DNA of 64,000 nt from Acanthamoeba sp. SK_2022b (taxonomy: Eukaryota > Discosea > Longamoebia > Acanthamoebidae). The notes below the pieces were generated by a model. The model was not told where the DNA came from. It saw nothing but the letters and a program-made list of their open reading frames with translations, and ran no database searches. Every line of letters begins with the position of its first letter. The stretch's first letter is position 1. The stretch covers positions 1 to 64,000 of the forward strand of contig JANDJZ010000315.1 of assembly GCA_027943245.1 (NCBI GenBank). Direction: 5' to 3'. The position numbers and the translations under genes were made by a program. Positions 1 through 64,000 of this stretch are shown one piece after another.

Positions 1-2788
1 CCGCCGCCGTCCTCGTCGTTCTCTTCGAGGAAGGGGAACGAGGTCGCGCCGGCGTTGAGGCTGGCGAGCGTGAAGTCGGCCAGGCGCGGCCGCGGCGGGC
101 TGAGCGTGGGGGCCACCTCCTCGGGCGGCGGGTACTGGTGGACGATGGACGGCGGGATGGGCGTGACGGAGGTGACCGACGGCGCGTTGGGCGTGCGCGG
201 GAAGTGCAGGCCGTGGGCCTCGGGCGTCTGCACGGCCTCGGGCGAGCAGCCGCCCGGCATGGGCGAGCAGATGCCCGGCGACGCGCCGCGATGCGGCGCC
301 GGGTAGAAGCCGGGCTGGTGCATGGACGCCGAGGTCGAAGTGGAGGTCGAGGAGGAGGCGGCGGCGGCGGAGGAGGAGGCGGGGAGGTGATGCGGAGGCA
401 GCGAGCGCTGCGGGTGGGTGGCGTGTGGTGGCATGTGACCGTAGGGGTTGTGCGAGGGGACGCCGGTGTACGCGCCGCTCGGTCCCAGCGAGGGCGAGAT
501 GTGCGGCGCGTGCATGCCGGCCTGCGACGCGACGCCCATCGGAGGCGGCGACGGAACCTGGCCAGAGCCACAACCAAACCACTCGTCAACAAACGACAAA
601 CGCCGAAGAGAGTGGGGGAGGGGAGAGAGGCGTACGGCTGGGGTCCGTGGAGAGAGAAGGCCGGGAGAGGCGGGGCTCTGCGTGAGGGCTCCGAGCGCGG
701 CGTTGAGATGGGAGAGGGAGGAGGGGCTCGACGACGTCGCGGTGGAGCCGGCGGTGGGGGACCGAGAGTAGGCGCCGTTGGCGCCGCCCAGGGGCGAGGT
801 GACGTGACGCGCGTAGGGGTTCTCGGCGCTGTTGTTGCGGGACATGGCCATCGGCGCGCCGCCGGGCGGCGGATAGGAGTACGGGTAGGGGCCGACGGGC
901 GGCTGGTGCTGTGGCGGCAAGTAGCTGGCGCTGGGCATGCGCTCGCGCTCCACCAGCGCCATGTCGTTCGTCGTGTGCTGTGGCTGCGGCGGCGGGTAGT
1001 AGGAGTAGGAGCCCGAAGCGACGGGGGCGCCGGCAGGGTAGGCGAGGTAGCCCTTGACGCCGGCGGCGGGGGCAGCCACCGGCATCTCCACCTCGCGGCC
1101 GTAGGCCTGCTGGTGGTGCTGGGCATTCCACGCTCCGCGCGTGCGCTCGGCCATCTCGCGCTCCCGCGCATAGTGCTGCATGAGGAATCGCTCCATGCCC
1201 TTGAACGCCTGTCGCAGTTCGAGCATGTGTCGGTGCGTCTCCTCCTGTCGTCGCTCGAGCACTTCGATGCGCGAAAATATGTACTCCCTCGCCTCCCGCA
1301 CCGTGAGGAATCGGTCGGCCATCGGCGCGGGACCGTTCACGGCGTTGCCCATGACCCCTGGCCCTGCCGCCGTCACCGCCGGCGGCATGGGCGTCATCTG
1401 TCCCTCCATGCCCCGGCTCGGCCCTCCCGAGTAGGGCAGCGGCGGTGGTGGGTACTGCGTGCGTGGACTTTGTCAGCCAATGAACGGGGACGAGGGAGTG
1501 AGGGAGTGGGTACCGCTCGGTAGTCCTTGCCGTTGCCGCTGTTGGCGTGGCCCGCATTGCCATGGAGATGGTAGTGCGATGTGTAGGGCGTGTGGAGGGA
1601 GGGACTGCTGTGCGTGGCAGCGGGCAGGCCCGGCTTGGCCTGCGCGTGCGCGGGCAGCGGAAGCTTGGCGCCGCGCCCGGCGGCGCTGGTGGAGGAAGAC
1701 GACGACGACGACGAAGTCGAAGAGACAGCGACAGCCGAGGCACCGCCGTCTTTGGTCGTCTTCTTGTCGCCTGAGGTGGAGATCGAGGTCGCGGTCGCGG
1801 TGCGTTCGGTCGTGGCGACCTCCTGTTGCTCTTCTTCGTCTTCGTCGTCGTACTCCTCGTCCTCGTCGCTGCTGCCGTCGCCCTCGGCTTCGGCCTGACG
1901 CTTGCTGCCGGCCGTGGGTTTGCCGTGGGCAGCCGCTGGCGTCTTGGCGGCAACGGCTTGTCGATCGGTTCCCCTGCGATTCGGCTGGGCCCCAGCATAC
2001 ACCGCGTCGCCCTTGCGTTGCTTTCCCCAGTGAAATCCCACCGATTCGAGGCGGGCTCGTCGCTCGTCGGACAGCTTGCCCTTGCGGTAGGTGATCTTCT
2101 GGTTCTGAGCCCAGTACTTGAGCAGAGGCATCTCCTTCACCGGTATGCGGAAATGGCCGTGCTGCTCTTTGAAGCGAACGAGCTCATCGAATTTCTGATC
2201 CCATTGCTGATCGCCGACCTTCCTCTTCTTTAAGGCCTTCTTGATGGTGTTAGGGCTCTCTGTCGCGCTTCCCTCCTCCCCTCCGGTAGCTTGCGATTCG
2301 CTGTCCTGCCCAAGATCTTCTTGAAAGAAGGTCTCCTCGAAGAAGTCGTTCTGCAACTTCTTAGCATTACGCGTTGGATTACGCCGCCTCTTTTTGTGGT
2401 TGCTGCCAACAGTATCGCCTTCGCCCTCGCTGGCCATTGTTGCATTCGATTGGGGTTCGCCTTCTGCTGCTGGTGCGTTGCCGATTTTCTCTCCTTCTTC
2501 ACCCCAATCGAAGCCAATCTCGTTCAGTCGCTCTTCCTTGTCCTTGGCCAGCTTGCCCTCCTTCTTCTGGTTCCTCATTTCGGCCACCCACCTACCCAAT
2601 TTCGAGATTTTGGGTTTCTTCACTCCTTTTCCTGACCTTAACGCCTCCCCTTCTTCACCACCGGTGGCCAGCGAGTCCATGCTGCGCCCGTTCTCGTCCT
2701 TCCACTCCACGAGCTCCGCCAGCATGGCGGTCCACTCTGCTTCAGCTGCTGCCGCGGCTCCGCTGCGCCGGCTCGCCCTCGTTTCCAT
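1..2788 (-). CDS. HA-domain (helicase-associated) protein, C-terminus beyond window
   Basis: Model: complement(join(<1..557,636..1454,1514..2788)); both introns are GT-AG (59 and 78 bp) and keep frame. Two helicase-associated (HA, PF03457-type) repeats are visible: residues about 18-100 (starts EWTAMLAELVEW, ends GFDWG, with an acidic insert) and about 196-256 (WDQKFDELVRFKEQHG ... VGFHWGK). Repeats ending in GF-W-G are the family hallmark; they form small helical, probably DNA-binding units. No helicase motifs are seen. The rest is low complexity: Lys/Arg-rich, an acidic SDEDEEYDDEDEEE run, poly-Ser, then Pro/Gln/His/Tyr-rich sequence with one short helical segment around 1180-1330. This suggests a nuclear DNA-associated protein (inference). 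The frame is open upstream to 2908, so a start there is possible; I prefer 2788 because it lies just before the first HA repeat. The 3' end is outside the window. Confidence 0.75.
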
Positions 2789-3279
2789 CTCTAGATAAGT
2801 GAGCTTCTTCAGTACTGCACGCTTGCTCGAGCACCACAGTGCCGCGTCTGTCGTGAGTTTGGTCGTAGCTGGCGCACGGCAACACCTCGTGCTCGCCCCA
2901 CTTGCCAATCTCTTCCTGCTATCCGCCCACGCCCCCCTGGTTGGTGCGGTCTTTCGCGCAGGGCTTCTTCGCCTTCCTCTTCATTATCGGACTCGAAATT
3001 TCACACTTTCGCAAGTAACCAATGCCAATGCAGCTTGCCTGGATAACTCCCGAACTCGCGATTTTTCTTTTTTTTCCTTTAATACTTGGCATGCCAAGGA
3101 GGTCGGTTGGCGTGTGGGCGGGAAACAAAGGCCTCCCGCAACGTTGCGAAAAACGCAACAGCCAAGGCCCCATCCCTGGGGCTTCTTTTGAAAAGACCAC
3201 ACAACCATCAAACCACTCGAGTACTGTGCCCGAGAGGAGAGTTACCATAGAATGCTGCTTGACCACACTCCTCCCGCTG
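2789..3279. promoter_or_regulatory. Divergent intergenic region
   Basis: About 490 bp separate the start codons of two divergent genes. It must hold both promoters and 5' UTRs. I see no recognisable TATA box or other named element. The short frames open here are not convincing as genes. Confidence 0.4.
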
Positions 3280-4705
3280 ATGGCAAGAAGAGGTTCGCCT
3301 GGCCGAAACACTTACTTGCCGTGCTTTCTGGAAGACCACTTGGCTGACTTGTCGTGTCGCACTTGCAGAAGCGCCAAGTCCAAGAAGAAAGACCTCCCTG
3401 CGCTTAACCTTCCTCTGAAGGAAGAGCTGAACAAGGAGAACAAGGAGAACAACCAGAACGTTAACAACGTGGCGACTGAAGTGCAGAAGCCCAAGTCCAC
3501 GAACGAGGAGACCACTTCGATCGAGGTGCCACAGGAACCTTCTGTCCCCGCATACTTGCCCGCTCTGCTGCCTGAAGATGAGATCACGCCGGCCGATGTC
3601 GAACACAGCGAGCTTCGGAAGGTAATCAAACTCGCGCAACGCAAAACACAGATGAAGTTCGGCTCTTGGTGGTTTTTGTTTATGCTCTCTGTTTTCGCTT
3701 CACATACCTTGGAGAAGGTAACTACGATCATCATCGTTTATCTTCGTCAATTTCATTCTCGGCATCTGTTAAATCTCCTAGTGATAAAGATGTTAAAGCG
3801 TTTACTGGCACTGACCAATCACCAACAGAGGCGCGAGGAAGTGGAGCGACTGCTGTCCGAGAAGCGTGAGCTTGAGGAGATGCTCGCCTTTCACCAGCAG
3901 CGACTCAAGAAGAAGGATCAGGAGACCAAGACCGAGCGCGTTGAGAAGGGTACATTCTGGGCAGTACGGGTGCGCTAAGAATTCCACTAACGGCCCGTAC
4001 GTCAACAGAAAAGCTGCAGGCCGAGGTGGCTTCGCTGTCCGTGGCTATCGACACGCTGAAGGACCGTATCGAAGAGCTGGAGCGCGACCTGGCCACGGCT
4101 CGCGAGGAAAAGGCCATAGAAGTGGAGAAATCGCGACACTTGGCCAAGCTGCACGCCGAGCAGGCTCACCAGCACGCTGCCATGATTGCCGAGGAGCAGA
4201 GGCAGCACGAGAAGGAGCTGAGCGAGGAGCGCGAGAAGATGCGTCAAGTGGAAACGCAGCTAAAGGACACCCAGGATGCCAACGCAGCGCTCCTTCACGA
4301 AGTGCAGGAGGTGCATGTCGAAATGAAGGAAATCAAGGAGAGCAGGGAGGCCGCACAGCAGCTGGCTACCCTCACCGCCGTGAAGGACGCCTTTGCTAAG
4401 CAAATCGAAGTCCAGAAGAAGGAGAACGAGGATCTCACTGCCCAAGTCGATACGCTCCAGCGTGAGTACGTTTCATTTTATAAGCACAGTGTTCACACAC
4501 GCGCTCTCTGATTGATCCTGTTTCGTTCAGGTTGTTCTTCACGTTGGCCCTGGCCCTGAAGCTGAGCAGCTCTCTGATGGGCAAGGCTTGCAACAAGGAC
4601 GTGCATGCGCTCTGGGAGCAGGCTAAGCAGAACGCGATCACACCCGACCAGTTCAGCCGTTGGCTCTCGCTCCAGTTCGCCGAGGTTCAGCAGAGCGAAC
4701 TCTAA
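3280..4705 (+). CDS. Coiled-coil protein, unknown function
   Basis: Model: join(3280..3320,3369..3621,3829..3949,4009..4465,4531..4705), 348 aa. The first ~95 residues are polar (KENKENNQN, Pro/Glu-rich). From about residue 98 to 300 the chain is an almost uninterrupted heptad-type coiled coil rich in Glu, Lys, Gln and Arg. The C-terminal ~55 residues form a more hydrophobic helical segment (LFFTLALALKLSSSLMGK) and end in QQSEL. I do not recognise a family; it is probably a cytoskeletal or scaffold component. The last intron uses the GTACG donor at 4466, which restores frame. The 207-bp intron at 3622-3828 is long for this window and could hide a small exon. Confidence 0.6.
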
Positions 4706-4935
4706 TTGGCCAGAGCTTCTTTGTACTTAGCTGAAGCACTGAGTTCGCATCCTTGGAGGATGTTGAACCCTCCGCGTCTGTACATAATGAAAGCGTATCT
4801 TTATCTCCGCGCCTTGTCTCAACAACGGGTGCCCGAAGTCCTGTCGCGTAAGCCACCTGTCGGCAGTCTACACTTCGCGTCGACTACAATAATGCACACG
4901 GCTGCCGCCGTTATCTTATTGACTCCACGCTCCCC

Positions 4936-7443
<2,508 letters not shown>

Positions 7444-7475
7444 GCCAAGGCCATTGTTGCACCGTTACCTTCCAC

Positions 7476-7502
<27 letters not shown>
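7476..7502 (+). repeat. Poly-A tract (27 A)
   Basis: An uninterrupted run of 27 A lies 33 bp after the esterase stop codon and 35 bp before the next start codon. The upstream gene has 12 introns, so this is not the tail of a processed retrocopy of it. Confidence 0.9.
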
Positions 7503-7506
<4 letters not shown>

Positions 7507-7536
7507 CACAACCGTTGCACCAGCACAAAAGACTGG

Positions 7537-10500
7537 ATGGAGGGCCTGGGGCGCTACCTTGAGTCCTCGCAGTTGGCCGACGTGGAAGTCGAGGCCGATG
7601 GTCGTCTGTTCCCTGCCCATCGCATCGTCTTGGCCCGCCATTCCCTGCTGTTGCGCCAAATCTTCACAGATTTGCAAGGGTTGCCCGAGCTTGTTGTGCC
7701 GCTTCGGATTATCGTTCGAGGCGACGGTGTCGAAGACCCACTTGTGGAGGGCAATAAGATCGAGATCGAACTGCCGCCGGGGGCATGGCCGTTGGTGGCG
7801 TCGTTCATGTACGAGGGCTCCGTGCTGCTGCACCCCAACAACGTCCTGCCTCTCTTTGACAGCGCTGCGCGTCTGCAGGTGCGTTGTGCGTGTGGCATGT
7901 TGCATCCTGCGCCAAAGCCAGCTGCTGGGACTGACCAATTGGTTTGTCTGTGGGTTGTGTGCAGATACCTGGCCTCCACACACAGTGCAAGCGATTCCTC
8001 GTGGCTGGCGAGGGTGACATCTTGGGGCTCGCCGCTTCCGCAGGCCAGTCGGGTCTTGCCGCTGCAGAAGGTGTGCATCTCTCTCGCTCTCTCTCTCGCG
8101 CAACATTGGCTAACCGGTGAGGTTGCTCTGTTCTCTCTCTACTTTGCATTGTAAGAGCACTGCCTGGCTCGCGTCGCGCAAGAGCTGCCTGCCCTCGTGC
8201 GGGCCGACGTCGATGCCTTTGCGCGACTCGCCCCGGCGCAGCTGCTCAGGCTCTACCGCAGGCCCGACCTCAACACCGAAGGCAACGAATACCTCCTATG
8301 GCACATTCTCGCGCGGTGGACGCGAGCCAACCTTCCCGCCTCGCTTGCCCTCGCCGGCGAGCGAGCAGCGGACGCCGGCAACGAAGAGGAGGAGGACAAG
8401 GACGAGGTCAACCAAGCCCACCACTTCCTGCAGGAGGCGCTGGGCCTGATCCGCTTCGCCCTGCTCACGTCGGCGCAGTTGGCCGAGGTCCAGCAGAGCG
8501 CCCTCGCCGTGCGGCTGCTGCCGGAAGGCTACTTCCTGCGGGTCTACGCCCACAAGCTCGAGCTACAGCAGTCCCCCAGCGCCACTGCGCTCGCTGCCGT
8601 GCCGACCTCGGCCGACTTCCTCCCCCGGCGACCGCCTCCCAACGAAGCCGGCGGCAAGGCGGCAGCCGTTGTGATCGGGCAGGTCGTCATGGGCGCGATG
8701 GACCAGTCGTTCTTGTGGAGGATACATGGAGTGCGGGAGGCGCTGGGCCTGGACGACCTCCTGAGCACGTCGACTCGAACATTCAGGAGCCCTTCGTTCG
8801 CACTCGACGGCTCGCGACGGTATCCCTGCGCCACATCGCGCATGCCCCGTTAAGTGGTGTCGCCCATCTCATTTTGTCCTTGCACTGGCGCTGTCGACAG
8901 GCAGTTCGTGCTGAGCTACAGTGCGATGGAGCGGAGCCTCAAGCTGCACGTCGCTCGATCGCGCGCACTCAGCGACAGCATCCAGTGTGCGGGGGACGCG
9001 CAGCCGCTTCCGCGGCTTGTGGACGATGACGACCACAGAGACTCCACGAGCCGCCGCGCCGCCGCCGCGCATTACATCGCGGTGGTCCACCCGCAACAGT
9101 CGCACGACTCGATCACGCGTGAGCTGACGCCCCAGTCTGCGGCCCTGCGGGTCGTGCTGGTCGACCTGACCAGCCAAGGGTTCATCGGGCGCGCCGAGGA
9201 CAGCGCCGACGTGCTGCTGGTCCAGCTCCTCTCGGTTTCGCTTCCCTCGCGGTCCACGCCCGCCTCGCACCTGACCGAGGCCATCAACGAGGATGACGAG
9301 GACGCCGCGGAGGCGGACCAGCAGGCCAACGGTCGGTGGCTAGCCCAGAAGGCCAAGGACACGGGCAGGGACGAAGCGGACAACGACAAGGAGGGCTTCA
9401 TGCACTTCTTCCGCAGCGAGACCCTGGCTGACGTCACCCTCCGACTTGTCGACGAGAATTACAAGAGCCAAGGGGCCGAACGCGAAGGCGAAGGCGAAGC
9501 CGAGGGTCGGGTGGTGAAGGAGGTGAGGGCGCATCGGCTGCTGCTCTGCTGCGGCTCGGACTACTTTGATTCGATGTTTGGGTCCCCGTGGAGCGAGGCG
9601 CTCACGAGCGAGGTGTGCATCCCCCTGGCCGCGAGCGCCGAGGACGACGATTCGGAGGAGCGCGGGGCAGAGCTGGCTGCGCAGAAGGGCGAAGCCGACA
9701 TGTTCACGGAGATGATCGCGTCCTTCTACGGCCAGGCCATAACGCCCAACGAAAGCAACGTGCTGCCTTTGCTCAAGATCTCGCTCCGCTTTCTCGCGCA
9801 CGCGCTCTCGGAAAGGTTCGGCGTCGTCGTGGTCGTTCGCGCTCTCTTGGCGTTTCATCTCCTTGTCTGGCTGACACGAGCGGTTCTCCCGTCCCATGTG
9901 CGCCTAGCTGCTTGGCCTGGCTCAAGGACGACGCCGAGGTGGAGCAGCTGTTCTCGCTCTTGATGAGGGCCAACCGTCTCAACCTCGCCCAAGCGCAAGG
10001 TCGTTCACTCCACAACCATCACTACACACCACAGCTCTCTTTTGAAAACAAACATTGAATATTTCTTGTGAATTTATTTATTTATTCAATTGATTACTCA
10101 TTTGCCTATAACAGATTGCCTGATGGACAGGCTCGCGATTGAGTTTGGCAGCATGGTGAAGCGTGGACAGACTCACCTCTTTGAGCAGTTGTCCTACGAA
10201 CAGCTCCTCGAGCTCACCCAACGCGACCAGCTCTTCACGCTCGACGAGTACCAGGTCTTACAACTCCCCCGCACAAACGCATGCTGTGAGTGGCGCGCAC
10301 TATAGTCATTAACGTGCAAACTTGCGTGTGCAGGTCTGGTCGGTTATTTCGCACTACGTCAACACGCACGGACACGAACTGCATGAATCGGAGGTGGCCT
10401 TTCTGCTTGGCGCGGTCCGCTATCCTCTGCTCACGTCTACCGAGATCCTTCAGGTTCACCCCCCCCCCGCGCATCGCCCTCTCTCGCGCCTCCGCGTGCC

Positions 10501-12223
10501 TCCTAACGACCAATCACAGATTGCACAGAACAGGCTGGTGTCGGCCGACCACATACGGGCGGCCCTCGCCTTCCGGCTGGCGCACCACGAAGCCCTCCCT
10601 TCGTCCACGGTGGTCTACGGGCAGAGGTACGCCTCAGACAGGCCTTCCACCCCCCCCCCCTCCAAACCGAGCCACGCTGGCTGGAGGCTCACGGGCCACA
10701 CGCAAATCGATAGCAGCCCCACGAAGCCGCGCTCGAGGGACGGCCTGTGGTGCTTCGCCGTCCCCGGGATCGAGCGGTTGTTGGACGCCGAGAAGCGACG
10801 TAAGGCGCAGCGTAAGGAGCACAAGCGCCTCGAGGAGAAGGCGCGGAACCCGGCCCTCATCAGCGTCTACTATCCGACCTCGGCTTCGGACGATCCGGGC
10901 GGCGTGAGCGCCGGCAGCAAGAGCAAGCGCAGACGCGAGAAGCGACTGGCCGCCACCAGCGTGCAGAGCGCAACGTTCGTCGACCGAGTAGGCTGCAGCT
11001 GGCACGTAGTCTCCCCCTAGCGATTTTATTACTTTTATATTTGATTTTTTAATATTTAAACTTTACATAGTTGATTATTTATTGACACGCGTTCGCTGGT
11101 GGATGATCAGGACGCTTCGTGTGTTCCCCGAGTTCAGGCATGGCCAACACTTTGTTTCACTGGAGGTCGAGTTCTACCCGCCCGCCAGCGCAATGCAGCA
11201 TCGCCTTCCCCGTGGCCACACGCGAGGAGCCAGAGCCGAACACACGAGTATGTGATCCGCGCCTTGCCGTCACTCGTCGGCTTTCCATCCAACGACGTTG
11301 CTGTAACGCCGTTGTTCCTCGCCTCGATTCAGGTCGAATCGAAGAGGCCCAGCTCTCCTCGTCCACCTTGGACCACAAGTTCGGCACGGTCTTCACCGGC
11401 CGCGTTGTGCTGCAGTTCATCACCCAGTCTCCGTTTAGGATGATCGCGCGAGGCACGCCTCTTCTCCCAACCCCCCCCCCCCCTCCCTTCTTCCCCCGCC
11501 CCTCGCTCGCTCGCTCGCTCTCGCTTCGGGTTCGTGGTCGGTGATCTCACGATGGCGGCTTGCGCAGAGTTTCCGTTTGCGTTCCGCTATCCCAACGAGC
11601 GGGTGGACTACACCCAGCTGTTCACGCTCGCCGACCTGCGCGCGTTGCGCCTGATCGAGGACGCCGACCTGCCCGGCCGCGACGGCCTCACCATCCAATT
11701 TGAAGTGCGGCTCGGCCCGGCCGTGAGGCCGACGGCCAAGCCGAGCCCGCTCGCCACGATCGCTGCCGCCGCCGCCGCCGCCGCCAGCGGTGAACCAGGC
11801 TCGGCGCACTTTGTCCAGGCCCGCTTCCGCCACCACGCGCGACGAAGCGGGGACGGCGGACAACAGCGCGACGAGACGGAGGAGGGCGAGTTTGTGTGCG
11901 AGGTCGTGAGCGAGTTCCAGCTGCCCGCGATCCTCACGAGCTACGTGGTCCTGCCGGACCGCCGTGGCCTGCTCATGATGGCGGGCGGTCGCGAGCGGCA
12001 GGACCGCGCCATCCAGATACGGGGGGCCAAGGCCGAGGTGGACGTGCTGTTCATAGATAGCAGGAAGCGCATCGTCGACATCGAGCGCCGCCTCGTGTTC
12101 GCCACCGTCCATCCGCTCAGGGACGCGGACGTGTGTTACGTGTGCGTAGTCAACACCCGAGACCGGAGCGCGCTCGTTCCTCACCTTTCCGCCGGCGACA
12201 CCGTCGATTTTGAGATGCTGTGA
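7537..12223 (+). CDS. Tandem BTB-BACK-MATH protein
   Basis: Model: join(7537..7878,7965..8070,8156..8819,8901..9815,9908..9999,10115..10254,10334..10453,10520..10626,10717..10991,11071..11247,11333..11452,11568..12223), 1,237 aa. BTB/POZ 1 starts at residue ~5 (SSQLADVEVEADGRLFPAHR). It is followed by a BACK-like helical region and a MATH-like domain (QSFLWRIHG ... STRTFRSPSF). A second BTB (SETLADVTLRL ... VRAHRLLLCCGSDYFDSMF), BACK and MATH-like domain follow. BTB/MATH proteins usually link substrates to Cullin-3; that role is inferred. Two junctions are unusual. The intron 11453-11567 has a GC donor (GAG^GCACGCC). The join 10992-11070 also needs a GC donor and is the weakest point; without it the first part stops at 11020. 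I keep one gene because the second MATH domain is split across that point (WCFAVPGIERLL before, LRVFPEFRHGQHFVSLEVEF after). Confidence 0.65.
11453..11567 (+). other. GC-AG intron
   Basis: Donor GAG^GCACGCC, acceptor TTGCGCAG^AG. No GT in reach keeps the frame (CGA G|AG TTT). Confidence 0.7.
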
Positions 12224-12416
12224 GCTTGTGTATAAAATAATAGGTCAAAATAAATAATACCTAGATAATAAATAAATTAAAGATATAATTAAGACCCGAG
12301 TTCTGGTTGGCGAAAACTCCTCCTTATCTCGTTGCTGAGGAAGGAAGGTTCTTTGCTGAAAAGACAAGAGCACCAGTTTCTCCAGCTTATCGTTCTTTTG
12401 AGCAAACAACGATAAC

Positions 12417-13808
12417 ATGGGCACAAAGGTCAGCAAGAGGGCCGCAGCCAGAACAGCAGCCAGTGCGTTTCATCCGCCGACGTGCACGTTGGCGGCGTGT
12501 ATCTCTCCACTGGCGCTCCTGCGCCAGCAGGGCAAGGGGGAGGACGGGTGGTCGCCCCAGGTGGAGGAGGCCGTGGAAGCCAAAGCCCGCCAAGCCCTTC
12601 AACTGCCTGATGGACAGTGTGCCGTGGCTCTGTCCCAGCTACCACCAGAACTGCTGCTGAGCCTCCTCTCCTTCCTCGACTATAGTACTTCAACCCCCCC
12701 CCCCGCACGTCGCAGTTAGTTGAGCTGAGCAAACGCGTGTAGAGGCGCTGTTGCAGTTCGGCCAGACGTGTGCGTGGGCCTACGGAGTGGTGCACCATCA
12801 GTACACAGACCTCGTCATGACCAAGCAGCTTCAAGCCGTAGCGTCTCCTCCAGCAGAAGCGAAAGAAGAAGGAGCAGCAGAAGGAGGGGCCGCTGAAGAA
12901 AGCAACGCGGCGGCGGTGCCCATCGGGACCGGCCTCACCAAGGAGGAGGTGGCCGAGGAGGTCGCGCGCCTGATGGTCACCAACAGGATGCGTCGCGAAG
13001 CTCACAAGCCAGCGGACACTGCGATCAGGGACTTCCAGTCGATGTTCGACCCGGAGGAGCCCGAGCAGCGCATGGCCGTGGTCGCCTCCATCCGCCAGTT
13101 CTCCGTGCCCAAGGCCCTCTACCGCTTCCGTGCGCCCCCCCCCCCAGGCTACATGGCCGCTTAAGTGCGTACTGACTTGCCATGTATATGCGTGCGTGCG
13201 TAGACAACAAGCTGGGCGAGACGGTGGCTCGCGGGCTGCGTCGTGCGGAGGTGAAGATCTCGAAGCCCAAGAGCGACGCATGGGACGAACTGGACGCGTG
13301 GTCCGGGTGGGGCGAGGTGTCAATCGTGCCCTTGGGCCCCGAGCTGGTCCCCGTCACGCTGAAGGCCGACTTTGACAAAATCATCAGAGGTAGACCCCAC
13401 GCGATGTGGTCCATTGCGAGCACGTGCCGCGGACTTAAGGCCTTTCTCCTGACATCGTCGTGGCAGGCAACGAGGAGATCAATTGCAGGCCCGATAAGGC
13501 CGTGCGAGCACGGGTGCCTTCCGCAGAGGACGCGCTTCGGGCCCTCGGCTCCCTGGTGGACAGCGACGAGATACTCCTTTGGCACGACACGACCTTCGAG
13601 GTTCTCCCTCCTTGCATCGCCCTCTGCGTGCTTTCCTCTTGGGCCTGGGTTGGCGGTCAGTTGACCTCCCATGGGCTGGCAGGTTCACGGCTACACGGGG
13701 AGCAAATTCCTGGTGGTGGGCGGAGGCCGAGGGTGCATCATTCAGTGGGAGTACTACTCCAACTACTGCGGCGGTCCCTACGCCAGCTACTCCTGCGGGA
13801 GGGGCTAA
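12417..13808 (+). CDS. F-box protein with N-myristoylation signal
   Basis: Model: join(12417..12684,12743..13129,13204..13389,13467..13600,13683..13808), 366 aa. The N-terminus MGTKVSKR fits a myristoylation signal (Gly2, Ser6, Lys7), suggesting membrane attachment. An F-box sits at about residues 70-110 (LSQLPPELLLSLLSFLDYK, split by the first intron), implying an SCF ubiquitin-ligase substrate adaptor (family knowledge). The C-terminal 220 residues contain an acidic/Ala-rich linker, a region with GETVARGLRRAEVKI and WDELDAWSGWGEVSIVPL, and a Gly/Tyr-rich tail (FLVVGGGRGCIIQWEYYSN). I recognise no substrate-binding repeat family there. Confidence 0.75.
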
Positions 13809-13896
13809 GGCCCGGCACAGAGCGAAGAAGTGGCATTTTATGGTCCTTTTCAGCAAGGGTTTCTCTTTGTTTTGTGTTTTCTTCAAAGAGGGCAAG

Positions 13897-16800
13897 ATGG
13901 GAGAGCACGCAGGCGGCCGAGCGCCTTCCATTTTATATGCGGGACTGCTGGCCGTTCTTGCAATCTGGCTCGCTTCTACATCACCGAGCGATGCACAGGC
14001 AATTTTCCAAGATCAGGCAGCTAATTTCAAATGGTAATGTGCATTGCGCAGTCTCGATCTGAATCATCTGAATGATCTTAACGGGATGTGGTGCAGGTAC
14101 GAGCAAAATATCGGCCTGGTGCGAGATGCTCACTTCCCGACGGGTCAGTCCAAGACCACCATCGTTTCCAGCGAGGCTGGCGTCATCGCCGCCCTCCGTT
14201 TGCGCGCCAACGAAATCAGTACTGCGCCAAACCTGTGGTCTTTTTCCCATCTTTTGCGGGCGCTCATTTCCGCTCCGTCTCAGCTTGGAGGAACCTCCTG
14301 CCCAACAGCGAAGTTGCTGAGGTCTTTGTGCCAAGCGAAGACGGTCACGGTGCACACTCACCCTCTCCTCGCCCTGCCTTGCCCTTATTCGCTCATTTGG
14401 TATTGCGGCGTGCTCCTTGCAACTGCGCAGTCGTCTTCACCGTGGGCGGCAACGGCAAGCATGCTTCGCTGTGGAACGTTGCCGACGGATCGCTGCTGTG
14501 GAGCCAAGATCTCTACTCCTTTGACGACATGACCGACGAGAAGCTCGCCACCCTCCAGCGGGAAAAGGACACCCTCGTGTCGGCCAAGTTCATCAAGGTA
14601 TGTGGTTCGCGCCTGCTCAGCTCGGCCCAGTCTCGTCTGTTCAACCACACTTGTCTCTCCCTTCAGGACCTCAACAACGATCGAGCGGACGAGATTCTCG
14701 TCTCGGTTTACGATCGGTACACTACTACCACCACCACCGCCACCACCACTCCAGAATGGGCGAACCCACGCTCACCCGTGCTCGTGTAACAGGGTCCAGG
14801 TCTTGTCCGGCAAGGGCGGGCTCACGCTGTGGTCCTGGACCGCTGCCAAGTACGTCGCCGATCCCACCTCCCTCCGATTCGAGTCGCTTGGTCGCGCTGG
14901 CTCGGCTCACGCCTTCTCCTCTCGGGCGTCGCGAAGCGATGGCAAGGTGCACCAGGCGTATGTGGCCCGCGTCAAGCGCAGCGAAAGCCTGGTGGTTTTG
15001 GGCACCACGGAGAAGGAGACCGGCAGCCAGTTCTTTGTGGAGCTGCTCGACCCCGCCACCGGCAAGCCGACCAGCAACGACGGGCCCTACCCCGTGTCCC
15101 TGCCCTCGACCGCCCAGCTCGCCGACATCTCCGGTACGTGTTCTATCCCGCTCTGCCTGTGCCCACAGCATGCCGGTGCCGCATGCTGACGTCAGCATTC
15201 ATTCGTGAGCAGAGTGCGTGTGGGTGGGTAGCGCCAGCGTTCTGTTCTGTTTCGACGCCAATGGGAAGGACATGTGGCACGCGGGCATCGATCCGATCCA
15301 CCCGTTCGGCCTCGAGTTCAAGAAGTTCCCCTATACCGTACTGCTAGAATTATTTTATTTTTATTTATTTATAATTATAATTATAATTATTTGTTATTTG
15401 TTTTTTTTTTGGCGTTAATGGTCGTGAATTATTTTTGTGGCTAAAATCAGGGAGGCTTCGAGGCCGAGGAGCTCGAGGGCCCCAAGTCGATCATCGGCTA
15501 CCCCAGCGGCCTCATCGTCCGCGTGTCCAACGTACGTTTGTACCGGCCGCGCCGCACTTTGGCTTTGGCTTTGGCCGTGACTGCGACGACTGACGCAATC
15601 ATGCATCGGACGGCAGCGCGACGTCATCTACGGGATCAAGGGACTCGCCATCGGCACCGTCCACCAGTACCCCAAGGACAAGGTGCGCCTTGTCCTCCAA
15701 CACAGCATCGAGAGTGGGGCGTGCACGGTGCTGACCAACCTACTCGATGCATTGCTCGCATGCTTCTCCTCGCAGTCTCCGCGCACCTACGGTTCCTTTG
15801 TTCGTGTCGAGAAGAGGCCGGGCTACGAGGGCGCCATGGAGGACATGGAGGTGACCTACCTCGCCGCTGCGACCACCACCGAGGTAAACGGATCGGGTCG
15901 ACCCCAGCGAGATCTCGCCTCGCCCTCGTTGCTGCCGTGGCGGCTCTTGGATTGTCCTGCTTGAGTTGACGCTCTCCCGCCCAATGCCATGCAGAGCGGC
16001 ATCACGATCGACATCATCGACTGCGATGCCAGGAAGGTCGTGCACGTCATCAACGACGCCTCCTTCGCCACCGCGGACCACGGCTCCGTGCGCAAGGTTC
16101 GGTCGCCCCACAACGCCGTGCCCGACCGCTCTGGTGTCCGCCTGGCCCGCCTCTGCTGTCTCTCTGACCCAACGTTGCGACACCCGCCAGGTCTTCCCAC
16201 ACGTGGTCCCCAAGAAGGACGGCGCTCTGCAGTTCCGAGTGTTGGTGGTCGGCCAGGATCACTCGCTCTCCCTCGCCTCCAGCGACAAGGTACCGCCGGC
16301 CAGCAAGCCCCCCTCCCCCCTCCAGCTCGAGTGTGGCGCATGCCGACGTCTTCTCCCTCTTCTGCTTCCTCCTCCTCCTCCTCCTCCTTGGCTACACAAG
16401 CTCGCGTGGACGCGCGAGGAGGCCTTGGCCGGAGTCGAGCAGGCCGAGATCATCGAGCTGCCCGCCCCGCTGGCTCTTCGCGAGTCGCTGCAGAAGGAGT
16501 TCGGCACTGAGGACACCGGTATCGCCCGCTCCGTCCACCCGCTGGATTCCCTCCCCTCCCCATCAACCCAATCAACCGATCAACTGATTACGCTGTTCTC
16601 TCACCAACAGCCGTGGGCGTGCCCATCGTTGGCGACCTGTTCAAGAGGATCAGCGCCGATGTCCACCAGCTGCTGGTATACCCCCCCCCTCTACCCCCTT
16701 CGCTTGGGTCCATGCGCTCTCCCTCACCGCTTTCTCGGTGGACGCGTGGCGCAAAAGACGCTGTTGGGAGTGGTGGGTGGCAAGGAGGGAGAGAACCACC

Positions 16801-17599
16801 AGGTCGAGAACGAGGAGTCGCTCACCAAGGACAGGTTCGGCCTGCGCAAGCTGGTGGTCGTCACCACGCGGTCAGGCAAGGTCTACGCCCTCCACTCGAT
16901 CGACGGCTCGATCGCCTGGTCCAAGTTCGTTCGCGGCTCCGAGCCCCTGAGCCTCTTCCTGTCGCGCACGGCGTCCCACCCTCCGCCCGTCGGCGTCATC
17001 GTTGCCCGCGACACGTACGCACCACCACCACCACCACCACCACCGCCGCCGCCGCCACCACGCGCGTGGGCTCACTAAGGCTCGCGTGGATGTCTGCCCA
17101 CAGCACGAGCGGAGCCGGTCGCGTGCTGCAGGTCAACCTGCTCACGGGCGAGGAGGTGGAGGACGCCACCACCCTCGACCACGCCGTTAAGCAGTCGATC
17201 GTGCTGCCCTACGTGGACTCGTCGTTCCGCCACCCGGTCCTCGTGCTCGATGCCGCCTACCAGGGCCACGTCATCCCCGACACGCTGGAGAACCGGTAAG
17301 GCTCTCCCCTCCCTTTTACCATCGCCGGCAGCTCCAGCTGACGTCTGGCCCTCACCCACACACGCGCCCCACGCATTCCGCGACAACATAGGAATCTTGT
17401 GGCTGCCAACGCGGACAAGATCCACGTCTACCTGGTCGACAGGGAGAAGGCCAGCGTCGAGGGCTACGGCATCGACGGCGACGTCACCAAGCCCATGCTG
17501 CTGCTCTGGAACGTCCACTTTGCTTCATCGAGCGAGGTATTCACACCTCCACTCGTTCCTGTGGACTCTTTTGAGCATGTGCTGATCACTCTCTTGCAC

Positions 17600-17655
<56 letters not shown>

Positions 17656-18534
17656 GGCCTCGCGCGTGCAGGTGGTGGAGGCCATCGCGCCCTCCCGCAG
17701 CTTGAGCGTGGGCCTGCCCGTGCTCATCCGCGGTGACAACTCTGTCACGCCCAAGTACCTCAACAAGAACCTTTTGGCCGTAAGTGACTCCCCCTCCCCC
17801 CAAACACTGTGCCAGTTGTGTGCGTGCGTGGGTGCGTGTACGACAGTTGAGGTTGTAACTTGCCGTCTTTCGGTAGGTCGCCACGTCGTCGTCGCACACC
17901 TTTGTCTCGTCGACCAACAAGCGCGTGCTTGAGACGTCAGTGGGCATCTACCTCATCGACACCATTACCGGCGCCGTCGTTAGCCACGCCTACCACAAGA
18001 ACGCCCAGGTAACCACCACCCACCACCACCCACCACCACCCACCACCACCCACCACCACCACCACCACCACCACCACCACCACCACCACCACCACCACCA
18101 CCACCACCACCACCACCACAGCATCACCACCACCACCGACCATGCACGTGTAGCTCACGTGCGCCCGCGATGCACCGCCAGGGCCCCGTGAATCTGGTGC
18201 AGGGCGACAACTGGGTCGTGTACCACCTGTGGAACAGGAAGCTGCACAGGTTCGAGATGAGCGTTCTCGACCTATTCGAGCCGCAGATGGACTGGCAGGA
18301 GACCACCTTCTCCCCTCGCACCGCCCCGCTGCCTCAGGTCTCCCGCGCCTCTCCCTTCTTGGCCAAGAGGAGACCACGCTGACGCTTCCCCCCCCCCCAA
18401 TCCCTTGGTCGTGTTGTAGGTGGTCTCCCAATCGTACGTGTTCAACAGTGGCATCAAGGCGATGGCCACCACCAACACCGCTCGCGGTCTCACCCAGAAG
18501 CAGATCATGGGTACCTCACCTTGTTGTGTCTCCT

Positions 18535-18611
<77 letters not shown>

Positions 18612-19447
18612 GCACGCGCGTGTGCCCCCCCCCCCAAATCGGCTTACGGTGGTGCGTGCGTGTCCGTCCGTCTGGTTAGTGGGGCTGAGCTCGGACCGAC
18701 TGCTGGGCATCGATAAGCGATTCGTGGATTTCCGTAGGAAGCCCAAGGAGCTGCTCACTGAGGACGACAAGAACGAGGGCGTACGTTTGCTTCGCAGCAG
18801 TTTACATTCACTCTAGTTCGACTCTTCCTCGCCACTTCACCTCACCTCACGTCTTCCTTCTCTCTCTCGTGTGCCGTGCTGCGTTTCCACAGGTCATTCC
18901 CTACGTGCTCGAGTTGAACTTCCGCCCCTCCGACATCTTGAACCAGAACAACACCGTACGCCTCCCGCCCTTGGGCCCCGCACGACCTGCGTCGCGCCAA
19001 CTGACGATCGCAACAAACCAAAAATCAAATCAAAACAAAAACAAAAACAAAAACAAAAACAAAAACAAAAACAAAAACAAAAACAAAAACAAAAACAAAA
19101 ACAAAAACAAAACGACAGATCTTCGGGCTGCGCGGGATCCAGACGGCGCCCACCTACCTGGAGTCGACCTCACTCGTGTTCGCGTGGGGCGTCGACCTGT
19201 TCTACACGCGCGTCACGCCCTCTGGCGCTTTCGACATGTTGAACGAGGTATCCCTCCCATGCCCTGGGTAGAAGTAGAGTTGGCGGCGGCCGTGGGCCGA
19301 GTTGCTGACCAGGTGATGTGCTACTCGTGTCCCGAACAGGACTTTGAGTACTATCCGCTGCTGGCCACGGTGCTCGCCGTGGTGGTGCTGACGGTGGTCA
19401 CGTCGTTCCTCGTCGCGAGCAAGAAGCTTCGAGAAGCCTGGCAGTAA
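13897..19447 (+). CDS. EMC1: ER membrane protein complex subunit 1 (EMC1)
   Basis: 25 exons, 1,040 aa (animal EMC1 is about 1,000): join(13897..14033,14097..14218,14284..14343,14431..14597,14667..14716,14793..15133,15213..15337,15451..15531,15617..15682,15776..15883,15995..16096,16191..16289,16401..16518,16611..16675,16758..17014,17104..17295,17392..17536,17672..17779,17877..18008,18182..18337,18420..18510,18680..18780,18893..18955,19119..19247,19340..19447). EMC1 is the large lumenal beta-propeller subunit of the insertase that places tail-anchored and multipass proteins in the ER membrane. Seen: a signal peptide with AIFQDQAANFKW, the VIAALRLRANEITWRN propeller start, LAWTREEALA, FGLRKLVVVTTRSGKVYALHS, the conserved C-terminal block (GLRGIQTAPTYLES then FAWGVDLFYTRVTPSGAFD), and one terminal TM helix (LLATVLAVVVLTVVTSFLVA). 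The acceptor at 16757 is the least certain splice site. Confidence 0.95.
17021..17060 (+). repeat. (ACC/GCC)n microsatellite in EMC1 intron
   Basis: CCA repeats pass into GCC repeats within the intron 17015-17103 of EMC1. Confidence 0.85.
17601..17654 (+). repeat. (AC)27 microsatellite in EMC1 intron
   Basis: A perfect AC dinucleotide run of about 54 bp lies in the intron 17537-17671 of EMC1. Confidence 0.95.
18013..18120 (+). repeat. (CAC)n microsatellite in EMC1 intron
   Basis: Imperfect CAC/CACC repeats, then perfect CAC repeats, fill most of the intron 18009-18181 of EMC1. Confidence 0.95.
18542..18610 (+). repeat. (GT)n microsatellite in EMC1 intron
   Basis: A GT run of roughly 69 bp lies in the intron 18511-18679 of EMC1. 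It is the complement type of the AC run one kilobase upstream. Confidence 0.95.
19034..19112 (+). repeat. (AAAAAC)n repeat in EMC1 intron
   Basis: About 13 copies of AAAAAC occupy the 3' half of the intron 18956-19118, where a pyrimidine tract would normally be. The intron ends in CGACAG. Confidence 0.95.
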
Positions 19448-19572
19448 CCGACGCCCAGGCCACTCTTCTCTACTCTCCTCCCGTTCCCCTCCCCCCGCCC
19501 TATTTATTGCTAGCGAGAGCTCTTCCAACTTGACGACCTACCTACGCACTCGCAGTCTCTCTGTCTATCGAT

Positions 19573-20471
19573 TTACAAGAAGAGGGTGGGGTCTTGTTCG
19601 TCGATGCCGAACTCGCGGTAGAGATCCTTGACGGTACAGTTGGCGTTCTCGGCCAGAGCGCCTAGTAACTGGTGGGCCCTCTCCTTGGCTTCGTTGTAGG
19701 CGTGGAGGGCTTGGATCTTCCGCAGCCGCAGTGCCGCCAGCTCCTTCTCTTGCACCGTGTTCTGCTCTGCCACCTTCATTCGCTTCGCCCTGCGCTTGCA
19801 TACACGTATGTTTTACACACCAATGCTTCAGCCGTGTGCGCGTTTGCGTGCTGTAGAGGCGAGGTCCAACTACGCGTACGGTGGATCAAGCAGCTTTTCG
19901 CTCTGTTCTGAAGGGGGAGGAGTAAGGGAGCTCTCGTTCTGCGCAGAAAGTCGCCACCTACCCAAGACGATGCGATCCCTCTCGCGACGAAACCATTCGG
20001 TCTGGTCGACATTCATGTACGTGAGAAGGCAGCGTCTTTCTCCACATTCAGGGAAGGGCTAATGTACGCGGCGCTCTATAATCTGTAGAGCCTTCTCTTG
20101 GTTGGAGAGAGCTGCGTCGTATCGGCGGACGCATTCGACGAGCTTGGGTCCCGGGTAGTAGAGGATGTCGTACTCACGTGGCGACGGTAGAGGAAACCGC
20201 TTAGCGCCAATATACTGCTTCTCGACCAGAGACTCCAGCCCGAGTTGCACTACGTTGAGTTAGAACCAAGAGCAAGACGATAAGGTGAGACTGTGGTTAT
20301 ACCTACGAACTGGGACGAGTCGACCTTAGCTATGATGGTCTCTCGTATCATCGGACTTTGTTCCTTCATAACGACGTCGAGTAGCATTGCCTCGAAGTGC
20401 GTAACCGCCTTGTCTTCTGTCAGGGTTGCCAGAAGCCTCTCCCACAAAACAGTCGGTTCTTCCTTCGACAT
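19573..20471 (-). CDS. Swi5-family recombination protein with N-terminal extension
   Basis: Model: complement(join(19573..19789,19958..20001,20068..20249,20303..20471)), 203 aa. The C-terminal ~60 residues match the Swi5 pattern: a Lys/Leu-rich helix, LHAYNEAKERAHQLLGALAE, then TVKDLYREFGID and a short tail. Swi5 works with Sfr1/Mei5 to stabilise Rad51/Dmc1 filaments in homologous recombination (family knowledge). Typical Swi5 proteins are short (about 85-230 aa) and the conserved unit is C-terminal, as here. The first ~115 residues (LLATLTEDKAVTHFEAMLL ... REYDILYYPGPKLVECVRRYD) are predicted helical, are continuous by splicing, and belong to no family I recognise. The start at 20471 follows an in-frame stop upstream. 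It lies 131 bp downstream of the ADP-ribosylglycohydrolase gene on the same strand. Confidence 0.7.
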
Positions 20472-20602
20472 CACCGCCTCTACTTGCTTCTGCTCTTTGT
20501 AAGAGTGTGCCTGCTTGCCTTCCGAATCATTAAAATCTTGTAAGGTGGCGGCATCGCTGTTCGACGAGAAAAAGGTTTATGTCGACTGCTGCGGGTAAAG
20601 GT

Positions 20603-21971
20603 TCACTCCTCCGCAGTGAGCTGCACGGACCAACCCGATGCGAGACTGGCAGCGACGTCGCGCAAGCGCTCCATCACCGCAGGACTGAGCTCGCGGTTCG
20701 ACGTGAAGTGCGACTCGTGTATCGCTGCATGACCGTAGCGCGCGCCTGAGCACGCCGTACAAACCGCATGGTCGGTCAAGCTGAAAGAGCAGAGCAGAGC
20801 AGAGCAGAGCAGAGCAGAGCAGAGCAGAGCAGAGCAGAGCAGAGCAGAGCAGAGCAGAGCAGGGCGGATGAGTACCGGCCAGAGCTCCCACGATTACGGG
20901 ACAGTAGTTGGAGGAGCCAGCAAAGACAAGCGACGGATCCAGTGCGCTGTTGAAGTCTCGGCTGTGCTCCACGAAGTAGAGCGCGGCCCTCAGCACGTCG
21001 GGAGCGAAGCCTGGCGTGGCGTGAGTTAAGGGCAGGTTTCACAAGCGATTAGAGGGAGGAGGCATGAGCACCTCCTTTATCCAAGTTGCAGCGATCTGTG
21101 GTGGCTGGGTTGAGAGCGGTGAGCACCTCGCGCGAGGCACGCATGCTTGCGAGCAGCTCCTTGGCCTGCGAAATAAAGGAGGTAAATAAATAAATAAGAA
21201 TGATTTAAGAGCAATAAACATAGTAGCCACGACGTTCAGCCTACCTTGGCAACGGCGTCGGGCCACGTCGAGCCTCTGATGAGTTCGCGGCAGATGTGAC
21301 TCACTGCGATAGCTGTCTCTACCGCGATCGGATGCACGTGAGTAATCTCTGACTGCGCGTGTACAAGTGAGAATGGATGATCAGAAAGAGCGAGAGGTGG
21401 ATGGCGACATTGGGAAAAGACCTCGCGTCGTGTGATGGCGGCAAGGTCGTCGTCGGCAATAAAGGGGGCCATGGCGAGCGCCGGGCAGCGGTGCGCGGCA
21501 TTGCAGCCGGCGCTGTGGGCTACCAGCTGGGTGGCCTCTTCCACGCTCTTGCCGCTCCGCAACGCCCGGAACACCGTCGCAAACGTGAGGCCTGTATCGT
21601 AGGCCGTCTCTGCACACCACGGCCCATGTGGTCAGTAAGAGCGCGCGCAGACATCGAATGTGAAGGACGCCCAACCAGTGTCGTGTGGTGGTCCCATGTG
21701 CCAGTTGGCGTAGCGGCGGACCACATCGTCGCGGTCGAACTTGCCCCGCTCTTGCAGTGACTCGGCAAGGCGGATAGTCATGCTTGCCCGCCGAGTCAAG
21801 GGGACAACTAGCATCGGGATCTATTATAATCATTATTTTTTTTCTTTAAAGAAAAAATTAAATTATGGGAAAGAGGATATGAATGGGACCGCCGTTCTTG
21901 TCTCCGGCCGCAAGGCCATAAAGGGCTCCCTTCACCTTCTCCTCCAGTTTCGCGGTCGTGCCGTCTTCCAT
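20603..21971 (-). CDS. ADP-ribosylglycohydrolase (DraG/ARH) family protein
   Basis: Model: complement(join(20603..20745,20876..21010,21072..21165,21245..21352,21422..21609,21676..21807,21890..21971)), 293 aa. Residues ~12-27 give the family start KGALYGLAAGDKNG. Later motifs are RRESEITHVHPIAVETAIAV and, at the C-terminus, GALAGGARYGHAAI. These enzymes remove ADP-ribose from proteins or related substrates using two metal ions bound by acidic residues (family knowledge). The usual TDDT-type metal motif after GDxxG is replaced here by a HMGPPHDTGETAYDTG stretch, so metal binding and activity are uncertain. Intron 20746-20875 carries an AGAGC pentanucleotide array. Confidence 0.8.
20786..20861 (+). 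repeat. (AGAGC)n pentanucleotide repeat
   Basis: About 15 perfect AGAGC units lie within the last intron of the ADP-ribosylglycohydrolase gene. Confidence 0.95.
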
Positions 21972-22177
21972 GTCGTTGTGGTGTTCAAGGAAAACACCAT
22001 TTAAACAATATTAATAGCCCACCTGGAAAATTAAAGAAAAAGGGTGTGCTAAGACTAATGGAAAAAGATGAAAGGAGATTCGGCAAGGGGTGCGTGTCCA
22101 CCTCCAAATACACGATGAAGACCACCGAAGCCACCTGCTTGTGAGTGACAACGGTAGCGTCACAAAATCGATTGAGG

Positions 22178-22853
22178 ATGGAGAGCGCAACAAGGCGAGC
22201 CGACATTCTCCCCAGCCAAGTGAACCCGCCAACGCCAACGTGGGAAGAGCTGGTCGAGTTGGAGAACAAGTTGACATCTGTCTTCGGCCCGAATCTCGAT
22301 GACATCTTTGTAAGCGGCACTCTGCCAAGCTCGCAGAATCACTTGCCCTCTCCACGCACCGTCGATCCCAAGCGGGCCGGCATCAACCTCTCCATCAGCG
22401 ATCCCAACACGCCACGCTCTGGTTCGTGCCCCCCTCCTCTCCGTTACGTGGGCCCAAACCATGCCTGCTAAACGCGGGCTCGGTGGCCACACAGCAACTA
22501 CCGAACTGAGGGGGAAGGTGCTGGCGGCGCTCAACATGACGCCCGAGGAGCTGTTCCTCGCCATGCAGGGGGCCGAGCGCGATCTGGTGGCGGCTCCCGT
22601 CTCCAGCTTCCCCTTCCGCCCGCCCGTCAGCACCCACCTCAAGTGCTCGTTCTCCGTCGGCGACATGCCGGCCATCAGTGAGATCAAGTCCACCACGCCG
22701 GCCACCAGCACCGGCAGCAAGCGCACTCAGGTCGAGACGGGCGCCCGACCCGTGCGCAAGCTCAGCTTCAGCGACTGGGAGGCCGTACCTCTCCTTCACC
22801 CGCTCGTCTATCAATCACGCCACTGATCCCTCCCTTCGCACGGCACTCGCTGT

Positions 22854-22913
<60 letters not shown>

Positions 22914-25900
22914 GTGTGTCTTCGGAGCAGCGACGTCTGAAGAACATGGAGAAGTTCTATCACATCGCCGGAACGCCGGGACTGGTGGCGCTCAAGCTCG
23001 CCGTGCTGAGGGACGACAGCACGCCGGTCGAGCCAAGCGAACAGGGCCTGTTCGCCTTCCTCAACACGTCGAACAGCATGGCCTCGAGCTTGGTGTCCAA
23101 CATGTACGCCCTATCGGCCATGCTCGCTCCCGTGCGCGACACTGTGCGGCTGTGCGCCTCCGCCGGCTGACCTCTCCCCCAATTGAGAGCAGCTCTCACA
23201 CGGCGGAGGACAAGGAAAAGCTCGAACGACACGAACGCTCGCAGACGTTTTTGGCTCGGCGCTCGAGCTGGCTGGACGTGACGGTCGCGCAGAGCGCTGC
23301 CCCGCTCAGCCTGCACACCTCCACCGATAGTGCGCTATCCCCCTTCGCTCGTATCTCATTTTCTCACCCCTTTTCTCACCCCTTTTCTCTTCTCGGACCG
23401 CAGGCCAGGAACTGCCCGCCATCGGCCTTGCCCATACCGTGAACTTTGCGGCGGTGCCGTCTTTCATGACCAGTACGTGGACACACCGCCTCGCAACCTT
23501 GCCCTTTGTGCGTGCGTGCGTGCGTCTCTGACGCGTGTGTTGTGCGCTGCTGTGTGTCGCGGTATTCCTGTATATGAAACACCAGCGTCGGAGGAGCATC
23601 GCATAACTAGCCGAAGGAAAATCACAAGCACCATATTCCGGCAGAAGAAGCCGTCCGTCAAGATCGCGGCCAACACCGTAAAGCGGACGCCGTCGGAATC
23701 TTGTCTGTCGATCGAACCGCGCTACGTGACCGATGCTCACGGCGCGTCGGTGGCCGAGGACTCGCTCCTGCTCCCCGCGTTCGGCTTTCGGTTGGAGCTG
23801 GGCACGCCACTCACGCCTGAGCAAAGAACCGAGGTACCGCCCACGCCTATCCTCCCTGTCTTTCTCTCTTCACCCGCTAACGAACAATAATATAAATTAA
23901 ATAAAAATAATTATATAAAAATAAATATGCAGTCCTGCAGAGCCGAGAATCTCTGCTTGCTGGGCAAAGACAACGACGTCCCCTACTACAAAGAGTATTT
24001 TGTGGATCGGAACGAACGTACGTGTGCTCTTGCCGTGACAACGCCCAACATTAGTGGTCGCGTATGCTCACACTTGCGTTTTGTGTGGACGTTATCGAAA
24101 CGGCAGCCCACGTCAACCTTTTGGGCTACGACCCAGACGTCGGCCCCATTTCAGTCACCAGCGAGTTGCGGTATGCCCGTGAGGCCCTCCCTCGTGTCAC
24201 AATAGCTGCGCGCATTCGATTTCACATGCATTTCTTATTATTTATTTTTATATATGTAAATATTGTTTTTGTTTGGGTTGTTGTTCTTTCGACCAGGGAG
24301 AGGGATGAAGGCGATCGCAATCTGGTTATCATACGAACGAAGAAGGGAATAGCGCGAACTTCGATACCATCCATGTCATCCAGCGCCGAGGTGACAAAGA
24401 CCCTGCGGTGCGTGCTGCGCCGCAAGGCTTGGCCTTTTGGCCTTGGACGCTAGCTCTCTCTGCGTGCGTTGAGTCACTGGTCTTGACCTCTGGTCGGGTG
24501 TGTGTGTGTGCGTCACAGGGTACAAGAGCCCATTTTGGCCAACGCCAAGTTCTCCAAGGTCAAGGACCCGGCGCTCGTCACGGACCTGTTGGAGATGGAA
24601 CGAAAGATGATCCCCAAGAACTACAAGTTCGGTATCCTCTACGTCAAGGACGGGCAGACCAAGGAGAACGAGATGTTCGCCAATGGCACGCACGCACCCT
24701 CTTTCCTGTTTCACCACACGACACGACGCGACGCGTCTCGTCGGTGTCGTTTTGGAGCTGACCTCACTCGCTCACTGTTCGACCAACAGTGGACACCTCC
24801 CCCGCCTTTGAGGAATTCCTCGAATTCTTGGGCAACCGGGTCGTGTTGCGAGACTGGAAGGGGTTCCGAGGCGGCCTCGATGTGAACCGTACGGCCTCTC
24901 GCCAGCCAGCGCAACGCAGGCGCTTGGCCAGGTCGCGCGATGGAGGGAGGGTGGATGTGGAGGATGATGTTGGGGACTGACACGCGGTCGGTCGTGCTCG
25001 CGTGGTTGGCTCCCACGGCAGGGGACTCGACGGGAACGCACAGTGTACATACCACGTTCATGAACTACGGGGTGATGTTCCACGTATCCACGCTCCTACC
25101 CTTCAACCCCGACGACGAACAACAGGTGCGCAAACTACAAGATTCATTTGTTTAATTATTATGATAGTGTTTTTAAATACAATAAAAATAAATAGAAAAA
25201 GGAAGTGAGAAGAGTTGACTCACCCCTCGCTCGACAGCTGGAACGCAAGCGACACTTGGGCAACGACATCGTGGTGATCATCTTCGTCGACGGCCCCACG
25301 CCGTTCTCTCCGGGCCTTCTCAAATCAGAATTCAACCGTAACCAACTCCCCAGCTCTCCCTAAACCGCATCTTGATTGGGCAAGGTCTTACTCTTTCATT
25401 GGACCATCGCTTCCAGACACGTTCGTCGTCGTGCAGCCGCAGCCATCGCTTGGTGGCAAGACCCAGTACAAGTGCGTCGCTGCGCCACTTGCTTCTCCAC
25501 CAACAGGCCACGTGGTCTTGGACAAGATGAGCGCTCGTCTCACTCACTCCTCGTTGTTGGCGCTTGCGCACCCGCAGGATCGGGTTTGCCGACAAGGTGG
25601 GCGTGCGACCCTACGGGCCCATCTTGCCCGACCCGCCGGTGTTCCAGAAGTCCAACGCCTTCCGTCAGTGGCTGATGACCAAGCGTACGATCCCGAGCCA
25701 GTCTGTGCTTGAGCTTGTGCTCTTCTTCGCCAGTCTCACGTGCATGTCGTGGTGGCGTGGATTGGCTGCTTGATTGTAGTGGTGAACGCCGAGCGAGCAT
25801 CGCTGCAGGCGCCGGGGTTCAAGGGCAAGATACAGCGCACGCGCATGCTCCTGCTCAAGGAGATGATCGAGAAGTACTGCAAGAAGGACATCGTGCCCCA

Positions 25901-25925
25901 CGCCGACTCCTTTACCATGGGCTAA
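22178..25925 (+). CDS. Rap/Ran-GAP domain protein (Rap1GAP-like)
   Basis: 16 exons, 747 aa: join(22178..22421,22495..22784,22931..23143,23188..23329,23404..23472,23586..23833,23933..24017,24107..24170,24297..24407,24519..24685,24790..24888,25022..25125,25238..25337,25417..25471,25578..25684,25780..25925). The GAP domain covers about residues 390-690. Landmarks: [52 protein letters not shown], and the catalytic helix [14 protein letters not shown], in which Asn about 621 is the asparagine thumb used instead of an arginine finger. It should switch off Rap-type GTPases that control adhesion and the cytoskeleton (family knowledge). The N-terminal 390 residues are Ser/Pro-rich with an [18 protein letters not shown] helix and no named domain. 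The intron 24686-24789 has a GC donor (AATG^GCACGC). Confidence 0.9.
22854..22911 (+). repeat. (TGT)n microsatellite in RapGAP intron
   Basis: About 19 TGT units lie in the intron 22785-22930. Confidence 0.95.
24686..24789 (+). other. GC-AG intron
   Basis: Donor AATG^GCACGCA, acceptor CAACAG^TGGACACC. It joins ATG-TTC-GCC-AAT-G to TG-GAC-ACC in the RapGAP domain, a region conserved enough to fix the junction. Confidence 0.75.
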
Positions 25926-26235
25926 CGGCCATTCATGTTCTACTTTCGTTACACACAACAACCGCGCCACAACTAGGGAAGGTGCCCGTAAAAGAACAAA
26001 GAGCCTTTCATTTCTATTCTCCCAAGTAATCAGATTTATTTATTTATTTATTTATTTATCCAGCGATTTATGTGCCGGCTCTGTCGAGTCGACGTTCCGT
26101 CGGTTCAGCGATAGCTCCTATAATTTGTACGCGGAATTTCTTGCCGGCAAACCTTATCCTTCCGCAACGCAAACGCCTGTGCATTCCGCAACACTGACAC
26201 TGCCGTACAGGAACCTCCGCTAGATGGGGTGGTGA
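25926..26235 (+). other. Intergenic region with (TTTA)n
   Basis: 310 bp between the RapGAP stop and the SelO start. It contains about six TTTA units near 26035-26060. No further gene or element is recognised. Confidence 0.5.
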
Positions 26236-29534
<3,299 letters not shown>

Positions 29535-30117
29535 GCACTTCCTCGCTCCGCTCTGCGGTCCCCCCTTCGACTCGAGGCTCGGCCCTTGCCTAGGCCTCGA
29601 GGGCGGTCTTCCTGCTTGCTTGCTTGCTTGCTTTGCCCGATGATGATGTCGGACGAGCAAAGGAAGGCGACGGCTGAAGGGCGCCGCAGAGGCTCTACAC
29701 GCGGGAAGTGCGCGATGCCGCCTTTTCCACAACCCACACTAGGTATGCTACGCTTGCAATCACACCACGCGAATGCCAGCCCCCCCCCTTGCACGCTGGC
29801 CTCTGTTAAGTTTCGTCCTCTCCTTTCCTTCTTCTCTCCTAGGCAGGGCGCGAAGACGGCCACATGAAGAGGGGGTCGAAAAGCCATCAACCGGACCGAC
29901 CCATCTCTGAACCGCCCATCTTCCTACCCCTCCTCCCTTCCATTTCTCTCCTCTCTCTCTCTCTCTCTCTTTCATTTGATCCATCGGCGAAACACCAGCC
30001 GAAAGGCTTCAGAGCGCCGCCCGCTCGCCGGCGGACTGCGCCAGGCGTATCGCCGAAAGAATGATCTCTGCCCATAAATAATCGGAAAATACAAAGGCAG
30101 CAAACAAATACAAGTAG
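29535..30117 (+). other. SelO 3' UTR and spacer
   Basis: 583 bp between the SelO TAA and the next start. It holds the SECIS candidate and a possible 3' UTR intron (donor GTAAGC at 29531, acceptor CTCCTAG ending at 29842) that would bring the SECIS closer. A CT dinucleotide run lies near 29950-29970. No other gene is seen. Confidence 0.6.
29849..29923 (+). promoter_or_regulatory. SECIS element candidate for SelO
   Basis: A single stem-loop in the SelO 3' UTR shows every eukaryotic SECIS feature. Quartet strand ATGA is at 29864-29867 and TGA at 29908-29910. Helix II is AGAGGGGGTCG (29868-29878) paired with 29897-29908, 11 pairs with one bulged A at 29903. The apical loop begins with AAAA (29879-29882). 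Below the quartet, helix I pairs GAAGA and GGC (about 29852-29860) with GCC and TCTTC (about 29913-29922) around an internal loop. Spacing from quartet to loop A's (11 nt) is what the machinery requires. No folding program was run. Confidence 0.8.
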
Positions 30118-31831
<1,714 letters not shown>

Positions 31832-31941
31832 AGAGGGGTCTTTACAAACAAAGTTGTTGCATGATTACATGAGGAAGATAGCACAGAAGAATAGAAATAT
31901 GTTACAGCTTTACCTCTAGTACTCATCCTCGTTTGAGGTCG

Positions 31942-32691
31942 CTAGGACGACATACAGCACCAAAAGCAACAGCACCACATGTAGAGCAGCGAACAATCGC
32001 ACGTGGTTTGGCCAGAGTCCGATTCGGAGATACGTCTCATCCTGTCGGCCATCTTCTGCTTTTCCTCTTGGAGCAAACGTTGCTTTGCATCTATTGCGGT
32101 GAGCAGATAGGGAACGGTTAGTCCCAACAGATTCTGCCGCTCGCTCGGCCTGTTGAGCTTGAGAGACGTACCTGATTCCTTCTTTCTCACATGTCGCTTG
32201 TAGAGAGGGCTTTTAAAGAGCGCTGTGAGTGAGTCGGTCTGCATTAAGAGTAATATACTCTTTTGTGCTCTGTTGAATAGGTCGGCCGTTGCAAGCTCTG
32301 CCTGCTCCATCTCCTACATATAGAGTCGCGGCCCCAGGTTAGCACCTCCTGTACCAACTACAGTCTTAAAGCGAGGTCGGTCCCGTACATCGGTCGTCTC
32401 AGCAATACTCAGCATGAAGTTGGCCAGCGGCCTTTTATCCTGGCTGCTCAAGTTCACTTGCAACTCGGCTCCTTCGGCTATGTATCTGGTGTAAATCTCT
32501 CTAGCCAACCCTGCCCTTTCAGCGGTGGGGCAGGCTCGGTACTCCTCCACCGCTTGGTAGAACTGCATGTTTTCGTAGCAGTAGCTCTGCTGAAGGAACT
32601 GCGTCCATATCTCCCTAAACTCTGGGTCCTCTAGGAGGTCGATGAGCTGAGAACTTGTCTTCTTCGGGAGGAGAGGGGCTTCCAGAGACAT
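31942..32691 (-). CDS. RGS-domain protein with C-terminal Cys cluster
   Basis: Model: complement(join(31942..32090,32172..32313,32362..32691)), 206 aa. An RGS domain spans residues ~15-155 (LIDLLEDPEFREIWTQFLQQ, ENMQFYQAVEEY, ADLFNRAQKSILLLMQTDSL, LFKSPLYKRH), so it should accelerate GTP hydrolysis by a G-alpha subunit. The last ~20 residues (CDCSLLYMWCCCFWCCMSS) contain seven cysteines among bulky hydrophobics with no prenylation CaaX box; palmitoylation and membrane tethering are the natural reading (inference). The frame is open upstream of 32691 but that is the first ATG. Confidence 0.85.
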
Positions 32692-32862
32692 CTCAGTCCT
32701 CCCGGTGGTTATGTGCTTTCTTTCTTCGCAAGATAAGCAGCTTTGTGTCAAGGGCTTGGCGCCAACCGTCAAAGCAAGCTTTCTGCCTCCCAACAAAGAA
32801 AATGCATACAAAAGATAGCACAAAACTTGAAGAGTCCTAGTCGTTGCCGGTGTTTATTGAGA

Positions 32863-35800
32863 TTATCTCTCGCTCGATGCCAAGAGCGCCGTCTTCTCTT
32901 GGACTAATGCCTTCAATTGTGTCTTCTTGGCTTGCTGTTCGAGCTCTAAGGTTCCAAGAAACGTTAGAGCGCGTCGGGGTACCAAGAGGTTTCCAACTAA
33001 TGCGCGATAGACGTACCAATATGCTTCATCTGCAAGGAGAAAGTGGCCATGTTCTCCCTCAGCGCAATCCACCCGTTCAGCTGCTCGTGGATCTTGGCGT
33101 TCATCTTGGCATTGTAGGCTTCTTGTTCTTTTTTCATGTCACGTATCGTAGCTGCAGTCCAATAGAAGTGGTGTTACTCCAACAACATTGACGAAGGCGG
33201 ATAGGCAGCTGTACTGAGGCACTGTTTTTCGAGCGTTTCAAGCTCTTTCCCATGTTGTATCAGGAGGGAGTGCCTGTTCAGTGACAAGCCAAGCTTTAGT
33301 AGGCTTACCCAACCAAGAAGACAAGAGGACACAAACCTTTGCGTATCTCCATCCCACAGCGTGGTGAGGTGCTGATTGATGCCACTCAAGCCTTCGCAGA
33401 GTTGCTTGTGCTTGCGCTCATTCTCGGCTACCTTTTCGTTCAAGAGTTGTTGAAGCGAACGCAACAGACGTTCCATTTCTCCGCTGCTGTGGAAACGGTT
33501 CAGACCAAGCAATCTATCAGCGGAGAGCGAGAACGTACGGCTGGATTATCGCTGGAGCTGCAGAAGTCGAAACCACTGCCTCTAACTTGCTGCCGGAAAG
33601 CGGGCTTCGAGTCTCGTTTGAGGAAATGGAGGTCGAGCTAGTATCGAGCTTCTTACGCTTCGCCTTAGGGGAATTCTCCGCATCCCCGAGAGGCTCATCC
33701 GAGCGTGGTCGTTCGCCTTTTTTCCTCTGCTTGCGCTCACCTAAACGCTGGGGTGGTTCTTTTGGCTGCTGCGGCTGGTCGTCGTAGTTCGGCTCCTCAC
33801 TCAGGACAGACTGGCTCGTGAAAAAAGACTTCCTTTGATCATAGGCAGCCGGTGAGACTTGTGAGAGGGTGCAGACAGGCCGGTACATGGTCGCGCGTGA
33901 CGCTTTCCTCTTCACTCTGATGCTGGCACTGAGGTTTCTCGCTTCGAACTGCAGTGTCCTATTAGTGCCTTCCTTAGCACGGCCGCCGTCAGCGCTACGT
34001 ACTGCGTGTGGGATGATCGTTTTCTGCACAAGCAGTAGGTCCTCGGTAGACTTGAATTCGACTTCCAGGATATGGCAGCCTCCTGTCAGTGGAATCTAAC
34101 GACATATGCAGCGTCCTCTTTCAGGGATACAAATTGCAACGAAGCATGCGTACTAGCAATACTTGGCCTACCTCTGCCACAAGAAAGGCGTTACCATCAA
34201 GCTTCCATCGGAGTTGACGAGAAGTTGCTGGAGACACGAGAAGAGAAAAAATTAGGTGACATTGGATTCGAGCAGATGAGACGTGCGCGCTCGTACCTTC
34301 AGTGAGGGTAATGATTTCATAAGGAATGCGCACGGTCTGAGACCCAGGATCCGGAAACAGCTGATTGGGGCGGATTAGCAACTGACGCAATGACATAGCC
34401 ATGAAGATGACGTACCTCGGGAGCGCTGCAGAGGGTTGGGTTCAAGTAAAATGTGACCGCCAACTCACCAAAGTCTATCCAACTTTGGGGCACATGGACT
34501 CCATTAAGGGAAAGCCTTACGAAGGGAAACGAAAACACTCTGCGACAAGACGTGAGTAGCCCTTGGATCAGCCCAGAGCATAAAGTCACGGACCAGAGAA
34601 GGAGGATGAGGTACCGCCTCCTTTCAAGAGAGCCATTTAGAAACATCAAGAAGGTTCTCGTAGTCTAAAAGTGAGATTGGGTGAGCAAGATCTACAATAG
34701 ATACGTGGCACCGGTCACTTACCGCTTGGAATGCCTTGGCCTTGACTTTGTCCATTTCTTTGACCAGTTGCTCCTGCTTATCCAGGATTGGCAAGAGTTG
34801 ACCCGGTGTCTGGTTGCGCGAAAGTCGGTAGAACACCTCGAACAGCAGAGCTTGCGTGGTATAATCTACAAAGGCCGTTGACGATGAGCATAGCATAAAG
34901 CGACAAGAAGGTAGTGCAAGGCGGTCGTATGCCTTTTCCCGCCTTGATCATTTGGAAGATCTTGGTGCTGCACGCAGATCAACGTGTAGTTTAGAACTAA
35001 GCAGCATTAAGGCTGCACGAGTAAGAACAGGAAGCCGTACAGTTCATAACGAAGGTTCATGTGCGATGAGAACAGCATTATGTTGTCCTTGCCCCCTGTG
35101 AGCAGAGCGTTCACGATTTCTACTGCAGCATCGAGCACCTCCACTTTGTCTTTCTCCGCAGCACCCTTTAGCCAGGCGTAGGGAGCGTCAGCGTTGGTCT
35201 CCGAGGCTAAGTTGAACTTGACCAGACTCCAGATCGTCGACATCATCTCGCGGCCGGCAGCTTTCTTCGCTGTAAAGAGGAAACGCGTAAGATCGGTGCA
35301 ACAACATCATGCAGGAGCATACCATTAAGCGAGGACGCGCCGATCTCGTATATGGCCGAAAGTAAGTCTGCAGTCTCGTTAGTATGTGAATCGACGGAGA
35401 GTCCAAATCCACAAGAGGTGGGATACCCTTCAAAAGCTCGACCACCGCAGAAGTGAAGGTGAGGGAGCTGATATCGGTGAGCATCTTGTGGAACGTGGGC
35501 AATACTGCGCGAGAGTGTCATCAAAAGGAACGAGTCGCGAAGAGGATAGAGCATGGTACCTCCGAAGCAAACGAGCGCACGACAGTTGTCAGGCTTAATG
35601 GCCACCTCTTGCACCAGCGACAGTAGCAAACTAGTGAACATGTAACGTTAATGAACAGTTTTGGCTCAGAGGCAAGGTGATGAGTACCTCGATTCTCGAT
35701 ATCGATGCGCACTGAGTTCCTGCAACGTGCACACCCGCGTGTTGGGAAGCCAAACGGGACATGGAGTGGACTGGGAGGAGATACCCTTAGCAAGAGCGTG

Positions 35801-37410
35801 TTCTGGACGGAGAGAGATAAAACGTGAGCTAGCCTGTATAATGCGAGAAGGACAGGCTCGTACCAGGCCGACGACATGTTTCTTCGTCACAAGTTCATCG
35901 TTCTTTGCTTCCAAGAAGGCGCGTACATGCTCTTCGATCAAATCCGGAGAGGACGTAAAGAGGGCGTGTAGATTCTGATACAGCCGTTAAAAGTGGCGGA
36001 TGAATCCGGAATAACAACCACAACACATAACATGCCACTCTTACCTGCATGCAGGCACCTGGCGAGTGCGAGACAAAGGCGTGTAGATACGCCACTCGAC
36101 CTACTGCACTCACCAAGCCCCATTTGCCTGCGCTTGCAAAACAAAAACAAAATAAAATACAAAGAAACACCACGCGCAGCTGGAGGAAATGGTTTTTATC
36201 AGGTTTATTTGGCGCGCGGTTTCATCGTCCAGCGTATCATCAGGAATTTGCCTAGCAAGCTGCACGGCGTGGCGATGTTCCCCGCAGAGACGCCGAGTGG
36301 TGGCAGAGGTTGTGGCCTGTTGGTCTTAGTATCCACCCCGTTTGATGACTCGTGCTCGTCGTCGGGCTCCTCGTCTTGACACCACAGACTCTCCACAGCC
36401 AGCAGGAGATCCCAGTACGGATTTTCCTCTCTCCGTCGTCTGAGAAACTCTTCTTCGCGTTCTCTCCTTTCTCTCTCTTCTCGACTACTTCGGTCAGCCT
36501 TCCGCTCTTCCAGCTTCAAGCCGCGAATCCCACTGGCCCCCGATCGCTCCCTGGACCGCGTCTCAATGCTCATGATCATGCTTCCTCCTGCCCTAACTTC
36601 TTCCGTCTCTTCCTTTCCTTCTCGCATTGTGTAGCTGCTCCCCACACGGCTTAGCTTGGCACTTGGAGGCAGTTTCTCTTTGTCACGTTCTCTCGTCCTG
36701 CTCTCGCTCCGTCCCTCTCGGTCACTGCTCTTCTCTCTTCGCTTTCTCTCTCTTGATTCCTTATCTCTATCGCGCTCTCGCTCTCTGTCTCGGTCGATTC
36801 GATCGCTGCGCGAGCCTTCTCTTTCCTCGGTGCCTCTCATCGTACGAGGTCTGTCTCCGCTTGATCGATAGGGTGACGTGATTTTTGGTATGCTGGTTCC
36901 TGTGGGTGTTATTCGTCGATCACGGGGGATGTAGTCTTTATCGTCCCTTATCCTGTCCGAGTCTCGTCTTTCCCTATCAGGGGGCGTCTTTTCAGACCGT
37001 TCAGTGCAGCTTCCCGATCTCGCTCCGGAACGCCTATCCCACCTCTCGCTCCTCTCATCGCGCTCTTCCCGGTGTCGATCAGTTCTGAAGTATTCACCAC
37101 TTCGCTCCAACCGAGATGAGCGTGGTGGTTGGTTGCCAAAGTCCTCCGCATGGAGGATATCGTCGTCATCTGCGCTTGACTCCATCCTACCCTCTGTTTC
37201 GGAAAGACCATCTGAGTCGTAGCCCCTTTCCTCCCGCCCCCTAGAGCTTGGCTCCCGCCTCTCCCTCACCTTTCCACTTCTGGAAAGCATCTCTGGGCTA
37301 CTGGGGTCGCTTGTCAGCAGTCTCCCCTCCTGCCTCCTGAAGCCTCCACCTCCTCTTCTTCCTTCGCTAGCGCCACCCTCACCCCAGCTTTGTGGTGTGT
37401 CGCCAAACAT
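32863..37410 (-). CDS. SYCP2-like meiotic axis protein with RE/RS-rich N-terminus
   Basis: 21 exons, 1,067 aa: complement(join(32863..32945,33017..33151,33215..33273,33337..33486,33539..33948,34003..34082,34195..34227,34297..34360,34416..34539,34615..34664,34723..34865,34933..34967,35029..35269,35323..35367,35427..35504,35560..35630,35688..35719,35785..35802,35864..35974,36045..36127,36252..37410)). Residues 1-386 are Arg/Glu/Asp/Ser-rich. Residues ~390-690 are ARM-like helices (AGKDYTTQALLFEVFYRLSR, TRTFLMFLNGSLERRRVFSF). Residues ~690-790 resemble the SYCP2 Spt16M-like domain (SWIDFGELAVTFYL, QTVRIPYEIITLTE, CHILEVEFKSTEDLL). A Lys/Arg linker and a terminal coiled coil follow. This order matches SYCP2/SYCP2L, axial-element proteins of meiotic chromosomes. 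Two introns use GC donors (34932 and 36251). If the latter is wrong, the N-terminal part is a separate single-exon gene ending at 36205. Confidence 0.65.
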
Positions 37411-37706
37411 TTAGGATATGCTTGTCGTCTATCTATCCCCAAACGCTGTCTCTATTTTCGAGCAATGCCCAAACACGCGCAGCGCTCGTTCACCTGCAAC
37501 TTCCCGTTAACGGGATGACGCGCCAATAGCCAAAAATCACATTTTAAAATACAGCTGAACAAAAAGGTCTCTACGGCCGTGCCGACACACGCCTCTTTGA
37601 GAGAAAGATCATCTTGGGACAGGGGACCGAGAAGGAAAGGGACGACAGTTTGAGAGGCAGAGAGAAAAGAGAAAGAAGACAGAGGTGAAGAGTGAGTGGG
37701 GATGTC
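37411..37706. promoter_or_regulatory. Divergent promoter region
   Basis: 296 bp between the start codons of the SYCP2-like gene (-) and the giant receptor gene (+). No known element is recognised. Confidence 0.4.
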
Positions 37707-40700
37707 ATGTGGAACCTCACTCGGACGCACCAGCTCGTCCTGCTTCTCCTATGTATCGCCATTGGTCCTGCGTATCTGATAAGCAACATCCCCACCCCAC
37801 AATCCGATAAACTCAACGATCTAGGTGAACGTACACACGAAGCCCCCTCCCTTCTTTGCAACTACCCCACCCCTGGCCTTCCTCCCTCCAAGGTACCCCG
37901 GCTCTTCTACGCCCAGGCAGGGGGCGATCATTCACGCCTTTCTTTCTCTAGCCTCTCTTGCCACTCCCCTATTGCAGCTACTTGTCCGAAACCTCCTGCT
38001 GCACGACTGCTGGATCTACACATGTAGTTGGCAGCTTTCTCGATACCTTCGCCACCTCCTTCTCTGTCAACAACGCCACGGGAAGCGGGGCCGACGATTA
38101 TGAGAAGTGTCGGAGTGCTTTAGAAACCTTTGCTTGTGGCCGCTACTGCGCCCCCCAGCAAGCGCTCTACCTCGATGAAATTGAGAAATCGTACGCCATT
38201 TGCCGTCCATTTTGTCAAGATATCTACGCTGCATGCGGCAATGTTCTCGATGCCAAGACCAGAACTACGATTTCATCGCGCTACCCGACGTCAACGAAGT
38301 TTTGCGAAGCGCAGAGCTTCAACAACTTCTCCATCGTCGTCAATCCGAGCGATCTTTGCTATAAGGGATTCAGGCCAGATGCCAGCGCGTCTCATACCCA
38401 CCTCAGAGGTGTTGGCTACTGGCTAAGCGAGAAGGGAGTTACGGACGTACAGAACCGCTCGGGCGTCCCTAACACCGAGTACTGCTTCGACATCCAGCTC
38501 GAGGACTTCTACGAGAACCCGAAGCAGGTCGGCGGCGACTCAGTGGTCGTCCTCATCAGCAATGCCAGCGCTACGGCAGAAGAGCTGGAGGTCACGGACA
38601 ACAATGATGGCTCCTACTCGACATGCTTCACCTCCGCCACAAGCGACACGTACAACCTCGGCTACTCCGTCAACGAGAACGACGTCATTTCGTTCACCGT
38701 CGCCATTGCCAACACGTCTTGGTGTCCTCTCAAGGGCTACACTCCACGGCCTTCTGACATCAGCCTGCCGTGTCAGGGGTCTTCGAGCGCGCCCTGCTGC
38801 CCCGAGTTTGCCACCAGCTCTTGCTGCAACGACAGTACGCCCACCTATGAGCTCATTTTTAGGGCCACCCGCTTTCTCAATCTTGCCTCACAGGCGATAC
38901 CGCGACCATTAAGAACTACGTGGTGAACGAGCTCGAGCCAGTGTTCGGCAGCAACGCCGAGTGCTTCGCCAAACAGCAGAAGCTGCTATGCGGCCTGTCG
39001 TGCGATCCCAGGCAGTCGGAGTACGCGAACGTGCAGGGCAGTTCTCCGAATCAGGCCACCACGTTCTTCATCTGGTATCGGCTCTCTCGTCGCTGTACGC
39101 CTGCTCGCTCGTTACTAACCTCAACCTGTGCTACACCAGCGAATCCTACTGCGAGGCTCTCTATGCTGATTGCGGCCAAGTCGTGATCACCAAAAGAGGG
39201 TTAGTGGTGTTAGGCGATACCGTTTCCGACATCTACCACACCGCTGACGCGTTCTGCCAGTCTCTGGTTCCCTCCTATCTGACCGACACGTCGTTCGTCG
39301 TCGCCGGAGATGGATCCAGGGTAGGCTTTATCCCGACCAAACGAAGCTTCATCTGCCCTGACACATTTCCTCGCAGACGTGCTTCAGCGCATACGTGCCT
39401 CCTGATGCGTGCCAGAGCTCGGCCTCCGGCTACAACAACACCGTGGCTGGAGAACAGGGATCGTTCACCATCAATACGCGCAGCGTTTACGGAGCGGCCC
39501 TCACCGACTCGCAAGGCTACACCTGGACAGTCCGCCTGAACAGTACGTCCTCAGCACCTTCCATGGCCAAATCCAGCCGGCCATCTCTAACCTGTGTGCA
39601 TTGGCGTTCGTCTGCAGACGGCAATGGTGTACTGGTGGAGGGCAGCGTCATCGATAACGAGGACGGTTCTTTTGGCGTGACCTACGTGGCCAACGTGTCG
39701 GGCTACTACACCGCCGAGGCTTACCTCGTACCGTCAGGCCAATCCCCTGCCCAGCTCTGCCAGGTACGACCAGCCGTGCTCGACCGTACCATTTCTTCGC
39801 TGCGTGCTTGGCTCACTCACGCTCTCGCCGTAATCAGTCTATCGACGTGGCCGTGTTCCCTTCGGCCCCATCGCCGCCCAACTACCTCGTCTATGGCGAG
39901 GGGCTCTACTCGGGCTATCAAAATCTGCCCGCCTTCTTCACCGTTCAGGTCAGGGACCAGTATGGCAACAACATCACCGACGGCGGCGAAGTGCTCCTTT
40001 TCGAACTGGTACGCAACAAGACCGGCGAACAGACCCAAAACATCTCCTACATCGACAACTTCAACGGAACCTACAGCGTCGTCTATGCGGCGCCTCTTCC
40101 TGGAGCCTACAATTTGACGATCTATGGCTCTGGAGGCAAGGTGCTCGTGAACCAATTTTCGATCTTCATTCTCCCAGGTGCGGCCTACTCTCTCCACGCC
40201 ACTCCACTAGGCCGCACACGGCTAATCCTTTCTCTCCCTTCTGCGCTCGCAGTCGACGCCTGGAGTGCCTATGGCAGTGGCCTCACCTTTGCCGCCGCTG
40301 GCGAGACCGCGAACTTTACCCTACAGTACTACAATCGTCTAACAAACCAGAACGGTACCCGGCCCAGGACGCCACCGTTTGAGGTACGAGCCCGCCTGCA
40401 TTGCGGGCATCAGTGGCTAACCTCGCCCCGATACGATGGCCGTTCGTACAGTTTGACTTCCTCTTCCGAGGTCCTGGTAAGGTCACAGTGGAGAACGTGG
40501 TGGACAACGAGAACGGCACCTATGTTGTGTTCTGGTCGACCACCGTTGCGGGTAAGAAGCGTCCTTTGTCCTGCCGCTGCAAAGCAAAATATAGCAGCCT
40601 CTCATATCTGTTGCAGGCCGCTATCGCTTGGACATATCTGAGCAAGTGAGCGGGATCGTTGTGTCCAACAGTCCCTTCTTCCCTCTGGTCAACCCGAGCG

Positions 40701-43700
40701 TGTTCGACCCGTCCAACTCGACTGCCACCGGTACACCTCGCGCATGCGCCTTCCTGCACCAACGGTGAAAACTGATAGAAATCGCCTCCCTTCCTCGCTT
40801 CACAGGCGACCTCACTGAACTGAGCGCATGCGAACTGTCGGACGCGTTGGTCCTCATCACGGCGCGGGACCGCTTCGGTAACCCCCTCAGCTATGGCGGC
40901 CTCCAATTCGATGCGCGCTTCAATGGCACCGAAGCGAGTGTGATCGGGTACGCGATCTCTCTCGAACACTCTAATACCGCGAGTTAGTTATCCTTGGCGC
41001 TAACACTTCATATCGTCGCCTTTACCAGCCTCACCGACAACAACAACGGAACGTACTCGTTGCTGTACTACCCGACGCGCTCTGGGATCGTGAACTTGTC
41101 CATCAGCTATGGAGACACGGAGATCCTCAACAGCCCGTTCACCATCAACATCGGAGTCGGAGGTAAGTCCCTCGACTCGCGACCAAGTTTTGTTGTAGTG
41201 CGCGTGCTCACGTTCCTCCTCCTGTCAGATCTCGTCTTCTCCCCGTCCAATTCTACCTTTTTCGGCAGCGGGCTGGCGCCAAACCCTGTCTGTACCGCCG
41301 TCAGGGAATTCACCATCCAGGTATGGCCGCTTTGCGTGAGCTCTCATCTTAATTCTTCTTATTATTAGCATTATTATTTTAACTGATCAATGGGGGATAT
41401 CAATCACAGGCGACCGACAGGTGCGGAACGCTCCTGCCCGAGGGCGGCCAGACGTTCAACATCAGCATTTCAGTTACGACCAGCGGTGGAGCGACGTTCA
41501 GCGTGCCCTACGAGGTCGTGGACAATGCCAACGGAACCTACCGGTAAGCCTCTGCTGCGAGAGGGCACACGGTCGCTGTCCTGTCGCTGACCCCTTCTGT
41601 CTCTTGCGCAGTGTCTCGTATTCTCCGACTGTGTCCGGCACCTATGTATTTGGAGTGGCCGACTCCTCAGGGAATCAGTTGGCCGGAAGCCCCTACGCTG
41701 CTGGCCTGTTCCCACCGGGTATATGCACGCCTCAATTTCCTTCCCACCCTTCACTTGAACTAACCCCGGCACGCCCACGTACCTCAGGTGTGACCTCTGC
41801 CCTGATGACGACCGCATCGGGCCTCGGCCTGCGTATTGGTTCGCCGTCACACGCCAACACTTTCTACATCTCGGCCCGTGATCAGTGCGGCAACATTCAG
41901 CTATCACTGTTGGACCAGTTCGCTCTGGGTGCGTTGCCACAGCCGCGCCCTTGCTTCCAACCGTTTAGTTAACCGTTGGTGTGTGTGTGTGTGTGTCCAC
42001 CTCTAAAAATACCGTCCCTGTCTGAACCTAGGTTTCGAACAAAACGGCATCACGTTCTCGTCCGACTGGTTTGCCTACAGCGTGAGCAACACGTCGTATC
42101 CGTACAAGGTGGAGTATTACGCGGCCGCGGACGAAGATGTGAGCATGTCGGTCCTACTGGTGCGAGTGACCCCTCCCTCACAGACATGAGGCCAGTGCGC
42201 TTACACTTCCTTCCGCTGCCTCGACAGGTCGGAAACAACTACACGCACATCAACGGCAGCCCCTTCACGGTCATGTTCACGGGAGGTACGTGACCTCCAA
42301 CCATCAGTCGGCCATGCCTACCTCCGCACTCACCGCGTCATCACCCCTCCAACGCAGTGCCATGCAAGCCCGATTGCGGAGCGTACGGTGTGTGCATCAG
42401 CGGGCAATGCCAGTGCAAGGAGGGATACTCGGGGACCAGTTGCAATGCCACTGGTGAGTCACGAAATTCATACATACACCCGTTCACTGTCACCCGTTCG
42501 GCTCACATGACCGTTCGTTGCATCCGCAGTGCCTGCGCCCGGCCTGCAGGACATCCGCTGGAACAACCTGGGGGCGTTCGTCTACATCATCTTCGATGCG
42601 CCCACGGACATGGGCATCACGGTCATGGGCAGCCTCAGGCGAGGCGTGCCCAATCTCCCCGACAACTTCGATTGCGACCTTTTGCTCCAGTTCACCACCT
42701 TTACCGTTTACCAGCTCGGCTTGGGTACGGCGCAGAGCTTAACAGCAGCCTCCCCCTGTCTTGATGGTTGAGTAGCCAATTGACCTTTACTCCGCACGCG
42801 TGGGTTTCTCTTTGTGTGTATGTTTGTCTCAACAGACTACTATTGCTACTGGGAGAGTGACAGAGTGTTGGTGGCTGTGACCGGAAGAGATGAGATGCTG
42901 AACACGGGCGATGTGGTCATCATCAAGAACAACACCGTGCGCGCCAAGTGGGGAGCCTCCGAGTACAGCAACGGGCTCGAGGGCGTCCTCAACGCGCCGG
43001 AAAACCCCCAGTCCCCGGTGGACCGCATCGAGGTATGTAATCGCTGCGTTCGGTTCGCACAGCATTAGATGCTCACCATTCCCTGTCGCATCGCAGGCCC
43101 CTATGTTCGTGCCGTTGTGCCTTTCAGAAGTGGAGCTCGACTCGAGCGCATCATTTGGTTCGGCCGGTCGGGACTTCGTCTCGGCGTCCTGGCTTGCGAA
43201 CGGGGAATACTGTGCGTATCCTTTACCGCCACCGCCATCTTACGATCGGGTGCATGCTCATCACCGCTTCCTTCCGCAGTCGCGGGAACGGACACGCTGC
43301 AGGTCAACACGTCTTTGTGGACTCAAGGCGAGCCCTACACCGTTTCGTTCTTCAGCTCCAACATGTATGAGGAATCTGGTAACGCCAGCGTCGAGGTACC
43401 GTTACCGCTCGAACAAACGCAGCCGCATGTGCGTCCGTAGTGTGCGGTAGCGGGAGCCTGACCTGTCCCGCTGTGTTTGGCCTCGCCTCTGTGTCGCGGT
43501 CCACAACAGCTGCGCCGAGTGGGTGCCGACATCCCCGAGGTGAGGATCTTGGGCTCGCCGTACGTGTACACGACGCCCGACAAGCCCGTCTACATCAAGG
43601 GACAGGCCACCACGCCCTGCAGCCAATCATCGGGTGAGCGCTTCCCCCAATTTGTGTTTGTTTTAAGAAACTGTGTGGCGGAAGGGTTCTGCTCATTCCT

Positions 43701-46700
43701 TTCATTCCAACAGACTCGCTCTCCTATTCGTGGGTCCTGCTGGCGGCCCCCGCCGGCGCGCCCCTACTGCAGCTTGACTCGATCCTGTCATCTACGATGC
43801 ACCTGTACATTCCAGCCAACACCTTCAGCGCGCTCGGCACCTACAGCCTGCAGTTCACGGGTACAATGCATTGCCGCCTGACAAAAGAAGAACAAGTTAT
43901 GAATGAGTTCCTCACCCGCCTTTCTTGCCCCCGCTTACCTCGCTCGCCAGCGTCGAGGAACGATAGCCTCGGCCCGCCCTACGAGAGCTACGCCCTGGCC
44001 TTCGTCGTGGTCCAGGCGTGGACCGTGAACGCCATCATCGCGCCGGGGGACCGCGAGATATCTCGCTTGAGCCCCCTCGTGCTTGACGCCTCGGCCTCCC
44101 TGAGGCCCGGCCAGCTCGCGGCGGACATGCAATACGCATGGTCGTGCTATCCCCAGGATGAACCGGACTCTGCGTGCATGAGCCAGGAGCTGCTTAAGGA
44201 GTACCTCGGCACCTCGCCCACGGTCGAGATCCCCAGTTCGACGCTCAATCCCGGCATGTATGTCTTCAACGTGTCCATCTCCTACAACGGAAGGCACGCC
44301 CCTCCCCTCGCACCCCAACGTTTCCTCTTTCGCTTGGATAGCTGCTGGTGGTGGTCTTGGGAGTGGGTCAACGGCTGATGGCCTCGAGAACGCCTCTATT
44401 TAACCCACGTAGGAAGAGGTACCCCGTCTTGGCGGAGCTGACACAGGACGACTTCCCGACGCAGTGGAGAATCGTCAACGTGAGTGTGGTTCATCAGACT
44501 GTCCCTCTGGTTCACGTCGAAGTACGCACGCAGCTGGTGTTGGTGATTGTGGCGAGGGATGCGGGCTGCTGACCCGTGCTGGCTGTCGTGTCCGCAGCCG
44601 ATAGAGCTGGGCGAGGTGAACGCCGAGGACTCGTTCGTGCTCACCGGCTGGGCCGAGTCGCGGGCGCCCATTATGTCCTACGAGTGGAGCGTGGATCCCA
44701 TGTTCGAGTCCGACTTTGACGAGCTCATCCTCACCAACCGCTCCTCGCCGCGCCTCGTCGTCAAGGGCGGCGTCCTGTCCCCCGGCATTCGCTACAAGTT
44801 CAAACTGTCGGCGACCAGCCGCCACGGAACTGGTGCCCCTTTTCTTTCTCTTCTTTTCTATTTCTCTTTTTTTTATCACAATTGCTAACATTCAATCGTC
44901 GTTGCACTGGTAGGCTGGAACACGCTGGACGTGCTGGTGAATCAGCCGCCGCTGTCGGGCAGCTTCGAGGTACAGCTCGTGGAGGACAATCAGGAGCTGC
45001 CCTACGTGCTCGCGTCGTTGAACGCGCCCTTCTGGGAGGACGTGACACTCGATCAGCCCTACGGCTACCAGTGGTTCTTCACCACGCAGCGAGGCCGCAT
45101 CCCTCTCGTCGTTGAGCGATCCATCAAGCCAAGCCTGCCACTCGTTTACCTGCCGCGCGGCTTCTCCAATAACATCCAGGAGTTGGTCGTGCGAGTAGCC
45201 GACGGGCGCGACGGCGGCTACGAGCGAAGCGCGCCCGTGCCCGGCATCGCCTCCTTCACGTCGTCGGTGTGCTCCTCTGGGGTTGATCAAGCCTGCCAGA
45301 TCGCGCTCGTCCAGAGGTCCGCTTCAAACACTGTCTTGTCACCCTGTTTGCTCTCCTCTTTCTCTCCTCTCTATCTCTATCTCTCTCTCCGAGCCGACTT
45401 CCTGGTTCTCACCACGAATGCGCTTTTGTCACTGACATGACGCGACAACACAGTCTGTTGGACAATGAGCTGCAGTCGGCGAGATCGCGCAAGGACATCG
45501 ACACCATTCTCCAGCTCTACAACGCTATCTATGACCTCATCAATCAGCAGTTGGAAACAATAGACTGTACGACCCACCGCTAATTTCGTGCTTCCCTGGC
45601 GCCATGCTCATCGTCTTCTTATAATTCTTTGCGCGGCGATCCAGCTTCCATTGCGGGACAGCGCAGCGATCTGCGCCAGCAGCTCTTTGACACGCTGTCC
45701 GTGAGCTTCGCCGCACCCAACACTTCAAGCGGCGTCGCCGCCAAGGTGCGCTGTGCCCCCCCCCCCCGACCCACTCTATCTCCGGTGCTCCTTTGGCTTA
45801 ACTCCTCCCTGTGTTGGCGGGTTTAGGCGTACCTGCTGCTCGGGCTCACCGAGGTACCGGAGGAGGTGACCGTGTCGCTGGCGAACGATATCCTCGGCGC
45901 TATGCTGCCCCTGGCCAACACAGCCGACTCCGACACACTGGGAGTATGTCTGCCCCGCCTCGTGGTGCATCGCTCTGGAGATACTCACGCCGTGCAAACC
46001 TCAGACCATGACCCAGATCCTGAGCAACCTGCTGAGTGCGTCGGGGTCGGACAGCTTCTTGAGCACGAGGATCTCCGCTCCATCGAAGAGGACGGCGACG
46101 CCGAGCCAATCGTTTGCGGCGCTGTTCGACGCGGTGCTGACGGCCGTCGCCGATGGGATGGTCCGGTCGGCCGTGCCTGGGCAGCAGGCGACCGAGACGG
46201 AGACCACCCTATCCAGCTTCGACATGCTCAACATTCCCACGCCGGCCACCAACGGCAACGTGTATCTCAAGAGCGAGCGAGGTGAGCGTCCCCACTGCTT
46301 TGCTTGCCCAACTCCCAAGGACTGCAACTAACAGGCGGCGATGGCCACTTGGCTGCGTGCAGTCTTTGTGCGCGATTTGCCGTCGTCGCACTACTATGGC
46401 GGATCGACGCTCGCCTTGCCGCACGCCCTGGCCGCTGCGCTCGGCGCGCAGGGCGTTGACGTTGTGGACCTGAGCTATGCCGTGCTCGCGGTGAACCCGT
46501 CCACCAACACGGAAGCATCCCTCCGGTACGGCTGCGCACCGGGCCATGTTCGATTCATGCGATGACCCGCGCTAACGCGGTCGCGTCGTCGGCCAATAAC
46601 AGAGTCAACTCGGGCGTGGTGAGCTTGTCGGTCAAACACGACGGCGCTCTGGTTCAGGCCAGCAACCTCTCGCAGACGATCAACATTTCCATCCCGCTGG

Positions 46701-48189
46701 TGCAGCCCTACTATGTCATTGCACAGAGAATCGGCCTGTCTCCGTTCGCTCCCGCTCCCGCCGGTTCGGCCACCTCTTGTGTGGGTGAGTGTGGGTGTTT
46801 CTGTCGCCTAAGCGCTTTCATGTGCGCAGTTGTGTGCGCCGCTTGGGAGAACGGCGACTGGACCTCGACGGGTTGCACTCGCGATGACCAGGGCTACGAT
46901 GCCGCGCCCTACACGATCACCGAGTGCAGATGCTCCTTCCTCTCCTCGGCCTACGCCACGCTCTACGAGTGGCCCGCGCCGGCCGTGTCTGCGGATCAAC
47001 TGCCCTCGCCGTCGCCCGCCGTAGTGGACGCTTCAACCGCCGCGCTCAGTGACAGCAACGATCCGTTCCTCGAGTTGGACCAAATCGTGCTGCTGGTCAT
47101 CTTCGGTGTCGTGGGTCTCATTGTCATCTTCATCATCGTGAAGCGCATCCACTACCAGCACAGCAAGGAGTTCCTGGTACCGACCAGCCAGCGGGAGCTC
47201 GCCTTGTGGAACAAGGAGAGGGGTAACGATCTGTACCACGTACGCTTCGCCCCTCCCCACTACTCCCCCCCCCCCATGTTGCTCTCCTTGGGCTGGCGTT
47301 GACCACGATGCATACTCGTCGTGCCGCGCCACAGATCCCGCAACCGCCGGTCACAGCTATCATGGCGCCGAGGAACGAGCCCAACGATCGAGGCCGACAG
47401 CCGTCAAGCCGGAGGATCATGATCAGCCCGGAGCAGCGTGACGACAATCCCTCGCGCAGGCACTTGGACGACCGTTCGGAATCGGAAAGCTCTCGGCGCT
47501 CCAGGTAAGATCCTTTATTTGTTTTCCATTATTTATTAATTTTTTTATTTAGTTAGTTAGTTATTTCGTGATTTTGTTGAAGATATCGGCGCTCACACCA
47601 AGCAACCTTGGCCTAGCAGGTCGCGCGACAGGAGCTCGCGACGAAGCCGAAGTCGCGACAGCCGCACCCCGCGGTCTGGATCGGACAGTGGCTACAGGAC
47701 ACGCACGTCGAGAGGCCGCTCGAGGAGCCCGACCGACGATTACCAGAGCAGCGACGGCAGAAGGCGCAGCCGGTCGCCATCTTTCTTCTCTTCCAGGGAG
47801 TCCTCGTACGCGCGCGGCCCGCCCATCCCCGCTCCCTGCACCGCCGCCTCCATCGCTCACCTCACGCGCCAATTCAGGTTGGACAGGAGAGAGAGGTCCG
47901 TCACGCCGTCATCGAGAGGGGAGAGCAGGGACAGGTCGCGTTCGCCCGACCGAGGCAGCAGCAGACCCCGCTCGTATCCGTCAACGCGCGTATCTGGCTC
48001 CTCTCGTTCACGCTCGCGTTCACGCTCGCGCTCGCGTTCGCGCTCCTCTCGTTCGTCGCGCTCGCGGTCCGACACGCCGAGGTACGTGCCCACCTGCCTG
48101 TCGCTGCCGCTACACCGCAACTCACCACCGCTCCCCCTACGATCACTGTGAAACGAAGCAGATCACGAGAAAGCAGCAGGGGCAGGTAG
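37707..48189 (+). CDS. Giant filamin-repeat/REJ/GPS single-pass receptor with RS-rich tail
   Basis: About 40 exons, roughly 2,500 aa; the junctions I traced from the filamin repeats to the C-terminus keep frame. First exons 37707..37892 (signal peptide QLVLLLLCIAIGPAYL) and 37952..38834. Order: two Cys-rich folate-receptor/HHIP-like modules (37952-39390; e.g. ACGRYCAPQQ, CRPFCQDIYAAC); six filamin-type Ig repeats (about 39430-42285; D-NGTY-V and GSPF signatures); one EGF-like repeat (42361-42453, CVCISGQCQCKEGYSG type); a polycystin-type REJ region (about 42530-45300; PLVLDASASLRPGQLAADMQ); a GPS-like Cys/Trp motif (46830-46960, WENGDWTSTGC ... CRCSFLSSAYA); one TM helix (47085-47147, VLLVIFGVVGLIVIFIIV); and a ~230-residue Arg-Ser tail to TAG at 48187-48189. 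Probably a surface adhesion or sensing receptor. The GPS has Phe where the cleavage-site His is expected. Intron 44294-44411 has a GC donor. Confidence 0.8.
44294..44411 (+). other. GC-AG intron
   Basis: Donor GGAAG^GCACGCC, acceptor CCACGTAG^GAAGAGG in the REJ part of the giant receptor; phase 2 is kept (AG|G). Confidence 0.75.
47336..48189 (+). other. RS-domain tail of the giant receptor
   Basis: Four exons after the TM segment encode IPQPPVTAIMAPRNEPN, then SRRSRSRDRSSRRSRSRDSR-type sequence, a second Ser/Arg block with SRSPDRG, and a run of eight or more SR dipeptides before SRSRESSRGR. Joins used: donor 47505 to acceptor 47620, donor 47808 to 47877, donor 48082 to 48158 (approximate). 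All keep frame with the receptor. Confidence 0.7.
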
Positions 48190-48636
48190 CCGCTGGGGTT
48201 GGAGAGGGAGGTAGCGGCTGGGGTTGCTCGTGGCAGCCAGAGGGAAAGGTTGGCTGTTTTGTTCAACAAAAAAGCAAAGGTTGTGAGAAACGGAAGAGAA
48301 CATATAAAATTATTAAAATTATATACCCAAACCAATCGGATCCGCTTTACGTGAAAAGGTAAGAAAGAGATTCGCCACCTTAACAGGTGACATTAATCAC
48401 GGTCACACGTTTCACCGGTTCAGGAAGCGCGGAGTTGGTTGAGGTCGTGCTCGGTAAAATCCTGATTTCGAACTGGTCAAGCCAATCCCTTGCGCGGGAA
48501 ACCACTTCATGGAAATAGTAAGTGGCTGCCGTTATAACTTCCTATTCTGGGCGATTACCGGGAAGCAGACAAAAGGCGCACGGGCGCAAAAGTCCTTTAT
48601 CTTCTACTTCCAAGCACACGCACAGACAAAACAAGC
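48190..48636. other. Intergenic region
   Basis: 447 bp between the receptor stop and the PLAC8-like start. It includes an A/T-rich patch (48290-48340) and no recognised gene. I looked for a tRNA around 48360-48480 and found no B-box or acceptor stem. Confidence 0.5.
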
Positions 48637-49368
48637 ATGTCTTTCCTCAACGTCACATGGCCCGGAAATGGTGGAGCCTGCTGGGAGCTCTGGAAGTGCA
48701 GCCCCTGCTGTGGTGACCCCTGCAATTTCGCTGACGGCCTCTACTGCTGTACGCCACGGACTCCGCCATCTTTTTCATTTGTCTGTGTAGAGCGCTTTAG
48801 GCCTTGGTTCTTCTGTGTGATGGTCATGATACGACGTAGTTCTACGTCGTACGTAATTGTCGGGGACGCCGTTTGACCCTATCTACTCCTGATGTTACAG
48901 GCCTGACCTGGTATTGCTGCGGCCCCTGCAACCTGGGTAAGCTCTGGTCCAAGACCCTCGGCCAGGAGTGCCACATCGTCAACCACTTCCTTCCGGCGTG
49001 GTGCTTCGGCTGGTACGCTGCCTCTTCCCTTACTTTTGGAGCTCATCGTGGATCTCATAATCGGCTTTTCGCAGTTTCGTGGCCCCCATCGTGCGCCACA
49101 ACCTTCGCCTTGCCGCTAACGTCGGTGCCGATGACCCCATGAACTGGGTTGGCGATTTCCTCTGCGCCTGGTACGCGCCCTTCTCAATTCCGATCCGGTA
49201 AATGAAAGTTGTTGAAAGATGTACCTTCGTTTGTATAGGTGCTGCGGTCCTTGCGCCACTGCGCAGATGCTCCGCACCACCGACAAGCCCGACTGGGATT
49301 CGATTGGTGATGTGCTGGCCAACGGCGTGCGCGTGTACGTCGAGCCCTTCAAGATGGTCAAGGCCTAA
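48637..49368 (+). CDS. PLAC8-like cysteine-rich protein
   Basis: Model: join(48637..48748,48901..49012,49075..49170,49239..49368), 149 aa. Cys-rich segments CCGDPCNFADGLYCC, WYCCGPCNLGKLW and AWCCGPCATAQML give the CC-P-C pattern of PLAC8-type proteins (plant FWL/cadmium resistance, animal placenta-specific 8), which are small membrane-associated proteins of varied function. Two intervening hydrophobic stretches (HFLPAWCFGC, WVGDFLCAWCC) may contact membrane. Function here is unknown. Confidence 0.75.
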
Positions 49369-49533
49369 GCCGCCTTTCTTCTCGATGCGCGATAGCAAAG
49401 ATTAGCCCCCGACGCATCGTCTTATAAACTCGTTGAGGGAAGCCTGTCACACGACGTAGTGAATGGCTACCAAACGAAATAGCATCGGTTTCATTGTACA
49501 TTTTGCGATTCATTTCACTTTCCTTAATCTTGG

Positions 49534-50616
49534 TTACAGTTGCTTCTTTGTTGAGCGCGCAAAATGTGTTGACTGGCGGTAGGATGTGCCGTGGAGGTAG
49601 TCCAGGAAGTTGAGCGTGCCAAAGTTGACGTTGAAGTGCTTGTGGTGTAGATCGTGCTCTTCGCTCGTGATGAGGGCATACCGCCCATACCTGGGCCAAG
49701 GGGCGCGCTCTTTAAATTGTGTTCGGTTTGAAAAAAAAATAAAAAACTGAACCAGCATGCGCACCCGCTGTGTGAGGCCACAACAGTGCAGGTGGCGAGG
49801 AAGATCCAGAAGTGGAAGGTCACAGGATGCGCGCCCACGATAATCGCAGGCAGAATGGCTGGCGGTGATAGTTTAAGATTAGATCAGCCATGAGGTGAAT
49901 GATGGTCGGGCCAGTACGTGCAAGGTTGTTCGCCACCACGTGTTCAGCCCAATGAACGTACTGGGCAGCAGGGGCAACTGGTGCTATGATGAATGAAGCG
50001 AGATGAGCCGGATTTAATCTCATATGGAAGATTCAAACGCACCGGTGTAATAGTGGTGCAGCTTGTGGACGTGTTTGTAGAGCCGTGGGTGATGCATCGC
50101 GTAATGGGAGTAAAAGAAAAAGATCTCGAACAGGATCAAGATGGCTATGAACTCGAACGCAAATCGGGCGATTGTGAGCTGCTGATTATCATTTCCAGGC
50201 ACAATCGAAGCTGTCGCTGCCATCTTACTTATCCAGGCGAACGCTGGAGGAGGACAGAGAACTTGACTGTCAGGCCATAGAGGGCTCAAAGCAAGCCCGA
50301 TGGGCGCCGAGATGAAGATTTGCAAGGCCACGACATGGAGGAAATGCCGCCAGCCAAATCGCAATCGCTCTTTGTTGAGTCCTTTCTGTATCTTGAATCT
50401 ATCCAACCACGGCGTTGCTCTAGGGTCTTTGGCCAACGTGGTGGTCGAGAGATGCAGCAAAAGACGGTCGCAGATGGTGAAGAAAGCCGAAAGGGACCAG
50501 TAGGACATAAAAAAGATAACGAAAGGTATGACCGTGTAGGCCAAAAAGCTGTCCACCACACATTCCCCTCCACCTTGTCCTGTTGTACTTGCGTCCTCCA
50601 TCAGCCGCGTTATCAT
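49534..50616 (-). CDS. Sterol desaturase / fatty acid hydroxylase family membrane protein
   Basis: Model: complement(join(49534..49690,49765..49858,49918..49983,50043..50616)), 296 aa. Four hydrophobic segments and the diiron His motifs of the ERG3/SUR2/C4-methylsterol oxidase superfamily: SHYAMHHP, HKLHHYY and EEHDLHHKHFNVNFG near the C-terminus. These enzymes use O2 and cytochrome b5 to oxidise sterols or fatty acyl chains in the ER. The exact substrate is not evident. All His clusters are intact. Confidence 0.9.
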
Positions 50617-50691
50617 TTTTCAACCTAAAACTTCGTTCCTGTCAACCCCGTGCTGCGACTCCACCGAGAACGATGAACGCCACCCTTCGTG

Positions 50692-51744
50692 TTACGCAGG
50701 CCAGGGGCCGGGATCGAGCCCGTCAAAGATCCAGCCAGCCCAGTCACCGAGCATGCCGTCATCGCCAAAGCCCACCTTGCGGTAGATGCGGCCCGCCGCC
50801 TGGTCCATCCAAAAGATGCAGACCTCCTTCTTGCCGCCCTCGGTGGGCGACAGGGCCCATTGGGTGGCCGCCCGGACGAGGCGACCCGCGATGCCTCGGC
50901 GTCGATACTCTGGCGCCGTGCACACCGCCGAGATGGCAAAGTTGAAGGGCGTCTCCCTCTTCAGGTAGAGGAAGCCGGCGATGACCTCCCGGTTCCCCTC
51001 CTCCGTGTTGGAGGGCAAGACATGGATGAACACGCGGCTGCCGGGCTCCTCGTTCAGCGTACGGCGGACGTGGCGTCGGCACTCGTCGATTGGAGTGGGT
51101 GGATGGACGAACTCCTGGTAGAGCGCCGCCAGCCGTTCCTCGTCGTCACGCCCTACTTTGAACCGTCGCACTTCTCCCTCACCCTCTGCACTTGTGGGCG
51201 ACGAGGGCGGCGACGGCGCCCGGAGGGTGGTCACGGTACACGCGGCAGCGGTGAGGGTCCAGTGTGGCGTCGGCCGGCGTCCAATCAATCGGCCCACGGC
51301 GTCAGCCAGCGGTTGGCTGAGCCAGGAGGGACCCATCACCCGCCTCACCGTGCCGAGCCACGCGCTGGGCACATGGCGCTGGTCGGACAGGTAGCCGGCC
51401 AAGGCAGCCACATGGCGAGCGATGGTGCTGTGGTCCTCGGGGAGCAGCTGGAGACAGGCGTCGGCAAAGGAAACGAAGATGGGGAACGAGTGGACGCGGG
51501 CCAGCACAAGCACTGGCTCGCGGGAGGCTTGTTCGGCGTTAATGGCAGGCCAAGTCGCGAGGAAGAGGTCCGTAGGGGGCTCCTCCTGGCCCGGTGGGCT
51601 CGGCTGCGGAGCAAAGGCGGGAGCCAGGAGCAAGTTGGCAGCCCAAGAGGAGTGGCGTAGGTGCGGCTCCAATGTGGCCACGAATGCCCGCACTGTGTCG
51701 TACCGCTCAACGCGCACTTCTCCCGGCCCAGTGGGTGTGGCCAT
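50692..51744 (-). CDS. GNAT-family N-acetyltransferase (intronless)
   Basis: Single exon, 350 aa. The C-terminal GNAT fold shows SAVCTAPEYRRRGIAGRLV (acetyl-CoA pyrophosphate loop, R-R-G-I-A), a strand KKEVCIFWMDQAA and RIYRKVGFGDDG. The N-terminal ~200 residues are less conserved (WAANLLLAPAFAPQ, FPIFVSFADACLQLLPEDHS), as in plant/fungal/bacterial two-domain GNATs of unknown substrate. It is one of two intronless genes in an otherwise intron-rich window. A TTG codon 18 bp upstream continues the frame but the ATG at 51744 is preferred. Confidence 0.9.
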   Translation of the reverse strand: MATPTGPGEVRVERYDTVRAFVATLEPHLRHSSWAANLLLAPAFAPQPSPPGQEEPPTDLFLATWPAINAEQASREPVLVLARVHSFPIFVSFADACLQLLPEDHSTIARHVAALAGYLSDQRHVPSAWLGTVRRVMGPSWLSQPLADAVGRLIGRRPTPHWTLTAAACTVTTLRAPSPPSSPTSAEGEGEVRRFKVGRDDEERLAALYQEFVHPPTPIDECRRHVRRTLNEEPGSRVFIHVLPSNTEEGNREVIAGFLYLKRETPFNFAISAVCTAPEYRRRGIAGRLVRAATQWALSPTEGGKKEVCIFWMDQAAGRIYRKVGFGDDGMLGDWAGWIFDGLDPGPWPA

Positions 51745-51975
51745 CTCTCTTCTTAAATACAATTTTATCTATGATTCGATAATATCTAATTTCCTTTTGT
51801 TTTAGCACAATGATAATTCGGCCTTCTTTGTACAAGCGTCGTATGTACAGGCAAGCTCTACGACGTAGTGGCGGGAAGGGAGAAGGAGAGGCAACGCTCT
51901 CGCGAGCCCTTGGAATGGTTTCTTCACCGTCGGCGGTAGCGATGGCGAAGGCCCAGCATAAGCGCGCCGCCTGGC

Positions 51976-52019
<44 letters not shown>

Positions 52020-52053
52020 CGTCAGGTCGCTCTGGTGGAGGCCAGCGCGGAGG
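51745..52053. other. Intergenic region with (CA)n
   Basis: 309 bp between the GNAT start and the F-box/RanBP2-ZnF stop, both on the minus strand. It carries a CA microsatellite (51978-52014). An alternative last exon of the upstream gene could reach about 51938, but the simpler stop at 52054 is preferred. Confidence 0.45.
51978..52014 (+). repeat. (CA)n microsatellite
   Basis: A perfect CA/AC run of about 37 bp in the spacer between two minus-strand genes. Confidence 0.95.
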
Positions 52054-52825
52054 TCAAGAGGTACCTATCGGGAGCCAGATGGGAGCCGTCACAATCGTCA
52101 CCGGCACCGCTGCAACCAACCATCGCGCCCACAAAACACATCGACCAGAGAGCTCCCGGTCAGCAGCGCAGACAAACCGGAGAGCATTGGGGGGGGGGGG
52201 CATTGTACCCGCGACGAAGGCGGTGGTGAGGGCGACCTTCTTGGCCTTCCTGATGCGGCGTCGTCGCCGGTCGCGCCGGTCGCGCTCGCGCCGCTCGTGC
52301 TTGGTGAGCGGCATCGGTCCATTCCAGTAGCTCACGTCGGCCAGGACCGCCTCGTCCTCGTTCGCGCCGAGGTGGCGCTGCAGCCGGCCGTCCTCGCTCG
52401 CCGAGCTGCTCAGATCGGGGTCGCTGTAGCTGCGGCCCCCGCCCCCGAGAAAGCCGCCGTAGTACTCCTCCGTATCGCTGTCGCTATCGTTGTCGCTGTC
52501 CTCGTCTTCCGATCGCGTGCCGCTGTTTCCGCCAGCGTTCTGGCCGTCCTCCTCCCCCTGCTCGTTGTTGTCGTCGTCGTCGTCATCCGACGTGTCGAAT
52601 GAATCCGACGTCGTGCTGTCCCACTCCGAGAACTCGTCCGAGTCTGGCGTTCGTGTGAGCGCGCGCACATGAAAGAGAGAGAGAGAGAGAGATAGAGAAG
52701 ATGAGAATGAGAAAGGGGGGAGGAACCCGAATCAGAGTCGGAGCTGCTGGGGTAGTAGCGATTCCACGGGCAGGCCTCGATGATGCGCCCTGTCGACGAC
52801 CGGCGGCCAGTCAGTCAAACGACAC

Positions 52826-52890
<65 letters not shown>

Positions 52891-55800
52891 CAACAACAAC
52901 AACAACAACAACAACACATTCCTTTGTGGGGGGGGGGTAGGCTGGGCCAGTCTACCTCGCTTCTTCTTGTACCAGCGGCCGACGCTTTTGTTGCCCTCCT
53001 TCTCCATCATGGCGATGACCCGCTTCATGCAGCACACGAGATCGGGCGGCGGCACGTAGGAGTCGAACTCGAGCATGAGGGCGGCCTTCTTGTGTCGCTT
53101 GAGCAGCGCCCGCTTGGCCTCCTTGCTCAGCACGATGGCGCTCGACGACTTGGCCCCCGGGCGCAGCTTCTCCTTGCCCTTGTCCCTGCCCGCCTGCTGC
53201 GCGCTCGCACAGGGCGCCGCCGCCGCCGCCGCCGACGACGACAGCGACAACGAAAACGGCGTCGTGGGATCGCTCATCGACCTGTTCTCGCGGCCCTCGC
53301 CCGGCGAGCACTTGCCCCCATTGGCGTCGATGCCGGCTGTCGACGACGACGACGACGACGATGACGAGCTCACGGGGAGGCCGTCGGGGAGGACGCGGAC
53401 GACGCGGCTGCGGACGCGGTAGGCGGGCTGCCGATACGCGAACCGAATGCCGAACGGGGCGCAGAACGTGCGGAGAGACCTGCGGCGCGTGCCCGCGGGA
53501 GACGCGGCGCGGTGAGGCCCATGGCCGACGCGCATTGACCGCGAACGGGGAAGGCTGCATTGGCGCGCAGGGGGAGGGGGAGGGGGAAGGGGCGAGGCAC
53601 CAAGACGGAAAGACGGCGATATCGCCCTCGGCGGCAATCTTGGACAGCGGCTGCATGCACAGGGAGCGACGACGCCAAGTGAGTCGGTGAGCGTGTCGAC
53701 ACAAATGGCTGGAGGGGAGGGGGCGTGAGCTACCAAGCGGTTCGCGCGGCTGGAGTCGGCCCCGTCCGGCCGCTCGGTGCGGAGTTCGATCTGGCACAGG
53801 TCCGGGTCGGTCGAGTGGGCGCTGACGAGCTTGAACATGGCGTTGCAGGGCATCATGTTGAGCTGGGTGGTGAAGCCGGTCTTGTTGGGCTTGTGTCGGT
53901 GCTGGTGTGGGTGGGGTTGGTGCTGCGCGTCCCCCGCGGGCTGGAGGGGGAGCGGGGTGGGCTCCTCGAGCAGGTGCACCATGCGCTCGCCGTCGTTGCC
54001 GCGCGGGGTCATGGAGGACACGCGCAGGCTGCCGTCGCGCCCGCGCCACTCGTCCTTGCGCCGCTTCTCGAGCTCGCGGAAGCGGTAGAACTTGAGCGTG
54101 GGCGCCATCAGCCGGTCCAGCTCCTCGTCGGTGACGCCCACCACCCGCTCGCGCGCAAAGGCGTTCCCCGCGGGGGCCTCGGGACCGCTGGCCGCCGCCG
54201 CCGCCGCCGCCTCGCCGTTGGACCGGGCGCCCTCGGCGGGGGCCGGGTCCTCGACCGTCGGCGCGGGCCGGGGCGCGAGCGGCCGCGGGCCCTGGCACGC
54301 CGCGCAGGTTCGGCGGGCGGCCGGGTTGAGGAGCGTGCACAGCTCGCAGCTCCACTGCACGTGCACGCTGTCGCCGGCCAGGAAGCTGTCGTCCCCATAC
54401 CTGTGCATCACCTTCTTCCTGCATTTTCCGCGCGCGCGCACACAAGTATGCGTGGAATGCGAATGAGCGCAACGAGGCAGAGAGAGAGAGAGAGAGCGAG
54501 AGAGCGAGAGGAGGGAGAGAGGAGCAGGGAGGAGACCTGGAGAAGAGGAGCAGCTCCATCACGCTCATGGGTATGCCCAGGTGCTTGGCCAAGTTGGTGA
54601 GCAGGACGACCGTGATGCGTCCCATCAACCTGGTGGTAGAACCGGTGCCACAGTCGCCAGCGGGTGAGCGCATTGATGATGGGAAGGTACTGGGGGAGAG
54701 GAGGAGGAGGAGGAGGACGCAGACCTCCAGTAGCGCACGGCCACCTCTTTGTCGTGCTCCGTGGCATCGGGCCACGGGAACCACCGGTGATGCGTGACCG
54801 TCGTCTGCATTTCGTTACAACACGATCAGACACTCACCATACGCCGCCTTTACGACTGTGTGTGCGTGCGTGTGTGTTGCGTGCGTGGAGGAGTGTTGCG
54901 ATGGATGCAGACCTGGAATGAGTTCAACTCGGGGGCCTCGGCATAGCCAGCGGCCGAGGTCTTGAGGTAGAGCATGGAGCGACGCGACATGGCGTCGAGG
55001 CTCTCCGACGAGGCCAGGAAGCGGGCCGCCGCGGCCTTCATGTCCCGCACGATTTGCACCTCGGCCTCGTCGAGCCTCAGAAAGAAGAAGCCGTCCTCCA
55101 CGAGTCGCTCCAACACGACTGCGACACAGACCACGCGTGCAATCGCTCGTCACTCAGTGCCATACACGCACACACTAGGCAAACAGGACAGCGGCGCGCG
55201 CGCGCGCGTTTGGTCGACTTACCGGAGGGCGTCTCGAGGCTTTCGAGCTGCCCGAAGGTAAAGCGCGGCTGGTCGAGGGCGTAGTAGGCCGGATGCACGT
55301 AGAGCGGCCTCAGCTTCACCCTCGCCTCCCTCTGTGGGCGCCACGACCCCGGTGGAGAGCAGACGCCGCGTGAGAAGCGCGCCACACAGATTCGCGTCGG
55401 CGCTTGGTCGTGTGCGTGCATGCGTGCGTGTGCGTGCGGGAGTGGTTTGGCGTACAGAGTGGCGGGAGCGAACGCGCAGCATGCGCAAGATGCTGGGCTC
55501 GCGGCTGAGCAGGTGGAGCAGGCGGCAGGCCTGGGACAGCCGCACGAGGTCGACCGGCGCGAGGAAGGAGAGCACGCCCAGCAGCACCTCCTCCGGCAGA
55601 TCAAGGAGCCCTATCGTCATCACCGTTTCCTCTTCGTCTTCCTCTTTCCCGTTCGCCGTCCCCGCGTCCATCTTGGCCGCGTCCTTCAGCTTCCTCTCGC
55701 CCGCCGTGAAGACCGCTACGCTCTCCACCGAGACGCTGATGCTGTCCCGCACCGCCTCCTTCCCCTTCCCCATCTCCGCCTCCCTTTGCTGCTGCTGCTG

Positions 55801-56466
55801 CTGCTTCTTCTTCTTCTTCGTCTTCTTCCTCGAGCCCTTCCTCTTCGTGGTCGTCATCGTGGCGGTCGCTTCCCCGTGGACCGAGCGTGACGGGGACGGC
55901 GACGGGGACGATGACGGGGACGGCTCGTCCGTGCTCGCTCCCTCGCCCGGCTCGTGCAGGGCGCTCTCGCTCTCGTGCTCGTGCTCCTCCTTGGGCCTCC
56001 TCCGCGCCTGCTCGGCGGCAGCCGTCTTCTTGTGCTTCTTGGCGCCCTTGCCCGCCGGCGACTCCGATCCGCTGCCGGCGACGATCTCCTGCTGCGGCCG
56101 CTTCTCCTCGGCGCACTTGCTCTCTGTCTCCTCCTCCCCGGCGTGGCTCGGGCAGGGCTCGGACAGCTCTCTCTTCTCGGCGTCAGAGGCGCCTTCCTCG
56201 ATCTCCACCTCCTTCGCCTTGCCTTCGTCTCGCGTAGCATGCTTCTTTGCCTTCTTCTTTGTCATCTGGCTCTTCTCCTTGGTCTTTGTTCGCGCATTCG
56301 CCTTGCCTCCCGCTGCCTCGGCGGGGTTGCTGTTGTTGGAGGACTGCTGGCTTGACTGGCACGAAGATGGCTCCGCGCACTCAATCGTCTTGTTGGCGCT
56401 GCTGACCGTCGAGGCGAGGCCATCGATCGCCCCCTGCTCAGGGCCAAGGCCTGTGCAGGTCTCCAT
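52054..56466 (-). CDS. F-box and RanBP2-type zinc finger protein
   Basis: Eleven exons, 1,123 aa: complement(join(52054..52109,52209..52643,52727..52789,52956..53479,53601..53650,53734..54418,54537..54689,54725..54804,54913..55118,55223..55331,55456..56466)). Residues 1-280 are charged low complexity (Glu, Lys, Gln runs). An F-box covers ~285-330 (LLDLPEEVLLGVLSFLAPVD). Residues ~338-470 read like an uncharacterised enzyme-like segment (DGFFFLRLDEAEVQIVRDMK). A RanBP2-type zinc finger lies at ~541-566 (WSCELCTLLNPAARRTCAAC). The C-terminal third is Ser/Asp-rich then Arg/Lys-rich with a short hydrophobic end. It may be a ubiquitin-ligase adaptor that binds ubiquitin or RNA through its finger. 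The intron 54690-54724 would be only 35 bp; a better 49-bp intron (donor 54738) gives the plausible YLPIINALTRWRLWHRF but then shifts the frame, so a sequence error or true frameshift is possible here. Confidence 0.6.
52826..52916 (+). repeat. (CA)n followed by (CAA)n in an intron
   Basis: A CA run of about 62 bp is followed directly by about nine CAA units, inside the intron 52790-52955 of the F-box/RanBP2-ZnF gene. Confidence 0.95.
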
Positions 56467-57242
56467 TTGCCACTTCCTGTCCTCCTCTTATGTTGGACAA
56501 AGGGGCGGGGTGGTTGTTGTCAGGGAGGCAGTCGCGAGTACAAGAAGACAATCGACCAAAAATGAGCAACCAACAAAATCAATACACCTCGTACTGTTTT
56601 GTTCGATCGAACGATGATGAAACAGCGTTGGGCAAATGAAGAGATTTCGGCAAATGTAAAGAAGTGAAATGGAAAGGGAAGTGGAAGGATGAAGGAATAC
56701 CAGATGGGGAGCCGCTGAGCAGCAGGCTGGATGGTGGGAGCCCCTCAGACAATACCTCTTGCTGCACCGATAGAGTTGGAGTTTCGTTCTTTGTGGGCGA
56801 CGTTGTTGTCATCTCTGCTGGCCACGATCTGACGACAGCCGCCATCCCTGCTGCCCTCGTGCGTGTGGCTTGTGCCTTGCTTGTCTCGCGTCAGCAGCTG
56901 CTGGGGCGGAGAAGGGTGAGGTCTCTCTTGAGGAGAGCAACAGGAGGCCCAGAGCCGCGGAACTGGGCCGCGCCGTAAGAAGATTGGGAAATGTTTTTAA
57001 AAATACTTTCTTTTTCGAAAAGTCGGGAAAAAGGCTCGATAATGCTCCACACGGGACCTGTGCCTTCCCGTGCGAGTAGCGGCAACTACACACCAACCCC
57101 AATAGACGTCGTAGAAATGGACAGCGAGAGATGTTGCTGTGCTAAAGGGGTAGAGAGGAGGGGCACAACTTGATGAAGCGCCGCGCCAGGGCACCATGTG
57201 TGTAGGAGTCGAGTGGCTGTACATGGCGGGAGAGAAGTGGGC
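56467..57242. other. Long spacer, no supported gene
   Basis: 776 bp between two minus-strand genes. A minus-strand frame of 88 codons (56845-56579, Ser/Thr/Pro-rich, GTATTCC donor inside) could be an upstream exon or a small gene, but nothing supports it beyond being open. The rest shows no recognisable feature. Confidence 0.4.
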
Positions 57243-58322
57243 TCAAGCATCAGGCCCGGACAGCTTGATGAGCTCGCGCTGCTGTTCGGTGAGTGGCTGA
57301 GACCAGAAGGCCTTCTCGGTGGGATCGGCCTCGATAGCCTCCCGCATGAGCTGGATGGTGATGCCTCGTTCCCATCGTCGCAGGCCCACGCGGCACAGCG
57401 CCACCTGGGGGTAGTCGCCGAGGTACTCCCACAGTCGCCTCTTGGCACGGACGGTGGTGGGGCGGAGGCCCTGCTCGTCCATCCACCTGATGAACTCGCC
57501 CTTCTTCTCGGCCATGACGCGCTCGTACTCGTGGCCCTCCTCGAGACTCCAGTGCAACAGACGAACCTTGTTGTTGAGAGGCGGTAGGGTGATCGACTCG
57601 CGCATGTCGCGCAGTAGAGCCTTGGCCTTGTTCCGCTGGTAGTCGTCAGCGACCACCGGCAGCTCGTCCTTGCCGGTGGCGTGCTGAGGCACTCGGCCGC
57701 CGTCTAGGAATCGGCTCTCTCGTCTTCTTCGCTTCCTCTTGCCTTCGTCAGACGCCTCTTCTTCTCCCCCTGTGCCTGTGGCGTGTCTTCTTCGCTTTTT
57801 CGAGGGCGCGTTCTCTCGCTTCACGCCCCTGTCCTTCACCCACTCAAAATCGCTGTCTTCTGGCTCTGAATCGTTAGCGCCGATCTTTTCGCGTTCTTCG
57901 ATTTCTTCTGGCCCTTCTTCGTCGCTGGTTTCTTCTTGCGTGGTGTTACTGTACGCGGCGTAGAACTCGTCGTCTCCAGGTTCGCCCTTTGCAGCGACTC
58001 GTGCGCTCGCCGTACGGAGGGCAGCACTGGCACCCGTTTGGTGGGGGAGGCTGCTGCTCTCGTGCACGTAGGTGCGCACGGCGAGGCGGACTGCCGCCTG
58101 TGCGCGTTCTTCCCTGTCCGGATAGAGGAGGCAGAGCAGGTCGAACAGCGTGTCGTCCTTCTCTGGTAGAGGCCGCGCGTTCCCTGTCGTGCTCACACAA
58201 GAAGGCGCTGCAACTCGCGGGGGCGAAGCGGGGGCAGGTTGTGCGTGGTTTGCCGCAGGTTCAGTCAGCGTGTCCGACGCAGGCTGCACTACTTCGGCTT
58301 CCTCCTCGACTGTGCGCTCCAT
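57243..58322 (-). CDS. Intronless charged protein, unknown function
   Basis: Single exon, 359 aa. Residues ~1-60 are Ala/Pro/Val-rich. Residues 60-100 look folded (KDDTLFDLLCLLYPDREERA). A central acidic stretch (TSDEEGPEEIEEREK) is followed by basic clusters (KKRRRH, KRKRRRR) that resemble nuclear localisation signals. The C-terminal ~120 residues are Trp/Arg-rich and helical (LLHWSLEEGHEYERVMAEKK, RRLWEYLGDYPQVALCRVGLRRWERG). I recognise no family; a nuclear protein is likely. It and the GNAT gene are the only intronless genes here. Confidence 0.7.
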   Translation of the reverse strand: MERTVEEEAEVVQPASDTLTEPAANHAQPAPASPPRVAAPSCVSTTGNARPLPEKDDTLFDLLCLLYPDREERAQAAVRLAVRTYVHESSSLPHQTGASAALRTASARVAAKGEPGDDEFYAAYSNTTQEETSDEEGPEEIEEREKIGANDSEPEDSDFEWVKDRGVKRENAPSKKRRRHATGTGGEEEASDEGKRKRRRRESRFLDGGRVPQHATGKDELPVVADDYQRNKAKALLRDMRESITLPPLNNKVRLLHWSLEEGHEYERVMAEKKGEFIRWMDEQGLRPTTVRAKRRLWEYLGDYPQVALCRVGLRRWERGITIQLMREAIEADPTEKAFWSQPLTEQQRELIKLSGPDA

Positions 58323-58600
58323 GAGTCGTGTGTGAAGTGTATCGTGTGTACGTGGTTTGTGCTACTGGGTGCCCGCGTGTCGTGTCGTGTCGTCCACCGT
58401 GGCGCGCGTGTCGTGCCTCAGGCAACTGACATTTCATAACAGGAAAGAAAAGAAGTGGAAAATGAAACGGAAAAAGCTCTCTCATTGCTGGCGTTCTGCT
58501 GCTGAAGGATACGCGAGAGCAAAAAGAATAACTTATAACTTGATAACCGTGTGGCGGGCAACTTGGGGGTAGGTGTAAACAAAAGGTAACAAACAACCGC

Positions 58601-59495
58601 TCATTGGGTCTTCTTCCCGCTGGTGTCGCCGTCGGTGCCCCTGACCTTGGCCACCATTAGCCGAAGGAGAAGGGAGAACCAGTAGAGGTTGAGCAGGCTG
58701 AGTGAGAGCATGGCGAACTTGTAGTAGTAGCTGAAGCAGAGATCCGACCAGTCGGTCATGGTAGGGATGCGTTGATCGATGTCCTGCCACACGAAGATGG
58801 AGTATCCGATGCCAAGCACAATCCGGAACACGAAAAACGAGGTAAGCAACAACACCCCGTTCGCTATCTTCAGGGACAGCCTGGCATTCATCTTCTCGAG
58901 TAGCCACTGGGTATTGAGGAACGGAGTGCTGGCCTCGAATGTGAGGTAGAAGCAGCCGTAGTACATGAACTTCCCGTCCTTCATGAACCGCAACCGTCAG
59001 AAGAGATGGCGCAGCATTGCATGAAGAGGTAGGGGGGAGAAGTCGCACCAGGAAGCTCAAGAAGGTGAGGAGACATGCCACCCCATGAAAGAGGAGCGGG
59101 AAGCGGAACTCGGAGTAGAAGCGGACGCAGACCACGACGTCCCACAGAAAAAAGCCAACGGCGCAGGTGATGGTCAGGTAGGCCGCGTCGGAGTAGGAAG
59201 TGAAGCTGTCGCCCTTGAGAAGAGGATCGAAAAGAAGGCCGTAGAAAGCTCCCACGAGGACGAGGGTGCTGAAGAAGAAGGACACAACTCGACTGCGCCA
59301 CGGGAAACTGTGGTGCGCCGGCAGGTCGAGCTTGCCGTTGAGGAAGAAGCCCAGAATCCACCCCGAGCACAAGTGGACCAAGGTCCACACCAGCGCCCAG
59401 GCCACAACTGGCACCCCGTGCACGAACACCAGGTTGGTCCCCCTCCTCTGCCAGTCCGTCAGCGCATCCGCCCACATCGAGCCGGATCCTTCCAT
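58601..59495 (-). CDS. TLC-domain membrane protein (TRAM/LAG1/CLN8 family)
   Basis: Model: complement(join(58601..58978,59049..59495)), 274 aa. Six or more hydrophobic helices with the TLC signature region (SYSDAAYLTITCAVGFFLWD, FHGVACLLTFLSFL, FEASTPFLNTQWLLEKM). TLC proteins include ceramide synthases and lipid-sensing or lipid-transport proteins such as TMEM56/TLCD. The Lag1 double-His motif of ceramide synthases is not evident, so a TLCD/TMEM56-like role in membrane lipid handling is more likely than ceramide synthesis. The C-terminal KKTQ could serve ER retrieval (weak). Confidence 0.85.
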
Positions 59496-59709
59496 TGCTG
59501 TCGATTGCACAATGTGTGCGGTGTAGTCAAATTGTGCTCGCAGCGGCTATTCAATGAGCACAGATGGAGAAGCTGAAGCTCAAGGTTCTTATCCCTGCTG
59601 TTTACGGACCGGGTACGATGTGACCCTTTTTAAGGAGAGGAGAAAAGACAAGATAATAACGAAAGTGATATATTAAAAAGTATAAACCGCAAAGAGAGAA
59701 AGGCTTTGC

Positions 59710-60740
59710 ATGGACACGTTGGTGGATAGCACGCCACTCAATTTTGACCTCCACAACCACCACAACCACGCGGCCCACGACAACTACACCCCGAGAATGA
59801 ACCACGGGCAACATTCAATGGAATCGTCCCCCATGCACGACATGTCGATGCCTATGTATTTCCAGTGGAGCACAGATGTTACCGTTTTGTTCGAACGTAC
59901 GCTTGCTTGGATGTTCTCCCTTTTCCTCAACAACGGAAGATTGGCAGAGCCGCCTAAATGGCTTGTGTCGAACTTCAGAGTGGCACGTGGAGTCGCCCGG
60001 TTGGTACACCGTCACCGCCGTAGCCATCTTCCTCTTGGGCCTATTCTACGAGTGGCTTATCACCTTCCGGCAAGGTAGGTCACTTCCCTTCTTCTTGGCG
60101 CTCCTTGCTCGCCTGTCTTTCGTGGCACGAAGAGTTGCTAACGGTTCGGCTTGCCTTCTGATTATGCCATCTTCTTGTGTTGGTAAGGATACGAGCAGCG
60201 AATGCACGCCAAGAGGAGAGAGGACGAGTTGAAGATACAGTACGAGGATGAAGACGTGGGCTTCGACGTGCAGGCGAGCCAGCCCCTCAAGAAGCTGCTC
60301 CGACTGACTCCCCAGCACCAGTGCGTGCCCTTCCGCTCTTGCTCCCTCGCTTTTGCTTCTCATCCCAATGGTGTGCTCTGCCTTCTCATCTCGTGGCAGG
60401 GCCAAGGCGGTAAACGACAACCTGCACCACCTTATCGCGGCTGCGTTGCATGTCGTTCAGCTTTCCATCGCGTACGTCGTAACCAGGCTTGTTGGCTTGA
60501 CGTTTGGCTTTTCATTTGTTATTGTGGCTTGTCCAGGTACGCGCTGATGCTGGTCGTGATGACCTACAACGTCGGCCTCTCGGTGGCCGTTATCGCTGGT
60601 TCGTTACGCTCGCCGTACCGGTCCGCACTCTCCCCTCACCACGTTAACCCGCGTGTGCGATTGCAGGAGCCGGTGCTGGCTACTTCCTGTTTGCTCGTCT
60701 CCGCCGCACCATCGCCATCAACGAGGCGGGCTGCCACTGA
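59710..60740 (+). CDS. Ctr-family copper transporter (SLC31-like)
   Basis: Model: join(59710..59896,59979..60074,60188..60320,60400..60471,60537..60598,60667..60740), 207 aa. The extracellular N-terminus is His/Met-rich (LHNHHNHAAHDN, SMESSPMHDMSMPMYFQ) with the Met clusters that bind Cu(I). Three TM helices follow: TVTAVAIFLLGLFYEWLI; AALHVVQLSIAYALMLVVMTYN, carrying the MxxxM-type selectivity motif; and VAVIAGAGAGYFLFARL with the GxxxG packing motif. The cytoplasmic loop is charged (RREDELKIQYEDEDV). It should import Cu(I) as a trimer at the plasma membrane or an endosome. The tail ends GCH, in place of the usual HCH copper-donor motif. Confidence 0.92.
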
Positions 60741-60953
60741 ACGGCGGCCACTTGGCTGCGGAATCAGGGGAGGAGAGCTCGGACACAAGGCGCGGTTTTG
60801 TACAGAAGGCCAACAAAAAGAGGGCAGCCAATGGGCACAGACGACCGTTGAAGTGAAAATGGAGGTTCACCTGCGTGGGCAAATGAGGCTGGCGGGCGAG
60901 CCTCCCCGGAGGGCTTTGTTCCACTGCAGTCCCCGGCGCAAGAAGAGAAAAAG

Positions 60954-63103
60954 ATGAAGAAGGTGAAGGTTGTGTTTGGCCAGTCGCGCCTGCTGATTCC
61001 GTGCGGAAATGGCCAGGACAAGGTGGAGCGACTTGTGGAGGACATTAACAAACGCTTTCAAAGCCACCTGGGCAACCCCAACGTGCGTGCCAAGGAGCTC
61101 ACGACAGACGACGGCTTCCTCGTGAATCCGCACGACGTAATCGACCACGTGATTGATGACAGCTCCGTCCTGGTTGCGCTCGATTACGCCACCTGGCTCA
61201 AGGCCAATCTGGCGCTTCTCGAAAAGGACGGCAGCCACAAGCTCATGCGTCCGGACTATGCGGCAGGCAACTGGCGACCACCCTACCGCTATGCCGAGAT
61301 CGGCAAGCACAAGCACAACAAGATCTACGTCAAAATCGGCTCTGCTTCCGATGAGGTGGATCGTCTAGAGCTTTTCGATCTCGAGAGCTTGCACACGTTT
61401 GGCGCGAAGGAAGGCGGTCGTGCCCTCATCGCGCATAAGGAAGTCAAGGAGACGAAAGACGACCAGGCCTGGGACTGGTCCGTGCAGGTGCACTTCCTCC
61501 TCGAGAAGGGCGTCGTCGTTGCTGCCGAGCTGTCCGTTCGTACGACCAGGTAGGCTCATCCCTTGTGTAGCCTCTTTAATTCACAGATGGCGAGATTAAT
61601 CGCCGCTCACCAAATTGGCGCGCAAACGCAATGACAGCGACCCTCGTCCGCAGATTGAAGTAGTGCCGATCAACGCTGACCTCACGCTTGGCGAGGTCAC
61701 CGTCAAGCAGACCGCCTCCTATCCCAAGCCCAACAAGACCTACACCCTCCCCGCGCCCAAGACCGAAGGGCCTGCCTTTGCCCCCGATGACTTCATTCCC
61801 AGTACCCTGCCCCTCACCACCCCACCACACTACTCTTGTTGTTGCATCAGCTCATCATCGCGATTGTCGCAGCCCACCTGGCGCCTTCGGGCATCGTCGA
61901 AATCCCTGTCCCCGAGAATGTGGCCAAGGGCGACCTGGGGATTGAGATCAAGCAGAAGGACGCCACCCAAGCCGACCAGGTACGATACAGATGGCCTCTT
62001 GCTCACTCGCCACAACCTCGCTGACGGATTATCTCTGCCTGCCTGTCTGTCTGTCTGTTTGTCTGCAATCGCTCACCAGAGCTGGGCCAGCAGCGGAAGC
62101 TACTCCAACCTCTTCTACAACCACCTGGCCATCTTCAACCCGCTGGAAAAGGACGTGGCGATCGTGAAGGTCAAGTCCGAGTACGAGAAGGGCGGGGAGT
62201 GGGTCGAAATGAAGACCAGGTAGCCCGTCTGGTTCCAGCTGCTGTGTCCTGCTTCTGTCTCGGCTAATGACCACGACGCCCGGCAACAACCAACCCAACA
62301 ACCAACAGGCTTGGCTCGAAGAGCGGATACTACCGCTACTCGTTCGGTTACCAAGACGACGGATTCGTGCTCGAGCCCAACCAGAGGATGATCCTCGCCA
62401 TCGAGAGCAGCGTCCAGATCACCGCTCCGCAGTATGAGCGCGAACGGTACCAGCCCTCTTGCACGCAACCTTGCGCTGGCGTGTGCGTGGGCGTCTTTTG
62501 CTATGCTCATCTGTCCGATCACAGGAGGGCGCACCGTTCGCTTCCCTCTCCGCTCCGCATCCGCATTACGGTCGAAGACAAGGAGGGCAAGAGCTCGCAG
62601 CTCGTGATCGAGCACACCAACGAGCCGCTGGTGCTCACCACGAAGGAGTCGAGGGACAAGGCCGAAAACCGCACCAGCGACTTCTGGATCTACGCCGACG
62701 ACACTGAAGCCGACGCGCGAGTGTGGATCGAGGCGGTCCATGTGCCCGAGGAGCACCGCGTTCAGTTCGCGAGCAAGCCCTCGGACAACAACCCCTATTT
62801 CTACAAGAGCAACATCGACTACTACCTCTACCTCGCCAATAAGGAGGCCAAGAGCGAGATCGAAGTCCAGGAGCTGACCTCCAAGGTATGGCGCCGATCC
62901 CGGGTTTGTGTGCACGTGTTGTGCTCACAACGAAACTGGCGTGTGGTGGTTCGGCAAACGACCAGGACGAGTCCAGGGGCTACTCCCAGAAGGCCACGGC
63001 GCTGGTGGACCTGGAGAACAACTGGGTCTACGCCATCCGCTTCGAGATCCAGACCAACAGCTCCAGCACCGTCGCCTACTACCCGCTTCCTGATCTCGCC
63101 TAA
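60954..63103 (+). CDS. Seven-exon protein with ubiquitin-like/coilin-like N-terminus, unknown function
   Basis: Model: join(60954..61549,61638..61801,61873..61979,62080..62219,62309..62431,62525..62885,62966..63103), 542 aa. Residues 1-85 (MKKVKVVFGQSRLLIPCG ... DDGFLVNPHDVIDHVIDDSS) have the strand-helix-strand pattern of an N-terminal beta-grasp such as that of coilin; this is a fold-level impression only. The rest has repeated beta-rich segments (FNPLEKDVAIVKVKSEYEKG, YYRYSFGYQDDGFVLEPNQ, RIRITVEDKEGKS, NWVYAIRFEIQTNSSSTV), which suggests several beta-sandwich units. No catalytic motif, signal peptide or TM is seen. Confidence 0.65.
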
Positions 63104-63314
63104 ATGCATGAACATGTGTGTAGTATGTATGGTAGGATCGCCCATTGTTCCTCTCCCTTTCTTCCGTCCTCCTTCGTGAGAAAGGTTCTCTAAAGGCTAC
63201 GGGGGCAACTTGGAAGAGAGTTGTATTGTTGTCATGTCAATAGGAGGGCATCGCCCGGCATTGCTTAAACCTTGCGCTTGGTTTGTACAATACTTGCGCG
63301 TCGCAGCCAAACGT

Positions 63315-64000
63315 TTACGACTTGGGCTTGTTGAGGAAGCGAAGCGAGAGGTAGGCCAGGAAACGGGTGATAATGATCATGCCCACCACGAAGAGAATCT
63401 GCACGCGTCGACAGCCACCAGCACCACCGTCAGCTTCTGACCGGACAACAGGCGCTCATGGGATGTGAGATAGGAGGCACGTACATCGCCCCAGATGTTC
63501 GTCTCCACGTTGAGCTCGTTCAGAATGTCACCGCCGGTGATGGGGTTGGCGCCGGCGAAGGCCGCCGAACCGGGAGTGGGCGTGAAGTTGCGGTCGCCGA
63601 TGTCGAATTCGTTGAGGAGGGTCAGCTCGTACGAGTACTTGACGAACGAGATCCACCGAGCCCACCGGATCCACACGCGCAGGTTCTCCTGCCGGATGAA
63701 GAAGCCGCCAAGCAGGATGGACGACAGCACGACGATGACGGAAACGGTGATGGCCTTCTTCACGTCGAGCATGGTGGCGCCGATGAGGAGACCGATGCCG
63801 CTGCCTAACAGCGCAAATAGACACATGATGACGATGTAGAAGATGAAAGCCCCCGCGTCTGGTGATAGGTTGACCTATATAGAACGTTGACGATGGCGAA
63901 GGGTCAACCACTGCTCAGCACTTTCTGGGGGGGGGGGCTAGCTACCATCCAATAGGTGATGCAGGCGAACATGATTGGCAGAACGAGTTCAAGCGGAGTC
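63315..64000 (-). CDS. ABCG-type half-transporter, C-terminal part (N-terminus beyond window)
   Basis: Model: complement(join(63315..63398,63485..63874,63946..>64000)). Only the end of the ABC2 membrane domain is inside: FACITYWMVNLSPDAGAFIF, hydrophobic helices (CLFALLGSGIGLLIGATM, AITVSVIVVLSSILLGGFFI), the ABCG re-entry region RWISFVKYSYELTLLNEF, and a last TM with ILFVVGMIIITRFLAYLSLR then NKPKS at the stop. ABCG proteins export sterols, lipids or xenobiotics with ATP. The nucleotide-binding domain should lie to the right of the window. Confidence 0.85.

Follow-up and report, generated by a model that had tools for sequence, protein, structure and literature searches.

A probable selenocysteine codon and SECIS element in a selenoprotein O gene of Acanthamoeba

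The window analysed here (the whole 64 kb stretch of DNA, positions 1-64000 of contig C483) harbors a gene for a SelO protein whose reading frame meets a TGA that is followed by two serine codons and a TAA. The locus raises the question of whether the protein ends at this TGA or continues through it with selenocysteine (Sec). UGA is read as Sec when a SECIS complex brings EFsec-Sec-tRNA; otherwise it means termination, and the protein lacks its final three residues. From the features described below we consider it very probable that the locus encodes a eukaryotic selenoprotein O, with UGA 29523 read as Sec by means of a SECIS in the 3' UTR, so that the protein would end C-V-T-U-S-S. A preliminary description of this DNA had called SelO a probable selenocysteine protein, and at the level of sequence this proposal is supported by the tail, the SECIS, most of the machinery genes and two further SECIS genes in the genome. 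Genome-wide searches covered the 44.9 Mb assembly.

Structure of the SelO gene and the codons at its end

The coordinates of the 15-exon gene model are given in Table 1. Its 14 introns measure 65-111 nt, 12 of them with GT-AG and 2 with GC-AG borders. The start codon was set by analogy with the homologue P0001, which is 90% identical over residues 1-643 with two gaps, neither of them at an exon junction; the N-terminus of a second relative, P0002, is longer than that of the window SelO. P0001 is a frame of 651 residues whose contigs do not exceed 2351 nt; since the window gene is interrupted by 14 introns, P0001 is probably the product of a spliced cDNA. For the product of the window gene a size of about 73 kDa was calculated. 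Pfam SelO (PF02696) matched product residues 81-609 with 412.2 bits, showing that the SelO domain spans the body of the protein. A solved SelO was matched in a search of the PDB with an E-value of 4.3e-110, and the structure 6eac aligns with query residues 53-437 and 536-646, its SCSS end included.

Table 1. Positions of the features discussed in the text; positions refer to the window unless a contig is named
Feature	Position	Strand	Basis or remark
SelO gene, 15 exons	26389..29534	+	gene model; 646 aa including predicted Sec
SelO exons 1-5	26389-26550, 26616-26764, 26835-26873, 26948-26984, 27079-27231	+	
SelO exons 6-10	27341-27442, 27533-27628, 27740-27885, 27974-28116, 28218-28390	+	
SelO exons 11-15	28483-28678, 28763-29033, 29117-29235, 29312-29380, 29449-29534	+	
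Last coding exon	29449..29534	+	predicted tail AAELCVT-U-S-S-stop
In-frame TGA, predicted Sec codon	29523..29525	+	C-V-T-U-S-S
TAA, predicted true stop	29532..29534	+	overlaps GTAAGC string
Possible 3' UTR intron	29743..29842	+	sequence reading; GTATGC ... TCTCCTAG
Predicted SECIS: basal helix, GA quartet, 11-pair apical helix, AAAA	29855..29920	+	RF00031 20.3 bits; RNAfold
Predicted SECIS core	29861..29910	+	model built without the SelO site, 30.0 bits
FrnE/DsbA-like gene, 215 aa, seven exons	contig C356, locus L044	-	in-frame TGA and SECIS
BTB	8854-9963		Pfam
Folate receptor and Invasin_D3	37958-38926		Pfam
F-box	55219-56466		Pfam
TLC domain	58533-59510		Pfam
Ctr copper transporter	60202-60957		Pfam

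The final codons of the 15-exon frame are exactly those that the preliminary description had given, namely CTG (29511), TGC (29514), GTC (29517), ACC (29520), TGA (29523-29525), TCT, TCG and TAA. When both strands of the window were searched, the arrangement C-x-x-TGA-Ser-Ser-stop was found a single time, at the end of SelO, and Ser-Ser-stop follows 2 of the 1669 TGA triplets of the window. The uniqueness of the full arrangement argues against a reading in which the TGA is a real stop, the protein ends at CVT, and Ser-Ser-TAA and the hairpin downstream are due to chance or are relics of a lost Sec site. We regard this reading as very improbable, and the evidence that bears on it is weighed in the following.

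The ends of homologous proteins were classed by the last letters of the predicted proteins in a set comprising the best 120 of 7992 homologues. Just before the TGA position end 104 of these 120, whereas 13 end in Cys-Ser-Ser and 3 end elsewhere. Among those that end before the TGA position are P0001, which ends at CVT, P0002 (77% identity) and P0045 of Balamuthia mandrillaris (54%). The predicted end of these 104 proteins favours a real stop, but the Sec-using animal SELENOO has the same apparent end among the matches listed (PMC3281104). The Cys-form homologues (CxxCSS in 10 of the 13) add Ser-Ser and then stop, which is the same end as that encoded by the codons 3' of the window TGA. With the SCSS of 6eac also aligned, the comparison of C-termini is consistent with the tail as it had been described.

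It had further been stated that C-x-x-U-Ser-Ser is the arrangement of animal SELENOO. This holds for the position of the end, but C-x-x-U is not the commonest arrangement among the animal matches. A Cys is located three residues from the end in 12 of the 104 homologues ending before the TGA position (vertebrate, amphioxus, Balamuthia and unnamed proteins). In most of the 104 an Arg and not a Cys occupies this place, so that C-x-x-U is a minority arrangement among the listed homologues. With animal SELENOO the window SelO shares the SelO domain and, for most of the animal matches listed, the position of the end; it differs in that it is 50-58% identical to the named animal matches listed and that a tree of 33 rows chosen by hand (32 of the 120 homologues and the query) does not place it in the animal group. 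P0001 and P0002 are its neighbours in this tree, with a support of 100/100, and Balamuthia and unnamed rows join them in a group of weak support.

The hairpin 3' of the SelO stop

Eukaryotic SECIS elements have a non-Watson-Crick quartet made by ATGA and TGA, a helix of about 11-13 pairs and an unpaired AA. The hairpin 329 nt 3' of the SelO stop fits this definition in its quartet, its helix length and its unpaired AA. In the RNAfold structure ATGA lies at 29864 and TGA at 29908-29910, the helix counts 11 pairs and a single bulged A, the loop opens with AAAA (29879-29882), and 5+3 pairs make up the basal helix. All the parts that had been claimed for a SECIS-shaped hairpin about 330 bp downstream, including the lower helix, were thus detected. 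Positions 29840-29930 contain this fold with its quartet strands, but the total folding energy was unremarkable (z -1.54), and 11 of 200 shuffles were equally stable. This modest energy is in favour of a real stop at the TGA, as is the score of Rfam SECIS_1 (RF00031) on 29855-29920, which at 20.3 bits is below the gathering score of 35. The corresponding E-value of 0.37 is calculated over 4227 families and 701 bases, and by division amounts to about 9e-5 for RF00031 alone.

When the two strands of the window were scanned for the SECIS layout (ATGA and TGA), 8 sites matched, the SelO hairpin being one of them. In shuffled versions of the 600 nt 3' of the stop, any match was obtained in 33 of 3000 shuffles, and none of the 3000 attained 11 pairs and -15 kcal/mol, as the SelO hairpin does. 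The hairpin and the C-x-x-TGA-S-S tail exceed chance. A decaying SECIS would not be expected to retain quartet, AAAA and helix together, which argues against relics of a lost Sec site.

Over the genome no match to RF00031 was obtained at the default threshold, at which the controls were likewise silent. When E-values up to 10 were accepted (133 of 326 candidates scored), three places were listed, and the SelO SECIS was absent from this list. Two of the three sit 3' of genes whose frame contains a TGA at a redox site. The best place, with 24.8 bits also under the RF00031 gathering score, is located on contig C216 (L023, L043) downstream of a gene for a large thioredoxin reductase (TrxR-L) that ends Gly-Cys-TGA-Gly-stop. 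The second place (C356:58503-58575, 24.0 bits) lies 110 nt past the stop of the FrnE/DsbA-like gene. Exon 1 of this gene contains VVSDNV-TGA-P-W, from which splicing would create a U-P-W-C active site. At this site at least 109 of the 120 listed homologues carry CxxC, and the best match by E-value, P0121 (63% identity), has CPWC. The relatives of highest identity (P0122, P0123, P0124 and P0127; 72-82%) begin after the U-P-W-C motif, as if their frame were broken there as well. At the third place (C260:46480-46549, L045), which scored 19.6 bits, no gene with an in-frame TGA is in view, and the match is probably due to chance. By reading, the region around it contains a leucine-rich reading frame.

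The SECIS elements of TrxR-L and of the FrnE-like gene were then the only training sequences of a covariance model, R1, for which the structure was supplied by hand. On both strands of the 64 kb window R1 recovered positions 29861-29910 with 30.0 bits and an E-value of 4.6e-7, the E-values of a model with two training sequences being rough, and the next-best match had 11.1 bits (E 0.64). That the SECIS is recovered by a model built without the SelO site is a further argument against a real stop at the TGA. In an alignment of the three SECIS fitted to the R1 structure, pairing holds in 94.4% of cells and both partners change in 7 of 12 pairs; with the strands slid, this number drops to between 0 and 2. 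A pattern drawn from all three SECIS, which includes them by construction since it was chosen after all three had been seen, was present at 91 sites in the genome, and 90 of these sites and SelO were scored with R1. A score of at least 30 bits was reached at 3 of the 91 pattern sites, SelO and the two training SECIS; the next site, L076, had 22.1 bits and carries AGA instead of TGA on the 3' side. Folded individually, the FrnE-like SECIS is strongly stable (z -3.33, RNAfold), while for 96 nt around the TrxR-L SECIS RNAfold favours another fold and the core alone folds as a SECIS. As modelled here, the SelO hairpin is a SECIS.

Hardly credible is a third reading, in which the donor at 29531 is used and the mRNA is spliced past the TAA to a C-terminus that differs from the usual one, with or without Sec: GTAAGC would serve well as a donor, and the SECIS is preceded by a pyrimidine-rich acceptor at 29842, but the unspliced codons already give the expected CSS-type end that is found in 13 of the 120 homologues, and use of this donor leaves the TGA in place. 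The donor-like string itself (29531-29536) overlaps the predicted true stop of SelO. A possible 3' UTR intron (Table 1) stops just short of the SECIS and does not overlap with it.

Genes of the selenocysteine machinery

It had also been predicted that this protist possesses the eukaryotic Sec machinery. Matches to tRNA-Sec, EFsec, SepSecS, PSTK and SPS are in line with this prediction, but SBP2 was not found and the SPS is a Cys form. A tRNA-Sec with the anticodon TCA was detected on contig C500 (72.8 bits). The support for C500 as an amoebal contig is thin and consists, with 10 of its 22 ORFs scanned, of one mitochondrial carrier and one beta-helix match. The EFsec-specific domain III was identified on C720 (52 bits), SepSecS as five exon-sized matches on C31, and PSTK on C396 with 31.6 bits, which is under its curated cut-off. 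SPS was found on C203 (L032, L033) in exon-sized pieces that are each under the curated cut-off; the spliced gene has GCGCK at the Sec position and is located near the end of a contig of 10.7 kb. For SBP2, a search of the genome with the L7Ae model PF01248 gave pieces on four contigs, none of which reads as SBP2 and which we take to be RPL30, NHP2, SNU13 and RPL7A.

Genome-wide, 2 of 11 tRNA-Sec matches were above the cut-off, and one of the two was read as bacterial. This is the match with the best score (L001 on C315, 80.1 bits), which was rejected as a tRNA of the amoeba since it lies in enterobacterial DNA: in the best record the locus is 88.9% identical to E. coli over 45% of its length, and a match is present in 5374 of 5426 E. 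coli genomes. As this tRNA was not counted and SBP2 was not found, the amoeba's own Sec machinery is well but not completely supported. A second SelO on C1037 (L015) and a selD on C367 (L028) were likewise rejected as amoeba genes, each being a single long frame that by reading looks bacterial. Such enterobacterial or bacterial-looking contigs in the assembly (C315, C1037 and C367) could mislead a search for Sec genes of the amoeba.

Predicted activity and relation to known selenoproteins

SelO enzymes transfer AMP to proteins. The kinase-like domain of the amoeba SelO may do the same, and its Sec tail may support NAD hydrolysis or redox chemistry. For Sec to enter the tail, the SECIS in the 3' UTR would recruit the Sec elongation complex, so that UGA 29523 would be read as Sec; the gene, the tail codons, the SECIS, and the tRNA and enzyme genes all point to such an insertion.

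A 2026 commentary describes the C-terminal tail as essential for NAD hydrolysis by SelO and residue 667 as dispensable for AMPylation (PMC13391479). If this also applied to amoebae, the Sec tail would matter for one of the two activities only. On the basis of the different roles that the commentary assigns to the tail and to residue 667, the UGA might even be imagined as a selenium-gated switch: with selenium, a SelO with the U-S-S tail would hydrolyse NAD, and without it a tail-less SelO would still AMPylate. We consider such a switch unlikely; if it existed, selenium supply would set the balance of NAD hydrolysis and AMPylation in an amoeba. In the predicted proteins of the close relatives and in most named animal matches, the tail that is tied to NAD hydrolysis is missing.

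Sec-containing SelO has been described in Metazoa, Ostreococcus and stramenopiles (PMC3281104) and in the red alga Porphyra haitanensis (PMC2375036), and a SECIS was shown for SelO of O. tauri and P. haitanensis (PMC2375036, PMC3281104). With the proteins of Ostreococcus, stramenopiles and P. haitanensis the window SelO would share a C-terminal Sec. It differs from the picoeukaryote branch, which usually ends Uxx, by its predicted CxxUxx; proteins of the metazoan SELO branch usually end Cxx[CU]xx (PMC3281104). A 2012 survey describes unikonts as having SELO with the exception of Amoebozoa (PMC3281104), and the window gene would add a C-x-x-U-S-S SelO from an amoeba. No report of an amoebozoan Sec-SelO was found in the open-access literature searched. 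The gene also makes it possible to test for an old origin of the Sec tail of SelO, in the common lineage of amoebae and animals.

Bacterial SelO/YdiU (PDB 6eac, 6iii, 9jym, 6k20) is similar in its catalytic domain and C-terminus, both of which align in the case of 6eac, but a Cys stands at the Sec position, and the SECIS system of eukaryotes is not relevant to it.

The other two SECIS genes also have published counterparts. A Sec-containing thioredoxin reductase has already been published for Acanthamoeba (PMC8038987, PMC11459619). As in the window SelO, a UGA lies close to the C-terminus of A. castellanii TrxR-L, whose 3' UTR contains a type 1 SECIS (PMC8038987), and its counterpart in this genome ends GC-TGA-G-stop with a SECIS. 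The style of the genes, this reductase with its SECIS and the presence of Balamuthia among the SelO matches point to Acanthamoeba or a close relative as the probable source. TrxR-L is a different protein family from SelO, and neither PMC8038987 nor PMC11459619 contains the term 'SelO'. For FrnE, a Sec-containing form was reported in some green algae (PMC6627142). Together with SelO, the TrxR-L and FrnE-like genes would provide a set of three SECIS for this genome, which is sufficient as a starting point for finding its remaining selenoproteins.

A scan for promoters and terminators found none, and a scan of viral contigs for relatives gave no match. Elsewhere in the window, Pfam matches were obtained in 5 of the 10 ORFs scanned (Table 1). 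The next gene downstream of SelO, on the same strand at 30119-31430, reads like a medium-chain oxidoreductase.
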